From Brevundimonas vesicularis NBRC 12165 (GTDB taxonomy: Bacteria > Pseudomonadota > Alphaproteobacteria > Caulobacterales > Caulobacteraceae): a DNA stretch of 64,000 bases. The position numbers were made by a program, and so were the translations under genes. Positions 1-64,000 of this stretch are shown piece after piece (position 1 is the first letter of the stretch; each line of letters starts with the position of its first letter). The notes beneath the pieces are model-generated. The model saw nothing but the letters and a program-made list of their open reading frames with translations. It did not search any database and was not told the DNA's origin. The stretch is from assembly GCF_001592205.1 (NCBI RefSeq), contig NZ_BCWM01000002.1, positions 1 to 64,000 of the forward strand, given 5' to 3'.

Positions 1-298
1 TCACGTCAAGGCCAGCGTCGCGCCTCGCGTTCATCGCCTTGTAGATAGTTTGACCGCTGACAGTGCCTCTGTGAGATTTGACTTCGATCCCGACACGTTC
101 TGCCTTGCCGTCGATGAGCCCCTGCAACTCCATATCGATCCCCATGTCAGGCGCACGAGGCGAGGGGGCGCTGACAGCATAGCCAGCGACCGTCAGAATC
201 GCGTGAACTGAGCGTTCAACGTCCTCTGGGGACATTTCCCGGCTTAGCTCAAGTTCGTCGATGAGTTGAAGAGCGCGTTCGACGGAGGGGGCAGGCAT
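1..298 (-). CDS. Mrr-like restriction/nuclease-fold protein, N-terminal part (cut by window edge)
   Basis: An ATG at 298 opens a frame running off the left edge, so only the first 99 residues are visible. Residues ~45-80 read as a PD-(D/E)xK-like core: GIDMELQG, a short loop, then VGIEVKSH, giving an Asp followed by E-x-K on a hydrophobic strand. Mrr-type restriction endonucleases and related nucleases have this arrangement. It is the last gene before a ~140-bp direct repeat (395-533) and its base composition is less GC-rich than most of the window, which would fit an acquired gene. Without the C-terminal part the family and any partner genes cannot be fixed. Confidence 0.5.
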   Translation of the reverse strand, partial: MPAPSVERALQLIDELELSREMSPEDVERSVHAILTVAGYAVSAPSPRAPDMGIDMELQGLIDGKAERVGIEVKSHRGTVSGQTIYKAMNARRDAGLDV

Positions 299-394
299 CG
301 ATGAAATCCTTATCGTTGCGACCGTTCGCTGGCCCCATCCTAGTGCACTTTCAACGGTGTTCGAGAGTCGCGAAGCTGGTGCGAAATGAATGAT

Positions 395-533
395 CGCTCA
401 TGGCGCTAAGCTGCACTCACGTCCGAGCAAATCCCAACCGACTGAGGCACTGTTGAGTGGTCAGCTAAGTTGCGGGCGGAAAAATTGAGCGATCTTTCAA
501 GCAGCGCTTGAGCCAGTCTTAAGTGGTCCCGAC
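395..533 (+). repeat. Direct repeat copy A (139 bp), partner at 11752-11893
   Basis: This fills the middle of the 300-bp gap 299-598. Positions 440-533 align without gaps to 11800-11893 with 76 of 94 identical bases (81%), including the blocks ACTGAGGCAC and AAGTGGTCCCGAC. Homology extends left to 395 with one 3-base gap (CGCT-ATGGCGCTAA in both). Each copy contains an internal pair of (A)AGTGGTC motifs about 67 bp apart. It is non-coding in all frames I read. It could be a MITE-like element, a repeated small RNA gene or an IS-end relic. Nothing else is recognised in 299-598. Confidence 0.75.
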
Positions 534-598
534 ACTCTGTCTGTCGAAACCACTCGGAAGCGCCTCAAGACCGCTCAACGGCAGTGTCGCGCACATGC

Positions 599-1240
599 TC
601 ACCAACGGAAGGCGAAACGACCCAGAGCAGCGCCCAGGGCCGCGACGAGGCCCATGCCCAAGGTGTACCAGACCGCCACAAAGGCGGCCGTGTGCTCGGG
701 GCAATGCAGGCCATAGGCGGTCGCGGCCAGCCCTGCGGTCAAAAGACCGGCGGCGGCGCCGGCGAAAGCGGGTTTCACAGGGGCGAATCGTCTCGCAGCG
801 AAGAAGATGAACGGCGCCGCTAGAGCGCCGAGCGACAGGATGTTGGTCGGACAGACCCTGGCGGATCGACCCATGACCATGTCCATTCGCGCGTCAGGCG
901 CAGCGCCCAGCAACTCCACGACAGCCCATCCCGCAGCGACGGCCAAAATGGCTGCTAGCAGGATTGTGGGACGGCGCGTCGAAGCCCCCGGCCGCCCCAG
1001 TCGATCCAGGAGCCAGAAGCCGGCGGCGCACAGGGCGGCCGTATAGGCCGCCTTGGCCCAGAAAGTCGGTCCGGCGACGGCCGACATCAAATCCGGCCTC
1101 AGTCCCAGCCACCACACAACACCGGAAAGGGCGACGCCCGCCGCCGGCAGCATGAACAGCAGGACACGACGGTCCACGTCGCTTTGAGACATGGGCGGCA
1201 AGTCCAGCGCCAGGCTGGTGATCAGGTCGTCAGTCTTCAT
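599..1240 (-). CDS. nrsF: NrsF-family (DUF1109) anti-sigma factor
   Basis: A 213-residue inner-membrane protein opening with the NrsF-type MKTDDLI...LALDLPP segment (the sigma-binding end), followed by about six hydrophobic helices. Two conserved-type cysteines lie in RVCPTN and GLHCPEH; in the Caulobacter NrsF family such cysteines take part in sensing heavy metal or oxidant so that SigF is released. Its start overlaps the 3' end of sigF by 11 bp, which implies translational coupling and a fixed sigma/anti-sigma ratio. The ATG at 1240 is used. The role in membrane sequestration of SigF comes from family knowledge; the cysteine positions are seen directly. Confidence 0.88.
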   Translation of the reverse strand: MKTDDLITSLALDLPPMSQSDVDRRVLLFMLPAAGVALSGVVWWLGLRPDLMSAVAGPTFWAKAAYTAALCAAGFWLLDRLGRPGASTRRPTILLAAILAVAAGWAVVELLGAAPDARMDMVMGRSARVCPTNILSLGALAAPFIFFAARRFAPVKPAFAGAAAGLLTAGLAATAYGLHCPEHTAAFVAVWYTLGMGLVAALGAALGRFAFRW

Positions 1241-1790
1241 CGTTGGACCCTGCTGCTCCAGCCGCGAAGCGCGCGGTCAGAGCCTTGAAGCTGCGATGGA
1301 TGCTGACCTTGGCCGCGGCGACGGAATAGCCGTGACGCTCGGCCGCCTCGGCCACGCTCAGCCCGGTGACTTTCACATCATGGATCAGGGCGCGCTGTCG
1401 CGCCGGGAGGATCGACAAGGCGCGGGTCAAATCGCGTCGCATGACCCCGTCCTCGACCGTGTGCTCGGCCAGCAGCACGCTTGCGTCGTCCAGCGGCTCG
1501 GTGAGGCGTCGGCCTTGGCGGCGCAGGTGGTCGATCAGCTTGTGGCGGGCGATCGTGAAGGCCCAGGCCGTGAACGACTGGTTGCGATCCCATGTGGCGC
1601 GCTTGGCGTGAATGGCGATCAGGGTCTCTTGCACGAGGTCCTCCGCGTCGCTTTCTCCGTTGAAAAGACGGCGTTTGAAAAAGGGCCGCAGGTGCGCGGC
1701 CAGGTCCGACAGCAGCACGCGCCAAGCCTGCGCGTCACCGTCCAGGCCATTAAGCATCAAGGCTTTGAGTTGTGATTCCCGGTCAAGCAC
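1230..1790 (-). CDS. sigF: ECF sigma factor SigF
   Basis: A 186-residue ECF sigma factor. Region 2 is visible (SDAEDLVQETLIAIH, then FTAWAFTIARHKLIDHLRR) and so is region 4 (LPARQRALIHDVKVTGLSVAEAAERHGYS followed by KVSIHRSFKAL, the recognition helix). It lacks a C-terminal extension, as expected when a separate anti-sigma factor (nrsF, overlapping downstream) does the regulation. The start taken is GTG at 1790; an ATG at 1757 would remove only 11 residues. A SigF-type promoter lies directly upstream on the same strand (GTAACC, 16 bp, CGTA), so autoregulation is likely. It faces the divergent bufABCD operon, its probable main target. Confidence 0.88.
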   Translation of the reverse strand: MLDRESQLKALMLNGLDGDAQAWRVLLSDLAAHLRPFFKRRLFNGESDAEDLVQETLIAIHAKRATWDRNQSFTAWAFTIARHKLIDHLRRQGRRLTEPLDDASVLLAEHTVEDGVMRRDLTRALSILPARQRALIHDVKVTGLSVAEAAERHGYSVAAAKVSIHRSFKALTARFAAGAAGSNDED

Positions 1791-1804
1791 GTGCGACTGC
1801 GACC

Positions 1805-1830
1805 TACGCTGCGGAGACCGCGACGGTTAC
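1805..1830 (-). promoter_or_regulatory. SigF-type promoter of sigF-nrsF
   Basis: Read on the minus strand, GTAACC (1830-1825) is separated by exactly 16 bp from CGTA (1808-1805). The Caulobacter SigF consensus is GTAACC-N16-CGAA, so this is a perfect -35 and a near -10. It lies 15 bp from the GTG start, which makes the 5' leader very short. It implies positive autoregulation when NrsF releases SigF. Confidence 0.75.
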
Positions 1831-1876
1831 ATGGCGTCTCGCAAAATGATGCTCGAAAAATAGTTGGCTCGAAAAT

Positions 1877-1902
1877 GTAACGCGCGGCGGGTCGTCGGCG
1901 AA
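1877..1902 (+). promoter_or_regulatory. SigF-type promoter of bufABCD
   Basis: On the plus strand GTAACG (1877-1882) is followed after exactly 16 bp by CGAA (1899-1902), matching the SigF consensus GTAACC-N16-CGAA with one -35 mismatch. It is 53 bp upstream of the bufA start. It is arranged back to back with the sigF promoter, 46 bp away, so one sigma factor would fire both divergent units. Confidence 0.78.
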
Positions 1903-1954
1903 AGGCGGATTCAGCGGCCACGAACGGCCGTGCCTTTTGAGAAGGACCTCTTGC

Positions 1955-2245
1955 ATGACCCGCACCAAGATCGCCGCCGCAACCCTTGTCGCCCTTACCG
2001 CCGGCGCCGGCATGGCGCACGCCCAATCGACCAGGAACGCCGAGGCCAAACCGGCCGCCATGGAAAAATGCTACGGCATCGCTCTGGCCGGCAAGAACGA
2101 CTGCGCCGCCGGCCCCGGCACGACCTGCGCCGGCACCTCGGTGCGCGACTATCAGGGCAACGCCTGGAAGCACACGCCCGCCGGCACCTGCACCAGCATC
2201 CGCACCCCGCGTGGCAACGGCTCGCTGACGCCCGTCTCGCGCTGA
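1955..2245 (+). CDS. bufA: BufA-type bufferin precursor (DUF2282)
   Basis: A 96-residue secreted precursor. A Sec signal peptide ([19 protein letters not shown], then MAHAQ) precedes a small domain with the DUF2282 signature [17 protein letters not shown] and four cysteines (KCYG, NDCA, TTCA, GTCT). Bufferins of this class are RiPPs whose cysteines are oxidatively modified by a DUF692 enzyme and which sequester copper in the periplasm. The ATG at 1955 follows GAAGGA at 1941-1946; an upstream in-frame ATG at 1937 would spoil the signal peptide. First gene of a compact operon with bufB, bufC and bufD and driven by a SigF promoter. Confidence 0.88.
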
Positions 2246-2259
2246 TCGGAACTGGACTG

Positions 2260-3123
2260 ATGAACCATGGATCGACCGCCACGACGCCTGTCCCCACCGT
2301 GGGACTGGGCCTTAAGGCCCGCCATTACGACGAGGCGGTGGCGTCTCCGGCGGCCGGTCTGTGGTTCGAGGTCCATCCTGAGAACTATATGGTCGATGGC
2401 GGCCCTCGCTTGAAATGGCTGGAGGCCATCCGTCGAGACAAGCCTCTGTCGCTGCACGGTGTCGGCTTGTCGCTCGCCGGCGACGAGGCGCCGGACACGG
2501 AGCATCTGGCGCGGCTCAAGACGCTCGCTGACCGGTTCGAGCCGTTTATCATGTCCGAACATCTGGCCTGGTCGCGGGGCGGCGGCATCTATCATCCCGA
2601 TCTGCTGCCGTTTCCGCGCACCCGACAGATGTTAAAGCAGGTCAGCGACAACGTCGCGCGAGCGCAGGACGCGCTGGGCCGACCCTTGCTGATCGAGAAT
2701 CCGTCCCTGTACCTTGACCTGAAAGGCCACGAGATGGGGGAAGTCGATTTCCTGGTCGAACTGGCCGCCGCAACAGGCTGTGGCCTGCTGCTCGATCTGA
2801 ACAATGTGCACGTCAGCGCCAACAATCTCGGCGCCGACCCGCGGGACTATCTGGCGACCGTTCCGGCCGATCTCATCGGCGAGATCCATCTGGCCGGCTT
2901 TGCGCCCGATCCCGTCCACGCAGAGGCGCTGTTGATCGACACCCACGACGCGCCGGTCAGCGACGCCGTCTGGACCCTCTATGCCGAGATCGTTGCCCGG
3001 ATCGGGCCGCGTCCCACGCTGATCGAGCGCGACGACAACATTCCCGACTTCGCCGAGTTGATCGCCGAACGCGATCAAGCCGTCGCCATAATGGAGGCCT
3101 GCCATGTCCAGTGCGCCGCCTGA
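2260..3123 (+). CDS. bufB: BufB, DUF692 (MNIO) peptide-modifying iron oxidase
   Basis: A 287-residue DUF692 protein with a TIM-barrel fold. Visible motifs: VGLGLKARHYDEA at the start, FEVHPENYM, SLHGVGLSL, SEHLAW, LIENPS, LLDLNNVHVSA and GEIHLAGF, which supply the His/Glu/Asp/Asn ligands of the multinuclear non-haem iron centre in this family (MbnB relatives). It is expected to modify BufA cysteines in the cytoplasm with BufC as substrate-recruiting partner. The ATG at 2260 lies 14 bp after bufA and is preceded by a GGA-rich RBS; the open frame continues far upstream over bufA but that part is not protein-like. It overlaps bufC by 20 bp. Confidence 0.9.
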   Translation: MNHGSTATTPVPTVGLGLKARHYDEAVASPAAGLWFEVHPENYMVDGGPRLKWLEAIRRDKPLSLHGVGLSLAGDEAPDTEHLARLKTLADRFEPFIMSEHLAWSRGGGIYHPDLLPFPRTRQMLKQVSDNVARAQDALGRPLLIENPSLYLDLKGHEMGEVDFLVELAAATGCGLLLDLNNVHVSANNLGADPRDYLATVPADLIGEIHLAGFAPDPVHAEALLIDTHDAPVSDAVWTLYAEIVARIGPRPTLIERDDNIPDFAELIAERDQAVAIMEACHVQCAA

Positions 3124-3889
3124 CGATCAGATGCTGACATTTCATGCGAGCTTCTCCCTGGCCTTGCAGGGGCAGGGCTCCATGCTCACACCGTGGCTGG
3201 CGGATCCAAATGCGCCCGGACTGGCGGTTTATCGAAACACGGTGGCCAAGGGGCGGGCCGACGCCTTGGCGGGTCTCTATCCGACTGTCGAACGGCTGGT
3301 CGGTCCGGACTGGTTTCGCGACGCCGCTCTGATCTACGCCGACAGCGCGCCTCCCGCATCCCCGGTTCTCGATGCCTATGGCGAGGGCTTCCCGGAGTGG
3401 CTGGCGACGTTTCCGCCCGCGTTTGAACTTCAGTTTCTTCCGCCTGTCGCGCGTCTTGATCGCGCATGGAGCCGCGCGCACCGCGCCGCTGACGCACCGA
3501 TCCTGCTCCCTGGGACGGTCGCCGCCCTGTCGCACGTCGCTCTCAACGCCGGTTGCGCGGTCCTGCATCCGTCTGCGCAAGTCTTCTGGTTCGACTGGAC
3601 CGCGCCATCGATCTGGCTGGCCAATCGTTTGGCTACGCCTTCGGACGACATGCTGTGGGACCGGTCCCCTGAGGGCCTGTTGATCGTGCGTCCGGAAATG
3701 GAGGTCCAGACCCATCGATTGAACCGGCCCCAGTTCGCCTTCCTCGACGCCTGCCGGCACGGCCGCACCGTCGGAGCGGCGGCGCTCGCCGCCCTCGCCG
3801 CCGATCCCGCAGCCAACCTGTCCGAGCTGTTCAGAGATCTGCTTCTGAGCGGCGCCTTCACCCGTATTGAAACCGGAGCGCCACAATGA
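3104..3889 (+). CDS. bufC: BufC, DUF2063-family partner of the DUF692 enzyme
   Basis: A 261-residue protein with the N-terminal DUF2063 putative DNA-binding-like domain typical of DUF692 partners: [11 protein letters not shown], then a YRNTV segment ([20 protein letters not shown]) and the [13 protein letters not shown] motif. The C-terminal half is a winged-helix-like region, as in MbnC-type partners. It starts 20 bp inside bufB and its stop shares ATGA with bufD, so the four genes are translationally coupled. The likely job, binding and presenting the BufA precursor to BufB, is inferred from characterised relatives. Confidence 0.85.
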
Positions 3890-4347
3890 CCGAACTGACC
3901 GCCGTATCGTCGCCGCGCCCCTCCTTGGCGGTCCTCCCACGCCTGGCCCAGGCTGCGATCCCCCTGCCGGTGCTCAGCCTGATCGCGCGTGTATCGATCG
4001 CGGCGGTCTTTTTCCTCTCCGGCCGGACAAAGGTGGAGGGCCTGCTGACCGTCACCGACAGCACCTATGCTCTGTTCGCCCAGGAATACCGACTGCCTTT
4101 GATCCCCAGCGATATCGCCGCCCACCTGGCGACCTATTCGGAACATCTGTTCCCGATCCTGCTGGTGCTCGGCCTCGGCGCCCGCTTCGCCGCGCTCGCG
4201 CTTCTGGGCATGACCGTAGTGATCGAAGTTTTCGTCTACCCCCTCGGTTGGCCGACCCACCTGCTCTGGGCGACGGTGCTGCTCTACATCATCAGGTTCG
4301 GCGCCGGGCCGATCAGCCTGGATCATTGGCTGAGCCGACGAAGCTGA
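3886..4347 (+). CDS. bufD: BufD, DoxX-family membrane protein
   Basis: A 153-residue protein with four hydrophobic helices. The DoxX signature is clear: [21 protein letters not shown] near residue 40, then a periplasmic-side loop and helices ending at [18 protein letters not shown]. It overlaps bufC by 4 bp (ATGA) and is the last gene of the operon. DoxX proteins are frequent membrane members of bufferin clusters; the biochemical role is not established, with quinone or thiol redox support for modification or export of BufA a possibility. Confidence 0.82.
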
Positions 4348-4452
4348 TCCGAAGAACTGCTCAGGTCTGCATTTTTCACCCTGATCTACTGCTTGACCTC
4401 AAACTTCATCGTCCACCCTGGGGCGGCTGGGTCGTCATGCTCTGCCGCCAGG

Positions 4453-4569
4453 ATGAGGTCAGCACTGACAGCGGATGTTCTTCTGTCGTTGGATACTCCA
4501 GAGGGTTGGCTGCCTATCAACATTGAGCCTACGCTGCGTGCTGATCAGGCAAGGGCGCTAGGCGAGTGA
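4453..4569 (+). CDS. Possible 38-residue leader ORF coupled to the transporter gene
   Basis: An ATG at 4453 (AGGATGAGG, no strong separate RBS) opens a 38-codon frame ending TGA at 4567-4569, which overlaps the GTG start of the following transporter as GTGA. The peptide is not hydrophobic and matches nothing I recognise; it contains GWLPINIEPTLRADQAR. It may be the degenerate tail of a lost gene or a coupling peptide. The rest of 4348-4565 shows no gene. Base composition here is lower in GC than the flanks. Confidence 0.28.
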   Translation: MRSALTADVLLSLDTPEGWLPINIEPTLRADQARALGE

Positions 4570-6341
4570 CGTTTCAACAGGGACTGGCCTTTGGCCTTGT
4601 CGGGCTGACAATCGGCGCCTTCATCTGGGGTCGGTTTCGTTACGACCTGGTCGCGGTCGTCGCGTTGGTTGCAGGATTGGCGATCGGCATCATCCCCGCC
4701 GAGGCTGCATTTGACGGTTTCAAAAACGACGTCACCGTCATCATCGCTTGCGCGCTGATCGTTTCGGCCGCCTTCGCCCGATCGGGGGTAATTGAGCTCG
4801 CGATGCGGCGGGTGATGCCGCTGCTAAAGACTGAGCGCTCCCAGGTTCCGGTTCTGACCGGTGCTGTGACGTTGCTTTCCATGGCGACGAAGAATGTCGG
4901 AGCCCTGGCGATCATGATGCCGGTGGCGCTTCAGGTGGCGCGCCAGACGAAGTCGTCTCCCTCCCGGCTCCTGATGCCAATGGCTTTCGGCGCCATGGCG
5001 GGCGGCATGGTCACCCTGGTCGGGACCGCTCCGAACATCATCGTCGCCGAAGTGCGCCAAGGCATCGTTGGCGAACCCTTCGCCATGTTTGACTACGCAC
5101 CAGTGGGCTTAGCGCTCACACTGATCGCCTTGGCGTTTTTGGCGTTCGGCTATCGCCTGTTGCCCCGCGATCGACAGGGCGCAACGTCGATGAGCGCGGC
5201 CTTGGCCGCCAACGCCTATGCCACGGAAGTCAGGGCGCCTGAAGGCTGGGCTCCGGGATCTATGACCGTGTCCGCTCTCGGCGCCCTCGGCGACGGCGAG
5301 GTCAAGATCATGGCGCTGATCCGTTCAGGGAAACGGCGGCTGAATCCCAGAGGCAATGTCGTCGTCAAAGCGGGTGACGCGCTGCTGATCGAGGGCGAGC
5401 AGCAGGCGCTGGAGGGCTTCGTCAGTCGGGCTCAGATGAATCTCATCCGCGATGATCGCCCGGTTCCCATAGCGACCGCATCCGAGGAGATTGCGATCGT
5501 AGAGGCGGTCATAGGCCGAAACTCCCCGCTGCAAGGGCAGTCTGTTCGAAGCTCGGATCTGTACGGCCAGCACGGGATCAATCTGTTGGGCGTGTCGCGA
5601 AGCGGCTTTCAACTCACCCAGCATCTGCGGACGGCAAAACTGGCGCCCGGCGATATCATCCTGCTCCAAGGCGCCGAACAGGCGCTGCCGGTCGCGCTGA
5701 CGGCGCTGGATCTACTGCCCCTGGCGGAGCGTCAGGTTCAACTCGGAAGCGTGCGCAGGCGGTTCATGCCGGCTGTTGTTCTTGCGTGCGCCATGACCCT
5801 CGTTGGCCTTGGCCTGGTTCCAGTCGCCGTCGCCTTCTTCGGCGCCGCCGTAGTCATCGTCGCATTGGGCGGCTTGAAGATGCGTGAGGCCTATGCCGCG
5901 CTCGATGGCCCCCTGCTCGTTCTGATCGCAGCCCTCATTCCCGTCTCAGACGCGATCCAATCCACGGGAGGGTCCGACCTGATCGCGGGACTGCTTCGCC
6001 ACGTGTTCACAGGCTTGCCGGGCGTTATCGCGATTACAGGCGTCATGCTCGCCTCAATGGCGGTTACGCCCTTCCTGAACAATGCGGCGACCGTTCTGAT
6101 CGTCGCCCCGATCGGAGCGACGCTGGCCAAGCAGCTTGGCTACAATCCAGACCCGTTCCTGATGGCGGTCGCGGTCGGCGCCGCGTGCGACTTCCTGACG
6201 CCCATCGGTCACCAGTGCAACACGCTGGTTATGGGACCTGGCGGCTATAAGTTTTCTGATTATCCCAGACTGGGCGCGCCTTTGAGCGCGCTCGTTCTGG
6301 TGACGGGGCCCTCGCTCATCTTGCTGTTTTGGCCTCTTTGA
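4566..6341 (+). CDS. SLC13/DASS-type transporter with two RCK_C (TrkA-C) domains
   Basis: A 591-residue inner-membrane transporter. Residues 1-200 and 395-591 are two membrane halves; the first ends in the NxxT-like region AIMMPVALQVARQTKSS and GMVTLVGTAPNIIVA, the second in NNAATVLIVAPIGATLA and GAACDFLTPIGHQCNTL. Between them (about 215-390) sit two soluble TrkA-C domains with GD-ALLIEGEQ and GDIILLQGAEQ motifs. Related proteins carry dicarboxylates, sulfate or other anions with sodium; the substrate cannot be read here. Start is GTG at 4566, overlapping the short upstream frame. No partner transport genes are adjacent. Confidence 0.85.
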   Translation: MTFQQGLAFGLVGLTIGAFIWGRFRYDLVAVVALVAGLAIGIIPAEAAFDGFKNDVTVIIACALIVSAAFARSGVIELAMRRVMPLLKTERSQVPVLTGAVTLLSMATKNVGALAIMMPVALQVARQTKSSPSRLLMPMAFGAMAGGMVTLVGTAPNIIVAEVRQGIVGEPFAMFDYAPVGLALTLIALAFLAFGYRLLPRDRQGATSMSAALAANAYATEVRAPEGWAPGSMTVSALGALGDGEVKIMALIRSGKRRLNPRGNVVVKAGDALLIEGEQQALEGFVSRAQMNLIRDDRPVPIATASEEIAIVEAVIGRNSPLQGQSVRSSDLYGQHGINLLGVSRSGFQLTQHLRTAKLAPGDIILLQGAEQALPVALTALDLLPLAERQVQLGSVRRRFMPAVVLACAMTLVGLGLVPVAVAFFGAAVVIVALGGLKMREAYAALDGPLLVLIAALIPVSDAIQSTGGSDLIAGLLRHVFTGLPGVIAITGVMLASMAVTPFLNNAATVLIVAPIGATLAKQLGYNPDPFLMAVAVGAACDFLTPIGHQCNTLVMGPGGYKFSDYPRLGAPLSALVLVTGPSLILLFWPL

Positions 6342-6427
6342 TTGGCTCGAGGTCAGAAGATAGCGTTGGAACAGACAGGTCAGGATCACCGTTTCCGGCT
6401 GTTCGCCGGCTCGACATCCCGAGCCGC

Positions 6428-6940
6428 TTATGAGGGCCTGACAGCCTGATAATGCGGCTTCAAAGAGGCCTGAGCTTCGCGAGGCTGCATCAAAACTGCG
6501 AGGCGTTCGACAGCTTCAGCCATCGCCAGTCGTTCGCTGTGTGGAAGTTCAGCCAAGGCGGCGAGAAAGCCGTCGCCGAGCAGGCCCGGGGACGTCTGCA
6601 ATGCCTGCCGCCCCGCGTCGGTCAAACGCACATGGACGACGCGGCGATCCACGGTGGAGCGATAGCGGGCGGCCATGCCCTTGGCTTCGAGCTTGTCCAG
6701 CACGGCGACGACGGTCGGCGCCGACATGGAAACGTCCCGCGATATCGCGCTGGTGCTGACTTCACCCAATGCGCGGATGGATTGCAGCACGAGGAGCTGC
6801 GGCAGCGTCAGCCCGGTCAGACGTGAAATTTCTCGAGACCGAACATCGATCGCCTGGGCGATGCGTCGGACTGACCGGACAAGGGATGCGGTGGCGTCAA
6901 CCGCCGCGTCAGGGCTTGGCTCATGGGAAATATCGGCCAT
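6428..6940 (-). CDS. MarR-family transcriptional regulator (divergent from NAGGN operon)
   Basis: A 170-residue MarR-type winged-helix protein: helix LTLPQLLVLQSIRALGEVSTS, recognition region ISRDVSMSAPTVVAVLDKLEAKGM, and the wing RSTVDRRVVHVRLTDAGR containing the conserved D-x-R. It is transcribed away from asnO with only 64 bp between the start codons, so it probably controls the osmolyte operon and itself, perhaps in response to osmotic or ionic signals; a weak TTGAA/TTCAA dyad spans that gap. MarR genes commonly accompany asnO-ngg clusters in proteobacteria. Confidence 0.85.
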   Translation of the reverse strand: MADISHEPSPDAAVDATASLVRSVRRIAQAIDVRSREISRLTGLTLPQLLVLQSIRALGEVSTSAISRDVSMSAPTVVAVLDKLEAKGMAARYRSTVDRRVVHVRLTDAGRQALQTSPGLLGDGFLAALAELPHSERLAMAEAVERLAVLMQPREAQASLKPHYQAVRPS

Positions 6941-7004
6941 TGGGTTGAACTCTTTCGTGCCCTAACCATTTGTACCCGCTGCTTCCACAATTCAAGGAGG
7001 ACCC

Positions 7005-8780
7005 ATGTGCGGTCTTAGCGGCGAGATCAATTTCGACGGACGACCGGCCGATGTCGGCGCCGTTCAACGCATGACCGATGCGCTCTCGCCCCGTGGACCG
7101 GATGGCTCCGGCATTGTTATGCGCGGCTCGGTGGGGCTGGGTCACCGCCGTTTGAAGATCATCGACCTGAGTGAGAAAGCTCAGCAGCCGATGGTGGACC
7201 CTGACCTGGGCGTGACGCTGGCGTTCAACGGCTGCATCTACAACTATCCCGAACTGCGCGAAGAGCTGCAGGGGATGGGGTTCCGCTTCTTCTCGCACGG
7301 CGACACCGAGGTCATCATCAAGGCCTGGAAGGCGTGGGGCGAAGCCTGCGTCGATCGATTCAAGGGCATGTTCGCCTTTGTGCTGCATGAGCGCGACACC
7401 GGCCGCACCGTGATCGCCCGGGATCGTTTCGGCATCAAGCCGCTGTATCTGGCCGAACAGGGCAAGCGTCTGCGATTCGCCTCGACCCTGCCGGCCCTGC
7501 TGGCGGCGGGCGACATGGACAAGACCATCGATCCCGTCGGCCTGCACCACTACATGACCTTCCATGCGGTCGTGCCGCCGCCACACACGATCCTGAAGGG
7601 CGTCAAGAAGTTCCCGCCGGCCACCATCCGCGTGATCGAGGCGGATGGGAAGGCCAAGGACCGCCTCTACTGGCAGCCCGACATGACCCGCCATGCTGAG
7701 GACGCGGCCCTGACGGCCGAAGATTGGCGCGATCGGGTCCTGGACAGTCTGCGCGAAGCCGTGAAGCGCCGCATGGTCGCCGACGTGCCGGTAGGCGTGT
7801 TGTTGTCGGGGGGAGTGGATTCCAGCCTGATCGTCGGTCTGCTGGCCGAACTGGGTCAGAAGGACCTGATGACCTTCTCGGTCGGTTTCGAGGAGGCTAA
7901 TGGCGAGAAGGGCGACGAGTTCGTCTATTCCGACCTGATCGCCAAACATTACGGGACCAAGCATCACCAGATCTTCGTGCCGCACCAGCGGCTGATGGAA
8001 GCCCTGCCGGGCACCATCGGCGCCATGTCAGAGCCGATGGTCTCTTACGACAACGTCGGCTTCTACCTGCTGAGCCAGGAAGTCTCGAAACATATCAAGG
8101 TGGTGCAGTCCGGCCAGGGCGCCGACGAGGTGTTCGCCGGTTATCACTGGTATCCGCCGATGCTGGGCGCGACCGATCCGGTCGAAACCTATGCCAAGGC
8201 CTTCTTCGACCGCAGCCATGCCACGCTGAAGACCCAGCTGAACGGCGCCTATATGGCCGACACCGACGTCAGCCGCGCCCTGGTCGAGGCTCATTTCGCG
8301 CAAGGTCGCGCGGCGACGCCGGTCGACCAAGCCCTGCGTCTGGACAGCCAGGTGATGCTGGTCGACGACCCGGTGAAGCGGGTCGACAACATGACCATGG
8401 CCTGGGGTCTGGAGGCGCGCGTGCCCTTCCTGGATCACGAACTGGTCGAACTGGCGGGCCGCATCCCGCCCGAGCACAAGCTGGCGCAAGGCGGCAAGGG
8501 CGTGCTGAAAGAAGCGGCGCGTCTGGTGATCCCCTCCGAGGTCATTGATCGCAAGAAGGGCTATTTCCCCGTGCCCGCGCTGAAATACATCCAGGGTCCG
8601 TATCTGGAGATGGTGCGCGAGGTCCTGACCAATCAGGCGGCGCGCGATCGCGGCCTGTTCGACCGGGGCTATCTGGACACCCTGTTCGGCAATCCCACCG
8701 AGCACATCACACCCCTTCGCGGCTCCGAACTCTGGCAGGTCGCAGTGCTGGAAATGTGGATGCAGCAGCATGGCGTCTGA
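7005..8780 (+). CDS. asnO: N-acetylglutaminylglutamine amidotransferase (AsnB-like)
   Basis: A 591-residue class II glutamine amidotransferase. Cys2 of MCGLSGEINFDG is the N-terminal nucleophile; the GATase domain covers ~1-210, followed by an asparagine-synthetase-like ATP pyrophosphatase domain with the P-loop VLLSGGVDSSLIVG near 265. It amidates the terminal residue in synthesis of the osmolyte N-acetylglutaminylglutamine amide (NAGGN). A strong RBS (AAGGAGG) sits at 6994-7000. It overlaps ngg by 11 bp and is followed by the NAGGN-system peptidase, the standard gene order, which distinguishes it from housekeeping AsnB. Confidence 0.93.
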   Translation: MCGLSGEINFDGRPADVGAVQRMTDALSPRGPDGSGIVMRGSVGLGHRRLKIIDLSEKAQQPMVDPDLGVTLAFNGCIYNYPELREELQGMGFRFFSHGDTEVIIKAWKAWGEACVDRFKGMFAFVLHERDTGRTVIARDRFGIKPLYLAEQGKRLRFASTLPALLAAGDMDKTIDPVGLHHYMTFHAVVPPPHTILKGVKKFPPATIRVIEADGKAKDRLYWQPDMTRHAEDAALTAEDWRDRVLDSLREAVKRRMVADVPVGVLLSGGVDSSLIVGLLAELGQKDLMTFSVGFEEANGEKGDEFVYSDLIAKHYGTKHHQIFVPHQRLMEALPGTIGAMSEPMVSYDNVGFYLLSQEVSKHIKVVQSGQGADEVFAGYHWYPPMLGATDPVETYAKAFFDRSHATLKTQLNGAYMADTDVSRALVEAHFAQGRAATPVDQALRLDSQVMLVDDPVKRVDNMTMAWGLEARVPFLDHELVELAGRIPPEHKLAQGGKGVLKEAARLVIPSEVIDRKKGYFPVPALKYIQGPYLEMVREVLTNQAARDRGLFDRGYLDTLFGNPTEHITPLRGSELWQVAVLEMWMQQHGV

Positions 8781-10539
8781 TATCCGCCCCGAGCGATCAA
8801 AGGCGCATCGGCTGAAACGTCTGCGGCACGAGGGCCTGAAGCCCCCGGTTCAGTCCGGGGACGGACCGACCCCCGATGCCGTGCTGGATTGCGGCTGGGG
8901 CCGACTGCTGTTCGCCCAGACCTTCGAGACGGCCGAGCCGCTGGTCGAGGCCCTGCGCGCCGAAGGGCCGGACCGGCGCGACATCGCCTTCTATGTCCGC
9001 AATCCGCACGTCCTGCTGGCCTCGGCGCCGCAGGAGTTGTTCCTGGATCCGTCGCACACCTATCGGCTGGAACTGGCGACCTATCGCACCAGCCGACGTC
9101 AGCCCCGAGGCTTCACCGTGCGCCGTCTGACGTCGGAAACGGATGCGCAGGCGGTCAACGACATCTACGCCAAGCGCAAGATGGTGCCGGTTCCGCCTGA
9201 CTTCTTCTGGTCGCATCGGGACGACCGGACCCTGACCTATTTCGTCGCCGAGGATACGGTGACGGGGGCTGTGATCGGCACCGTGACGGGCGTCAACCAC
9301 GCCCGCGCCTTTCAGGATCCGGAATGCGGCTCTTCGCTATGGTGCTTGGCGGTCGATCCCCAGGCGACCCAGCCGGGCGTTGGCGAGGCCCTGGTTCGGC
9401 GTCTGGCGGAACATTTCAAGACCCAAGGCCTGGCGCACACGGACCTGTCGGTCATGCACGACAATGATCAAGCCATCGCCCTGTACGAAAAGCTGGGTTT
9501 CCGTCGCGTCTCCTTCTTTGGGGTCAAGCGCAAGAACCCGATCAACGAGGCCCTGTTCGTCGGCCCGACCGACGATCATGACCTGAATCCGTATGCCCGC
9601 ATCATCGTGGACGAGGCGCGTCGGCGCGGCATCCACACCGAGATCATCGACGGTGAGGGCGGGCTGTTTCGCCTGAACTGGGGCGGCCGGTCGGTCAGAT
9701 GTCGCGAAAGTCTGTCGGAGTTGACCTCGGCCGTCGCGCTCAGCATCTGCGACGACAAGCGGATGACACGACGCATCGTCGAGGCGGCCGGTGTGCGCGT
9801 TCCCCAGAGGATCGATCCCGAAAGCCCGTCGGCCATCGATGCGGCGCTGACCAAGTTCGGCGCCCTGGTCGTCAAACCGGCGCGCGGCGAGCAGGGGCAA
9901 GGCGTCGCGGTCGGCCTGACGACGATGAGCGAGGTCCAGACGGCTCTGGTCCGGGCGCGCCGCATCTGTTCCGAGGTTCTGGTCGAGGAACAGGTCCAGG
10001 GCGAGGACCTCCGGCTGGTGGTGATCGATTACAAGGTCGTCGCCTGCGCCCTGCGTCGTCCGCCGCGCGTCGTCGGCGACGGGCGCTCGACCTTGCGCGC
10101 CCTTGTCGAACACCAAAGCCGTCGTCGCGCCGCCGCCACCGGCGGGGAATCGACCATCCCCATCGACGCCGAGACCGAGCGTACCCTTGCCGAGGCCGGC
10201 TATCGTCTCGACGACGTGGCGGCGGAAGGGACCGAGATTTTGGTGCGCAAAGCGGCCAACCTGCACCTGGGCGGCACCATCCATGATGTGACGGATGAGG
10301 TGCATCCCGCGCTGATCCGCGCCGCCATCGCCGCCGCCCGCGCCATCGATATCCCGGTCACCGGCATCGATCTGATGGTGAAGTCGCCGCGCGAACCCGA
10401 CTACGCCTTCATCGAAGCCAATGAGCGCCCGGGCCTGGCCAACCACGAACCCCAACCGACTGCCGAGCGTTTCGTGGATCTGCTCTTTCCACTATCCGCC
10501 CCGGCCGCTGCACGGACATTTCCGCGATCCGAAGCCTGA
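8770..10539 (+). CDS. ngg: N-acetylglutaminylglutamine synthetase (GNAT + ATP-grasp fusion)
   Basis: A 589-residue bifunctional protein. The N-terminal half holds a GNAT acetyltransferase (about 110-265: LWCLAVDPQATQPGVGEALVRRLAEHF is the acetyl-CoA loop and NDQAIALYEKLGFRRVSFFG the C-terminal motif). The C-terminal half (~285-580) is an ATP-grasp ligase related to GshAB and cyanophycin synthetase, with KPARGEQGQGVAVGL, VEEQVQGEDLRLVVI and FIEANERPGLANHEP. It would acetylate and link two glutamines to make NAG-Gln before AsnO amidates it. It starts inside asnO (11-bp overlap) and is followed after 10 bp by the peptidase gene. Confidence 0.93.
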   Translation: MASDIRPERSKAHRLKRLRHEGLKPPVQSGDGPTPDAVLDCGWGRLLFAQTFETAEPLVEALRAEGPDRRDIAFYVRNPHVLLASAPQELFLDPSHTYRLELATYRTSRRQPRGFTVRRLTSETDAQAVNDIYAKRKMVPVPPDFFWSHRDDRTLTYFVAEDTVTGAVIGTVTGVNHARAFQDPECGSSLWCLAVDPQATQPGVGEALVRRLAEHFKTQGLAHTDLSVMHDNDQAIALYEKLGFRRVSFFGVKRKNPINEALFVGPTDDHDLNPYARIIVDEARRRGIHTEIIDGEGGLFRLNWGGRSVRCRESLSELTSAVALSICDDKRMTRRIVEAAGVRVPQRIDPESPSAIDAALTKFGALVVKPARGEQGQGVAVGLTTMSEVQTALVRARRICSEVLVEEQVQGEDLRLVVIDYKVVACALRRPPRVVGDGRSTLRALVEHQSRRRAAATGGESTIPIDAETERTLAEAGYRLDDVAAEGTEILVRKAANLHLGGTIHDVTDEVHPALIRAAIAAARAIDIPVTGIDLMVKSPREPDYAFIEANERPGLANHEPQPTAERFVDLLFPLSAPAAARTFPRSEA

Positions 10540-10549
10540 AGGAGGCCCC

Positions 10550-11674
10550 TTGGCCCGCCCCGCGATAGACCTCGATTACCTGAAGGCCCGCCTGGCCGAC
10601 CTGCTGAACACGCCTAGCCCGACCGGCTATACGGACGAGGCGGTCTGGCTCTTGTGCCGCGAACTCGGGCGGCTGGGCCTCGATTATGAGATGACCCGCC
10701 GCGGCGCCCTTCGCGCACGCTTGCCGGGCCGTACGCCAAAACCGGCGCGCGCCATCGTCGCCCACGTCGACACCCTGGGCGCCCAGGTCAAACAGGTGAA
10801 GGAGAACGGCCGGCTGGAACTGGTCGCGATCGGTCACTGGTCGTCGCGTTTCGCCGAGGGGGCGCGAGCGACGATCTTCTCCGAAGGCGGCGCCTATCGT
10901 GGCACCATCCTGCCGTTGAAGGCGTCCGGCCATACCTTCAACGAAGAGGTGGACACCCAGCCGGTAAACTGGGCCCAGGTCGAGCTGCGCATCGACGCCG
11001 TGACCCACTGTCGCGAAGACACCTTGGCCTTGGGTGTAGATGTCGGCGACATCGTCGCCATCGACCCGCAGCCCGAGTTCATCGATACCGGCTTCATCGT
11101 CTCGCGCCATCTGGACGACAAGGCGGGCGTTGCCACCCTTTTGGCCGCGCTGGAATGCATGATCCGCGAAGATCGCACGCCGACAGTCGATACCTGGTGG
11201 TTGTTCACGATCGCCGAGGAGGTCGGGCTGGGCGCCTCGTCCGTGCTGATCCCGGATGTCGCCGCCATGGTGACGGTCGACAATGGCACGACCGCGCCCG
11301 GCCAGAACTCGTCGGAGTTCGGCGTCACCATCGCCATGGCCGACCAGACAGGCCCCTTCGACTGGCACCTGTCACGCAAACTGGTTCAACTGGCCCGCGA
11401 CCACGACATCCCGCACCAGAAGGACGTCTTCCGATACTATCGCTCGGACTCGGCCTCGGCCCTGGAAGCCGGCGCTGACATCCGGACGGCCTTGGTCACC
11501 TTCGGCATTGACGCCAGTCACGGCTATGAACGCATTCACGAGAGCGCGCTGGAAGACCTGTCGCGCCTGCTGATCGCCTATGCCGAAAGCGATGTCGAAA
11601 TCAGCCGTGACGCCAAGTCTTTGAGCGGAGCAAAAGGCTTCACCCACCAACCCGTGGGTGACGAGGGAGATTAG
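10550..11674 (+). CDS. M42-family peptidase of the NAGGN osmoprotectant system
   Basis: A 374-residue M42-type metallopeptidase. The di-metal ligands are apparent in IVAHVDTLGAQVK, VSRHLDDKAGVATLLAALE and TIAEEVGLGASS (tandem Glu). Its place as the third gene after asnO and ngg is diagnostic of NAGGN clusters, where it is thought to degrade the osmolyte or a precursor on downshift. I take TTG at 10550 as start because AAGGAGG lies 6 bp upstream at 10538-10544; an in-frame ATG further up lies inside ngg and would add non-family sequence. A 277-bp gene-free interval follows that holds direct repeat copy B. Confidence 0.87.
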   Translation: MARPAIDLDYLKARLADLLNTPSPTGYTDEAVWLLCRELGRLGLDYEMTRRGALRARLPGRTPKPARAIVAHVDTLGAQVKQVKENGRLELVAIGHWSSRFAEGARATIFSEGGAYRGTILPLKASGHTFNEEVDTQPVNWAQVELRIDAVTHCREDTLALGVDVGDIVAIDPQPEFIDTGFIVSRHLDDKAGVATLLAALECMIREDRTPTVDTWWLFTIAEEVGLGASSVLIPDVAAMVTVDNGTTAPGQNSSEFGVTIAMADQTGPFDWHLSRKLVQLARDHDIPHQKDVFRYYRSDSASALEAGADIRTALVTFGIDASHGYERIHESALEDLSRLLIAYAESDVEISRDAKSLSGAKGFTHQPVGDEGD

Positions 11675-11751
11675 CGCTTAGGGGATCGCATTCGCTTAGC
11701 CCGCCTAAACTTATGTAAGGAATGTCGGCTTGTGGCAGCGTTAGACATGTC

Positions 11752-11893
11752 CGCTGATGGCGCTAATGCGCCCTACCCTCGTGCAAATGTGCAGTAGGCG
11801 ACTGAGGCACCGTTAAGTGGTCAGCTAGGTGGTGGCTGTAAAAATCACACGCTTTTTCAGCCAGCGTTTGAGCCAGTCCTAAGTGGTCCCGAC
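11752..11893 (+). repeat. Direct repeat copy B (142 bp), partner at 395-533
   Basis: Same orientation as copy A and 11,360 bp from it over the gapless 94-bp core (11800-11893). It occupies most of the gap 11675-11948, between the NAGGN peptidase and an exported protein. Upstream, GTTAGAC at 11741-11747 is outside the homology. The repeat ends sharply after GTCCCGAC; sequence beyond is unrelated to that after copy A. Confidence 0.75.
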
Positions 11894-11948
11894 AAAACCC
11901 ATATCCGGCACGCCTTGACAGATCGGTCGGTCGTGAACGTCATAGCCT

Positions 11949-12626
11949 ATGGCGATCTCTCGACGGTCTGTAGCGCTTGTGACGCTGGTTGCGCTGGGTC
12001 AGGCGTCCGGCGCTTCGGCTAAGTCCGCGCGCGCCGATCGGCACAGCATCGATCAAGCCTATGCGATCGTGGATTTCCAGACGTCGCGCAGCGGTCGTGA
12101 AATCGCGCAAGCCCTGCAGCGCCATCTCGATCGCCTGCCGATGCAAGTGACCTATCGTCAGCTGAGCGTGGCCGATGCGCCGCGGTCGCCCGGCCGATTC
12201 ACCTTGGTCGATCCGACAGCGCAAAGCGCGTTTGGTCTGCAAGGGCCAGCGACACGCGCGCCGGCCGGGTGGCTGAGCGCGCCGCGGACGGTGGTGTGCA
12301 CGGGCGCGAGCTGGCGCGCCGAGGCGGTTCAGCGTCTGGAGGCGCGGATCGAGCAGCAATACACCCTGTGCCTGTTTCCCTATCGCGATGGGCGGCGCCG
12401 GGGACATCAGTTGAACGTCTATGCCTCGACCCTCCTGGAGGGTGATCCGACGATACCCGTTCGACGCTCCAATGAAGCGGAAAGCCCGGCCGTCTTCATT
12501 CGCAGCGCAGTGGAGGCGGTGGAGCGGGTGACGGGGCGCAGGGGCGTCTGGATCGAAAACCGCACGGCCGAGCGGGATCGACCGTTCACCCAGGACAACG
12601 ACGCCCTGTCCGCCCAGACGAACTAG
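11949..12626 (+). CDS. Exported protein of unknown function
   Basis: A 225-residue protein with a Sec signal peptide (MAISRRSVALVTLVALGQAS, cleavage likely after ASA). The mature part is alpha/beta in appearance with exactly two cysteines (VVCTGASW and YTLCLFPY) that could form a periplasmic disulfide. Basic stretch DGRRRGHQ lies between. I do not recognise the family. An equally long frame exists on the opposite strand, but only this strand shows a signal peptide. It converges with the autotransporter gene across a terminator-like hairpin. Confidence 0.62.
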   Translation: MAISRRSVALVTLVALGQASGASAKSARADRHSIDQAYAIVDFQTSRSGREIAQALQRHLDRLPMQVTYRQLSVADAPRSPGRFTLVDPTAQSAFGLQGPATRAPAGWLSAPRTVVCTGASWRAEAVQRLEARIEQQYTLCLFPYRDGRRRGHQLNVYASTLLEGDPTIPVRRSNEAESPAVFIRSAVEAVERVTGRRGVWIENRTAERDRPFTQDNDALSAQTN

Positions 12627-12640
12627 GCGCAAACGACAAC

Positions 12641-12663
12641 GGCCCCGATCGTCGATCGAGGCC
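12641..12663. terminator. Bidirectional terminator-like hairpin
   Basis: GGCC-C-CGATC, loop GTC, GATCG-A-GGCC forms a 9-bp stem with one C/A mismatch, placed between the convergent stops of the exported protein (12626) and the autotransporter (12688). No strong U-run is present, so termination strength is uncertain. Confidence 0.5.
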
Positions 12664-12687
12664 GCCGCCGTTCATCCTGCCGTCAGA

Positions 12688-15600
12688 TCAGAACTTGACG
12701 CTGAATCGGCCATAGATGCGGTTATCGCGATACTCGTCCTTGTAGAGGCCGGCGTAGCCCAGCTCGATCGCGGTGCGTTCGGTCGCCTGAATGTTGAAGC
12801 CCAAGCCGCCCGAGATCACGTCGTCGCCAGGATTGGCTCCGTCGATCAGGAAGCGCGGACCGTCGGCGAAGGCGGCGTCGAAGACCGGGCCGTCACCGTT
12901 CAGGTCGTGAGTGTAGGCCAGGTGGGTTACCGCCGACAGACGCGCACGCCCCTCGCCGCCCGCCAGCACGGTGCGGGTGCGGAAGCCGGCGGTCAGCAGA
13001 TCGGCCTTCTGCTTCACATTGCCCGACAGAGCGGCGTCGCCGCCCGTCTCAACGACATCGGCGTCGTATTCGACGTGGCTGTAGGCGGCGTAGGGCTCGA
13101 ACATCGTGCCGCCGACGGCGCGGCTCCACGCCACCTCGCCATAGGCCTGCCAGACGTCGCCGTCATAGTCGCCGACCAGGGCGTTGGTGAAGGCGTTCAG
13201 CTGCGCCGTACGATCCGTGCGGACATCGGCGCTGGCCCAGGATCCGCCGACGCGGATCTGGAAGTCACCAACGCCGGCGCCGCCATAGACGCCGATCTGT
13301 TCACTGGTGACCCGGCCGGTCGAGCGCAAACGCGGCGAGCGCAGTTCCGAGCGGGTTTCGCCCAGCGCCACGCCGACGTGGACGTCGTTCGCCAACGCCT
13401 TTTCGGCCCCGACCAAATAGCCGGAGGCTTCGTTGCGGAATCCCGCGAGGCCGTCATGCGCCGAGCCCTGGCCGTTGCCGAAGACGCCGCTGCCCCAGAC
13501 CGACACCCCGTTGCCCACGTAGGTGACAGCGCCGCCCTGGCTGCGTCCGCGCTCGGACATGGCGTCGCGGATGACGCGAGTGTCCGAAACGGCCAGCCCG
13601 CCCAAGGTGGCGTGGACCTCGCCCGTCAGGCCGCTGAGCGCGCCCTGAACCGCAGGCACGCTGGCGTCCAGCAGGGCGTTTTCTAGCGACAGATCGCGGT
13701 TGGTCCCGGTCGCGGTGTTGTTGATCATGACGTCCAGCGCGCCGCCGACCGACTGCTGGTTGTCTGTGCGGCCCAGCGAAGCCACGGTCACGTCGTTGCG
13801 CCGCACCGTCAGGACCACGCCGTTGGTCGAGTAAGTCAGCACCGGAGCGAGGAAGGCCAGATCGCTCTGGGCGCCGCTGAACGTGCCCGTCACCGCACCG
13901 GTCGAGTTGATGATGTTCATCCGCGTCCGGAGATTCCATTCACCGTTGTCGGCTTTCAGGATGACCTGGCCGCCGTCGATCTTGGTCGTGCCGCCCACGT
14001 TCAGGCGAGAATAGGCCGCGCCATTCACGCTAGAGCGGATCCACAGGAAGGAGCCGGGCTTGAAGTTCAGGTTGCCGGCGACGGTCAGGGTTCCAAACGG
14101 ATTGACGCCGTCGCCGGGCGACACCACGCCGCCGCTTTCCGCCGTCAGGCTCGCCAAACTGCCCGTGCCGCCGATCATGCCGACGCCGCCGACGGTGGCG
14201 CTGGAGCGCAGCAGGCTGCCGTTGACGGTCAGAAGGCCGCCCTCGACGCGGGTCGGGCCGCTGTAGTCGTTGGCGCCCGTCAGGATCAGCTGGCCGCCGC
14301 CCTTCTTGACCAGACCGCCGATGTCATTGCCGAAGTTGGCCTTGACCTCGGCCGAATAGCGGTCGCGCGCATCGCCGATGTTGTTGCTCCAGATATCGAC
14401 CGTGCCCACGGCGACGGTGACGTCGCGGGTGTCGCGCAGCGCCGTCGGTCCGCGCAGGGCCACGTCCATCTGCGGCGCGCCCCACCCCGAGCGCAGATCG
14501 ACGCCCGGCGTGTCCAGATCCTTGGAGCTGGACACCAGAATGTCCGAGATCAGCGCCGTCGAATATTCGGGGAAGTTTTCCATCAGCAGGGCCGCGAAGC
14601 CCGAGATGTTCGGCGCCGCCATCGACGTGCCGGTGTAGGCCGCATAACCGCCGCCTGTGTATTTGATATACTGGTTCAGCACGCGCTGAAGCTCGTCATT
14701 GGCGTACTGCAAAACCGCGCCCGAGAACGCCGGCGTCAGCAGCGCCATATTGTTGGTCGAGGTCAGCAGTCCGGCCAGGACGGAGGTAAAGCCGTCCGGA
14801 TCACCCAGTCGCGCGCCCGAAACCAGGGTGATGGCGGCAGCCTGACGTCCGACTTCGCGGCGCCATGCATCCTCGTCATACGATGGTCCGCCCACGGCGC
14901 GGGCGTTCAGGTAGGCGTTCAAAACGCCGATGAACTGGTTTACCGACGCGTTTTGCAGCGCGGTGACCGTGGTCGCCGAATACAGACCGGCGTAGTTGGC
15001 GCGCGGATAGAGGGCCAGGATGCCCGCCCGGTCCATTGTATAAGCGGGCACCGACGAAACGACGGCCGAACCCGGTCCGGCGACGCACCAGGTCGCCGTC
15101 TGACCGCAGAAGCTGGTCGAGGGGTCGGCGGCGGTGAAGCTGGAATAGTTGGCGACCGACAGCCAGTTGGAGCGCAAACGCGGATCGTTCAGCGGCGCAG
15201 CGGCGTCGATCCCGGCGTGCACGCCAAAGCCGTTGCCGGCCGAGAAGACGACCAGGACGTCCTTGTCGAGCACCGGCTTGTAGAAGTCGCCATAGTTGCG
15301 GTTGAACGACGCCAGCACGGTGGGCAGCGAGGCGTTAAACGGCAGGGAGTTGCCGCTGCCCCAGCTGTTGTTGATGATGCGCACCTGGCCGGTATTGGCC
15401 AGATCGACGATGTTCTGGTTCTGGGTGGCGACGATCTTTCCGTCGATGATCGCGTCCTTGTACCAAAGGAAGTCGCCAGCCGAGAAGTTGGCGGTGGCGG
15501 CGTATAGCTTGGCGTTGAAGGCGTTGCCGAACATCGGCTGGCCCGTCACGCGATCGCCGGCGATGGTGCCGGACACGTGCGTCCCGTGACCTTCCCACTG

Positions 15601-15990
15601 GCGACGCGGATTGATCATGCCGTCGTTGCCATAGCCGGCGACCGCCTGGCTGCGCAGGCCCGTCACCTTGCCGGCCGATCCGAACAGCGGGTGGGCCATA
15701 TAGACGCCGGCGTCATTGACCCCGACGGTCTGTCCACGTCCGCTTAGGCCCATGGCGTAAGCGTGTTCCAAGCCCAGGAAGCCCTTTGAGTAATCGACGG
15801 AGAACTGGCTGTCCGCGCGCCAGGACGCGATGGCCGTCTGATAGTTCGTCGTGCGCGTGCCGTTGGCCATGTAGAAGCCGCCGGTCGGCGCCGTGGGAGC
15901 GGGAGCCGTCTGCGCCACAGCCGTTGTGCCCACCATGATCGCGACGCCGGCCGCTGCGGCCAGAAGCCCGCCCTTGAAACTGAAACCCAA
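12688..15990 (-). CDS. Subtilisin-like (S8) serine protease autotransporter
   Basis: A 1100-residue type Va secreted protein. Signal peptide at 1-27 (ends TTAVAQ). The S8 passenger domain shows the triad Asp93 (VGVNDAGVYMAHP), His135 (WEGHGTHVSGTIAGD) and Ser456 (YTGTSMAAPNISG). Residues ~560-660 hold passenger-associated strand repeats (GGLLTVNGSLL, GGTGSLASLTAESGG). The last ~270 residues form the outer-membrane beta barrel and end in FSVKF, a typical terminal aromatic. The substrate is unknown; self-processing and surface proteolysis are typical. A loop of ~150 residues between His and Ser is enlarged compared with compact subtilases. Confidence 0.9.
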   Translation of the reverse strand: MGFSFKGGLLAAAAGVAIMVGTTAVAQTAPAPTAPTGGFYMANGTRTTNYQTAIASWRADSQFSVDYSKGFLGLEHAYAMGLSGRGQTVGVNDAGVYMAHPLFGSAGKVTGLRSQAVAGYGNDGMINPRRQWEGHGTHVSGTIAGDRVTGQPMFGNAFNAKLYAATANFSAGDFLWYKDAIIDGKIVATQNQNIVDLANTGQVRIINNSWGSGNSLPFNASLPTVLASFNRNYGDFYKPVLDKDVLVVFSAGNGFGVHAGIDAAAPLNDPRLRSNWLSVANYSSFTAADPSTSFCGQTATWCVAGPGSAVVSSVPAYTMDRAGILALYPRANYAGLYSATTVTALQNASVNQFIGVLNAYLNARAVGGPSYDEDAWRREVGRQAAAITLVSGARLGDPDGFTSVLAGLLTSTNNMALLTPAFSGAVLQYANDELQRVLNQYIKYTGGGYAAYTGTSMAAPNISGFAALLMENFPEYSTALISDILVSSSKDLDTPGVDLRSGWGAPQMDVALRGPTALRDTRDVTVAVGTVDIWSNNIGDARDRYSAEVKANFGNDIGGLVKKGGGQLILTGANDYSGPTRVEGGLLTVNGSLLRSSATVGGVGMIGGTGSLASLTAESGGVVSPGDGVNPFGTLTVAGNLNFKPGSFLWIRSSVNGAAYSRLNVGGTTKIDGGQVILKADNGEWNLRTRMNIINSTGAVTGTFSGAQSDLAFLAPVLTYSTNGVVLTVRRNDVTVASLGRTDNQQSVGGALDVMINNTATGTNRDLSLENALLDASVPAVQGALSGLTGEVHATLGGLAVSDTRVIRDAMSERGRSQGGAVTYVGNGVSVWGSGVFGNGQGSAHDGLAGFRNEASGYLVGAEKALANDVHVGVALGETRSELRSPRLRSTGRVTSEQIGVYGGAGVGDFQIRVGGSWASADVRTDRTAQLNAFTNALVGDYDGDVWQAYGEVAWSRAVGGTMFEPYAAYSHVEYDADVVETGGDAALSGNVKQKADLLTAGFRTRTVLAGGEGRARLSAVTHLAYTHDLNGDGPVFDAAFADGPRFLIDGANPGDDVISGGLGFNIQATERTAIELGYAGLYKDEYRDNRIYGRFSVKF

Positions 15991-16197
15991 GATTTACCCC
16001 CTGCGGCCTGCGGCCGACGACTCTACTGCGCCCCCGCGACGCAACTCAGGCGCACAAATCGAAGGTGTTTTGCGTTGTCGTCAACCACATTTTAGCCTTG
16101 AGACGTTTCGTCCCAGTGGTTTTATTTGGGATAAATCATGCGCTTCCGCTCAAGCTTGAGGCACGGATTGGATCCTGCCTCGCCCTCCTGAACACGG

Positions 16198-16695
16198 TTA
16201 TCCCGCGCAGATGCGCACGCGGTCGTTGATCCAGCAGCCGTCGCGGAGGCGCACGGTCCCCAGACGATCGCCGGCCTTGTCGTCGTCGGGGTCGGCGTTC
16301 CAGGTGGCGTCGGCCGAGCCGTCGGCCATCAGGACGACGACGGCGAAATGTGAGTTCTTGGGCTTGCCCTCGGACCAGGCGTTCATCGTGTAGCCGCCGT
16401 CGCCGAACGGATAGACGAGGCAGGGCTCGTCGAGCAGAACCTTGCCGTCGACCGAGAGATAACAGGGCTTGCGCGACGCCGCCGGCGTCGCTGACGCTGA
16501 CGACGAGGTCGCAGGGTTCGTGTTGATTTTCGCCGGTACCGGGGGCGGTGCTGTCGGCTCTGGCGCGGACGGCGCGGGGGTCTGCGTCGCGTCAACTGGC
16601 CCAGGCGCGCCGGCGTCCTGACCGCAGGCGGCCGCGGCGGCCGACAGCATCAGGGCGGCGATCAGGCTGAGCGATCGTGAAGGGGTGGATGTCAC
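16198..16695 (-). CDS. Small lipoprotein, unknown function
   Basis: A 165-residue lipoprotein: n-region and hydrophobic stretch SLIAALMLSAAAAACGQ with lipobox AAAC, so Cys24 would be lipidated. A Pro/Ala/Thr-rich linker (about 30-70) precedes a ~95-residue domain containing CYLSVDGKVLLDEPCLVYPFG and a second Cys pair near the C-terminus (DGCWINDRVRICAG), suggesting two disulfides. The family is not recognised. It precedes the autotransporter on the same strand but 207 bp away, with a GAGGCA/TGCCTC hairpin near 16157, so it is probably independent. Confidence 0.65.
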   Translation of the reverse strand: MTSTPSRSLSLIAALMLSAAAAACGQDAGAPGPVDATQTPAPSAPEPTAPPPVPAKINTNPATSSSASATPAASRKPCYLSVDGKVLLDEPCLVYPFGDGGYTMNAWSEGKPKNSHFAVVVLMADGSADATWNADPDDDKAGDRLGTVRLRDGCWINDRVRICAG

Positions 16696-16838
16696 GCGAG
16701 CCTCCGTCGTTGTCTCCCAGCGCCAACACGGGGGCGCATGGAAGCGTTCCCGGCGAAGCGGCGGCGAATGACGGCGCCCCTCCCCTTCGGCCGGCCGCTC
16801 GCCTATATCGCCAGCCTGTCCTGCTCCGGAGTTTTTCG

Positions 16839-17336
16839 ATGGCCTATGTCGCCCCTAACGATCGTCCCGCCGACAAGGCGGCGCGCTATCTGGAGGTCGA
16901 GGCGGAAGTCCTGGCCGTGCTGGACGGCGAGCCGAATGTGACGGCGCGAATGGCGACGGTGGCGTCGATGCTGGCGGATGCGTTCGAGCACTATTTCTGG
17001 ACCGGCTTCTATGTCGTGGCGCCGGACAAGGCGGACGAACTGGTGGTCGGGCCCTATCAAGGCACGCTGGGGTGCCTGCGCATCGCGTTCGGGCGCGGAG
17101 TGTGCGGCGCGGCGGCGGCGACGGGCCAGACGCAGTTGGTCGAGGATGTGCACGCCTTCCCCGGCCATATCGCCTGCGACAACCGTTCGGCCAGCGAGAT
17201 CGTGGTGCCCGTGCGCGACGCATCCGGCGCGCTGATCGCGGTGTTCGACGTGGATGCGACGACGCCGGCCGCCTTCGATACGGGCGATCAAGAGGCGCTG
17301 GAGCGGTTGATGGCGAAGGTGTTCGCCGACGCTTGA
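16839..17336 (+). CDS. msrC: Free methionine-(R)-sulfoxide reductase, GAF type
   Basis: A 165-residue single-GAF-domain protein. The three fRMsr cysteines are present: GTLGCLRIAFGRGVCGAAAA gives two, and HIACDNRSASEIVVP gives the third, which lines the active site. WTGFYVV and DVDATTPAAFD are further family blocks. It reduces free Met-R-sulfoxide using thioredoxin in the cytoplasm. ATG at 16839 is chosen because the upstream extension is low-complexity and overlaps the divergent lipoprotein gene. Confidence 0.9.
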   Translation: MAYVAPNDRPADKAARYLEVEAEVLAVLDGEPNVTARMATVASMLADAFEHYFWTGFYVVAPDKADELVVGPYQGTLGCLRIAFGRGVCGAAAATGQTQLVEDVHAFPGHIACDNRSASEIVVPVRDASGALIAVFDVDATTPAAFDTGDQEALERLMAKVFADA

Positions 17337-17396
17337 TCGGGGCCGGTTGATCCGGCCGTGTCCGTCTTTATGGTCCCCGGGGACATGGAGGATCGG

Positions 17397-18074
17397 ATGA
17401 TGCAGCGGACAGTCGCAATCACGGGCGGACACGGCGTCCTGGGCCGGGCGGTGCTGGAGGCGGCGCTTAAAGGCGGCTGGCAGGTCGCGGTCATCGACCA
17501 TGCCTCGGGCCACGCCGTGCCCGACGGCGTGCTGGAGGTCGGCGGGGTCGATCTGACGGACGCCGGCCAGGCGCAGAAGGCCGTCGACGCCGTGATCGCG
17601 CGGTTCGGGCGGCTGGACGCCCTGCTGAACATCGCCGGCGGCTTCGTCTGGCAGACGACCGACGATGCGGAACCGGCGTGGGACCGGATGCACGCGCTGA
17701 ACGTCATCACCGCCGTGAACACCAGCCGCGCGGCGCTGGACGCGCTGAAGGCCTCGCCCGAGGGCCGGATCGTAAACGTCGGCTCGGCCGCCGCGTTGAA
17801 GGCAGGGGCCGGCATGGGGGCCTACGGGGCGGCCAAGGCCGGGGTCCACGCCCTGACCCAAGCGCTGGCCGAGGAGTTGAAAACCACAAAGGTGACGGTC
17901 AACGCCGTCCTGCCGTCGATCATCGACACGCCAGCGAACCGCAAGGACATGCCCGACGCCGACCAGGCGGCCTGGGTCGCGCCGGCCGATCTGGCGGCGG
18001 TGATCCTGTTCCTGGCCTCGCCCGAGAGCCGGGCCATGACCGGTGCCCTGGTACCCGTGACGGGCCGCGTCTGA
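17397..18074 (+). CDS. Short-chain dehydrogenase/reductase
   Basis: A ~225-residue classical SDR. Rossmann motif TGGHGVLGRAVLEAA (TGxxxxxG variant), NIAGG for the NNAG motif, catalytic Ser in VNVGSAAALKAGAG, and YGAAK (Tyr-x3-Lys). Start is ATG at 17397 or 17400, both just behind GGAGGA (17387-17392); the upstream GTG/ATG codons give no conserved sequence. Its stop overlaps the ATG of the lyase gene by one base (TGATG), so the two are coupled and may share a pathway handling an acyl-CoA or hydroxy acid, but the substrate is not deducible. Confidence 0.82.
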   Translation: MMQRTVAITGGHGVLGRAVLEAALKGGWQVAVIDHASGHAVPDGVLEVGGVDLTDAGQAQKAVDAVIARFGRLDALLNIAGGFVWQTTDDAEPAWDRMHALNVITAVNTSRAALDALKASPEGRIVNVGSAAALKAGAGMGAYGAAKAGVHALTQALAEELKTTKVTVNAVLPSIIDTPANRKDMPDADQAAWVAPADLAAVILFLASPESRAMTGALVPVTGRV

Positions 18075-18904
18075 TGCGTAGCGACCGGGTCCGCAGCGTC
18101 CTTTATCTGCCCGCCTCCAATGCACGGGCGATCGAGAAGGCGCGGACACTGGATTGCGATGTCGCCGTGCTGGACCTGGAAGACGCCGTGGCGCCTGAGG
18201 CCAAGGCTGACGCCCGCGACGCCGCCGTCGCGGCGGTTCGGGGCGGCGGGTTTGGGCCGCGCCTGGGCGTGCGGATCAATGGGCTGGACACCGACTGGGG
18301 GCTGGACGATCTGGCGGCGATGAAGGCGGCGGGGGCCACGCTGGTCGTCGCGCCCAAGGTGGAGACGCCCCAGGCCGTGCACGCCCTGTCCGCCGGCTTG
18401 GCCAAGGGTTGCGCCCTGTGGGCCATGATCGAGACGCCGCGCGCGCTGATGGCCCTGGCCGACATCGCCACGTCGGATGGGGCGCTGGACGGGCTGATGC
18501 TGGGGGTCAACGACCTGGCCAAGGCGCTGGGGACCGGGGCGTCGCCGGATCGCGAGCCGTTCAAGCCTTGGCTGGCCCTGCTGGTCGCCGCCGCGCGGGC
18601 CAACGGATTGCTGGCGATCGACGGGGTGTTCAACCGGATCGACGATGCCGAAGGCCTGGCGGTCGAGGCATTGCAGGGGCGATTGTATGGGTTCGACGGC
18701 AAGAGCCTGATCCACCCGTCGCAGATCGCGGCCGCCAACGCCGCCTTCTTGCCGTCCGAAGCCGAGATCGCCGATGCACGGGCGATCGTCGCGGCCTTCG
18801 ATGCGCCAGAGGCCGAGGGGCGGGGCGCGATCCGCGTGAACGGGGCGATGGTCGAGCGGCTGCATCTGGAGCAGGCGAAGGCCTTGCTGGCGCGGGCGGG
18901 TTGA
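18074..18904 (+). CDS. CitE-like HpcH/HpaI family CoA-ester lyase
   Basis: A 276-residue TIM-barrel lyase. Motifs: RSVLYLPASNARAIEKA, VAVLDLEDAVAPEAKADAR (metal-binding Glu/Asp), LGVRINGLDT, MIETPRALM, and YGFDGKSLIHPSQIAAAN. This set is shared by citrate lyase beta, malyl-CoA and citramalyl-CoA lyases. Length fits stand-alone CitE homologues. Translationally coupled to the SDR. Likely cleaves a malyl/citramalyl-type CoA ester; which one is uncertain. The stop at 18904 is followed 8 bp later by a palindromic repeat unit. Confidence 0.85.
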   Translation: MRSDRVRSVLYLPASNARAIEKARTLDCDVAVLDLEDAVAPEAKADARDAAVAAVRGGGFGPRLGVRINGLDTDWGLDDLAAMKAAGATLVVAPKVETPQAVHALSAGLAKGCALWAMIETPRALMALADIATSDGALDGLMLGVNDLAKALGTGASPDREPFKPWLALLVAAARANGLLAIDGVFNRIDDAEGLAVEALQGRLYGFDGKSLIHPSQIAAANAAFLPSEAEIADARAIVAAFDAPEAEGRGAIRVNGAMVERLHLEQAKALLARAG

Positions 18905-18911
18905 CCGCCTG

Positions 18912-19054
18912 TCCCCCTCCCCACTTGTGGGGAGGGGGACCGCGAAGCGGTGGAGGGGCTCTGGAAGTCCCACAGACGCCTGTGTTGATTTGAAGAGCCC
19001 CTCCGTCACGGCGCAAGAGCGCCGCGCCACCTCCCCATGAAATGGGGAGGAGAC
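18912..19054. repeat. Palindromic repeat unit 1 (head A, spacer, inverted head B)
   Basis: Head A (18912-18959) is two nested hairpins: CCCTCCCCACTTGTGGGGAG and CCGCGAAGCGG, closing with GGAGGGG. A 36-bp spacer follows, then head B inverted (18997-19054) with CCCCTCCGTCACGGCGC and CTCCCCATGAAATGGGGAG hairpins. Heads A and B also pair with each other through CCCCTCC/GGAGGGG. The unit recurs inverted at 28652-28789 and as a single head at 28239. It is a BIME-like arrangement common between genes in Caulobacterales. Confidence 0.88.
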
Positions 19055-19123
19055 AGAAGCGTCGGGCCTAGTCGCGTCGACGCAACCGCCGTAAAGCTCG
19101 CGTCGAACCTCAGCGGACCCGCC

Positions 19124-21178
19124 TTGCCCCTACCCTCCGACACGCCTTGGAAAATCCCGGCCTGGGTCTGTGCGCCCGGCGTCCTGAAGGTCCCGTTCCT
19201 CGACGTGCTTCTGGCCGACTACGACCTGCGTCGGTTGCCGAGCGACGGTGTGCAGGCGGTGCTGGGCTGGGGGATGAAGCCGACGGCGGCGGCGGGGCGA
19301 CGGTGGGCCGAGAAGAACGGGCGGCCATATGTGGCGCTGGAGGACGGGTTTTTGCGTTCGGTCGGCATCGGCGAGGCGGGCGCGACGAGCCTCAGCCTGA
19401 TCGTCGATGATCTGGGCGTCTATTATGATGCGACCCAGCCCAGTCGACTGGAGCAACTGATCCAGACGGCAGACGACTGGTGCGACGCGGCCATGATTGC
19501 GCGGGCGCGCGGGCTGATCGATCGGATCGTGGCTTCGGGCGTGTCCAAGACCAATATGGGCGGGCCGCTGGATCCGGGCCTGCTGAAGCCCGGTCGGCGC
19601 GTGCTGATCGTGGACCAGACGTTCGGCGACGCCTCCATCGCCTATGGTCTGGCGACGGCTCAGAGCTTTGACGACATGATCGCCGCCGCCCGGCGCGACG
19701 AACCGGACGCCCAGCTGATCGTCAAACGACATCCGGCGGTAGCGGCGGGCCGGAAGCGCGGCTGCGTGACGGACCTGACCGGCGTGACCCTGGTCGATAC
19801 GGACGTGCGGCCGGCCGACCTGCTGGCGGCGGTGGATGCGGTCTATTGCGTCACCTCGGCCCTGGGCTTCGAGGCCCTGTTGCGCGGCCTGCCGGTGCGG
19901 TGTTTCGGGGCGCCCTTCTATTCCGGCTGGGGTCTGACGACCGATGCGGTCCAGACGGGGCGGCGCGGCGTCGCGCGGTCGATCGAACAGGTCGCGGCGG
20001 CCGCCCTGATCGCCTACAGCCGCTATGTCGATCCGGTGACGAGCGACAGGTGCGAGGCCGAGCAGGCGCTGGAGCGGCTGATCGCCCTGCGTGACCGCGC
20101 CGACCGACTGGCGGGTTCGTGGTCGGCGGTGGGGTTCGCGCCGGCCAAGCGTCCGCCGGTGCGTCGCCTGCTGAACTCGCCCAAGGCGTCGATGCGCTAT
20201 TTCATGTCGCCGTCGCGCGCCGCCGCCCATGCCAAGGAGAGCGATGGGCGGCTGATCTGGTGGGCGGGCAAGGAGAGCGAGGCGACGCGCCAGGCGGCGG
20301 CTGCATTTGACGGCCCGACCGTGCGGATGGAAGACGGCTTTATCCGTTCGCGGGGCCTGGGTTCCGATTTCGTCGGCGCCTTGTCGGTCGCCTTGGACGA
20401 TCAGGGCGTTTATTACGATCCGTCGCGGCCTTCGCGGCTGGAAACCCTGATCGAAACCTCGGACCTATCGCCGGTTCAGCTAGCGCGGGCCGCCGCCCTG
20501 CGGACGCGCGTGGTCGATGCCGGCCTGTCGAAATACAATCTGAGGGGTCAGGCGCCGACGGACTGGCCTGTTGATCGCGACATCCTGCTGGTCGTTGGTC
20601 AGGTCGAGAACGACAAGTCGATCCTGCTGGGCTGTGCGCCGGATCTGAACACCAACTCGGCCCTGGTGGAGGCGGCGCGGCGCGACCATCCGGACGCCTT
20701 TCTGGTCTATCGCAATCACCCCGACGTGCTGGCGGGCAACCGGCCCGGGCGACTGGACGCCGGGGCCATGGCCTCGGTCGATGCGGTGGGCGACGGGCTG
20801 GATATCGTCGACTGTCTGAACGCCTGTCGGCGGGTGGCGACCCTGACCTCCCTGACCGGGTTCGAGGCCCTGATGCGGGGCAAGGCGGTGTCGGTCTATG
20901 GCCGGCCCTTCTATGCCGGATGGGGGCTGACCGACGACCGGCTGACGTTCGAGCGCCGCAGCCGCCGCGCCGGCGTCGATCACCTGGTCCACGCCGCCCT
21001 GATCGCCTATCCCCTCTATGTCACGCCCGAGGGCTGGCCCTGCGAGGCCGAGGATCTGGTGGACCGGCTGATCGCCGCGCGCGACCAGCCGACGCCCAAG
21101 GCGCCGCGCGGTCAGGTGCAGCGCTGGGCCGCCGGCATCATCGCCAGTCTCGACCGCAAGCCGCCGCCGTCCTATTGA
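19124..21178 (+). CDS. KpsC-like capsule polysaccharide Kdo transferase (two-domain)
   Basis: A ~684-residue protein made of two homologous halves, each with the Capsule_synth signature: GRPYVALEDGFLRSVGIG...DDLGVYYDATQPSRLEQLI in the first (about 60-120) and TVRMEDGFIRSRGLG...DDQGVYYDPSRPSRLETLI in the second (~400-470); FYSGWGLT and FYAGWGLTDD repeat likewise. KpsC adds the beta-Kdo linker to lipid for group 2 capsules. No kpsS, kpsD or kpsMT is in the window. Start is uncertain: an in-frame ATG at 19037 lies inside a palindromic repeat, and TTG at 19124 begins just before conserved sequence, so I prefer TTG. Confidence 0.8.
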   Translation: MPLPSDTPWKIPAWVCAPGVLKVPFLDVLLADYDLRRLPSDGVQAVLGWGMKPTAAAGRRWAEKNGRPYVALEDGFLRSVGIGEAGATSLSLIVDDLGVYYDATQPSRLEQLIQTADDWCDAAMIARARGLIDRIVASGVSKTNMGGPLDPGLLKPGRRVLIVDQTFGDASIAYGLATAQSFDDMIAAARRDEPDAQLIVKRHPAVAAGRKRGCVTDLTGVTLVDTDVRPADLLAAVDAVYCVTSALGFEALLRGLPVRCFGAPFYSGWGLTTDAVQTGRRGVARSIEQVAAAALIAYSRYVDPVTSDRCEAEQALERLIALRDRADRLAGSWSAVGFAPAKRPPVRRLLNSPKASMRYFMSPSRAAAHAKESDGRLIWWAGKESEATRQAAAAFDGPTVRMEDGFIRSRGLGSDFVGALSVALDDQGVYYDPSRPSRLETLIETSDLSPVQLARAAALRTRVVDAGLSKYNLRGQAPTDWPVDRDILLVVGQVENDKSILLGCAPDLNTNSALVEAARRDHPDAFLVYRNHPDVLAGNRPGRLDAGAMASVDAVGDGLDIVDCLNACRRVATLTSLTGFEALMRGKAVSVYGRPFYAGWGLTDDRLTFERRSRRAGVDHLVHAALIAYPLYVTPEGWPCEAEDLVDRLIAARDQPTPKAPRGQVQRWAAGIIASLDRKPPPSY

Positions 21179-21186
21179 CGCGTTCT

Positions 21187-21287
21187 GATAGGAAACGGAC
21201 TGTCCTCAAGCAGCAAGGTCCCGCGGGCCGAGCGATAGGAACACACTCCTCAAGCAGCGAGACGCCGCGCGTCGAGCGATAGGAACA
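21187..21287 (+). repeat. Tandem structured leader repeat before FabH-like gene
   Basis: Two 41-bp copies with a 44-bp period (21203-21243, 21247-21287) share TCCTCAAGCAGC, a 13-base inverted repeat, then GAGCGATAGGAACA. The inverted repeats differ in sequence but keep pairing: GGTCC-CGC-GGGCC and GACGC-CGC-GCGTC, i.e. compensatory changes with the same CGC loop. A third, partial GATAGGAAAC lies at 21187. The last copy ends 5 bp before the GTG start and provides its AGGAA ribosome-binding site. Confidence 0.75.
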
Positions 21288-21292
21288 AAAAA

Positions 21293-22447
21293 GTGTCGAA
21301 TGCAGTGATCGCCGCCACCGGCCTCTTCACCCCCGAACAGTCGGTCTCGAACGCCGAACTGGTCGACAGCTACAATACCTGGGCCGACGGCTGGAACGCC
21401 CGCCACGCCGCCCAGATCGAAGCCGGCGAACTGGAGGCCAAGTCGCACTCCTCGCCCGAGTTCATCGAGAAGGCGTCGGGCATCAAGAGCCGGTTCGTGC
21501 TGGACAAGGCCGGGATCATCGACCCCGAGCGGATGGCGCCGAACCTGGCCGAACGCTCCAACGACGAAATCTCGATCCTGGCCGAGATGGCGGTCAAGGC
21601 GGCGCGTCAGGCGATCGAGGCGTGGGGCAAGCCGATCTCGGAAATCGGCGCCGTCCTGTGCGCCGCGTCGAACATGCAGCGCGCCTATCCGGCCATGGCG
21701 ATCGAGGTTCAGCAGGCCTTGGGCATCGAGGGCTTCGCCTTCGACATGAATGTGGCGTGCAGCTCGGCGACCTTCGGCATCAAGACGGCGGCGGACTTCA
21801 TCGCCGGCGGCTCGGTCAAGGCGGTGCTGATGGTCAATCCAGAGGTCTGTTCGGCCCACCTGAACTTCACCGATCGCGACAGCCATTTCATCTTCGGCGA
21901 CGTGGCCACCGCGGTGATCGTGGAGTCGTCAGACACGGCGGGACCGGGCGGCTGGGACGTGCTGGGCACGCGTCTGAAGACGACCTTCTCCAACAATATC
22001 CGCAACAACTTCGGCTTCCTGAACCGCAATGCGCGCGACACCGCGCATCTGGACAGCCCGGAGGCCGACGACAGCGTCCAGAACGACAAGCTGTTCATCC
22101 AGCAGGGCCGCAAGGTCTTCCGCGATGTTGTGCCGATGGTGTCGGACATGATCGTGGATCACGCTGGCGAACTGGGCCTGGATCCGCACGATCTGAAGCG
22201 GCTGTGGCTGCACCAGGCCAACATCAACATGAACACGATGATCGGCAAGAAGGTGCTGGGTCGTGAGCCCTCGGCGGACGAGAACGTCATCATCCTGGAC
22301 GAATACGCCAACACCTCTTCGGCCGGGTCGATCATCGCCTTCCACCTGCACAACGACGGGTTCGAGGCGGGCGATACGGGGCTGATCTGCAGCTTTGGCG
22401 CCGGCTATTCGGCCGGGACGGTATTCGTCAGGAAGCGCGCCGCCTGA
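21293..22447 (+). CDS. Beta-ketoacyl-ACP synthase III-like (FabH family) enzyme
   Basis: A 384-residue thiolase-fold condensing enzyme. Catalytic Cys156 sits in MNVACSSATFGI, His in LWLHQANINMN, and Asn in EYANTSSAGSI, so the full Cys-His-Asn triad is present. It is longer than canonical FabH (~320 residues), with an N-terminal insert (about 30-70) containing WNARHAAQIEAGELEAKSH, as in the long FabH-like subgroup of alphaproteobacteria. It probably primes a specialised fatty-acid or ketone-forming step; the acyl substrate is unknown. Start is GTG at 21293, directly behind the tandem hairpin leader. Confidence 0.87.
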   Translation: MSNAVIAATGLFTPEQSVSNAELVDSYNTWADGWNARHAAQIEAGELEAKSHSSPEFIEKASGIKSRFVLDKAGIIDPERMAPNLAERSNDEISILAEMAVKAARQAIEAWGKPISEIGAVLCAASNMQRAYPAMAIEVQQALGIEGFAFDMNVACSSATFGIKTAADFIAGGSVKAVLMVNPEVCSAHLNFTDRDSHFIFGDVATAVIVESSDTAGPGGWDVLGTRLKTTFSNNIRNNFGFLNRNARDTAHLDSPEADDSVQNDKLFIQQGRKVFRDVVPMVSDMIVDHAGELGLDPHDLKRLWLHQANINMNTMIGKKVLGREPSADENVIILDEYANTSSAGSIIAFHLHNDGFEAGDTGLICSFGAGYSAGTVFVRKRAA

Positions 22448-22451
22448 AGCC

Positions 22452-22913
22452 CTAAAGCCGGGGCAGGAACAGGACGAAGTCCAGGCTCCACAGCCCCGGT
22501 CCATTGGCGATCAGCCAGATCAGGATGACCATCAGCAGGGTCTCCGGCAGGTCGAAATAGCTGGAGAGGCGATAGCCGAGGCTGGTCCCCTCCACCGACT
22601 TTGACGCCACCGTCACCAGGGCGACCAGGCTGATGATCAGCAGCACCAGGGCCGCCAGGCTGGTGAACAAACCCATGATCAGCAGGGCGCCGAAGGCGAA
22701 CTCGCACACAGAAACAAACTTCGCGGTCTGGCGCGGCGCGGCGATGCCGGCCTCGACCATCGTCTTGCTCATCTTCTCGGCCTGGGCCGGGGTGAACAGC
22801 TTGTAGAAGCCGGACAGGAAGAACATTCCCCCGACCACGACCCGCGCGATCAGGGGCGCGATGTCCATCAGGGCCGGAACGCCCAGGCCGAGGCCGCGAT
22901 AAAGGTCGATCAT
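22452..22913 (-). CDS. DoxX-family membrane protein
   Basis: A 153-residue, four-helix inner-membrane protein. The DoxX motif ARVVVGGMFFLSGFYKLFTP covers residues ~23-43, then VCEFAFGALLIMGLFTSLAALVL. The ATG at 22913 is chosen: upstream codons add a hydrophilic, non-family stretch. It is convergent with the FabH-like gene (stops 5 bp apart) and lies downstream of the M48 protease gene by 42 bp on the same strand, so those two may be co-transcribed. Function of DoxX proteins outside thiosulfate oxidation is unclear. Confidence 0.8.
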   Translation of the reverse strand: MIDLYRGLGLGVPALMDIAPLIARVVVGGMFFLSGFYKLFTPAQAEKMSKTMVEAGIAAPRQTAKFVSVCEFAFGALLIMGLFTSLAALVLLIISLVALVTVASKSVEGTSLGYRLSSYFDLPETLLMVILIWLIANGPGLWSLDFVLFLPRL

Positions 22914-22954
22914 GGGGCGAAGGCTCCGCTTGGAATGGCGAAGCCTAAAATGCC

Positions 22955-24160
22955 CTAGGGACGCGTCGGTTGCTCGGCCAAGGCTTGGGCTGGATGCGTC
23001 GCCTTCCATTCCATGGCGCGGCGGATGCGGTTCTCCACGCTGGGGTGATCGTAGAACAGGAACTCCTCGATCGCCGAGGGCGAAGGGGCGCGGTATTCGG
23101 CGGTCTTGATCAGGGCCTTGGACAGACCGTCCGGCGCATTGGCGTGAACCAGCGAGAAGTGGTCGGCGTCCTCCTCCATCGTGCGGGTCATGGTGGCGAA
23201 GACCGGGGTGCCCAGCACGCCCAGGAAGGCCAGCACCAGAGCCAGGACCGGCAGGCCCGCAGGATCGGAGATGTCGCCCACGCGATCCGCCCTCAGCAGA
23301 CGATGCGCCACCGGATACAGCCGGTCTGTCAGCCAGAAGGCCAGCAACGACAGGAGGACCAGAATGCCGACGGTCCAGAGAATGTGCGCCCGGACATAGT
23401 GGCCCATCTCGTGGCCGACCACGCCGCGCACCTCGGCCAGATCCGCGCCCTGTTTAAACATGGTGTCGCTCATCGCCACCCGCGCCGTGCCGAACAGGCC
23501 CGAGACATTGGCGGTGTAGCGGTCGGACTGTTTGGAGCCGTTGTAGATAAAAATCTTGTCCGACGGCGTACCCGTCTGTTTGGCCAGGGTCACGACGGCG
23601 TCGCGCACCGGCCCGTTCGGCGCGGGCGTATAGGTGTTGAAGATCGGTTCGATCATCAGGGGCGCGAGCACCAGGCCGATGACGATGAAGGCCGCCGTCA
23701 CGCCGGCCGCCCAGGCCCACCAGAACCGACGCGCACGCCGGATCAGGGCATAGATCGCCACCAGCAGCAGCGAGGTCGCCACAACCGAAATCGCTGCGCC
23801 GATCACGGCCTCGCCCAGCCAGCCGCCCAGGGCCTGGCTGGTCAGTCCATACTGTTTCTCTCGCCACCAGCCCTGATAGATCGCCCACGGCAGGGTTAGC
23901 GCCCAGCTCATGGCCGAATAGACCAGGGCGACGGCGAAGCTGGCCAGGATCGGCCGACGACGGCGACGTTCGATCCGGCTGCGGATCGCGACCAGCAGGC
24001 CGGTGCGCACGATGATCCAGGCGACCAGGGCCGAGACCAGGAAGCTCCATAGGATCAACCAGTGCGAACCGTGGGTATAGGCGATGGCGCGGGCCGTTTC
24101 CTGGGGCGACAAGGTCGCCAGCCACTGGGCCGTCGCGGCCGCCGGATCGAAATTCGTCAT
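22955..24160 (-). CDS. M48 family zinc metalloprotease (Ste24/CAAX-protease-1-like)
   Basis: A 401-residue membrane protease. The zinc site is H250-E-M-G-H254 (GVVGHEMGHYVRAH), with the third ligand in TRTMEEDADHFSL. Helices flank it: LILWSFLVSALVAWIIV near the N-terminus, two more at ~70-100, and others around 150-200 and 270-330. The YNGSKQSDRYTANVSGL block is typical of Ste24-like proteins. Substrates in bacteria are membrane-protein quality-control targets rather than prenylated proteins. ATG at 24160 has GGGAGAA upstream; the earlier ATG adds 8 residues only. Confidence 0.88.
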   Translation of the reverse strand: MTNFDPAAATAQWLATLSPQETARAIAYTHGSHWLILWSFLVSALVAWIIVRTGLLVAIRSRIERRRRRPILASFAVALVYSAMSWALTLPWAIYQGWWREKQYGLTSQALGGWLGEAVIGAAISVVATSLLLVAIYALIRRARRFWWAWAAGVTAAFIVIGLVLAPLMIEPIFNTYTPAPNGPVRDAVVTLAKQTGTPSDKIFIYNGSKQSDRYTANVSGLFGTARVAMSDTMFKQGADLAEVRGVVGHEMGHYVRAHILWTVGILVLLSLLAFWLTDRLYPVAHRLLRADRVGDISDPAGLPVLALVLAFLGVLGTPVFATMTRTMEEDADHFSLVHANAPDGLSKALIKTAEYRAPSPSAIEEFLFYDHPSVENRIRRAMEWKATHPAQALAEQPTRP

Positions 24161-24296
24161 GGTTTTCTCCCTTGAGAGAACCAAACCGCGCGACCCGCGT
24201 TATGTCAGGTTAATTCGCATCCATGATGATTCTCGCCCGGCCACGCTTGAATCTTTCACGACTTTTTGTCACGCATTCTCCTGTCGAGAACAGGGG

Positions 24297-24566
24297 ATGT
24301 CCCAGATGGCTCACAAGACGCCCAAGCAGGTCCTGGAAAGCTTGGCTCATGATATCGCCACCGTGTTGAAGAGCATGGGTGGCTCGGCGCACCAGAACAT
24401 GGTGGTCGATTGCGTGGCGGCGATGAAGCGCCAGCGCGGCGAGGCGGTCAACCCGCCCGATCTTCGCCAAAAGATCATCGAGACCTTCGAATACTATCGC
24501 GACTGGTTCGTTCGACCGTTCGGCGAAGGCTCGCAGCGTTGGGCCCTGGCCGGCGACTTCGGCTGA
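24297..24566 (+). CDS. Small conserved-looking cytoplasmic protein, unknown function
   Basis: An 89-residue protein predicted to be mainly helical, without signal peptide or membrane helix. It contains LESLAHDIATVLKSMGG, HQNMVVDCVAAMKRQRGE and FEYYRDWFVRPFGEGSQRW; the aromatic C-terminal part looks conserved. GGGG precedes the ATG at 24297, and a second ATG at 24306 is possible. It is monocistronic, followed by a strong terminator at 24587. Codon use matches neighbours, which supports a real gene. Confidence 0.65.
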   Translation: MSQMAHKTPKQVLESLAHDIATVLKSMGGSAHQNMVVDCVAAMKRQRGEAVNPPDLRQKIIETFEYYRDWFVRPFGEGSQRWALAGDFG

Positions 24567-24586
24567 TTTCACCATCCTGAACGAAA

Positions 24587-24614
24587 AAGGCGCGCTCCCT
24601 TCGGAGCGCGCCTT
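24587..24614. terminator. Strong bidirectional terminator
   Basis: AAGGCGCGCTCC, loop CTTC, GGAGCGCGCCTT: a perfect 12-bp GC-rich stem with A-rich sequence on the left and CGTCGTT on the right. It separates the convergent small-protein gene and the outer-membrane barrel gene. Confidence 0.8.
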
Positions 24615-24638
24615 CGTCGTTAAGACTGACCGATCCGA

Positions 24639-25166
24639 TCAGAAGCGACGGATGTAGCTGACCGAATAGGCGTCGGCTTCACCACCGTTGTCGCGGTAGT
24701 CGCGACGGGTCCAGTCGGCGCGGACGCCGTTGACGCCGTCCAGGTAGTAGTTGGCGCCCGCGCCGTAGTTCCAGCTGTCGCCGCCCACGTCGGTGTTGGC
24801 GCCCGGGAACTTCTGCTTCAGCTCGGTGTGGCCGTAGCCGCCGCGTGCGAACAGTTCCAGCTTGTCAGAGACCGGCACCTTGCCGACCACGTAGCCGGCG
24901 GCGTCCCACTCGTGTTTGATCTCGCCATCGACGCCCGCGACGGTGAAGTCGTCATGCTTCACGCCGACCGAGGCTTCAGTTTCCACAGCGATGTAACGGT
25001 TGAGGTTGACGCCCAAACGACCGGTGACAGCGCCCGTCGTTGCATTGTCGCCTTCAAGATGAGTGTAGCCGAGCGAGCCGTAACCACGCGGCTCAGGATT
25101 AGTTTGAGCAAAGGCCGGAGCGGCGATTGCGGAAACGGCGACAGCAGCGAGAAGAATGTTACGCAT
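24639..25166 (-). CDS. Outer-membrane beta-barrel protein (OmpA/OmpX-like)
   Basis: A 175-residue protein with signal peptide MRNILLAAVAVSAIAAPAFA and a mature ~154-residue eight-stranded barrel. Alternating strands are visible: GYGSLGYTHLEG, AVTGRLGVNLNRYIAVETEAS, ELFARGGYGHTELKQ, NYGAGANYYLDGVNGVRADWTRRD, and the closing YSVSYIRRF with terminal Phe for BAM recognition. It belongs to the porin/opacity-type OMP_b-brl class. It is convergent with the small protein gene and transcribed from the 25167-25340 region. Confidence 0.85.
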   Translation of the reverse strand: MRNILLAAVAVSAIAAPAFAQTNPEPRGYGSLGYTHLEGDNATTGAVTGRLGVNLNRYIAVETEASVGVKHDDFTVAGVDGEIKHEWDAAGYVVGKVPVSDKLELFARGGYGHTELKQKFPGANTDVGGDSWNYGAGANYYLDGVNGVRADWTRRDYRDNGGEADAYSVSYIRRF

Positions 25167-25346
25167 TGTTTCTTATTAACTCCTAGATGTGATGACCGAG
25201 CCGATCATCAGCCCCATCCAGCGAGTGCTTAAATAGGTCACAGCGTCATCTGTTCCAGAGGCCCGAAAACACGACGAATGCCTGTGGACGCCGGGACACA
25301 TACAGCGTTCCGTCAAGATTGGCGACTTTGTGGCGCCGCAGCAAAA

Positions 25347-25372
25347 AGGGCGGCCTCGACCGAGACCGCCCT
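25347..25372 (-). terminator. Rho-independent terminator of ppdK
   Basis: On the minus strand AGGGCGG-T-CTC, loop GGTC, GAG-G-CCGCCCT is followed by a T-run (CTTTTTGC). It stands 26 bp beyond the ppdK stop and upstream of the barrel gene promoter, insulating the two. Confidence 0.82.
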
Positions 25373-25397
25373 CTTCGGTTCGTCTTGCTGAGAAGGC

Positions 25398-28079
<2,682 letters not shown>

Positions 28080-28238
28080 GCAGTCCCTGAGCTTTTCGGA
28101 TCGTCCGGCGGGTTGGCCCCGCTCGCACATGCAGCATGATCTAGCGCGTGAGAGCGGCCTTGACCATTGCGGATGTAACAATGCGTGAGGGGGTGTGCGG
28201 TTTCCTAGCGACGTGCGCGCACAACCTTGACGTCATCG

Positions 28239-28290
28239 TCTCCTCCCCATGAAATGGGGAGGGGGACCGCGAAGCGGTGGAGGGGTTCTT
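28239..28290. repeat. Palindromic repeat, single head (5' of DUF559 gene)
   Basis: TCTCCTCCCCATGAAATGGG followed by GAGGGGGACCGCGAAGCGGT and GGAGGGGTTCTT. The outer hairpin is the head-B type (CATGAAATG loop) and the inner one the head-A type (CCGCGAAGCGG), a chimaera of the two heads seen in unit 1. The GTG start of the DUF559 gene lies inside it at 28277. Confidence 0.82.
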
Positions 28291-28642
28291 GACGCACGAA
28301 AGCTCCGTCTCGCGCGCCCGCATCCTGCGTCGCGCCCTGACCCCGCCCGAAGCCCGACTGTGGGTCCACCTGCGCCGCCGGGCGCTGGGTGGGCTGAAAT
28401 TCCGCCGTCAGCATCCGGCGGGCGTCTATGTGCTCGACTTCTATTGCGCCGAGGCGATGCTAGCGGTCGAGGTCGACGGCGAAAGCCATGAAGGCCGAGG
28501 CGGACACGACGCCCGACGCACGCGCTGGCTTGCGACCCAGGGCATTGCGGTCATCCGCGTCTCCGCCGAACAGGTGCGGGTGGACTTAGGCGACGTGCTC
28601 GAGTTCATCGCCGACAGGGCGAGAGACCGAATCCGAAGCTGA
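28277..28642 (+). CDS. DUF559 (Vsr-like nuclease-fold) protein embedded in repeats
   Basis: A 121-residue DUF559 protein with the PD-(D/E)xK-related core: LTPPEARLWVHLRRRALGGLK near the start, then FRRQHPAGVYVLDFYCAEAM (catalytic-type Asp), VEVDGESHE and a C-terminal IRVSAEQV strand. The family resembles Vsr very-short-patch endonucleases, though most members are uncharacterised. GTG at 28277 is within a palindromic repeat head, and 9 bp after the stop another full repeat unit begins, so repeats bracket the gene exactly. A later start inside the gene is possible but would still leave the repeat adjacent. Confidence 0.8.
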   Translation: MEGFLTHESSVSRARILRRALTPPEARLWVHLRRRALGGLKFRRQHPAGVYVLDFYCAEAMLAVEVDGESHEGRGGHDARRTRWLATQGIAVIRVSAEQVRVDLGDVLEFIADRARDRIRS

Positions 28643-28651
28643 AACACCATG

Positions 28652-28789
28652 TCTCCTCCCCATGAAATGGGGAGGTGGCGCGGCGCGCTTGCGCCGTGAC
28701 GGAGGGGTTCTTCACCACATCGCAGCCGTGAGACGTCAAGAGCCCCTCCACCGCTGCGCGGTCCCCCTCCCCACAAGTGGGGAGGGGAC
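28652..28789. repeat. Palindromic repeat unit 2 (inverted relative to unit 1)
   Basis: Head B (CTCCCCATGAAATGGGGAG, then GGCGCGGCGCGCTTGCGCC and GACGGAGGGG) is followed by a ~34-bp spacer and inverted head A (CCCCTCCACCGCTGCGCGG, CCCTCCCCACAAGTGGGGAG). The reverse complement matches unit 1 at 18912-19054 except for the spacer. It separates the DUF559 gene from the 3' end of glyS and may act as transcription or mRNA-end structure. Confidence 0.88.
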
Positions 28790-28799
28790 GATGCGGCCC

Positions 28800-31202
28800 C
28801 TACCCCGCGATCTGGCCGAAGTCGGCGACCTGGCCCATGACGTCGCGGACCTGGCCCAGCAGCTTCAGGCGGTTTTCGCGTTCTGCGGGCACGTCGGAGT
28901 TGACCAGAACGTCGTCGAAGAAACGGTCCACGGGCGCGCGCAGGCGCGCCAGGGCGGTCATGGCGGCGGCGAAGTCCTCGGTCTCCAGCGCGGTCTCGAC
29001 GGCGGTGCGCGCGGCGCCGACGGCGAAGGCCAGGGTGGTCTCGGCCTCGGGCTGGTTCGGAAGGCCGGTCTGAACCATGCCTTTCGGGAGCGGGGTTGGT
29101 TTCTTCTCCTCGGCGCGCAGGATGTTGGAGGCGCGCTTGTAGCCGGCCAGCAGATTGGCCCCGTCGTCCGTCGCGAGGAAGGCGGCCAGCGCCTCCACCC
29201 GACGCACGATGCGGACGAGGTCGTCGTCGGCCTTCCCAGCTATGGGGGCGAAAACGGCGGCGACGAGGTCGTGGCGCTGTCCCCGGTCGCGCAGGAGGAC
29301 GGTCAGGCGGTCAGCGAAGAAGGCGAGGAGGTCATCTGTAACTTGCTTTACCCACTTGGAAACACGCTCTTCGATACGATTGATTTCCCAAGCCGTAGAT
29401 TCAGACACGGCCCCGTCGTCACTCTGCTCGTAAGAAGCGGTGTTGCGCAAAATCCTGTAGCTAGCCACGCTATCGCCGCGAGCTATCCACTCGGCAGCGT
29501 GTAGATTTGGATTGCCAAAGGCGTACTCTGCAGCATCCATGGAAGTAGCAGCCGCGACCAAGCCTTGCGGGACGTCGATGTACCCGTTCCAGACTGGAAC
29601 GATAGCGGACTGGCTGGCGAAAGCTTTATAGTCTTCAAGCTTTCTGTGCTCACCAAAGGCCAGAGCCGCATCTTCGAGTTTGCTTAGGTCAACCTTGAGA
29701 AGCGCAGTCCAAAGATGACCGCTTGTGATCTCACCGAGCGACCCTGTAACCTCATTCTCCAGCACCAACCGGATCACGCCCAGCGCGGCTCTGCGCAGGG
29801 CAAACGGGTCCTTCGACCCCGTGGGCTTTTCGTCGATGGCGAAGAAGCCGACCAGCGTGTCCAGCTTGTCGGCTAGGGCGACGGCGACCGTGACGGGCGC
29901 GGTCGGGACCGTGTCGGCGGGCCCTTGGGGTTTGTAGTGGTCGCGCACGGCGTCGGCGACGGCGTCGGAATGGCCGGCGAGACGGGCGTAATAGCCGCCC
30001 ATGATCCCCTGCAGTTCCGGGAACTCGCTGACCATGCCCGACAGCAGGTCGGCCTTGGACAGGCGGGCGGCGGTTTCGGCCTCGTCGGCGTCGGCGCCGA
30101 CCAGCGGCGCGATCTCGCGCGCCAGGGCGGCGATGCGCTCGACGCGCTCGGCCAGGGTGCCCAGCTTGGCGTGGAAGGTGACGCCGGACAGTTTGGCGTT
30201 CCAGGCGTCGAAGCCGACCTTTTGATCCTCGTCCCAGAAGAAGCGGGCGTCATTCAGGCGGGCGGACAGGACCCGGCTGTTGCCGGCGGCCAGAGCCTTG
30301 CCGCCGTCGGTCGCCTCGACGTTTGCGACGACTAGGAAGTTGGGCGCGAGGCCATCCTTGGACGGATCGCGGACGGCGAAATACTTCTGGTGGACCTTCA
30401 TCGACAGGCGCACGACTTCCGGCGGCAGGGCCAGGAACTGCGGGTCCATGTCGCCCAGGATCGGGGTCGGCCATTCCGCCAGACCCGCAACCTCGTCCAG
30501 CAGGCCGTCGTCATCGACCAGGGCGAGGCCGCGCGCGGTGCAGGCGGCCTTGGCCTGTTCCAGAATGCGCAGCTTGCGGTCGGCGACGTCCAGCAGGACG
30601 AAATTCTTTTCCAGTTGGGTGCGATAGTCGACGAAGTCGCTGACGCGCAGCAGCGCGCCGGAACCCAGGAAGCGGTGGCCCTCGGTGATCGCGTCGCTCT
30701 GAATCCCGTCGATCTCGAACGGGACTACCTTGCCGTCGAATAGGCACAGGATGCGCTTGATCGGACGCACCCAGCGCAGCGTGCCGGAACCCCAGCGCAT
30801 CGACTTGGGCCAGGGGAAGGTGCGGATCACCTGATCCACCGTCTCGGCGACCAGATCGGTCGTGGCGCGCCCCTTGGACGACAGGACGGCGAACAGGACG
30901 CCGTCGCGCTCGGTCAGTTGATCGCGGGTCAGGCCGGTCTTGCGCAGGAAGCCTTCCAGCGCCTGTTCCGGGGCCGAGGCGCGCGGGCCCTTGACCTCTT
31001 CCTCGCGGTCCGGCGTGGCCGTGGGCAAGCCGTCGATGACCAGCGTCAGGCGGCGCGGACCGGCATAGGTCGTCAGCGCGTCCCACGTCAGGCCGGCAGC
31101 CTTCAGCCGGTCGGACACCATGCGGTCGAGGTCGCGCGCGGCCCCCTGCTGCATCCGGGCGGGGATTTCTTCAGAGAAGATTTCGAGAAGAAGTTGGGGC
31201 AT
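28800..31202 (-). CDS. glyS: Glycyl-tRNA synthetase beta subunit with an unusual insert
   Basis: An 800-residue beta subunit of the alpha2beta2 GlyRS; it binds tRNA and includes an HD-like domain and a C-terminal anticodon-binding DALR region (LRAPVDRFFDDVLVNSDVP). The N-terminus [18 protein letters not shown] and FALRRAALGVIRLVLENE are diagnostic. Usual length is about 690-700 residues. The excess lies at about residues 483-624 (29330-29757), between the VIRLVLEN block and LLAFFADRLTVLLRDRGQR; this DNA is about 53% GC, with codon use unlike the rest of the gene, but remains in frame. It abuts glyQ (stop/start overlap at 31202). Confidence 0.93.
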   Translation of the reverse strand: MPQLLLEIFSEEIPARMQQGAARDLDRMVSDRLKAAGLTWDALTTYAGPRRLTLVIDGLPTATPDREEEVKGPRASAPEQALEGFLRKTGLTRDQLTERDGVLFAVLSSKGRATTDLVAETVDQVIRTFPWPKSMRWGSGTLRWVRPIKRILCLFDGKVVPFEIDGIQSDAITEGHRFLGSGALLRVSDFVDYRTQLEKNFVLLDVADRKLRILEQAKAACTARGLALVDDDGLLDEVAGLAEWPTPILGDMDPQFLALPPEVVRLSMKVHQKYFAVRDPSKDGLAPNFLVVANVEATDGGKALAAGNSRVLSARLNDARFFWDEDQKVGFDAWNAKLSGVTFHAKLGTLAERVERIAALAREIAPLVGADADEAETAARLSKADLLSGMVSEFPELQGIMGGYYARLAGHSDAVADAVRDHYKPQGPADTVPTAPVTVAVALADKLDTLVGFFAIDEKPTGSKDPFALRRAALGVIRLVLENEVTGSLGEITSGHLWTALLKVDLSKLEDAALAFGEHRKLEDYKAFASQSAIVPVWNGYIDVPQGLVAAATSMDAAEYAFGNPNLHAAEWIARGDSVASYRILRNTASYEQSDDGAVSESTAWEINRIEERVSKWVKQVTDDLLAFFADRLTVLLRDRGQRHDLVAAVFAPIAGKADDDLVRIVRRVEALAAFLATDDGANLLAGYKRASNILRAEEKKPTPLPKGMVQTGLPNQPEAETTLAFAVGAARTAVETALETEDFAAAMTALARLRAPVDRFFDDVLVNSDVPAERENRLKLLGQVRDVMGQVADFGQIAG

Positions 31203-32095
31203 CAGGCGGTTTTCCGCTCTTGTTCGACATAGGCGAGGGCGCAGGCTTTGCAGAGTTCGCGGATGCGGCCGATGTAGCTCTGGCGTTCGGCGACGGCGAT
31301 GGCGCCGCGGGCGTCCATCAGGTTGAACAGGTGGCTGGCCTTCAGAACCTGGTCGTAGGCGGGCAAGACCAGAGGCTGATCCTGCGGCCCGCGCATGTCC
31401 AGCAGGCGCTGAACTTCCCCCACCATGTCCTCGAACCGGCGCTTCAGCCCGTCGACGTCATAGCCGTGGAAGTTGGCTTCCGACTGTTGCCGCTCGTTCT
31501 CCAGGAAGACCTCGCCATAGGTCAGGCCCTCCTTGGTGAACTTCAGATCATAGACGTTGTCCACGCCCTGCACATACATGGCCAGACGCTCCAGCCCGTA
31601 GGTCAGCTCGCCCGACACCACGTCGACCTCGATGCCGCCGACGCCCTGGAAATAGGTGAACTGCGTCACCTCCATCCCGTCGCACCAGACCTCCCAGCCC
31701 AAACCCCAGGCGCCGACGGTGGGGTTTTCCCAGTCGTCCTCGACGAAGCGGATGTCGTGCAGTTTCGGATCGATGCCGATGGCCGCCAGCGACCCCAGAT
31801 ACAGCGCCTGAAGGTTGTCCGGGTTCGGCTTCAGGATGACCTGGTATTGGTAATAGTGTTGGAGGCGATTGGGGTTTTCGCCATAGCGGCCGTCGCCAGG
31901 GCGGCGGCTGGGCTGGACATAGGCGGCCTTCCACGGCTTGGAGCCGAGCGCGCGCAGGACGGTGGCGGGATGCAGCGTGCCGGCCCCGACCTCGATGTCA
32001 TAGGGTTGCAGAATGGCGCAGCCCTGCTCGCCCCAATAGCGGTGGAGCGTCAGGATCAGGTCCTGAAACGCGAGCGGCTCGGTCGAGGTGGTCAA
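31202..32095 (-). CDS. glyQ: Glycyl-tRNA synthetase alpha subunit
   Basis: A 297-residue class II catalytic subunit: [19 protein letters not shown], then motif 2-like [20 protein letters not shown], and the [21 protein letters not shown] block. It forms Gly-AMP and charges tRNA-Gly together with GlyS, whose ATG overlaps this stop by one base. The upstream side is insulated from the FAS1 gene by a terminator at 32119-32148, so the promoter lies within 32096-32118 or overlaps that structure. Confidence 0.96.
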
Positions 32096-32118
32096 ATCAG
32101 GCTCGTGGGGAGGGGCTG

Positions 32119-32148
32119 CAAAAAAGACGGCGGACCATAGGGCCCGCC
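32119..32148 (-). terminator. Rho-independent terminator of the FAS1 gene
   Basis: On the minus strand GGCGGGCC, loop CTAT, GGTCCGCC is followed by GTCTTTTTTGC. It lies 48 bp past the stop of the FAS1 gene and 24 bp before the glyQ start codon. Confidence 0.78.
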
Positions 32149-32195
32149 GCCTTCCGCTTCAACACGCTACCGAGCGAGCGCGTGGATGACCCTGA

Positions 32196-33092
32196 TCAGT
32201 TCGGGGTCGGCTTGGCTTCGGCCGCGCCGTCGGCGGCGGGATCAGCCGCATCAACCGGCGGCGTGGCCGGGGTGTCGACCTGACCGTCAGTCGGATTGAC
32301 GACCGGCGACGAGGACGTGGTGGTCGTCATCGCGGCGGGCTGGCCGTTCGGCGCGGTCGGGGCCGGCGTCGCTTCAGCAGCCGGCGTCGCCTCAGCGGCC
32401 GGAGACTCAGCTTCGACCGGCGCGGCGGCCTCTTCATCGCCCATGGCAGCCATGGAATTCGCCGGGTTCAGGACCTTATCGATCGGGAAGATGGCGCCGT
32501 TCGAGGCGTCCAACTCGGCGCTGACCACGGTCGCGCCGTCAGCCTTGATGGCCGAACCGGTGCCGTCCAGCAAAACCTGGCTCTCGGCAGCCGTCTCTAC
32601 ACCGCCCTTCTTGCCCATGATCTGGTCGGGCGTCACGTCGGCGACGATGACGTGATACAGCAGCAGCTGGCGCAGTTCGGCGGCGTTTGCCGGGTCCATC
32701 AGACGCGTACGCTCGGCCTCGGGCACGGCGGCGAAGGCGGCGTCGGTCGGGGCGAAGATCGAGATGGCCGGGCGGCTGGCCAGGGTGTCGGTCAGCTGGG
32801 CGGCGTCCAGCGCGGCCAGCAAGGTGGTGAACTGACCGCTGGCCTTCAGCTTGTCGACGACGGTTTCGCCGGCGACGGGCGTGGTCGCCTCCGCAGTCGT
32901 GGTCGTGGTCGCGGCGGTCTCAGCCGTCGGAGCCGGCGTCTGCGGCGTGGCTGGCATGGCCGGATCGGTTTGCGGCATGGTCGCCGGGGCGGGCGTCGTC
33001 GTGGTCGCCGGGGCGGTCATGTCCTGGGCGAAAGCAGGGGCAGCCATCAGGCTGACGACGGCCGTGGCGGCAAGCAATTTTGCACGAAGCAT
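32196..33092 (-). CDS. Exported fasciclin (FAS1) domain protein with Pro/Ala/Thr-rich tails
   Basis: A 298-residue protein: signal peptide MLRAKLLAATAVVSLMAAPAFAQ, a Thr/Pro/Ala-rich stretch to ~75, one FAS1 domain (about 76-215: VVDKLKASGQFTTLLAALD, the H1-like ISIFAPTDAAFAAVP, then LLLYHVIVADVT) and another Pro/Ala/Glu-rich tail to the end. FAS1 proteins mediate adhesion or act as periplasmic/secreted matrix components. A second, lipidated FAS1 protein lies at 43845. The low-complexity tails look like disordered linkers spanning the envelope. 33093-33295 upstream is gene-free and contains GCGTAACGTT near 33214. Confidence 0.85.
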   Translation of the reverse strand: MLRAKLLAATAVVSLMAAPAFAQDMTAPATTTTPAPATMPQTDPAMPATPQTPAPTAETAATTTTTAEATTPVAGETVVDKLKASGQFTTLLAALDAAQLTDTLASRPAISIFAPTDAAFAAVPEAERTRLMDPANAAELRQLLLYHVIVADVTPDQIMGKKGGVETAAESQVLLDGTGSAIKADGATVVSAELDASNGAIFPIDKVLNPANSMAAMGDEEAAAPVEAESPAAEATPAAEATPAPTAPNGQPAAMTTTTSSSPVVNPTDGQVDTPATPPVDAADPAADGAAEAKPTPN

Positions 33093-33295
33093 GGCGATTT
33101 CCTTTTTCCTGTTTGAGGATCGCCACGAGGGAGAAGGCGACCCGTTCCAGACATCGGAACTGCCGACTCAAATCAGAACGCCGTGATCTGGTTCCGAGAT
33201 TTCGAAACAATGCGTAACGTTTGTGATGATCTGGGCGAGACCTGGGCGAAATCGCCGGTTTCGCAGCCTGACCGCCGGTATTCGGCCACAAAGCT

Positions 33296-34174
33296 TTAGC
33301 GTTGCTGTACGGACAGTTGCGTTGCTTTGACCCAGGCCCTGGGATGTGCGGCGGCCAATGCGCGCGCAGCAGATTGGGCCGCGTCGTCGCTCGGATACAA
33401 ACCGAACACCGTCGCGCCTGAGCCGGACATTCGCGTCAGCGCGATCTGGTCGGTCGCCGCCACCGCCGACAGGGCCGCGCCGATCGCCGGCGTCAGGGCC
33501 AGCGCGGGCGCTTCCAGATCGTTGCGCTGGACCGACAGCCAGTCGATCACGGCGGCGATGGACCACTCGTGTGGCGGCGAGGGCCTATCGGCGGCCCGCA
33601 CCGGCCCCTCATCATAGGCGCGATATACGGCGCCGGTCGGCGAGGGGACGCCGGGATTGAACAGCACGGTCGGCAGCGGCGGCAGTCGGGGTTCGTCGGT
33701 CAGCACGTCTCCCCTCCCCTCGGCCCAGGCCGTGCGCATCCGCAGACACATCGGCCCGTCCGCGCCGACGACGCCCGCAACCGCCTCAAGCGCGTGGTCG
33801 TCGAGATCGAGCGCAAGGACGTCGCGCGCCAGCTTCAGCGCCGCGCCCGCATCGGACGATCCGCCGCCCAGCCCCGCCGCGATGGGCAGGCGCTTGTCCA
33901 GCGTGACCTTCAGTTTCGGCTCTCCGATGCCGCAGGCCTCGCCCAGCTGACGCAGCGCGCGCAGGATCAGATTGTCGTCCGTCGCCCCCAGTCCAGCGCC
34001 GAAAGGACCTGTGATAGTCAACAACAAGCGATCCGCCGGCTCGACCGACACGCGATCCCCGACATCGGCGAAGGCGACCAGGCTGGACAGCGGATGATAG
34101 CCGTCCGCGTCCACCGCGCCGACGTGCAGGAACAGATTGATCTTGGCCGGCGCCAAGGCGGTCAGGGCAGGCAT
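33296..34174 (-). CDS. ispE: 4-diphosphocytidyl-2-C-methyl-D-erythritol kinase
   Basis: A 292-residue GHMP kinase of the non-mevalonate isoprenoid pathway. The N-terminal LAPAKINLFLHVGAVDADGY is the IspE signature (Lys/Asn substrate contacts), the ATP-binding glycine loop is PIAAGLGGGSSDAGAALK near 100, and the GHMP C-terminal motif is TRMSGSGATVFGLY. It phosphorylates CDP-methylerythritol. It follows the TPR gene by 3 bp on the same strand, so the two form an operon. Confidence 0.94.
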   Translation of the reverse strand: MPALTALAPAKINLFLHVGAVDADGYHPLSSLVAFADVGDRVSVEPADRLLLTITGPFGAGLGATDDNLILRALRQLGEACGIGEPKLKVTLDKRLPIAAGLGGGSSDAGAALKLARDVLALDLDDHALEAVAGVVGADGPMCLRMRTAWAEGRGDVLTDEPRLPPLPTVLFNPGVPSPTGAVYRAYDEGPVRAADRPSPPHEWSIAAVIDWLSVQRNDLEAPALALTPAIGAALSAVAATDQIALTRMSGSGATVFGLYPSDDAAQSAARALAAAHPRAWVKATQLSVQQR

Positions 34175-34177
34175 GAC

Positions 34178-36055
34178 CTATTGCGCGACGCCCTTAGCGC
34201 TCAGCGCGCTGTCCAGCCCATTGGCGATCTTGCGTTCGACCTCGGCCCGACGTTCGGGTTCAGGCTCCAGCACCAGGACGCGATTCCACAGCCAGACGGC
34301 TTCGCGTTGACGGCCGACCTTCCAATAGGCATCGCCGAGGTGATCATTGATCTCGGCGTTGGACGGCTCCTTGTCGACAGCCTCTTCCAGCGTGTTGACG
34401 GCGGTTTCGTACTGGCCCTGTTTGAACTGCGCCCAGCCCAGAGAGTCCTGGATATTGCCGTTGTCGGGCTCCAGCGCATGGGCGCGGGCGATCATCTCGG
34501 CGCCTTCCTGAACCCGCAGCCCCTTATCGACCCAGAGATAGCCGAGGTAGTTCAGCATGTCGGCGTCGTTCGGCGCGGTCTGAAGCGCGGCCCACAGTTC
34601 GGCCTCGGCCTCGGGAACACGACCCAACGCCTCATAGGCGGCGCCGCGCAGGAAGTGGACGCTGGCGCCCTGATCGGCGGTGTTCAGAAGCGGCCCATCC
34701 AGCAGCGCAAGCGCCTCGTCATGCTGTTTCAGCTGCATCAGCTGACCGGCCAAGACCAAGGCGATCTGCCGATCATCGGGGCTGGCGGCGGCGGCGCGGC
34801 GAAGCTCGGTGAGCGCCTCCTGCGACTGGCCGTCCTCTTCCAGCGCCACGGCCAACTGGGCGCGGGCGGCGGCGTAGAGTTTTGGATCGGCGGTCCCGAC
34901 CCGCGAGAGGGCGTTGCGGGCGGCGGATTTCAGACCGGCGCGCGAGAGCACCTGGGCCAGCTGATATTCGGTCTCGTCATCGTCGTGCAGGTTCTGGGCG
35001 AGGCGCAGATAGACGGCGGCGAACTCGTTGCCGCGCTCGGCCGAAGCCTGGGCGGCGGCTGTGATCAGGCCTTGGGCGGCGCCTTCGCGGAAGTCGGGCA
35101 AGGCAGGCGGGCGGCCGCCGTCCTTCAGCCGCTGCAGCGCGCGGGCCACGCCCGGATCGACCGGCTGGACCGCCATGGCGGTTTCATACAGGGCGACGGC
35201 GTCGTCGCGGCGTCCGCGCCGTTCCAGAAACTCGCCATAGGGGCGTTTGAACAGGGCGCCGACGCCGGCGACTTCGGAAGCGGTCTTCAGCTCGACCTCG
35301 GCCTCGGCATAGTCGCGACGTTTTTCCAGCAGGGCGGCGCGATTGATGCGGGCGAAGGCCAGGGTCAGGGGATCGCCGGCGGTCGGGACCGGCTGAAGCG
35401 CACGGGTCCAGTCGCCCGCCGCCGCCGCGATCCAAGGCGCGACCAGCAAACCGGCGCGCGCATGCGGCGCGCCGATGGGCTGACGGGCCAGTTCGGCGTT
35501 CGGCGTCCTGGCGTCGCCGCGCACGAAGTCCTGAACCAGACGCACCAGCCGTCCGCCCTCGACAAACGCGGGAGACGCGGTCGCATCGGTCGGGGCCAGG
35601 GCGGCCGCCACGTCCAGATCGCCGGTCAGCAGGGCGGAGGTAAAGGCCTGTTCGCGCACGCGCGGCTGTTCCGGCGTCAGTCGTTCCGCCTGGGCCAGAT
35701 AGTCCGAGCCGGTCGCCCCCTCGCCCTGCATCAGGGCCAGCTTGCCCGCCAGATACAGACCATAGGCGCTGCGGCCCTCGGCGTTCGTCGGGATCGGCGC
35801 CCAGACAGCCGGGATCGCCGGCGTCGCGGGCGTGTCGGTGATGATGATGTGAGGATCGGGCGCGGCCTGGGTCGGCACCTGACTTGGTGTGCCCTTGCCC
35901 GGCGCCGTCTGACCAGGCTCCAGGATGACGGCCGGCGGATGGGTGTCCGGCGTCGGGGCGGGCGGGGTCGTGTCCTGAGCCGAGGCATGGCCGGCAAGCG
36001 CCACGGCGAGGACGGTCAGGGAGGCGGCGAACAGGCGAGAACGGGAGGCGATCAT
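34178..36055 (-). CDS. Exported tetratricopeptide-repeat protein
   Basis: A ~625-residue protein with a signal peptide (RLFAASLTVLAVALAGHASA) followed by a Pro/Thr-rich linker to ~70 and then mostly TPR helices, e.g. LLNTADQGASVHFLRGAAYE, PNDADMLNYLGYLWVDKG, PDNGNIQDSLGWAQFKQGQ, PSNAEINDHLGDAYWKVGR. At least eight repeats can be traced in the C-terminal half. ATG at 36055 gives the signal peptide; sequence upstream in the same frame is not secretory. It precedes ispE by 3 bp. Likely a periplasmic or outer-membrane-associated scaffold; the partner is unknown. Confidence 0.83.
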   Translation of the reverse strand: MIASRSRLFAASLTVLAVALAGHASAQDTTPPAPTPDTHPPAVILEPGQTAPGKGTPSQVPTQAAPDPHIIITDTPATPAIPAVWAPIPTNAEGRSAYGLYLAGKLALMQGEGATGSDYLAQAERLTPEQPRVREQAFTSALLTGDLDVAAALAPTDATASPAFVEGGRLVRLVQDFVRGDARTPNAELARQPIGAPHARAGLLVAPWIAAAAGDWTRALQPVPTAGDPLTLAFARINRAALLEKRRDYAEAEVELKTASEVAGVGALFKRPYGEFLERRGRRDDAVALYETAMAVQPVDPGVARALQRLKDGGRPPALPDFREGAAQGLITAAAQASAERGNEFAAVYLRLAQNLHDDDETEYQLAQVLSRAGLKSAARNALSRVGTADPKLYAAARAQLAVALEEDGQSQEALTELRRAAAASPDDRQIALVLAGQLMQLKQHDEALALLDGPLLNTADQGASVHFLRGAAYEALGRVPEAEAELWAALQTAPNDADMLNYLGYLWVDKGLRVQEGAEMIARAHALEPDNGNIQDSLGWAQFKQGQYETAVNTLEEAVDKEPSNAEINDHLGDAYWKVGRQREAVWLWNRVLVLEPEPERRAEVERKIANGLDSALSAKGVAQ

Positions 36056-36119
36056 GCCCGGACCCTTCACGCTTTTGCAGCGGCGGGCAAGGGCGGAACG
36101 CCGCCCCTGCCCCGTTCCG

Positions 36120-37880
36120 TCACATGTTCGGATAGTTGGGACCGCCGCCGCCCTCGGGCGTGGTCCAGACGATGTTCTGCGACGGATCCTTGATGTCGCA
36201 GGTTTTGCAGTGGACGCAGTTCTGGGCGTTGATGACGAAGCGGGGATCGGCCTTGGCCGCCTCGTCGCCATAGACGACCTCATACACGCCGGCCGGGCAG
36301 TAAAGCCGCGCCGGCTCCCCGTATTTGGGCAGGTTGACGCGGATCGGGATCGACGGATCCAGCAGCTTCAGGTGGGCCGGCTGGTCCTCGGCGTGATTGG
36401 TGTTGGAGATGAACACCGACGACAGCTTGTCGAACGACAGCTTGCCGTCCGGCTTCGGATAGGCGATCGCCTTGTGGTCGGCGGCCAGGCCGGTCGAGGC
36501 GGCGTCGGTCTTTTCGTGCTTCAGCGTCGGGATCGGCGACAGACCGCCGAACAGGGTGCGGCACCACATGTCGAACATGCCCAGCGCCCCGCCCAGCGTC
36601 GTGCCGAACTTGGACAGCAGGGGCTTGGCGTTTCGGACGACCGACAGCTCCTTGTAGACCCAGCTCTTTTCGAAGGCGGTCTGGTATTCGACCAGTTCGT
36701 CGCCCGCGCGCCCGGCCTGAACGGCCTCATAGGCGGCGTCGGCGGCCAGCATGCCGGTCTTCATGGCGTTGTGGCTGCCCTTGATGCGGGGCACGTTCAC
36801 GAATCCGGCCGAACAGCCGATCAGCACGCCGCCGGGGAAGCTCAGCTTCGGGATCGACTGCAGGCCGCCCTCGGTGATGGCGCGCGCGCCGTAGGAGATG
36901 CGCGTTCCGCCCTTCAGGTGCTGAGCGATCTCGGGGTGGTGCTTGAAGCGCTGGAACTCGTCGAACGGCGACAGGAACGGGTTCTTGTAGTTCAGGTGAA
37001 CCACATAGCCGACGGCCACGTAGCGATCGCCGAAGTGATACAGGAAGCTGCCGCCGCCGGTGTGTTCGTCCAGCGGCCAGCCGGTCGTGTGCTGGGCCAG
37101 GCCGGGCTGGTGCTTGTCGGCCGGCACCTGCCACAACTCTTTCAGGCCGATGCCGTATTTCTGGGGCGACTTGCCGTCCTGAAGCTTGTGCCTGGCGATG
37201 ATGGTCTTGGCCAGGGAGCCGCGCACGCCCTCGGCGATGAAGACATATTTGCCGTGCAGTTCAATGCCGGGCTGGAAATCGCCGGTCGGCTTGCCCTCGC
37301 GGTCGATGCCGAAGACGCCGGCGACGACGCCCTTCACCTGACCCGTCTCTTCTTCCCAGACGACGTGGCTGGCGGCCATGCCGGGATAGACCTCGACGCC
37401 CAGGGCCTCGGCCTGCTCGCCCAGCCAGCGCGTGACGTTGCCCAACGAGGCGATGTAGCAGCCGTGATTGTGCATGAAGGGCGGCATCAGCGGCATCGGC
37501 AGCGACGCCGACCCCTGCGGGCCCAGCAGCAGGAACTTGTCCTTCGTGACCGGCGTCTCCAGCGGCGCGCCGCGTTCCTTCCAGTCGGGGAACAGCTCGT
37601 TCAGCGCCTTGGGATCGATGACCGCGCCCGACAGGATATGACCGCCGACCTCGGCCGCCTTTTCCAGAACCGCGACGGTGATTTCCTTGCCATCCTTTTC
37701 CGCGCGCTGCTTCAGGCGGATGGCCGCCGACAGGCCCGCAGGCCCGCCGCCGACGATCACGACATCATATTCCATAATCTCGCGCTCGACGCCGTTCAGC
37801 GCCTCCAGCGGCGGCAGATTGTCGATGATGGCGTCCTGACGGGCGTTTTCCGCGCCGCCTTCGATGGCGTCTTCGGCCAT
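36120..37880 (-). CDS. Electron transfer flavoprotein-ubiquinone oxidoreductase
   Basis: A 586-residue membrane-associated flavoprotein that passes electrons from ETF to ubiquinone. The FAD-binding motif DVVIVGGGPAGLSAAIRLK is near residue 38, the GG doublet block KAAEVGGHILSGAVIDPKAL follows, and the C-terminus carries the 4Fe-4S cysteines in NAQNCVHCKTCDIKDPSQN. ATG at 37880 has GGGGAA upstream; an earlier ATG gives an unlikely basic leader. It works with fatty-acid and amino-acid dehydrogenases; ETF genes are not in this window. Confidence 0.95.
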   Translation of the reverse strand: MAEDAIEGGAENARQDAIIDNLPPLEALNGVEREIMEYDVVIVGGGPAGLSAAIRLKQRAEKDGKEITVAVLEKAAEVGGHILSGAVIDPKALNELFPDWKERGAPLETPVTKDKFLLLGPQGSASLPMPLMPPFMHNHGCYIASLGNVTRWLGEQAEALGVEVYPGMAASHVVWEEETGQVKGVVAGVFGIDREGKPTGDFQPGIELHGKYVFIAEGVRGSLAKTIIARHKLQDGKSPQKYGIGLKELWQVPADKHQPGLAQHTTGWPLDEHTGGGSFLYHFGDRYVAVGYVVHLNYKNPFLSPFDEFQRFKHHPEIAQHLKGGTRISYGARAITEGGLQSIPKLSFPGGVLIGCSAGFVNVPRIKGSHNAMKTGMLAADAAYEAVQAGRAGDELVEYQTAFEKSWVYKELSVVRNAKPLLSKFGTTLGGALGMFDMWCRTLFGGLSPIPTLKHEKTDAASTGLAADHKAIAYPKPDGKLSFDKLSSVFISNTNHAEDQPAHLKLLDPSIPIRVNLPKYGEPARLYCPAGVYEVVYGDEAAKADPRFVINAQNCVHCKTCDIKDPSQNIVWTTPEGGGGPNYPNM

Positions 37881-37970
37881 GGTTTCCCCTGAATCCCGGT
37901 TATCTGTGTGGTTATGCCGCTTATCGGAAGGTGACGCGAGGGCGGTCAAGGCTTATCGGTGTTCCGAGAC

Positions 37971-38783
37971 ATGAACGCGCAACCCCATGACATCGCTGCA
38001 GTCGAAAGCTTGCTCGCCTTTTGGCGGGATGCGGGGGTCGACGCTTGCTATGGCGATGCGCCCGTCGATCACACCCATGTCGCCCCGCCGCCGGCCGTAA
38101 AGGCGGTGCAGAGGGCGACGGCCTCGGTCGTCATGCCCCTGGCCGGCGTCAACGCCGATGACGCCCTCGCCGACGCGCGGCGGCTGGCCGCTGGCGCCGC
38201 GACGCTTCAGGATCTGGCGGCGGCGGTCGCGGGGTTCGAGGGCTGTCCGCTGCGCGGCATGGGCGCGACGCAATCGGTGTTCGGACGCGGCAACCCCAAC
38301 GCCTCGGTTCTGATCGTCGGCGAAGGTCCAGGCGGGGATGAGGACCGGGCGGGGCAACCCTTCGTCGGCAAGGCCGGGCAGTTGCTGGACCGGATGCTGG
38401 CGGCGGCAGGCCTGACCGACAAGGTGTTCATCACCAACACCGTCTTCTGGCGCCCGCCCGGCAACCGCACCCCTAGCCCGCAGGAACAGGCGGTGTGCGC
38501 GCCCTTTGTCGAGCGCGCCTTCGCCCTGCTGAAGCCCAAGGCGGTGCTGCTGTTGGGCGCAGCCTCGGCCAAGTCGGTGCTCGGCGCCGAAGAAGGCATC
38601 ATGAAGCTGCGCGGCAACTGGAAGGAATGGCGCCTGCTGGAAGGGGCGGTGTCGGCGCCCGTCATGCCGACCCTGCATCCCGCCTTTTTGCTGCGTCAGC
38701 CACAAGCGAAACGACAGGTCTGGAGCGATCTGCTTTCGCTGGCCGTTCGCCTTGAAACGGACTCGGTTGAAGAACAAGGCTAA
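37971..38783 (+). CDS. Family 4/5-like uracil-DNA glycosylase with altered Fe-S ligands
   Basis: A ~270-residue UDG-superfamily protein. Core motifs match family 4: VLIVGEGPGGDEDRAGQPFV (motif 1), FVGKAGQLLDRML, RPPGNRTPSPQEQ, and TLHPAFLLRQP (motif 2 His). Two of the four usual cluster cysteines are changed: the first of CxxC before PLR is Phe (GFEGCPLRG), and the one before RPPGNR is Trp (NTVFWRPPGNR). The other two (GCPL, AVCAPF) remain. The N-terminal ~80 residues are extra. Start taken at ATG 37971; GTG 37959 is possible. Confidence 0.82.
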   Translation: MNAQPHDIAAVESLLAFWRDAGVDACYGDAPVDHTHVAPPPAVKAVQRATASVVMPLAGVNADDALADARRLAAGAATLQDLAAAVAGFEGCPLRGMGATQSVFGRGNPNASVLIVGEGPGGDEDRAGQPFVGKAGQLLDRMLAAAGLTDKVFITNTVFWRPPGNRTPSPQEQAVCAPFVERAFALLKPKAVLLLGAASAKSVLGAEEGIMKLRGNWKEWRLLEGAVSAPVMPTLHPAFLLRQPQAKRQVWSDLLSLAVRLETDSVEEQG

Positions 38784-38867
38784 TCGCGGCATGTTCGCAT
38801 GCTGACGACCGATCGCCATACACGCGCCTGTATCTTACGCGCGTCGCCAACGAGGGGGCCGCCGCTT

Positions 38868-40553
38868 ATGTTTCTGTTCCGCCGCGCGATCCTCGCGTCG
38901 ACGATCGTCCTTGCGTTCTGCGCCGCCACAACGGCCGCGACCGCCGAGACGCCCTACGGGTCAACCGCCGAGGCCAGTGCCGGTTCCGGACGTCCCACCG
39001 CGCTGAGCTCGGCCGACAGAATCTCCTACACCACCGCCTTTGACGCCCTGCGACGCGGCGACATCGAGACGGCCCGCACGGCGGCCCGTCAGGCGCAGGA
39101 CCGCGTGCTGCTGGGTCAGGTCGAGTTCGAGAGCCTGTTTCATCCCGATCATGTCGCCACCTACGAAGAGCTGACGGCCTGGCTTGAGACCTATTCGGAT
39201 CTGCCGTGCGCGGACCGGGTCTATACGCTGGCGCTGCGTCGTCGCCCCGACGGCGCGCCCGAGCCGGTGCGTCCTGGCGGCGTGCTGGGCCGCACTTGGA
39301 ACAGTCTGGTCAGCGCCGTGTCCGGCGACGGCGGCGTGACCGATCCGGCCAAGGCGGCGCGCGTCGCCTACAACAATGACGACCTGACCGGCGCCTCGGC
39401 CCTGGGGCGCCAGATCGGCGACTGGTGGACGGTCGGCCTGGCGGAATGGCGCCTGGGCCAGTTCCACGAATCCTTCGCCGCCTTCGAACGCGTCGCCAAC
39501 GATCCAACCGAGGACGCCTGGGTCCGCGCCGGCGCCGCCTTCTGGACCGCGCGCGCCGCCGCCCAGTCCGGTCGCCAGGATCGCGTCACCGACTATCTGC
39601 GCCTGTCGGCCCAGTGGCCCGCCACCTTCTATGGCCAGATCGCCCTGCGTCAGCTCGGAGAAGAGCCGACGATCGAGAACATGGGCCCCCGCCCCTACGA
39701 AGCCGAGCCACGCCTGCGCCGCGCCGCCTATGTGCCCCAGAGCGCCGCCGTCGAACCGACCGCCCTGGAAGCCTTCGTCCAGGCCGACGCCCGCGCCAAA
39801 CGCACCGTCGCCTTCTATGAGGTCGGGCGCAATGCCGATGCCGAGACCGAGCTGCGGTCCGGGCTGCGCACCGCCGTGGGCGATGCGGCCAAGATGTGGA
39901 CGGCCCTGGCGCGCGCCATCCTGCCGGTCAATAACGGCGACGCCACGCGCATCGACGCGACGCGCTATCCCATCCCGGACCTTACGCCCGAAGGCGGCTT
40001 CGTCATCGAGCGGGCGCTGGTCTACGCCCTGGCGCGCAAGGAAACCGACTTCAATCCGAACGCCCGTTCCAGCGTCGGCGCCTATGGGCTGATGCAGGTC
40101 ATGCCGACGACGGCGGCCGAGATGACCGGCGATCGCACCTTCGTCTCGGACCCGACCAAGCTGCTGGTTCCGGCGGTCAACATGCGTCTGGGCCAGGCCT
40201 ACATCAACAAGATGCTGGCCCTGCCGGCCTTCCAGGGCGATCTGCTGCGGGCCGTGGCCTCCTACAACGCCGGGCCGGGGCCGATGCTGGCGGCCGTCAG
40301 GAAGCTGGGCGCGGACGCCGATCCCCTGCTGCTGATCGAGACGATCGACGTGCCCCAGGCGCGCGACTACGTCGAAAAGGTCATGGCCAGCTACTGGATC
40401 TATCAGCGCTTGTTCGGCGGCCCGCTGAAGACGCTGGACGCCGTCGCGTCGGGGGCGCGCGCCGTTCCGATGGCGCTGGATTACGTCGCCCCGCCTCCGC
40501 AAGCCGAGACGGTTCTAATCGCCGAGACCACGCCCATCGCCGGCGCGCGCTGA
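38868..40553 (+). CDS. Exported lytic murein transglycosylase (Slt-like)
   Basis: A ~561-residue periplasmic enzyme: signal peptide MFLFRRAILASTIVLAFCAA (cleavage near ATA-ET), a long alpha-superhelical region (about 60-380), and the C-terminal SLT domain with catalytic Glu in ALARKETDFNPNARSSVGAY, then GLMQVMPTTA and VASYNAGPGPMLAAV. It cleaves peptidoglycan glycan strands to anhydromuropeptides. ATG at 38868 is preferred since earlier in-frame codons lack secretion features. It is followed closely by a small convergent membrane-protein gene. Confidence 0.9.
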   Translation: MFLFRRAILASTIVLAFCAATTAATAETPYGSTAEASAGSGRPTALSSADRISYTTAFDALRRGDIETARTAARQAQDRVLLGQVEFESLFHPDHVATYEELTAWLETYSDLPCADRVYTLALRRRPDGAPEPVRPGGVLGRTWNSLVSAVSGDGGVTDPAKAARVAYNNDDLTGASALGRQIGDWWTVGLAEWRLGQFHESFAAFERVANDPTEDAWVRAGAAFWTARAAAQSGRQDRVTDYLRLSAQWPATFYGQIALRQLGEEPTIENMGPRPYEAEPRLRRAAYVPQSAAVEPTALEAFVQADARAKRTVAFYEVGRNADAETELRSGLRTAVGDAAKMWTALARAILPVNNGDATRIDATRYPIPDLTPEGGFVIERALVYALARKETDFNPNARSSVGAYGLMQVMPTTAAEMTGDRTFVSDPTKLLVPAVNMRLGQAYINKMLALPAFQGDLLRAVASYNAGPGPMLAAVRKLGADADPLLLIETIDVPQARDYVEKVMASYWIYQRLFGGPLKTLDAVASGARAVPMALDYVAPPPQAETVLIAETTPIAGAR

Positions 40554-40557
40554 CCTC

Positions 40558-40689
40558 CTAGAAGACCGCGAACAGCAGGCTGGCCCAAAACGCCGCCCCG
40601 ACCAAGGCCGCAAGCCCATAGGCCATGACCGGATTGAGGCCGCGCGCAGCGGCTTGGGTCGAAGGGCTGGGCAGGACCGGGCGCGTCAT
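40558..40689 (-). CDS. Small single-span membrane protein (43 residues)
   Basis: On the minus strand ATG at 40689 opens MTRPVLPSPSTQAAARGLNP, followed by a single hydrophobic helix VMAYGLAALVGAAFWASLLF and stop TAG at 40558-40560. The basic/polar N-terminus and terminal helix suggest an inner-membrane microprotein, N-in. It converges on the transglycosylase stop with 4 bp between stops. Too short for usual gene calling, but its composition is protein-like rather than random. Function unknown. Confidence 0.5.
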   Translation of the reverse strand: MTRPVLPSPSTQAAARGLNPVMAYGLAALVGAAFWASLLFAVF

Positions 40690-40723
40690 TCCATCGAAAT
40701 AACAGCGCTCACTTAACGCTGCG

Positions 40724-41395
40724 TCAGCCGGGATGGTTGTCGCGCGTTAAGCCCAGCGCGTCGGCTTCCCACTCAAGAAAGTGCGAATGGGCCAACAAGG
40801 TCTCAGCATAGGCCTGGGCCGTGCCGTCGTCTCCGTGGGCGGCGAGGTCCAGCTGGAAATGGCGGATGCGGGCGGCGACCGGCGTGAAAAAGGCGTCCGG
40901 CACGGACCAGTCGCCGAACAGATACGGCCCGCTCGCGCCGAACCGGTCACGCAGGCTCCGCCACAGTTCGACGATCCGGCGCAAATCCTTTGCCAGGCCC
41001 GGATGGTCCGGCGCCGGTGCGCGGCTGGGGCCGACCATCCAGTGATCCGGGCCGGTCGAACAGGCCGTGCGCAAGGCGGCGAAGCCGCCGTGCATCTCGC
41101 ACGCCGCCGAACGCGCCAGCCAGCGCGCATGGTCGTCTGACGGCCAGAGGCGGGCTTGCGGATAGCGTTCGGCCGCCCAGACGGCGATGGCCATCGAATC
41201 CCAGATCACCTCGCCCTCGACCTTCAGCACCGGGACAAGGCCGGACGGCGAATGTTCACGGATGCGCTGATCGGTGTCAGGCTGGTTCAGCGGCACGATG
41301 ATCTCGTCGAAGGCCGCGCCGCAATGTTTCAGCACCAGCCACGGCCGCAGCGACCACGTCGAATAGGCTTTGTCGCCGATCACCAGTTCCATCAC
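40724..41395 (-). CDS. Glutathione S-transferase family protein
   Basis: A 223-residue GST. The thioredoxin-like N-terminal domain carries the active-site-type Ser in DKAYSTWSLRPWLVLKH, with FDEIIVPLNQPDT and the cis-Pro block SGLVPVLKVEGEVIWDSMAI (glutathione gamma-Glu contact). An all-helical C-terminal domain spans ~90-215. Related to zeta/maleylacetoacetate isomerase-like soluble GSTs; substrate unknown. It lies downstream of the gdx gene on the same strand (20 bp apart), so it may be in the same transcript. Confidence 0.88.
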   Translation of the reverse strand: MMELVIGDKAYSTWSLRPWLVLKHCGAAFDEIIVPLNQPDTDQRIREHSPSGLVPVLKVEGEVIWDSMAIAVWAAERYPQARLWPSDDHARWLARSAACEMHGGFAALRTACSTGPDHWMVGPSRAPAPDHPGLAKDLRRIVELWRSLRDRFGASGPYLFGDWSVPDAFFTPVAARIRHFQLDLAAHGDDGTAQAYAETLLAHSHFLEWEADALGLTRDNHPG

Positions 41396-41414
41396 GCGTC
41401 TCCTGTCGCCGCCA

Positions 41415-41735
41415 TCAATGGCTCGCCGCCAGCTTCAGCACAACCAGGCCCGATGCGACCAGGGCGACGCCCGCGATCCTGAGCGGCGTCAGCGGCTCGC
41501 CAAGAAAACCCGCGCCCACCACAAAGGCGCCGACCGCGCCGATGCCGGTCCAGATGGCGTAGGCGGTGCCCAACGGCAGGGTCTTCATCGCCAGCGACAG
41601 CAGACCGAACGAACCGATCATGAAGACGATCATGCCCACGGTCGGCCACGGTCGCGTGAAGCCGGCCGACGCCTTCATCAGAAACGCCCAGACGACTTCG
41701 AGCAGGCCGGCGAAAAGAAGGAATACCCAGGCCAT
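41415..41735 (-). CDS. gdx: SMR-family guanidinium exporter Gdx (SugE)
   Basis: A 106-residue four-helix SMR protein. Glu13 in MAWVFLLFAGLLEVVWAF is the essential proton/substrate site, and KTLPLGTAYAIWTGIGAVGA and LTPLRIAGVALVASGLVVLK match the SugE/Gdx subtype rather than the EmrE subtype. It functions as a dual-topology homodimer exchanging guanidinium for protons. ATG at 41735 lies behind AGGGAG. A guanidine-II riboswitch (two ACGA-loop hairpins) lies immediately upstream and supports guanidinium as substrate. Confidence 0.93.
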   Translation of the reverse strand: MAWVFLLFAGLLEVVWAFLMKASAGFTRPWPTVGMIVFMIGSFGLLSLAMKTLPLGTAYAIWTGIGAVGAFVVGAGFLGEPLTPLRIAGVALVASGLVVLKLAASH

Positions 41736-41756
41736 GACATTCTCCCTGCATGGCGT

Positions 41757-41800
41757 CGGGTCGTCCCGGCGTTGGTCCCATGTGGGGGAGGTCGTCCTCC
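41757..41800 (-). promoter_or_regulatory. Guanidine-II (mini-ykkC) riboswitch
   Basis: On the minus strand two small hairpins with identical ACGA tetraloops occur in tandem: GGAGG-ACGA-CCTCC (41800-41787) and CGGG-ACGA-CCCG (41768-41757), separated by 18 nt. This is the defining mini-ykkC pattern. The second hairpin ends 21 nt before the gdx ATG and 9 nt before its AGGGAG, so ligand would act on translation initiation. Confidence 0.9.
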
Positions 41801-41897
41801 TGAAAGCGCGCTGAATCTGGGACAACCGCCGGCAAAGTCAACCGCGCCGTCCCGCAAACCTTGACTCCACGCCCCCCACGACCGACACGACCCGCCC

Positions 41898-43199
41898 ATG
41901 ATCACGCGCTACTCCCGCCCCGTCGCCGCCGCCATCTGGTCCCAGGAAACCAAGTACAAGATCTGGTTCGAGATCGAGGCCCACGCCGCCACGAAGATGG
42001 CCGAGTTGGGCGTGATCCCCAAGGAATCGGCCGACGCCATCTGGGCCAAGGGCAAGGATGCGACCTTCGACGCCGATCGCATCGACGAGATCGAACGCAC
42101 CACCAAACACGACGTGATCGCCTTCCTGACGCACGTCGCCGAGATCGTCGGCGAGGAAGCCCGCTTCCTGCACCAGGGCATGACTTCCTCGGATGTGCTG
42201 GACACCTGTTTCGCGGTTCAGCTGGCGCGCTCGTCGGACTTGCTGATCGAAGGCGTCGATCGCGTTCTGGCCGCGCTGGAGACCCGCGCAAAGGAGCATA
42301 AATACACCCCGACCGTGGGCCGTTCGCACGGCATCCACGCCGAGCCCGTCACCTTCGGCCTGAAGCTGGCCGGCTATCATGCCGAGTTCCAGCGCGCCAA
42401 ACGCCGCCTGATCACCGCCAAGGAAGAGATCGCCACCTGCGCCATTTCGGGCGCCGTCGGCACCTTCGCCAACGTCGATCCGGCGGTCGAACAGTATGTC
42501 GCCGACCAGATGGGCCTGACGGTCGAGCCGGTCTCGACCCAGGTCATCCCGCGCGACCGCCACGCCGCTTTCTTCGCCGCCCTGGGCGTCGTCGCCAGTT
42601 CGGTCGAACGTCTCGCCGTCGAGATCCGCCACCTGCAACGCACCGAAGTCCTCGAAGCCGAGGAGTTCTTCGACAAGGGTCAAAAGGGCTCGTCGGCCAT
42701 GCCGCACAAGCGCAACCCGATCCTGACCGAGAACCTGACCGGTCTGGCCCGTCTGGTCCGTTCGGCCGTGACGCCCGCGATGGAGAACGTCGCCCTGTGG
42801 CATGAGCGGGACATCAGCCACTCCTCGGTCGAGCGCGGCATCGGCCCGGACGCCACCATCCACCTGGACTTCGCCCTGCACCGTCTGGCCAATGTAGTCG
42901 AGCGGCTGAACGTCTACCCAGAGAATATGCAGAAGAACATCGACCGCCTGGGCGGCCTGGTGCACTCGCAGCGGGTGATGCTGGCCCTGACCCAGGCCGG
43001 CGTGTCGCGCGAAGACGCCTATGCCGCCGTTCAGGAAAACGCCATGAAGGTCTGGCGCGGCGAAGGCGCCTTCCTGGATTTCCTGAAGGCCGACGACCGC
43101 GTCACCCTGCCCGCCGACCAGCTCGAAGCCCTGTTCGACCTCGGCTATCACACCAAGAACGTGGACGTGGTGTTCAAAAGGGTGTTCGGAGACGCGTGA
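41898..43199 (+). CDS. purB: Adenylosuccinate lyase
   Basis: A 433-residue fumarase/aspartase-superfamily enzyme acting twice in purine synthesis (SAICAR to AICAR; adenylosuccinate to AMP). Signature regions: KYKIWFEIEAHAATKMAELG, THDV-like TKHDVIAFL, HQGMTSSDVLDT, TVGRSHGIHAEPVTFGLK (catalytic His), and the mobile signature loop GSSAMPHKRNPILTENL. ATG at 41898. The stop overlaps the GTG start of the next gene (GTGA). Confidence 0.96.
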   Translation: MITRYSRPVAAAIWSQETKYKIWFEIEAHAATKMAELGVIPKESADAIWAKGKDATFDADRIDEIERTTKHDVIAFLTHVAEIVGEEARFLHQGMTSSDVLDTCFAVQLARSSDLLIEGVDRVLAALETRAKEHKYTPTVGRSHGIHAEPVTFGLKLAGYHAEFQRAKRRLITAKEEIATCAISGAVGTFANVDPAVEQYVADQMGLTVEPVSTQVIPRDRHAAFFAALGVVASSVERLAVEIRHLQRTEVLEAEEFFDKGQKGSSAMPHKRNPILTENLTGLARLVRSAVTPAMENVALWHERDISHSSVERGIGPDATIHLDFALHRLANVVERLNVYPENMQKNIDRLGGLVHSQRVMLALTQAGVSREDAYAAVQENAMKVWRGEGAFLDFLKADDRVTLPADQLEALFDLGYHTKNVDVVFKRVFGDA

Positions 43200-43696
43200 C
43201 GGACATCCGACGCGTTGGCTTCGCCCCCGTCGTCGATGCGGAAACCCGATTGTTGATCCTGGGCAGCCTGCCCGGCGACGCCTCGCTGAAGGCGGCCCAG
43301 TACTACGCCCATCCGCGCAACGCCTTCTGGCCGCTGATCAGCGGGGTGCTGGGTGAAGACCTGGCGGCACAACCCTATGAGCAGCGGCTGGATCGATTGA
43401 AGGCGCGCGGCGTGGGCCTGTGGGATGTGATTGCGTCGGCGGAAAGGTCGGGCAGTCTGGATGCCGAGATCCGCTCGCCGGAGGCGGCTGATCTGCGCGG
43501 CCTGATCGGCAGCTTGCCGCGGCTGAGAGCGGTCGCCTTCAACGGCAAGCTGGCGGCCAAGTTGGGACGGCGCATTATGGGCGACGTCGCAGGGGTTCGC
43601 TTCATCGACCTGCCCTCATCCAGCCCTGCTCATGCGATTCCACTGACGAGCAAGGCGAATGTCTGGAATTCGTTGACCGATCTGGTTGAGCGATAG
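43196..43696 (+). CDS. DNA-deoxyinosine glycosylase (UDG family 6, HDG)
   Basis: A 166-residue UDG-fold enzyme. The family-6 signature is visible: LLILGSLPGDASLKAAQYYA, HPRNAFWPLI with the Asn that replaces the usual catalytic Asp, and LPSSSPAHAIPL near the C-terminus. HDG removes hypoxanthine (deaminated adenine) from DNA. Start is GTG at 43196, sharing GTGA with the purB stop, so it is coupled to an enzyme of IMP/AMP metabolism, a suggestive but unproved functional link. A short TGCTGCAAAGCAGCA hairpin follows the stop. Confidence 0.87.
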   Translation: MTDIRRVGFAPVVDAETRLLILGSLPGDASLKAAQYYAHPRNAFWPLISGVLGEDLAAQPYEQRLDRLKARGVGLWDVIASAERSGSLDAEIRSPEAADLRGLIGSLPRLRAVAFNGKLAAKLGRRIMGDVAGVRFIDLPSSSPAHAIPLTSKANVWNSLTDLVER

Positions 43697-43844
43697 GTTT
43701 CTTGCTGCAAAGCAGCATAGAAATGCGCGAGACAACTGAATGGTGAAGCTGCGATGTCTTGTCGCGCGACATGCATCCATTGTTCGTTGTCGCGCGTAAC
43801 GTTCCCGTTACCGCCTTGAGAGCGGCCCAAAGGGAACGAAACAC

Positions 43845-44477
43845 ATGACCAAACTTCGCAATCTTATGCTCGTCGCCGTCTCCGGCGGCGCGCTGATGGC
43901 GCTCGGCGCCTGCGGCAACAACGAGCCGGCCGCCACGACGCCGGCGGAATCGACCGCCATGGCCCCGGCTGACGGCGCCGCCATGGCGCCCGCGACCGAC
44001 CCGATGGTGGGTGGCGCGGCCATGAGCCCGAACGAAACGATCGTCGCCAACGCCTCCAAAGCCTCCAACCTGACGACCCTGGTCGCCGCCGTGAAGGCCG
44101 CCGGCCTTGTCGACACCCTGCAGGGCGCGGGCCCGTTCACGGTCTTCGCCCCTGACAACGCCGCTTTCGAGAAGATCCCCGAGGCGACGCGCACCAGCCT
44201 GATGCAGCCGGCGATGAAGGCGGATCTGACCAAGATCCTGACCTACCATGTGGTCGCCGGTCGTCTGACGGCTGCCGATATCGCAGCCCAGGCCGAGGCC
44301 AACGGAGGCACCGCCACGCTGAAGACGGTTCAGGGTGAAGAACTGAAGGTGTCGGCCGGCCCGAACAACACCTGGGTCATCACCGACGCCAAGGGCGGCA
44401 AGTCCACGATCACCCAGGCCGACGTGGGCCAATCGAACGGCGTCGTCCACGTCGTCGACACGGTTCTGATGCCGTAA
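43845..44477 (+). CDS. Fasciclin (FAS1) domain lipoprotein
   Basis: A 210-residue lipoprotein: MTKLRNLMLVAVSGGALMAL then lipobox LGAC-G, so Cys23 is lipidated. An Ala/Thr/Pro-rich linker (25-65) leads into one FAS1 domain (about 68-210) with TIVANASKASNLTTLVAAVK, PFTVFAPDNAAFEKIPEATR and DILTYHVVAGRLT-like ILTYHVVAGRL, closing with VVHVVDTVLMP. ATG at 43845 follows GGGAACG. The 148-bp upstream gap contains TTGTCGCGCG twice (43759, 43787). Followed by two terminator hairpins. Confidence 0.88.
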   Translation: MTKLRNLMLVAVSGGALMALGACGNNEPAATTPAESTAMAPADGAAMAPATDPMVGGAAMSPNETIVANASKASNLTTLVAAVKAAGLVDTLQGAGPFTVFAPDNAAFEKIPEATRTSLMQPAMKADLTKILTYHVVAGRLTAADIAAQAEANGGTATLKTVQGEELKVSAGPNNTWVITDAKGGKSTITQADVGQSNGVVHVVDTVLMP

Positions 44478-44481
44478 AAAT

Positions 44482-44515
44482 ATTTGGTTTCGGGCGGCGA
44501 CGCCTGAAACCAAAT
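44482..44515. terminator. Terminator hairpin after FAS1 lipoprotein gene
   Basis: ATTTGGTTTC...GAAACCAAAT pair as a perfect outer stem, continued by an inner stem closing on a GCGA (GNRA) tetraloop, about 16 bp in all, beginning 5 bp after the stop codon. Confidence 0.75.
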
Positions 44516-44594
44516 CTCGGCCCTGGTGTTCTTTAGGGGCGCGAGACGCACAGTACGCCGGGTGAGACATCCCCCCAACGTCCCCGGCAAGAAG

Positions 44595-44632
44595 AAAGGG
44601 CCGCACTTTCCCCCGGGTGCGGCCCTTTCGAA
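44595..44632. terminator. Bidirectional terminator between convergent genes
   Basis: AAAGGGCCGCAC, a loop of about 8 bases (TTTCCCCC), and G-GTGCGGCCCTTT form a ~12-bp stem with A-tract and T-tract ends, placed before the DUF1476 stop at 44662. Confidence 0.75.
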
Positions 44633-44661
44633 TTCTCAGATCAGTCCAAAGACCGAGGTGA

Positions 44662-44985
44662 TTACTCGCCGGCGCGAATCTGCTCGCGAGCGATCGAGGC
44701 CAGTTCGTCGATCTTGGAGCGAATCTCGCCCTCCGACACCGACAGGCCCGAGGCCTTGAAGTCGCCGGCGACCTTGCGGAACACGTCCTCGTCCCCCGGC
44801 TGCTCGAAATCGGCGCGCACCACGGCGGCGGCGTACTGGTCCGCACTTTCGCTCGACAAGCCCATCTTTTCGGCAGCCCAAAGGCCCAGCATCCGGTTGC
44901 GCCGGGCGATGGCCTTGAACTCCTGCTCCTGATCGAGGGCGTATTTGGCTTCGAAAGCCTTTTCCCGATCGTCGAAGGTCGTCAT
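44662..44985 (-). CDS. F1-ATPase zeta-type inhibitor subunit (DUF1476)
   Basis: A 107-residue protein beginning MTTFDDREKAFEAKYALDQE, the hallmark of DUF1476, which is the zeta inhibitor of alphaproteobacterial F1FO-ATP synthase (Paracoccus type). The N-terminal helix (1-20) would insert into F1 to block ATP hydrolysis; the remainder is a four-helix bundle (FKAIARRNRMLGLWAAEKMG, DVFRKVAGDFKASG, IRSKIDELASIAREQI). ATG at 44985 is preferred over an upstream ATG that breaks the conserved start. It supports the alphaproteobacterial assignment. Confidence 0.92.
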   Translation of the reverse strand: MTTFDDREKAFEAKYALDQEQEFKAIARRNRMLGLWAAEKMGLSSESADQYAAAVVRADFEQPGDEDVFRKVAGDFKASGLSVSEGEIRSKIDELASIAREQIRAGE

Positions 44986-45274
44986 TTCGCTCAGCAAAGC
45001 TCCGTCCACCCCGCTAACGTCGGGGCAAGCGCCGTCTATAGACCGCCCGCCCGCGAACGCAACCTGACTTCCGTCGCATGGACATCCTGTCCCCAGTGAA
45101 TGCGGCGCCGGCCATCCTCATTTGTATCGAGGGCCGCCTTCGGCTAAGGAGACCCCGAACGAGATTGACTGCCCGAACGATTCCGAAACGCGCCGCCAGG
45201 ACCGGGTCTTCCCCCTCCACATATGGCCGCGCGATTTTTGTTTCTGGAGGGCGCCCGTAAGCCGGGACCGGACC

Positions 45275-46032
<758 letters not shown>

Positions 46033-46033
<1 letters not shown>

Positions 46034-46269
46034 TGGCCAAGGTAAAAGTTCACGTCTTCCTCAAGCCCGGCGTCCTGGATGTTCAGGGCAAGGCCGTCGA
46101 AGGCGCCCTGCAGGGTCTGGGTTGGTCGGGCGTCTCCAATGCCCGCGTCGGCAAGCTGATCGAGTTCGACCTCGCCGGCGCCGAAGACCCGCAAGGCGAA
46201 GCCAAGAAAATGTGCGAGCAGCTGCTCGCCAATACGGTGATCGAAAGCTACCGCATCGAGGCGGCGTAA
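46033..46269 (+). CDS. purS: Phosphoribosylformylglycinamidine synthase subunit PurS
   Basis: A 78-residue subunit of the three-part FGAM synthase: KVKVHVFLKPGVLDVQGKAV and the VSNARVGKLIEFDL strand are typical, ending with CEQLLANTVIESYRIE. PurS bridges PurL and PurQ for ammonia transfer. It overlaps the purC stop by one base. PurQ and PurL are encoded separately at 48142 and 50875, so the complex is split over 7 kb. Confidence 0.95.
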
Positions 46270-46278
46270 GGTCTGCTG

Positions 46279-46307
46279 TCTCCTCTCCCATGTCTTGGGA
46301 AGGGGAC
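46279..46307. repeat. Degenerate palindromic repeat remnant
   Basis: TCTCCTCTCCCATGTCTTGG followed by GAAGGGGAC keeps the outer hairpin plan of head B (compare 28239) but with several changes and no inner hairpin. It lies 10 bp after the purS stop and may serve as a transcript end. Confidence 0.5.
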
Positions 46308-46365
46308 GGTTGCATCCTTCGGCATCGACGCCAGTTTAGCAGACGGCTTGATTGACGGAGCGCCC

Positions 46366-46845
46366 ATGACCTTCACCCTCACCTCTACCGATATTCAGGA
46401 CGGCGGCGTGCTGCCGGACGCCCAGGTTCACGCCAAGGGCAATCAATCGCCCCAACTGTCTTGGTCAGGCGCGCCGGAGGGGACCAAGAGCTATGCGATC
46501 ACCTGCTATGATCCCGATGCGCCGACCGGCTCGGGCTTCTGGCACTGGACAGTGGCCAATATTCCGGCGGATGTGACCGAGCTGCCGTCCGGCGCCGGTT
46601 CGCCGGGCGGGCATCTGCCCCACAGCGCCATCCAGGGCCGCACAGACTATGGTCAGCCCGGCTTCGGCGGCGCCGCCCCGCCCCCCGGCCATGGCCCGCA
46701 CCGTTACATCTTCACCGTCTTCGCCGTGGATGTCGAAAGCCTGGAGGTCACTGCCGACAACTCCGGCGCCGTGTTCGGCTTCAACCTGCACTTCCACACC
46801 CTGGCCAAGGCGTCGATCACGGCCACCTACGAAAACAAAGCGTGA
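46366..46845 (+). CDS. YbhB/YbcL-type PEBP family protein
   Basis: A 159-residue phosphatidylethanolamine-binding-like protein. Signature DPDAPTGSGFWHWTVANIP (ligand-pocket Asp-Pro-Asp-Ala-Pro), the GRTDYGQPGFGGAAPPPGHG loop, and GPHRYIFTVFAVDV are clear. No signal peptide, so cytoplasmic. Length is normal. ATG at 46366 has a GACGGAG RBS. Bacterial members bind small anionic ligands or act as protease/kinase modulators; the role here is unknown. Confidence 0.9.
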   Translation: MTFTLTSTDIQDGGVLPDAQVHAKGNQSPQLSWSGAPEGTKSYAITCYDPDAPTGSGFWHWTVANIPADVTELPSGAGSPGGHLPHSAIQGRTDYGQPGFGGAAPPPGHGPHRYIFTVFAVDVESLEVTADNSGAVFGFNLHFHTLAKASITATYENKA

Positions 46846-46905
46846 TCGTTGCAGGGCGGCGTCGCCCTTGTGGCGTCATGAACGCTGATTAGTGTGCAGC
46901 GCAAC

Positions 46906-48108
46906 ATGACCGACGCCGCCCTCGACACTCCCCTTCCCGTCCGCTCACGCGGGGCGGTCGCCCTTGTGCTGATCGCCCTGGCCATGGGCGGGTTCGCGAT
47001 CGGCGTGACCGAGTTCGCGGCCATGAGCATCCTGCCGGACTTCGCCGCCGGGCTTGGCGTGGATGCGCCAACGGCGGGCCATGTCATCAGCGCCTATGCC
47101 GCCGGCGTCGTGGTCGGCGCGCCGATCCTGGCGGTCCTAGGCGCACGCTACCCACGCTGGCTGCTGTTGATCGCCTTCATGGCCCTGTTCGCCATCGGCA
47201 ATGTGGCCAGCGCCCTGGCCCCAACCTACCACTGGATGCTGGTCTTCCGCTTCCTCAGCGGCCTGCCGCACGGGGCCTATTTCGGCGTGGCGGCCCTAGT
47301 CGCGGCCTCCATCGTGCCGCTGCATTTTCGCACCCGTGCAGTTTCGACCATCCTGATGGGGCTGACGGTCGGCACCGTTCTGGGCGTGCCCGTCGTCAAC
47401 ATGATCAGCCATGCCCATGGCTGGCGCTGGACCTTCGCCATCGTCGGCGTGCTGGCCGTCGTCACCATGGCCCTGGTCGCCCTGTTCGCGCCGCGCGATC
47501 CTGCCCACCCCGACGCCAGCCCCTGGCGCGAGTTGGGCGCCCTCAAGCGCGGCCAGGTCTGGCTGACGCTGGGCGTGGGCGCCATTGGCTTTGGCGGCAT
47601 GTTCGCGGTCTACGCCTATCTCGCCTCGACGCTTGAGGCGGTGACGGGCGCCGGCCCCGACGTCCTGCCCTGGGTCTTCGCCGTGTTCGGGGTCGGCATG
47701 TTCCTCGGCAATATCCTAGGGGCCTGGGCGGCGGATCACCTGGGGTTCAAGGCGGCTGGCGGCCTGTTGCTCTGGAGCGCAGCGGCGCTGGCGCTTTATC
47801 CTCTGGCAGCGCCCCACCTGTGGGCCGTGATGGTCGTGGTTTTCCTGATCGGCGGCGGAGGCGGCCTGGGTTCGATTCTGCAGACGCGGCTGATGGACGT
47901 CGCCGGCAACGCCCAGACCCTGGCGGCGGCGCTCAATCATTCGGCGTTCAACACGGCCAACGCCATCGGCCCGCTGCTCGGCGGGATGGCGATCGCGGCG
48001 GGCTATGGCTGGGCCTCGACCGGCTGGGTCGGCATGGGCCTGTCCCTGGGCGGCTTTGTCATCTTCCTGATCGCCTGGCTGACCGGTCGGGCGCGCGCGA
48101 CGGCCTGA
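46906..48108 (+). CDS. MFS transporter, DHA1 (AraJ-like) family
   Basis: A ~400-residue twelve-helix transporter. The N-terminal AMGGFAIGVTEFAAMSILPD and ISAYAAGVVVGAPILAVLGA (motif A-like RYPRW loop) match AraJ/NepI/sugar-efflux relatives; a second half begins RGQVWLTLGVGAIGFGGMFA. ATG at 46906 is preferred to GTG at 46894. Likely exports a drug, sugar or nucleoside; substrate not deducible, although its position between purS and purQ makes a purine-related export worth testing. Confidence 0.85.
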   Translation: MTDAALDTPLPVRSRGAVALVLIALAMGGFAIGVTEFAAMSILPDFAAGLGVDAPTAGHVISAYAAGVVVGAPILAVLGARYPRWLLLIAFMALFAIGNVASALAPTYHWMLVFRFLSGLPHGAYFGVAALVAASIVPLHFRTRAVSTILMGLTVGTVLGVPVVNMISHAHGWRWTFAIVGVLAVVTMALVALFAPRDPAHPDASPWRELGALKRGQVWLTLGVGAIGFGGMFAVYAYLASTLEAVTGAGPDVLPWVFAVFGVGMFLGNILGAWAADHLGFKAAGGLLLWSAAALALYPLAAPHLWAVMVVVFLIGGGGGLGSILQTRLMDVAGNAQTLAAALNHSAFNTANAIGPLLGGMAIAAGYGWASTGWVGMGLSLGGFVIFLIAWLTGRARATA

Positions 48109-48141
48109 CAAGGCGAAAGAACCCTGCTAAAGGCCCGCGCC

Positions 48142-48804
48142 ATGAGCGCAGCCGTCATCGTCTTCCCCGGTTCCAACTGTGATCGCGACTGTAAGGTCGC
48201 CGTCGAACGCTCCACCGGCGAGCCGGTCTCCATGGTGTGGCACGCCGAGACCGAACTGCCCCAGGGCCTGGACCTGATAGTCATCCCCGGCGGTTTCTCC
48301 TACGGCGACTATCTGCGCTGCGGCGCCATGGCGGCCCAGTCGCCGGTCATGCAGGCGGTGAAGAAGGCCGCGGACGATGGCGTCGCCGTGGTTGGCATCT
48401 GCAATGGCTTCCAGATCCTGTGCGAGGCCGGAATGCTGCCCGGCGCCCTGCTGCGCAACAAGGGTCTGAAATACGTCTGCAAGCCGATCGCCCTGACCGT
48501 CGCCAACGGCCAGACCCGCTTCACCGCCGGCTATCAGGGCCAGCGCGAAGTGACGATGACCCAGGGCAACGGCGACGGAAACTTCTTCGCCGACGCCGAA
48601 ACCCTCGCCCGGATCGAGGGCGAGGGTCAGGTCGTCTTCCGCTACGTCGACAACCCGAACGGCTCGGTCAACGATATCGCCGGCATCCAGAACGCGCGCG
48701 GCAACGTCCTGGGCATGATGCCTCACCCGGATCGCGCCTTCGAAGCCGAACTCGGCTCCGCCGACGGCGCGACCCTGTTCCAGAGCATCTACGCGGCTGC
48801 CTGA
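48142..48804 (+). CDS. purQ: Phosphoribosylformylglycinamidine synthase subunit PurQ
   Basis: A 220-residue class I glutaminase subunit. [20 protein letters not shown] opens the protein, the nucleophile Cys is in [15 protein letters not shown], and His/Glu of the triad in [13 protein letters not shown]. It supplies ammonia to PurL through PurS. It stands alone behind the MFS gene (33 bp), and its stop touches that of the convergent small acidic protein gene. Confidence 0.95.
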
Positions 48805-49029
48805 TCAGTCGGCGTCGTCGACGCCCTGAACGGCCAGGCTTTCGTCCAGTTCGTCAGCGTCGGTCGATACGCCGTCTTCAGAGCCTTCGTCCTCGTCCGG
48901 CGTAACCACGCCGCCCGGTTCGCGCTGGGCGGCCAGCTCGCGGGTGCCGACGCCGAGGCCCTGTTCGATGGCGCGGTTGGCGGCGACTTCGTCTTCGAGC
49001 GAGGGCTGGGTGTTTTCGATATCGGCCAT
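48805..49029 (-). CDS. Small acidic protein, unknown function
   Basis: A 74-residue very acidic protein with no hydrophobic core, probably disordered. It contains EDEVAANRAIEQGLGVG and a tail rich in Asp/Glu (TPDEDEGSEDGVSTDADELD). ATG at 49029 is preceded by GGAGCCC. The stop abuts that of purQ (convergent). No family recognised. Two more small acidic genes lie at 50382-50764, so this may be a lineage-specific class. Confidence 0.6.
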   Translation of the reverse strand: MADIENTQPSLEDEVAANRAIEQGLGVGTRELAAQREPGGVVTPDEDEGSEDGVSTDADELDESLAVQGVDDAD

Positions 49030-49085
49030 GATGGGCTCCTAAGTGTTGACTGCATCTGACAACCACACGGTCGGGCCGATTGTTC

Positions 49086-49463
49086 CTAACGGCCGAAAAA
49101 CGGCTCCAGACTGGCGCGGGACAGCGGACGGAAGATCAGGAATTGACCGTCCACCGTCACCGTGACCTCGTGCGCCTGAGGGCGCTGTAGCAAGGCAGGG
49201 TCGTCGAGCGACACGGCGCGGCCCGAGGCGATATCGCGCGCATCCAGCGCCGGCGTCGTCGGCCGTCTGTTCTCGTTGGCGAGCGCCGACAGGAAACCCC
49301 GCACCTCATTGGCCTGCTGCTGAGGCGTCAAGGCTGCGCGAACACGTGACCAGGCAGTCTGGACCGAAATGGGCAGCGGCGCTCCGGTCGTCTGCGCGGA
49401 CGCCTGGCCCGCCACCATTACCAATGCGATCAACAGAGCCGGCAGGGAGGCTTTGAGCGTCAT
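49086..49463 (-). CDS. Small exported protein, unknown function
   Basis: A 125-residue protein with a signal peptide (LKASLPALLIALVMVAGQAS, cleavage ASA-Q). The mature ~100 residues hold a helical stretch (VQTAWSRVRAALTPQQQANE) and a C-terminal beta-like end (HEVTVTVDGQFLIFRPLSR). No cysteines. ATG at 49463 is chosen because it starts the signal peptide; an upstream extension would run antisense over the next gene's start. Family not recognised. Confidence 0.6.
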   Translation of the reverse strand: MTLKASLPALLIALVMVAGQASAQTTGAPLPISVQTAWSRVRAALTPQQQANEVRGFLSALANENRRPTTPALDARDIASGRAVSLDDPALLQRPQAHEVTVTVDGQFLIFRPLSRASLEPFFGR

Positions 49464-49580
49464 GTCGGGCAGGATGACGCCGACGGCACCCAATGCAAGC
49501 TTCACTTTTCTGCCGCTCGCGGTGAACCTTCTGGCGTGGCGAGGCGTAAAGGCGGAAACAAGCGTCGCACTGGAAATCGA

Positions 49581-50378
49581 ATGTCGTCCATCATCCGTCC
49601 CACGCCCCGCCAACGCACCCGTCGTCTGGTCGTCCTGGCCGCCGCCCTGTTCGCGATCGTCGTACCTCTGGTGCAGAACCTGGCGGGCCTGGGCCTGAAC
49701 CAGGCCGAGTTCGCTGCAGACGGCAACAGCACCCTGCGCGTTGCGGGCTACGCCTTCTCGATCTGGGGCCTGATCTATGTCGGTATTCTGGCCTATGCGA
49801 TCCGTCAGGCCCTGCCACAGACGGGCGAAAGCTCGCTGCTGGGCCGGATGGGTCTGCCGTCCGCCGTCGCCTTCTTCGGCATCGGATTCTGGATCATTGT
49901 GGCGGCCCTGAACCTGAAGGCCGCCAGCGTGGGCGTGATTTTCGCCTCGCTGATCGCGCTGTTACTGCCGATGCTGGCCGTATCCGGCCACATCCGCGCG
50001 CTGGGGATGTTCGATCGCGAGCGCATCCTGCTGGTCTGGCCGCTCGCGGCACTGGCGGGCTGGCTGACGGTGGCTGCGCCGTTGAACCTGATCACGACGG
50101 CGACCGCGTTCAACGCTCTTCCCGCCGCCCTGTCGCCTGACCTGTGGGCCATCGTCGCCATCGTCGCCGTCACGGTCGTCGCCCTGGCGGTGACGGCGGT
50201 CCTGCGCACCCTCGCCTATCCGGCGCCGACGGCCTGGGGCCTTCTGGGCGCGTTCGTCGCCGAACAGGCGGACAAGCCGACCGTCGCCTTCACGGCCCTA
50301 GCCGGTGCGATCGTCCTGCTGATCGGCGGCCTGCTGCTGACCTTCCGCATGCGACCCGGCGTCGAACGCGCTCGCTAA
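49581..50378 (+). CDS. Multi-pass inner-membrane protein, unknown function
   Basis: A ~265-residue membrane protein with about seven hydrophobic helices: LVVLAAALFAIVVPLVQNLA, the YAFSIWGLIYVGILAYAIRQ segment, FFGIGFWIIVAALNLK, and further helices to the C-terminus. The YAFSIWGLIY block recalls TspO-like/tryptophan-rich sensory membrane proteins, but the match is loose. It starts on the opposite strand to the exported protein gene with their 5' ends 117 bp apart. Function is not assigned. Confidence 0.7.
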   Translation: MSSIIRPTPRQRTRRLVVLAAALFAIVVPLVQNLAGLGLNQAEFAADGNSTLRVAGYAFSIWGLIYVGILAYAIRQALPQTGESSLLGRMGLPSAVAFFGIGFWIIVAALNLKAASVGVIFASLIALLLPMLAVSGHIRALGMFDRERILLVWPLAALAGWLTVAAPLNLITTATAFNALPAALSPDLWAIVAIVAVTVVALAVTAVLRTLAYPAPTAWGLLGAFVAEQADKPTVAFTALAGAIVLLIGGLLLTFRMRPGVERAR

Positions 50379-50381
50379 GCC

Positions 50382-50627
50382 TCAGGGTTTGTCGGTGACC
50401 GCGTCGTCCTGAGGCGCGTGGTCATCGGCGCCCACGTCGAAGGCGCCGGTTTCATCGAAGCCGACGCTGCCGACCCCGACGGCCGAACCGGTCAGCCGCT
50501 GACGCCGGCTGGCCAGAGCCGCTTCAGGCGCTGCGGCGTCCATCTGTGCGGTAGTTTTTGGATCATTTGAACGATCCATCTGCTGGCCCGAGGCCGGGAC
50601 GATGCGGTCGGTGTGGGGCTTGCTCAC
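50382..50627 (-). CDS. Small acidic hydrophilic protein, second gene of a two-gene operon
   Basis: An 81-residue hydrophilic, probably disordered protein containing AAAPEAALASRRQRLTGSAV and VGFDETGAFDVGADDHAPQD. The start is GTG at 50627, which overlaps the stop of the upstream 46-residue gene as GTGA, arguing that both are translated. Family not recognised. Convergent with the membrane protein gene, with 3 bp between stops. Confidence 0.5.
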   Translation of the reverse strand: MSKPHTDRIVPASGQQMDRSNDPKTTAQMDAAAPEAALASRRQRLTGSAVGVGSVGFDETGAFDVGADDHAPQDDAVTDKP

Positions 50628-50764
50628 GCCTCGTCCTCCTCGGCGTCATCGGCCTGTTTCTGAGCCCGTTCGGCCAGAGCAGAGGCGCCGGCGTCGTCGG
50701 CGGCGATCTCGGGCAGGTCGTCGTCTTCGGGGGTGGCGGCGGGGTCGATGGGCGTGTCGGTCAT
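50624..50764 (-). CDS. Very small acidic protein (46 residues)
   Basis: ATG at 50764 follows a clear RBS (AAAGGAG) and encodes MTDTPIDPAATPEDDDLPEI and a C-terminal helix-like segment ASALAERAQKQADDAEEDEA. About one third of residues are Asp or Glu. The TGA stop overlaps the GTG of the 81-residue gene. Transcription is divergent from purL, whose start is 110 bp away. Function unknown. Confidence 0.55.
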   Translation of the reverse strand: MTDTPIDPAATPEDDDLPEIAADDAGASALAERAQKQADDAEEDEA

Positions 50765-50874
50765 GGCGGCTCCTTTGGCTGTCGACGGAATCAACCACCT
50801 GCGATGGACGATGTTCCCCGTTCTTGCGCCGCGCGGGCTGACATTCGGCCCATCTGCGGCTAGAAGCGCCGCCC

Positions 50875-53103
50875 ATGAGCGCTCCGCAAAAGACCCCCCA
50901 GAAGTCGATGGCTGAACTGGCCGCCGAATACGGCCTGGCCCCCAATGAATATCAGGTCGTCCTCGACCGGCTGGGGCGCGAGCCCAACCATGTCGAGCTG
51001 GGCGTCTTTTCGGTCATGTGGTCCGAGCACTGCTCCTACAAGTCCTCCAAGATCCACTTGGGCAAGTTCCCGACCACCGGCGAGCGCGTCATCTGCGGGC
51101 CGGGCGAGAACGCCGGGGTGATCGACATCGACGACGGCGACGCCTGCATCTTCAAGATGGAGAGCCACAACCACCCGTCCTACATCGAACCTTATCAGGG
51201 TGCGGCGACGGGCGTGGGCGGCATCATGCGCGATGTCTTCACCATGGGCGCGCGCCCGGTGGCCCTGCTTAACGCCCTGCGTTTCGGCGATCCCGGTCAC
51301 GAGAAGACCAGACGCCTGGTCAAGGGCGTGGTCTCCGGCATCGGCGGCTATGGCAACTGCGTCGGCGTGCCGACGGTCGCGGGCGAGACTAACTTCCACA
51401 AGGGTTACAACGGCAACATCCTGGTCAACGCCATGTGCGTCGGCCTGGCCCGCGCCGACGAAATCTATTATTCGGCCGCGCCGGAGGCGGGCCATGATGT
51501 CGTCTATTTCGGGTCCAAGACCGGTCGCGACGGCATCCACGGCGCGACCATGTCCTCGACCGAGTTCGACGACGAGTCGGAGGCCAAGCGCCCCACGGTC
51601 CAGGTCGGCGACCCCTTCGCCGAAAAACTGCTGATCGAGGCGACACTGGAGCTGATGGCGTCCGGGGCCGTCGCCGCCATTCAGGACATGGGCGCGGCGG
51701 GCCTGACCTCTTCATCCGTCGAAATGGCGGGCAAGGGCGGCGTCGGCATTGAACTCAACCTCGACAAGGTGCCGCAGCGCGAAACCGGCATGACGGCCTA
51801 TGAGATGATGCTGTCGGAAAGCCAGGAGCGGATGCTGGCGGTGCTGAAGCCCGGCTATGAAGACGTCGGCTATCGCATCTTCCAGAAGTGGGGCCTGGAC
51901 TTCGCCATCATCGGCCAGACCACCGACACCGGCCACCTGGTGCTGAAGCATCACGGCGAAACCGTCTGCGACGTGCCGCTTGCGCCGCTTTTCGACGACG
52001 CGCCCCTGTATGACCGTCCCTGGGTCCAGCCGGAGCTTGAGCCCAAGCTGAACCACTCGGACATTCCTGCGCCCGAAAACTGGGCCGATGCGGTGATGAA
52101 GGTCGTCGCCTGCCCCGACATGGCCTCCAAGCGCTGGATCTGGGAACAGTACGACCGCCACGTCATGGCCGACACGCTGCAGGACTCGGCGACCGGCGCC
52201 GACGCCGGCGTGGTGCGCGTGCATGGCACGGACAAGGGTCTGGCCGTTACCTCGGACTGCACCCCCCGCTACGTCCAGAACGACCCCTACGAGGGCGGCA
52301 AACAGGCGGTGGCCGAGGCCTGGCGCAACCTGACCGCCGTCGGCAGCCGTCCGATCGCCATCACCGACAACCTGAACTTCGGCAATCCGCAGCGCCCGGA
52401 GATCATGGGCCAGATCGTTCGCGCCATCGACGGCATGGCCGAGGCCTGCCGCGAGTTGGTGTTCCCGGTCGTGAGCGGAAACGTGTCACTCTATAACGAA
52501 ACCAACGGCGTCGCCATTCCGCCGACCCCGACCGTGGGCGCCGTCGGCCTGCTGCCCAACTACGATGTGGTGACCGGCTTTTCGACCATGGCCGAGGGCG
52601 ATGCGCTGGTCCTGATCGGCCAGACCCACGGCGAACTGGGGGCGTCCATCTATCTGCGCGAGGTCCTGGGCCGCGAGGACGGCGCCCCGCCGGCCGTCGA
52701 TCTGAGGCTTGAAAAGAAGACCGGCGATTTCATGCGCAGCCTGATCGAGGCGGGCGAACTGACCGTGGTTCACGACCTTTCGGACGGCGGCCTGATCGGC
52801 GCCGCCGCCGATCTGGTGCTGGCCTCCGACGTCGGCGTGACCCTGGACGCCTCCAGCGCGACCCACGCCCATATCTTCCTGTTCGCCGAGGACCAGGCTC
52901 GTTACCTGGTCGCTGTCCCTGACGCCGACGCCATCATCGCCAAGGCGCGCGAGGCGGGTCTGCACGCTTCGGTCGTCGGCCATGCGGGCGGAGCCGCCTT
53001 CGCCTCCAAAGGCGACAAGGGCGAACTGTTCAGCATCCCCGTCGCCCATCTGCGCGAATGGCATGAAGGCTGGATGCCGGGTTGGCTGGGCGACGCGGCA
53101 TGA
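50875..53103 (+). CDS. purL: Phosphoribosylformylglycinamidine synthase subunit PurL (small form)
   Basis: A 742-residue small-type PurL that needs PurS and Pur[21 protein letters not shown] holds the catalytic-type His, [20 protein letters not shown] is the ATP/substrate loop, and the second half repeats the AIRS-synthetase fold ([38 protein letters not shown]). It makes FGAM from FGAR. ATG at 50875. It ends with ATGA overlap onto a DUF305 lipoprotein gene. Confidence 0.96.
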
Positions 53104-53549
53104 TCCGAGTCCTGACGCCGCTCGTCCTGCTGAGCCTACTGAGCGCCTGCGACGGCGGCGGCGATCCGGTGCAGCAGGCGCTTCGCGACACCTCCGCCGC
53201 CAACCAGGCCGCGGCGGCGCGCACGACCGAACAGATGCAGGCCGCCGGTCACGACGGTCACGCCATGGGCGGCTCTACCCCCGGCGTCACGCCTGGAGAT
53301 CGGGCCTTCGCCGCCTCCGAGGCCGAGATGCACCGGAAGATGGCCGCCGCCTCGGGTCAGACGATCGACCAGGCCTATGTCGCCAAGATGATCGCCCACC
53401 ACGAAGGCGCCGTCGCCATGGCCAAGGTCGCCCTGCGCGACAGCCGCGACCCGGAAATCCGCCGCATGGCCCAGAGCGTCGTCGACACGCAGTCGCGCGA
53501 GATCGCCGAAATGAAGGCCTGGGCGCCGACCGCGCCTCCGGCGAACTGA
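53100..53549 (+). CDS. DUF305 family lipoprotein
   Basis: A 149-residue exported protein: [17 protein letters not shown] with lipobox LSAC at about Cys17, a Gln/Ala-rich linker with a His cluster ([11 protein letters not shown]), and the DUF305 core [20 protein letters not shown] with the hallmark HH, then [22 protein letters not shown]305 proteins are ferritin-like helical domains often linked to copper handling. ATG at 53100 overlaps the purL stop (ATGA), so expression is coupled to purine synthesis, probably fortuitously. Confidence 0.86.
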
Positions 53550-53551
53550 GA

Positions 53552-54013
53552 TTGGCGAACGGACCCTATCGCGGCGGCGGAAAGCCAACGGCGCCCACCC
53601 GCACCAAGGCCGCGTCGGCTGGGCGCCCGTCTTCCAAGCCTTCGCAGATCACCAAAGACGAACTGAAGCATTTCGCCTTTCGTGATCGTTCCAAAGAGGC
53701 GTTTCTGGACGAGCTCGACCCTCTGCTCCGCGCCTGTTTCAAAAGCGGCTTCACCCGGCCCAACGAGATCGCCGGCCTGCTGAACAAGGCGGGCAAAAGC
53801 ACCGCCTGCGGCCAGCCGTGGACGCCTCACCTCGTCTGGGGTCTTCAACGCTTCCTTTTCGAAAGGCGCGAAAAGAAGAGAGCGGCTCAAGCCGCGGCCC
53901 CCGTAGCGACGGCTTCGAGACCCACCGTGTCCAGCCAGCGCGCGAAAGACTTCGCCGCCGAAGATATGACGCGGTTGCTCGCCGCGATCGGCAGGGCGCG
54001 CCCGCCGCGTTGA
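53552..54013 (+). CDS. Hypothetical protein with recombinase-like segment
   Basis: A 153-residue basic protein. After a low-complexity basic N-terminus (PTRTKAASAGRPSSKPS) comes a helical domain; TRPNEIAGLLNKAGKSTACG followed by QPWTPHLVWGLQRFLFERRE resembles the helix-turn-helix-like part of the serine recombinase 'Recombinase' domain, where an N-x-x-G loop leads to a W-S/T-P-x-x-V motif. No resolvase domain is present. TTG at 53552 is taken as start, two bases after the DUF305 stop. Could be a DNA-binding protein; the assignment is tentative. Confidence 0.5.
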   Translation: MANGPYRGGGKPTAPTRTKAASAGRPSSKPSQITKDELKHFAFRDRSKEAFLDELDPLLRACFKSGFTRPNEIAGLLNKAGKSTACGQPWTPHLVWGLQRFLFERREKKRAAQAAAPVATASRPTVSSQRAKDFAAEDMTRLLAAIGRARPPR

Positions 54014-54118
54014 CGCCGCGTTGACGTCGCATTGATCCCGCATGAACGTAGGAGCCGGATGGCGCGTTTCAGGAGCGATGCGCCTGGCTGAACCGGCGAC
54101 TTGAACAGGGAGCGTCTG

Positions 54119-55510
54119 ATGGACGCGACGACCGCCGACACCATCTTCCGCCCGGCCATACCGCCCCGGCGCGTGGGCAAACCGCTCTCGCTGCTGCCCT
54201 TCCTGTGGATCAGCTGGCGCGATCCGATCCAGATGTGGTCCGAGCGGCATTTCACCGAGCCGCAACTGCATGGATCCTCAGCCTTCGGCGAAATCCTGGT
54301 GGTCAGCCATCCCGAGGGCGTGCGTCACGTCCTGACCGAGAACGCCGCCAACTATGTGAAGGGCGATCTGCAACGGCGGGTGCTGGGGCCGATGCTGGCT
54401 GAGGGCCTGCTGCTGACAGAGGGCGAGGTTTGGCGTCGCGCTCGGCGTATCCTCGCGCCCCTGTTCACCCCGGCCAAGATGGCCACTCTGAACGCCCGGA
54501 TGGCCGAGGTCTGTCACGCGCGCGTGGCCGCCTGGTCGCTGTCGGCGCGCGGGCGGGTGCTGGATATCGACAGCGAAATGTCGGGCCTGACCTTCGACAT
54601 CCTGTCCGCAACCATGTTCTCGGACGAACTGGGCGGCGAGGCGCGTGGGTTCGAGCGGGCGCTGAACCAGTTCCTGGCCAACGGTGCGCGCATCGATCCG
54701 CTGGACGTGCTGGGCGCGCCGGACTGGGCCCCGCGCCTGGGCCGGCTGGCCAGTTTCCGCTCGGCCCGCTTCTTCGAGCAGCGCGTCACGAAGCTGGTCG
54801 AGGCCCGACGCGCCCGGATCGAGAGCGGCGACGCGCCGCCGGCCGACCTGCTCAGCGCGCTTCTGCTGGCCAAAGACGAGAACGGTGGTCCGGGCCTGAC
54901 CGACGAAGAGGTCGCGGCCAACATTCTGACCTTCATCCTGGCGGGTCACGAGACGACGGCCCGCGCCCTGGGCTGGACCCTGCATCTGCTGTCGCGCCAG
55001 CCGGAGTATTTGGCCCGGCTCCAGGCCGAGGCCGACACCTTCGAAGTCTCCGATCCTAAATGGGCCGAGGCCCTGCCCTGGACGCGCGCTGTGCTGGAGG
55101 AGACGATGCGCCTGTTTCCGCCCGCCCCGACCATGGCCCGCAAGGCCCTGGCCGACGACGAGATCGGTGGACAGACGATCAAGGCTGGCGCCACGGTCAT
55201 CATATCGCCGTGGATTCTCCAGCGTCACCAGCTGCTGTGGGACGACCCCGACGCCTTCCAGCCCGAGCGTTTCCTGCCCGAGAACCGCAAGGCCATTGAT
55301 CGCTACGCCTATATTCCCTTCAGCGCCGGCCCGCGCGTCTGCATCGGCGCCGCCTTCGCCCTGCAGGAGGCGATGATCGCGCTCGCCGCCATCCTTCGCG
55401 TCGCCGATGTCGAGGCCCTGACCAATGCGGAACCCCGTCCGGTCCACCAGATCACCCTGCGCAGCCGCGAGCCGATGCGATTGCGGCTGAGGGCGCGGCG
55501 CAAGGGCTGA
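54119..55510 (+). CDS. Cytochrome P450
   Basis: A 463-residue bacterial class P450. I-helix oxygen-activation motif FILAGHETTARALGWTLHLL, ExxR in VLEETMRLFPP, the PERF block (DAFQPERFLPENR) and heme-ligand Cys408 in FSAGPRVCIGAAFALQEAM. No membrane anchor, so soluble; electrons come from an external ferredoxin system not seen here. ATG at 54119 has CAGGGAG upstream. Resembles P450s acting on fatty acids or terpenoids; substrate unknown. No biosynthetic cluster is evident nearby. Confidence 0.92.
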   Translation: MDATTADTIFRPAIPPRRVGKPLSLLPFLWISWRDPIQMWSERHFTEPQLHGSSAFGEILVVSHPEGVRHVLTENAANYVKGDLQRRVLGPMLAEGLLLTEGEVWRRARRILAPLFTPAKMATLNARMAEVCHARVAAWSLSARGRVLDIDSEMSGLTFDILSATMFSDELGGEARGFERALNQFLANGARIDPLDVLGAPDWAPRLGRLASFRSARFFEQRVTKLVEARRARIESGDAPPADLLSALLLAKDENGGPGLTDEEVAANILTFILAGHETTARALGWTLHLLSRQPEYLARLQAEADTFEVSDPKWAEALPWTRAVLEETMRLFPPAPTMARKALADDEIGGQTIKAGATVIISPWILQRHQLLWDDPDAFQPERFLPENRKAIDRYAYIPFSAGPRVCIGAAFALQEAMIALAAILRVADVEALTNAEPRPVHQITLRSREPMRLRLRARRKG

Positions 55511-55582
55511 CCAAGCGGCGCCGTCGCCGTTCCGCCACGAACCGTCTATAGGTCGCGCCATCCTTCCCCTTGGAGGTCGCCC

Positions 55583-56695
55583 TTGCGCACCGCCATCCTG
55601 CTCCCTCCGGGATGCCTGTTTTCCGAAGCCCAGCCGAACTCGATGGAGACGGTCGTGCGAACGATGGCGGGCGTCGATCAGGGCGGCGAGACGCGCATCT
55701 TCTGCTGCCAAGGCGCGGACGACGGCGTTTCAACGAGCGTGGACGCCCTGCCGGCGGGGCGCAGCCGCATACCCACCCTGATCGAAAGGCTGCGCGCCTT
55801 TCGGCCCGATGTGATCGAACATCATCAGCAGGTAAAGCAAGCGCTGGCGGTGCAGCAGGCCCTGCCGGACACCCCGCACCTGCTCTATCGCCACAACGCC
55901 CTGCGCGCCCCGCGCCACCCCATCGACCGCTGGCGTTATCGGGCGCGTTATGAGCGGCTAGACGGCCTGGTTTTCGTCAGCGTGGCGGAGCGCGACGCCT
56001 TCGTGCGCACCTTCCCAGATCTGAATGACCGGGCGTTCGCGGTGCCCAACCCCATCGACGCCGGCGCGTGGCTGGCGTCGCCCGAGAATCGACAGACGGT
56101 GATCGCCTTCGCTGGTCGCGCCATGCCGGAAAAGGGCGTCGATGTGTTGTGCGCCGCCCTGCCCTGCGTTCTGGACGCCCATCCCGACTGGCGCGCGGTG
56201 CTGATGCTGAACGACTGGGACGATCATGCGCGCTGGGCGGCCCGACATGTCGCGCCGCTAGAAAAGTATGGCGACCGGGTCGAGGTGCTGAAGTCCGCGC
56301 CTTTGGGCGAGGTGCGGCGACGGATGCAGACGGCCGCCATCGCCCTGACGCCTTCGGTCTGGGACGAGCCGTTCGGTCTGACGGCGATCGAGGCCCATGC
56401 GGCGGGCGCGGCCCTGATCTCCTCCGGCCGGGGCGGCCTCCGTGAGGCCAGCGGCGATCACGCCCTCTATGTCGACGCCGTAACGTCTGCGACCTTGCGG
56501 TCAGCCATGGACCGCCTGATCCGCAACCCGGATGAGCGCGTCGCCTTGGCCCGCGCAGGACAAGGCTACGTCATGGATGTTCATACGCCGCAACGCCGCG
56601 CCGCCGAACTGGAGCAGGTTCGTCGGGTTGTGAGGGACCGACGCCGATCGACGGCTGAACATGCCGCTCGGAAATCTGTCACATCGCCGCGATAG
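55583..56695 (+). CDS. GT4-type glycosyltransferase
   Basis: A 370-residue GT-B fold glycosyltransferase. The acceptor-side N-terminal half begins RTAILLPPGCLFSEAQPNSM; the donor half carries VIAFAGRAMPEKGVDVLCAA and the E-x7-E motif in SVWDEPFGLTAIEAHAAGAA, followed by SSGRGGLREASGDHALYVD. Retaining sugar transfer to an envelope glycan is likely. Start is TTG at 55583, 7 bp after GGAGG. Not obviously linked to the KpsC-like gene 36 kb away. Confidence 0.87.
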   Translation: MRTAILLPPGCLFSEAQPNSMETVVRTMAGVDQGGETRIFCCQGADDGVSTSVDALPAGRSRIPTLIERLRAFRPDVIEHHQQVKQALAVQQALPDTPHLLYRHNALRAPRHPIDRWRYRARYERLDGLVFVSVAERDAFVRTFPDLNDRAFAVPNPIDAGAWLASPENRQTVIAFAGRAMPEKGVDVLCAALPCVLDAHPDWRAVLMLNDWDDHARWAARHVAPLEKYGDRVEVLKSAPLGEVRRRMQTAAIALTPSVWDEPFGLTAIEAHAAGAALISSGRGGLREASGDHALYVDAVTSATLRSAMDRLIRNPDERVALARAGQGYVMDVHTPQRRAAELEQVRRVVRDRRRSTAEHAARKSVTSPR

Positions 56696-56722
56696 AGCCG
56701 GTCTGAAGTCCGGGAGCCTTCG

Positions 56723-58288
56723 ATGACGACACTCGCCCTCTCTCGCCGTTCGATGCTGGCCGCCTTCGGGGGAAGCCTGGCGCTGTCGCATACCGGCCCC
56801 GCCCTGGCCCAGGCCGTCTTCGACACCAACCCCTTCCGACTGGGCGTCACGGCCGGCGATCCTCTGCCCGACGGCTTCGTCATCTGGACGCGACTTGCGC
56901 CTGATCCCCTCGCCTATGGCTCCGGCATGCCCCGCGCGCCTGTCGCCGTGAAATGGGAGGTCGCCGCCGACCGGGGCTTCAACACTGTCGTCCGCTCCGG
57001 TGAGGCGATCGCGCGACCAGAACTGGGCCACTCCGTGCACGTCGAGGTCGAAGGGCTGGAGCCGGCCCGCCCCTATTTCTACCGTTTTCAATGCGGGACC
57101 GAACGCAGCGGTGTCGGTCGCGCCAAAACCGCGCCCCTGGCCGGCGCCTCGCCCGCTTCCGTCCGCTTCGGCGTCGCCGGCTGCCAGGCCTATGAGCAGG
57201 GCTATTACACCGCCCACCGCAAGATGGCGGCGGAGGATCTCGATTTCATCTTCTGCTACGGCGACTACATCTACGAAAATCGGGGCGACCCGATCTATCA
57301 GTCGGCCGCCGGCCCGCTGGACAATACGCGCGTCCATCTGGGCGGGGAGGTCTACAGCCTCGACGACTATCGCCGCCGCTATTCCCAGTACACGATGGAT
57401 GCGGACCTGCTGGCCTCGCGCGCCTCGGCGGCTTGGTTCTGCACCTATGACGACCACGAGGTCGACAACGATTGGGTCAGCGACACAGACCAGGAAGGCT
57501 CTCCGCCGGAGGTCTTCCTGCTGCGGCGCGCCGCCGCCATGCAGGCCTTCTACGAGTTCATGCCGATGCGGAAGTCGGCCTTCCCGCGCGGCGCCGCCAT
57601 GCAGGCCTATCGCCGCGCCCAGTACGGCGACCTGCTGGACGTGGCATTCCTCGACACCCGACAGTTCCGCTCGAACCAGCCCTGCGGCGGCCGCTTCAAC
57701 GTCACCTGCCCCGGCATAGAGGCGACGGCGGCCCAGGTGCTGGGCGACGCTCAGGAGGCCTGGCTGCTGACCAATCTGGATCGCTCGAAGGCCCGCTGGA
57801 AGGCCCTGGCCCAGCAGGTCATGATGATGGACCTGAACCGCAACACTTCCGGCGGCCAGGGGGTCAACACCGACAGCTGGGCCGGCTATCGCGTGCCCCG
57901 CAATCGCCTGCTGCGCCACATCCGCGACCGCCGCATCGACAATGTGGTGGTCCTGACCGGCGACGAACATCAGAACTACGCCGGCGGCCTGTGGCTGGAC
58001 GGCAGCCAGCCCGAAGGCGCCCCCATCGCGATCGAGTTCGTCGGCACCTCGATCAGCTCGCGTGGCGACGGCTCGGATCGCGGCTCCGACTACGAGGCGT
58101 TCATGGCGGCCAATCCACAGCTGACGTTCCGAAACTCCCAGCGCGGCTACATGGTCTGCGAAGCGACGCCCAACCTCTGGACCACCCAGTTCAAGGTTCT
58201 GGACAAGGTGTCGGACCGCGACGGGACGCTCAGCCTGCGCCAGACCATGGTGATCGAGGCCGGCTCGAACACCCTTACAACTGCCTGA
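56723..58288 (+). CDS. phoD: Alkaline phosphatase D (PhoD-like), Tat-exported
   Basis: A 521-residue metallophosphatase. The N-terminus has a twin-arginine motif (LALSRRSMLAAFGGSLALSH, RR in S-R-R-S-M) and cleavage near ALAQ. A PhoD N-domain (about 30-135) precedes the catalytic domain with FCYGDYIYENRG (metal Asp), CTYDDHEVDNDW, FLDTRQFRSNQP (Cys nearby) and VLTGDEHQNYAG. It hydrolyses phosphate esters in the periplasm under phosphate need. No Pho-box was recognised in the short upstream gap. Confidence 0.93.
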   Translation: MTTLALSRRSMLAAFGGSLALSHTGPALAQAVFDTNPFRLGVTAGDPLPDGFVIWTRLAPDPLAYGSGMPRAPVAVKWEVAADRGFNTVVRSGEAIARPELGHSVHVEVEGLEPARPYFYRFQCGTERSGVGRAKTAPLAGASPASVRFGVAGCQAYEQGYYTAHRKMAAEDLDFIFCYGDYIYENRGDPIYQSAAGPLDNTRVHLGGEVYSLDDYRRRYSQYTMDADLLASRASAAWFCTYDDHEVDNDWVSDTDQEGSPPEVFLLRRAAAMQAFYEFMPMRKSAFPRGAAMQAYRRAQYGDLLDVAFLDTRQFRSNQPCGGRFNVTCPGIEATAAQVLGDAQEAWLLTNLDRSKARWKALAQQVMMMDLNRNTSGGQGVNTDSWAGYRVPRNRLLRHIRDRRIDNVVVLTGDEHQNYAGGLWLDGSQPEGAPIAIEFVGTSISSRGDGSDRGSDYEAFMAANPQLTFRNSQRGYMVCEATPNLWTTQFKVLDKVSDRDGTLSLRQTMVIEAGSNTLTTA

Positions 58289-58303
58289 GCGGTCGGCGCC
58301 GGA

Positions 58304-59125
58304 TCAGACGACCGGGATCGCCTGAGACAACCGCCCGCCAACCCGGATCGGCTCGACCCGCGTCGCCAGCCCCGTCCGGTCGTCGGTCTCGACGAAGACC
58401 CCGCATACCGTCGCGGGTCCGGAGGCCGGCATGTAGCGACCGCCCGAAATCCGGGTGGTGAAGCGGCGAAGCGGCTCTTCCTTCTCGTTGCCGATCACGC
58501 TGTCGTAGTCGCAGCAGCCCCCGGCGTCGGTCTGATAGGCCGTGCCGCCGGGCAGGATTTGACAGTCGGCGGTGGGCACATGGGTGTGGGTGCCGACCAC
58601 CAGCGATGCGCGCCCGTCGCAGAAATGGCCCATCGCCATCTTCTCGGACGTCACCTCGGCATGCATGTCCACGATAACGGCGTCTGCCACCGCGCCCAGC
58701 GGCGCCGCCGCCAGTTCGCGCTCCACCGCGCCGAACGGATCGTCCATCGGGTCCATATGCACCCGGCCCAGCACGTTCATTACCAAGACAGTGCGGCCCG
58801 AATGGGTCTCGAACAGATTGGCGCCGGCGCCCGGCGCATCCATCAGGCGCGGATAGTTGGCCGGACGGATCAGGCGCGGCTCGCGCACAATATAGGTCAG
58901 GGCCTCGCGTTGGTCCCAGCTGTGGTTGCCCAGCGTCAGGCAGTCGGCGCCCGCCATGAACAGCTCGCGCGCCGTGTTCTCGGTGATGCCGAAGCCGCCC
59001 GCGGCGTTCTCCGCATTCACGACCACGAAGTCGAGCTTCAGGTCCCGCTTCAGGCCCGGAAGATGATCGCTGATCCCGTCACGGCCGGACTTGCCGATGA
59101 CGTCGCCGAAAAATGCCAGTCTCAT
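58304..59125 (-). CDS. YmdB-like metallophosphoesterase (TIGR00282 family)
   Basis: A 273-residue phosphodiesterase: MRLAFFGDVIGKSGRDGISD (Asp8 metal ligand), VVNAENAAGGFGITE, CLTLGNHSWDQRE (GNH motif) and VVGTHTHVPTADCQILPGG. Full metal-binding set is present. Bacillus YmdB acts on 2',3'-cAMP and influences biofilm; the function here is not known. It follows fau by 10 bp on the same strand, thus sharing the zapA–6S–fau transcription unit. Confidence 0.9.
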   Translation of the reverse strand: MRLAFFGDVIGKSGRDGISDHLPGLKRDLKLDFVVVNAENAAGGFGITENTARELFMAGADCLTLGNHSWDQREALTYIVREPRLIRPANYPRLMDAPGAGANLFETHSGRTVLVMNVLGRVHMDPMDDPFGAVERELAAAPLGAVADAVIVDMHAEVTSEKMAMGHFCDGRASLVVGTHTHVPTADCQILPGGTAYQTDAGGCCDYDSVIGNEKEEPLRRFTTRISGGRYMPASGPATVCGVFVETDDRTGLATRVEPIRVGGRLSQAIPVV

Positions 59126-59135
59126 GCAAAAAGTC

Positions 59136-59684
59136 TCATTCGAAAGCCGTATAGCCGGTCTCGGTCAGAACGCCATGCAGTCGAATGTCGTGCGGCTCCA
59201 ACGCCAGCCGCTCGACCCTTTGGCCGGCGTAGGCGAAACCGATGCGGATGGCGTCGGGTCGCGCGGCGAAGGTCCGGTCATAATAGCCGCCGCCCTGCCC
59301 CAGGCGCCCGCCCTGATCGTCAAAGGCCAGCAGCGGCGTCAGGATCAGGTCCGGCATGACGACCTCGGCCAGCGGCAGCGGCGCGGGGCATCCGGCGGCG
59401 TCCACCTCCAGCGGCTCGCCGGGCGACCAGGCGCGGAACTCCATCGGCGCGTCGCGCTGGACCACGACCGGCAGGCACAGCCGGCGACCCGCCGTCTCCA
59501 GCGCCGCGGCCAGGGCGTCGGTATCCAGCTCCGACCCCATGGCGCGATAGAGCGCGACGATCCGAGCGGCCGGAAGCGCATCGGCATGGTCCCCAGCCCG
59601 GCTGGCGGCCAGCGGATCGACCTCGGCCAGACGCTTGCGCAAGGCGCGGGCAGCCGATCGAAGTTCGTGCTTGTCCTGGATCAT
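59136..59684 (-). CDS. fau: 5-formyltetrahydrofolate cyclo-ligase
   Basis: A 182-residue enzyme converting 5-formyl-THF to 5,10-methenyl-THF with ATP. N-terminal basic KHELRSAARALRKRLAEV and the signature RLGQGGGYYDRTFAAR (phosphate-binding) are present. It is located downstream of the 6S RNA gene, the same synteny as E. coli zapA-ssrS-fau, which supports both calls. Confidence 0.93.
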   Translation of the reverse strand: MIQDKHELRSAARALRKRLAEVDPLAASRAGDHADALPAARIVALYRAMGSELDTDALAAALETAGRRLCLPVVVQRDAPMEFRAWSPGEPLEVDAAGCPAPLPLAEVVMPDLILTPLLAFDDQGGRLGQGGGYYDRTFAARPDAIRIGFAYAGQRVERLALEPHDIRLHGVLTETGYTAFE

Positions 59685-59759
59685 CGAACCGCCCCTGCGA
59701 ACGGGTGCTCATATCGAGAGCCGCCGCGCCGCGAGCGATAGCACACTCGCAAAGAGAGG

Positions 59760-59940
59760 AAGGTGGCGGCGCCGCACGAACCGTGAAGAACGTTTAAATC
59801 CTCTCGACCTGGGTAGCCAGGTGGGCTCCGTATGCCCAAGCCCTCGAGCCCGGACAGGGACAGATCCCTATGAGTGAATTAAGGTCAGAAGGATATGTTG
59901 TCTTCGACGTGAGCCGCAGCAAGACCCGCCGTCGATCAAG
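59760..59940 (-). ncRNA. ssrS: 6S RNA
   Basis: The 304-bp gap between zapA and fau has no ORF but folds, on the minus strand, as one long rod. Distal ends pair GGCGG (59930-59926) with CCGCC (59769-59765); next CGTCGAAGA pairs with TCTTC-ACG, ATCCT with AGGAT, CTCGA with TCGAG; the tip carries two small hairpins TGGGC-ATACGGA-GCCCA and CCTGG-CTAC-CCAGG. Interrupted pairing between the arms would make the large central bulge that mimics an open promoter for RNA polymerase. Location between zapA and fau is diagnostic. Exact ends are estimates. Confidence 0.85.
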
Positions 59941-59988
59941 ATAGGCCTTCGCCGGTCCCGACGCCAGCATCCGCAGCGGAATAATCGA

Positions 59989-60312
59989 CTACAGGTTTTG
60001 GGCGATCTTTTCGATCCGCGCGGCGACGGCGTTCAGCGCCTCGGCGACCCCGTCCGTCGAGGCCGGAACCGGGGCTGTCGCTGAAGAAGGCCCCGCCTTG
60101 CCGGCGTTCAGCCGCGCCTCATGCAGTTCGTCGGCCAGGATCAGCGCGGACATCAGAAACAGCCGCAGATCGCCGACATGGCCCACGTCGCCTGCGACCT
60201 GGCGCACCTGATTGTCGAACTGTTTGGCCAGGATGCGGACCCGCTCTTCCTGCCCGTCGGCGCACCCCACCGCATAGGGGCGGCCGTTGACCTCGACCGT
60301 CACCGTCGCCAT
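59989..60312 (-). CDS. zapA: Cell division protein ZapA
   Basis: A 107-residue ZapA: N-terminal ATVTVEVNGRPYAVGCADGQ globular part, EERVRILAKQFDNQVRQVAG, then a coiled coil through MSALILADELHEARLNAGKA. It promotes FtsZ protofilament bundling at midcell. ATG at 60312 overlaps the stop of the DUF4164 gene (TGATG). The two are conserved neighbours in alphaproteobacteria. Confidence 0.9.
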   Translation of the reverse strand: MATVTVEVNGRPYAVGCADGQEERVRILAKQFDNQVRQVAGDVGHVGDLRLFLMSALILADELHEARLNAGKAGPSSATAPVPASTDGVAEALNAVAARIEKIAQNL

Positions 60313-60560
60313 CAGACGGCCTCGCTTTCGGCTAAGGCCTCGCGCACGGCCTGGGCGGCGCGGCCCAGCGCCTCGGACGCCTCGCGCCCGGCGGCCTCCA
60401 GTTCGGTCACGCGCTGATCTGTGGCACGCGGCGCGAACAGGTCGTCGTCCGCGATCGCGGGCGCCGAGGCGGGCCGCGCCTTCAGCTCCAGAATCTTGCG
60501 TTCCAATTCGGCCAGGGCGCGGTCAATACGCGCCCGTGCGGCCGTGGTGGCGTCTGCCAT
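60312..60560 (-). CDS. DUF4164 coiled-coil protein upstream of zapA
   Basis: An 82-residue all-helical protein: ARARIDRALAELERKILELK, then RVTELEAAGREASEALGRAA. Heptad-like spacing of Leu/Ile/Ala suggests a coiled coil. In Caulobacterales and relatives a DUF4164 gene precedes zapA, hinting at a division role analogous to ZapB, but this is an inference. ATG at 60560 with GGAGCGACC upstream. Divergent from tkt. Confidence 0.82.
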   Translation of the reverse strand: MADATTAARARIDRALAELERKILELKARPASAPAIADDDLFAPRATDQRVTELEAAGREASEALGRAAQAVREALAESEAV

Positions 60561-60654
60561 CGGTCGCTCCTTTAGATTCCGTATAGAAGCCGAGGACGCG
60601 CCGGGGTAAAGGGGCGCGCCCCCTTTTTCCGCCTTCCCAACAGAGGTCTCCACA

Positions 60655-62646
60655 GTGACCGACGCCAAAACCGCACCCAAGGCCACGCCCGAGCAGATGG
60701 CGAACGCCATTCGCGTCCTCGCCATGGACGGCGTCGAAAAGGCCAAATCCGGCCACCCCGGCATGCCGATGGGCATGGCCGATGTCGCCACGGTGCTGTT
60801 TTCCCGCTTCCTGAAGTTCGACGCCTCGCGCCCCGACTGGGCCGACCGCGACCGCTTCATCCTCTCGGCCGGCCACGGCTCGATGCTGATCTACGCCCTG
60901 CTGCACCTGACCGGCTACAAGGGCGCGACGAAGGAAGAACTGTCCAACTTCCGCCAGTGGGGCTCCAAGACCGCGGGCCACCCGGAGTACGGCCATATGC
61001 CCGGCGTCGAGGTCACCACGGGCCCGCTGGGCCAGGGTCTGGCCACTTCGGTCGGTTTCGCCATGGCCGAGCGCCATCTGGCGGCGAAGTATGGCGATGA
61101 TCTGGTCGATCACCGCACTTGGGTCATCGCCGGCGACGGTTGCCTGATGGAAGGCGTGTCGCAGGAAGCCATCGCGCTTGCCGGCCGCTACAAGCTGAAC
61201 AAGCTGCACGTCCTTTGGGACGACAACGAGATCACCATCGACGGCAAGGTCTCCCTGTCGGACACCACCGACCAGAAGGCTCGCTTCAAGGCCGCCGGCT
61301 GGGCGGTCAAGGCGATCGACGGCCACGACATGAACGCCATCAAGGGCGCGATGAAGTGGGCCATGCGTCAGGACAAGCCCACCCTGATCGCCTGCAAGAC
61401 CAAGATCGGCAAGGGCGCCGCCACGATGGAAGGCAGCCACAAGACCCACGGCGCGGCCCTGGGCGCCGCCGAGATCGCCGCCACGCGCCTCGGCCTGGCT
61501 TGGGATCACGATCCCTTCGAAATGCCCCAGACGATCGCCGACGCCTGGAAGAAGGTCGGCCGTCGCGGCGCCAAGGACCGCAAGAAGTGGGAGGCCCGCC
61601 TCGCCGCCTCAGCCCAGGCCGCCGACTTCACCCGCGCCATGAAGGGCGACCTGCCCGAGGCCGCCTTCGACGCCCTGAACGCCAAGATCGCCGAACTGGT
61701 CGAGACCCAGCCGGCCCAGGCGACACGCCAGTCGTCGGGCGCCGCGCTGGACGAACTGTTCGCCGCCATTCCCGAACTGGTCGGCGGCTCGGCCGACCTG
61801 ACCGGCTCGAACAACACCTTCGTCAAGGGCACGCCGATCCTGGATGCGCCAACCTATGAAGGCCGCTACGTCAACTGGGGCATCCGCGAGTTTGGCATGG
61901 CCGCCGCCATGAACGGCCTGGCCTTGCACGGCGGGGTCATTCCCTACGGCGGCACCTTCATGGTGTTTTCGGACTACAGCCGCCCGGCCATCCGTCTGGG
62001 CGCCCTGATGGGCGTGCGCGCCATCCACGTCCTGACGCACGATTCGATCGGCTTGGGCGAAGACGGCCCGACGCATCAGCCGGTCGAACATCTGGCGGCG
62101 CTGCGCGCCATTCCGAACCTGTTGGTCTTCCGCCCCGCCGACACCATCGAGGCCATGGAATGCTGGCAGATCGCCCTGCAGACCAAGACCGCGCCGTCGG
62201 CCCTGGCCCTGTCGCGCCAGAAGACCCCAGCTGTCCGCACCGTCGCCTCGACCGAAAACCTGTCCGCCAAGGGCGCCTATGAGATCAAGGCCGCCAATGG
62301 CGAGGCCAAGGTCACACTGTTCGGCACCGGCACGGAACTGGCCCTGGCGCTGAAGGCCGCCGAAACCCTCGAGACCGAAGGCACGCCGACCCGCGTCGTC
62401 TCGGTCCCCTCGTTCGAACTGTTCGAACAGCAGGACGCCGCATACCAGGCCTCGGTGATCGGCCGCGGCACGGTCCGCGTCGCCGTGGAAGCCGCGATCA
62501 AGCAAGGCTGGGAACGCTTCATCGGCGAAGACGGCGCCTTCATCGGCATGACCGGCTTCGGCGCCTCGGCCCCGGCCGAGGTTCTGTACGAGAAGTTCGG
62601 CATCACCTCGGACGCCATCGTCGCGGCGGTCAAGGCGCGGCTTTAA
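60655..62646 (+). CDS. tkt: Transketolase
   Basis: A 663-residue thiamine-diphosphate enzyme of the pentose phosphate/Calvin pathways. Motifs: GHPGMPMGMADVATVLFSRF, RFILSAGHGSMLIYALLHLT, TPP signature VIAGDGCLMEGVSQEAIALA...WDDNEI, then the pyrimidine-domain FMVFSDYSRPAIRLGALMG and GLGEDGPTHQPVEHLAALRA. Start is GTG at 60655. Downstream a stable palindrome (62654-62690) is a likely terminator or dispersed repeat. Confidence 0.95.
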   Translation: MTDAKTAPKATPEQMANAIRVLAMDGVEKAKSGHPGMPMGMADVATVLFSRFLKFDASRPDWADRDRFILSAGHGSMLIYALLHLTGYKGATKEELSNFRQWGSKTAGHPEYGHMPGVEVTTGPLGQGLATSVGFAMAERHLAAKYGDDLVDHRTWVIAGDGCLMEGVSQEAIALAGRYKLNKLHVLWDDNEITIDGKVSLSDTTDQKARFKAAGWAVKAIDGHDMNAIKGAMKWAMRQDKPTLIACKTKIGKGAATMEGSHKTHGAALGAAEIAATRLGLAWDHDPFEMPQTIADAWKKVGRRGAKDRKKWEARLAASAQAADFTRAMKGDLPEAAFDALNAKIAELVETQPAQATRQSSGAALDELFAAIPELVGGSADLTGSNNTFVKGTPILDAPTYEGRYVNWGIREFGMAAAMNGLALHGGVIPYGGTFMVFSDYSRPAIRLGALMGVRAIHVLTHDSIGLGEDGPTHQPVEHLAALRAIPNLLVFRPADTIEAMECWQIALQTKTAPSALALSRQKTPAVRTVASTENLSAKGAYEIKAANGEAKVTLFGTGTELALALKAAETLETEGTPTRVVSVPSFELFEQQDAAYQASVIGRGTVRVAVEAAIKQGWERFIGEDGAFIGMTGFGASAPAEVLYEKFGITSDAIVAAVKARL

Positions 62647-62653
62647 TCCTCAG

Positions 62654-62690
62654 ATCCTCCCCCGTTTCGCTGCGCTTCACGGGGGAGGAT
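62654..62690. repeat. GC-rich palindrome after tkt
   Basis: ATCCTCCCCCGT, a 13-base loop (TTCGCTGCGCTTC), and ACGGGGGAGGAT form a perfect 12-bp stem 8 bp past the tkt stop. Similar CCTCCCCCGT-TTCGCTGCGC elements are dispersed in Caulobacterales intergenic DNA; it can also act as terminator. Confidence 0.7.
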
Positions 62691-62704
62691 TTCAGGAGCC
62701 TCCG

Positions 62705-63544
62705 ATGAAACCCCTCACACTCGGTCTTCTTCTGGCCCTCGGCGCGGCACCGACCCTCGCCCAGACCGCTCCCCAAACGCCCGCCATAGCCGAAACCCCC
62801 ATCGTCATCGGCCGGTCCTACGCCCTGCCCTCTGCGATCATGGGCGCGACGCGTGAGATCAACATCTGGCTGCCGCCTGGTTATGCCGACAGCGGCAAGA
62901 CCTATCCCGTCCTTTATGTCCTCGACGGCGGTCAGGATCAGGACTTCCACCACATCTCCGGCCTCGCCCAGTTGGGAACCGTCGTCGGCACGACCCGCGA
63001 CGTCATCGTGGTCGGGATCGCCTCGGTGGATCGCCGCGACGAACTGGCCCTGCCCACCACCGATCCTGACTTGATCGCCCGCTATCCGACACAGGGCCAT
63101 TCGGACCGTTTCCGCCGTTTCGTGGCCGAAGAGGTCCTGCCCTTTATCCAGACCCGCTTCCGCACCAGCGGCGAAACCGCCTTGATGGGCGAATCGCTCG
63201 CCGGCCTGTTCGTGGTCGAAACCTTCTTGAAGGAACCGCAGATGTTCGACGCCTATGTCGCCGTCAGCCCCAGCCTGTGGTGGGACGGGGGCGAACTGGC
63301 GCGTCAGTCCGGCGCCCGTCTGCGTGACCAGTCGAATGACCCGCGCACCCTCATCCTGACCTTGGGCGACGAAGGCCCCGAGATGCAGGCCCCGATGGAC
63401 GTCCTGACCGCCAATCTGCGCGACCACGCCCTGCCCGGCCTGAGCTGGAGCTTCACGCCCCGCCCGACCGAGAGCCACGCCACCATCTATCACGGCGCGG
63501 CCCTGGCCGCCTTCCGCCAGCTCTTTGCGGAGCCTGCGAAATGA
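62705..63544 (+). CDS. Exported alpha/beta-hydrolase (esterase D/PF00756-like)
   Basis: A 279-residue protein: signal peptide MKPLTLGLLLALGAAPTLAQ, then EINIWLPPGYADSGKTYPVL, VLDGGQDQDFHH and the nucleophile elbow MGESLAGLFVVET (Ser). The catalytic His is likely in ESHATIYHGAAL. Related to IroE/FrsA-type and enterochelin esterase-like hydrolases. It is coupled to the VOC gene through ATGA at 63541-63544. Confidence 0.87.
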   Translation: MKPLTLGLLLALGAAPTLAQTAPQTPAIAETPIVIGRSYALPSAIMGATREINIWLPPGYADSGKTYPVLYVLDGGQDQDFHHISGLAQLGTVVGTTRDVIVVGIASVDRRDELALPTTDPDLIARYPTQGHSDRFRRFVAEEVLPFIQTRFRTSGETALMGESLAGLFVVETFLKEPQMFDAYVAVSPSLWWDGGELARQSGARLRDQSNDPRTLILTLGDEGPEMQAPMDVLTANLRDHALPGLSWSFTPRPTESHATIYHGAALAAFRQLFAEPAK

Positions 63545-63945
63545 GTCGGCCCATGCACCGGCTCGGCGCGATCAGCCTGCTGGTCCACGACTATGACGCG
63601 GCCATCGCCTTCTATGTCGGCAAGCTGGGTTTCGACCTCAGCGAGGATACCGACATGGGCGGCGGCAAACGCTGGGTGCGCGTCACGCCCAAAGGTGGCG
63701 AGACCAGCCTGTTGCTGGCGCGCGCCACGACCGACGCGCAGAAGGCCCAGGTCGGAAACCAGGCCGGCGGCCGGGTCTGGCTGTTTCTGGAGACCGACGA
63801 CCTGATGCGCGACCACGCCGCCTGGCTTGCCGCCGGCGTCCATTTCCGCGAAACCCCGCGGCATGAGACCTATGGCAGGGTGGTGGTCTTCGAAGACCTC
63901 TACGGCAACGCCTGGGACCTGATCGAACCCGCTACCGGAGCCTGA
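63541..63945 (+). CDS. VOC-superfamily (glyoxalase-like) protein
   Basis: A 134-residue vicinal-oxygen-chelate protein: MHRLGAISLLVHDYDAAIAF, YVGKLGFDLSED, RVTPKGGETSLLLARA, and VVVFEDLYGNAWDLIEP where the C-terminal Glu is a usual metal ligand. Single beta-alpha-beta-beta-beta pair, hence dimeric. Translationally coupled to the esterase gene and 6 bp before purT. Function unknown. Confidence 0.87.
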   Translation: MSRPMHRLGAISLLVHDYDAAIAFYVGKLGFDLSEDTDMGGGKRWVRVTPKGGETSLLLARATTDAQKAQVGNQAGGRVWLFLETDDLMRDHAAWLAAGVHFRETPRHETYGRVVVFEDLYGNAWDLIEPATGA

Positions 63946-63950
63946 CGCCC

Positions 63951-64000
63951 ATGAAACTCGGCACCCCGCTTTCCGACACAGCCGTGCGCGTCATGCTGCT
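63951..64000 (+). CDS. purT: PurT, start only (cut by window edge)
   Basis: ATG at 63951 opens MKLGTPLSDTAVRVML before the window ends. This matches the N-terminus of formate-dependent GAR transformylase (LGT-x-L...RVMLLGSGELGKE). It would be a further purine gene and sits 6 bp after the VOC stop. Only 16 residues are visible, so the call rests on that similarity. Confidence 0.55.
   Translation, partial: MKLGTPLSDTAVRVML

Follow-up and report, generated by a model that had tools for sequence, protein, structure and literature searches.

The REPIN/RAYT systems consist of inverted two-headed intergenic repeats and of one gene per repeat type, which is bracketed by the same heads. The locus described here, which lies in the window (the whole stretch of 64,000 nucleotides analysed), is alike in that its repeats are inverted, two-headed and intergenic and in that its gene is bracketed by heads of its own type. 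It is unlike them in its protein, a Vsr-like PD-(D/E)XK protein of the DUF559 family where RAYT has an HUH transposase, and in its heads, which are made of a hairpin and a mirror purine strand. A sequence-only reading of this DNA had likened the gene to RAYT; the comparison is apt as an analogy, but the DUF559 protein is unrelated to RAYT. Furthermore, Y1_Tnp (PF01797), the RAYT family, was found in 3 of the 101 genomes of the genus and not in the window's own genome, a distribution that rules out RAYT as the mobiliser in this genus.

The boxC/PIT/TM-ECO repeats of E. coli are similar to these heads in having a purine-motif hairpin with a mirror third strand, in forming some inverted pairs and in being intergenic (PMC4666352), while the heads studied here have longer second loops and often an inner hairpin. 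Intrastrand triplex formation in vitro is reported for single strands of TM-ECO, not for duplex DNA (PMC4666352). This study is reported to have found no mobility functions in the gene contexts of boxC/PIT/TM and no mobilising gene beside them, whereas DUF559 is the linked gene here, and the triplex repeats thus gain a candidate mobilising gene. As to DUF559 itself, evolution experiments with Legionella pneumophila are reported to have revealed a recombination hot spot in a repeated segment that contains both a transposase and a DUF559 gene (PMC12308824). A search of the open-access literature, with most subscription papers and bioRxiv preprints outside it, found no paper that joins DUF559/YcjD with such repeats.

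The features of the locus are collected in Table 1. Its gene neighbours are ppdK (start near 28079) on one side and glyS (ending at 28800) on the other. The encoded protein scores 110.5 bits against the PF04480 profile, for a curated cut-off of 20.6, and is thus a member of the family. The sequence-only reading had placed the GTG start inside a repeat head and a repeat unit 9 bp after the gene stop, and both statements hold: GTG 28277 falls within the end of the left head, and the stop, ending at 28642, is followed after 9 bp by the next head, from 28652. By eye, an alternative TTG start at 28289, 6 nt after the GGAGG of the left head, is equally good. The third purine strand of this head, GGAGGGG, lies just upstream of TTG 28289 and is a candidate Shine-Dalgarno sequence, which would give the head a possible second role in the translation of the nuclease. 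On the other hand, the description of unit 2 as the reverse complement of unit 1 needs correction: units 1 (18912–19054) and 2 (28651–28789) do match in inverse orientation, but their arms are just 86% (18976–19055 with 28650–28729) and 88% (18905–18973 with 28728–28796) complementary, and they are therefore relatives instead of exact reverse complements.

Table 1. Positions of the DUF559 gene, its heads and the gene-less unit 1 in the window.
Feature	Position	Strand	Basis and remarks
DUF559 gene	28277..28642	+	121 aa from GTG; PF04480 profile match, E=4.8e-32
Left head, facing the gene	28239..28285	+	By eye and pattern matches; generic detector: 28240-28285
Parts of the left head			Hairpin CCTCCCC/GGGGAGG; inner hairpin ACCGCGAAGCGGT; third purine strand GGAGGGG, mirror of GGGGAGG
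Extra forward head directly 3' of the gene (first half of unit 2)	28652..28709	+	By eye; repeat/pattern match
Right head, inverted; brackets the gene together with the left head	28743..28789	-	Repeat/pattern match, detector, site alignment
Unit 1, two-headed gene-less miniature	18912..19054	.	Repeat match; empty orthologous site in G039 (locus L341)

Within the window, the outer palindrome gives 6 matches at 3 places (0.02 matches expected) and the inner head 3 matches (0.00 expected). When up to 2 mismatches are allowed across the 3.36-Mb genome, the outer palindrome has 16 matches at 12 places and the inner head 30, and the reversed patterns of both gave no match in the same search. The window also carries a 96-nt direct repeat (439–534 and 11799–11894, 81% identity, 11.4 kb apart), which is not a head.

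In the head types that were read, a pyrimidine/purine hairpin comes first; behind it stands a purine strand that mirrors its purine arm, mostly with a variable inner hairpin in between. Judged by its sequence, this layout is that of the purine-motif intrastrand triplexes (boxC/PIT/TM). Indeed, the strand following 885 hairpins with asymmetric arms near DUF559 was a perfect mirror in 282 cases and a perfect direct copy in 63; overall, the mirror fitted better than the direct copy at 387 hairpins and worse at 148, with ties at 350. A single repeat pattern for all genomes was ruled out, because heads are of several types (labelled A to D in this work, by purine arm), and a generic detector was therefore written. 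It finds 0.324 heads/kb in 2.83 Mb of DUF559 loci, compared to 0.0028/kb in local shuffles of 60 loci. The detector is strict and misses two heads of the window: the one at 28652–28709, since its own purine arm of 8 nt is one longer than that of the head, and the right head of unit 1, of which it reports the left head at 18913–18958 only. Three DUF559 matches are present in the window's genome. The window copy has facing heads by the detector, and so does a decayed copy on contig C8. The third, which begins contig C3 and lies at the contig end, has heads on both sides, but in the same orientation.

DUF559 occurs in 94 of the 101 genomes of the genus (E 0.001). That its genes would lie nearer to repeats than random genes was run as a test of the earlier proposal, and they do: among the matches listed, a head is found within 250 bp of 91 of 94 DUF559 domains in the genus, compared to 33 of 525 control ORFs, and of 70 of 73 domains (27 of 356 controls) in other genomes of the phylum. 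The corresponding counts are 66/78 and 19/199 for named GTDB loci of several phyla, among the 80 of 572 listed. A facing bracket, i.e. one head on each side pointing at the gene, was found for 69 of the 94 genus domains and for none of the 525 controls, for 38 of 73 against 1 of 356 in the rest of the phylum (both among the matches listed), and for 43 of 78 against 2 of 199 among the named loci listed (80 of 572). The controls are mechanical ORFs of 80–400 aa from the same loci. The genus and phylum loci are the best-scoring among the matches listed and the named loci are 80 of 572, neither being a random draw; the count uses 247 of 258 domains, 11 being too near a locus end, and it includes no domain below 45 bits, a limit that removes, for example, the decayed L003 copy. 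The sets are not disjoint, as L225 comes from the same genome as L120 and L153 is the same place as one L176 domain, and they contain orthologous sites; Fisher values therefore overstate independence. Removal of the two loci from the window's own family leaves a head near 68 of the 71 DUF559 domains of the phylum set. Outside Pseudomonadota, 24 named loci placed by title, mostly MAGs, come from Planctomycetota, Chloroflexota, Cyanobacteria and others; a head was found at 22 of them and a facing bracket at 13.

In a test free of any motif, the upstream flank was aligned with the inverted downstream flank. The 95 DUF559 domains scored 43 in the median and the 684 control ORFs 19, with scores of at least 35 at 70 of the former and 9 of the latter. 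The detector found no head at 18 of the 247 domains, and 9 of these 18 have inverted-flank scores of at least 44. Overall, the association between DUF559 and heads is confirmed, and it extends well outside the window. In addition to what the sequence-only reading had noted, the gene itself is bracketed like a long two-headed unit, the architecture is that of intrastrand triplexes (boxC/PIT), and other phyla are included. In L153 and L176 (both genome G295), the inverted ends of two neighbouring copies are near-perfect but differently designed, with flank scores of 113 and 92. At L113:9044–10000, a stretch of 1 kb holds a pair of diverged DUF559 copies side by side, with 48 and 104 bits; detector heads were found at neither, though head-like palindromes are visible around the right copy. 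DUF559 protein matches are also listed in plasmids (42 records) and phages (3 records).

Heads are found in genomes without the gene as well. G083, G041 and G089, in which DUF559 is absent even at E 10, carry 34, 18 and 6 type-A heads, respectively. Heads thus outlive, or do not need, a resident gene, and a strict need for resident DUF559 is ruled out. The other genus genomes without DUF559 at E 0.001 are G025 and G096, which have weak partial matches together with 5 and 1 type-A heads, and G024 and G013, which have none. Three genomes with DUF559 (G048, G064, G087) also have no type-A heads, type A alone being counted.

The AlphaFold2 model of the window's DUF559 protein (mean pLDDT 85) has a predicted Vsr-like PD-(D/E)XK fold with a conserved acidic core. 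It matches the DUF559 structure of N. gonorrhoeae (3hrl) with Z 17.7. Outside DUF559, its fold is nearest to that of the homing endonuclease I-Bth0305I (PDB 3r3p; Z 13.7, rmsd 2.3 over 94 residues, sequence E 0.008), which is named a "mobile intron protein" in the PDB, whereas the gene studied here is bracketed by folded repeats. The fold is also shared with the Vsr mismatch endonuclease (PDB 1cw0; Z 10.6), which is reported to act in repair after cytosine deamination (PMC12907096) and is known for repair, not for repeats. TnsA and Holliday-junction resolvase folds rank lower among the structure matches, and a shared fold is no proof of function. Twelve positions, including E25, FRRQ 42–45, D54, E65, H71 and D78, are invariant in 66 aligned sequences (the window plus 65 of 72 usable named loci), and we infer that the protein is catalytic. 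The dN/dS values of 0.05–0.17, from 10 pairs of five orthologous or near-orthologous copies, indicate that the gene is under purifying selection.

Facing neighbour heads in the 20-kb loci centred on DUF559 fall into two sizes. Without DUF559 between them, 56 of 66 pairs are 10–100 bp apart, which is the narrow inverted spacing of REPIN-like repeats; with DUF559, 72 of 75 pairs are 300–600 bp apart. The left and right heads are of one type in 137 of 154 elements, compared to a shuffled mean of 42 and a maximum of 62 in 2000 shuffles. On the DUF559 tree (102 columns; 125 of the 258 domains, those whose heads are concordant), head type changes 16 times, 5 of them among the 65 genus rows, whereas the shuffled mean is 63.8 and 0 of 200 shuffles are as low, near-copies adding to the clustering. 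In G044, 13 miniatures have common heads and unrelated outer flanks, and 9 of them (7 exactly) share a subterminal stretch with the right end of the DUF559 element of that genome; the alignment covers these 13 regions out of 20, the 7 of G062 being left out. Non-autonomous derivation from DUF559 elements is the best reading of the REPIN-like repeats.

These patterns also bear on the view that DUF559 carries out Vsr-type repair and that its genes accumulate as passengers between repeats which are recombination hot spots. The modelled Vsr-like fold would suit such a role, as would the phenotype of Caulobacter VsrA, a DUF559 protein that its authors read as a mismatch-repair enzyme (PMC12907096), and the reported link between triplex motifs and genome instability in E. 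coli (PMC4666352); the VsrA phenotype might also reflect cutting at other sites. However, hardly any other gene is bracketed, given that only 8 of the 66 facing pairs without DUF559 in the 20-kb DUF559-centred loci are wider than 150 bp, the heads are mostly oriented inward, and head type tracks the protein clade. We consider an accumulation of passengers quite improbable.

A search of 16 close genomes for the flanks of four units, E1 to E4, with alignment of some of the sites found, revealed occupied and empty orthologous sites. G039 lacks E1, which is unit 1 of the window, and G009 keeps no more than a short remnant of it. The DUF559 unit E2 is missing in G000, G067 and G055, where its two 150-base flanks match within 345 bp, and in G019, where a lone hairpin is found; other genomes have inserts of varied length or partial matches. 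E3, another unit with DUF559, was found in G079 and, with 2 stops, in G055; its flanks are contiguous in the other 14 genomes, 7 of which were aligned. E4, a decayed DUF559 unit, occurs in the window's genome only; its flanks are contiguous in 10 of the 15 others and split, displaced or partial in the remaining 5. The junctions read at the four sites showed no target-site duplication. Instead, the units take the place of native bases, a few tens at most, which by eye directly follow a stop codon. The elements are like MITEs and their parent insertion sequences in that short non-autonomous copies share their ends with a gene-bearing copy, but unlike them in the lack of target duplication at the four sites read and of any known transposase family. 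The genes around insertion sites are convergent in 31 of 109 cases, compared to 206 of 978 in the background.

At E2, the two aligned empty alleles (G000 and G055) contain a terminator-like hairpin where other genomes have the element. This, together with the position of GGAGGGG just upstream of the TTG start, would be expected if the heads were regulatory or terminator structures of the DUF559 gene and not the ends of a mobile unit. Such an explanation is hardly credible, as it accounts neither for the many gene-less two-headed copies, nor for one head type at both ends, nor for the absence of whole units in relatives.

A homing-type process must be weighed as well, in which DUF559 would invade pre-existing two-headed repeats, cut the unoccupied copies and be copied in by repair, the repeats themselves spreading otherwise. 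The similarity of the fold to I-Bth0305I (Z 13.7; sequence E 0.008) is in line with it, and so is the glyS site, at which some close relatives have a gene-less two-headed repeat. Among relatives with 96–98% identical glyS ends, G061, G039 and G079 carry the DUF559 unit, G055 a different two-headed repeat and G067 a decayed one. Yet the gene-less repeats at this site in G055, G067 and G028 are of a different head type, the aligned E3 and E4 empty alleles are without heads as well as without the gene, and invasion of resident repeats does not predict that the two ends of an element share a head type and that this type follows the protein clade. Homing of this kind is thus unlikely. The different repeats at the glyS site of close relatives could be due to repair at a fragile spot instead of transposition.

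The most likely explanation, to which we assign a probability of about 0.7, is that the DUF559 gene makes up a single mobile unit together with the two heads that face it, and that the gene-less two-headed units are its non-autonomous miniatures. It draws on sequence comparisons, namely bracketing, the two sizes, the matched ends, the co-variation of head type and clade, the presence or absence of units and purifying selection, and the mobility of the bracketed DUF559 units is well supported. Heads in G083, G041 and G089, where DUF559 is lacking, and replacement in place of target duplication at the four sites count against it. As to the agent, DUF559 as mobiliser of these units is the best explanation. 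The sequence-only reading had proposed either a mobilising nuclease or a passenger; facing brackets, matched heads, clade co-variation and unit presence/absence favour the former, and we infer that the nuclease acts on the heads. The Vsr-like nuclease would recognise heads of its own type, probably in strands that replication exposes and folded there as hairpin or intrastrand triplex, and would nick or cut at the head. Repair would then copy the unit into a new intergenic site, and the insertion would replace a few tens of bases instead of duplicating a target.

The unit and its miniatures thus resemble a type of small mobile element that had not been recognised before. If this is true, DUF559 elements with triplex-type ends combine an enzyme class and a type of DNA end that are both new with an insertion that resembles repair. 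DUF559, a widespread family without an assigned function, gains a testable one. A broader proposition, which we hold to be slightly better than an even bet, is that DUF559 proteins are the mobilising enzymes of bacteria-wide elements with intrastrand-triplex ends, of which the boxC/PIT/TM repeats of E. coli and many bacteria would be the non-autonomous remains; a lone Vsr-like nuclease of 120 residues, acting on folded single-stranded ends with the help of host repair, would then take the place of a transposase.

This proposition is testable in E. coli K-12, which has both a DUF559 gene, ycjD, and the repeats. Triplex motif #9 of Holder et al. (PMC4666352) is situated ~167 bp downstream of K-12 ycjD, and a degenerate inverted head overlaps, by eye, the end of the gene. 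With 23 copies in 4.64 Mb, ~0.004 copies are expected so near to ycjD by chance, for what is a single post hoc case. The gene is present in 3365 of 5426 E. coli genomes. At the place of ycjD, four ycjD-negative strains (L143:8163–8815, L354–L357) have efflux or regulator genes next to fabI or sapF, and the site is for this reason unusable as a clean empty-site test. The eefRABCD operon is reported at the K-12 ycjD place (PMC12817139), and a DUF559 unit in place of an operon would fit a replacement-type insertion.
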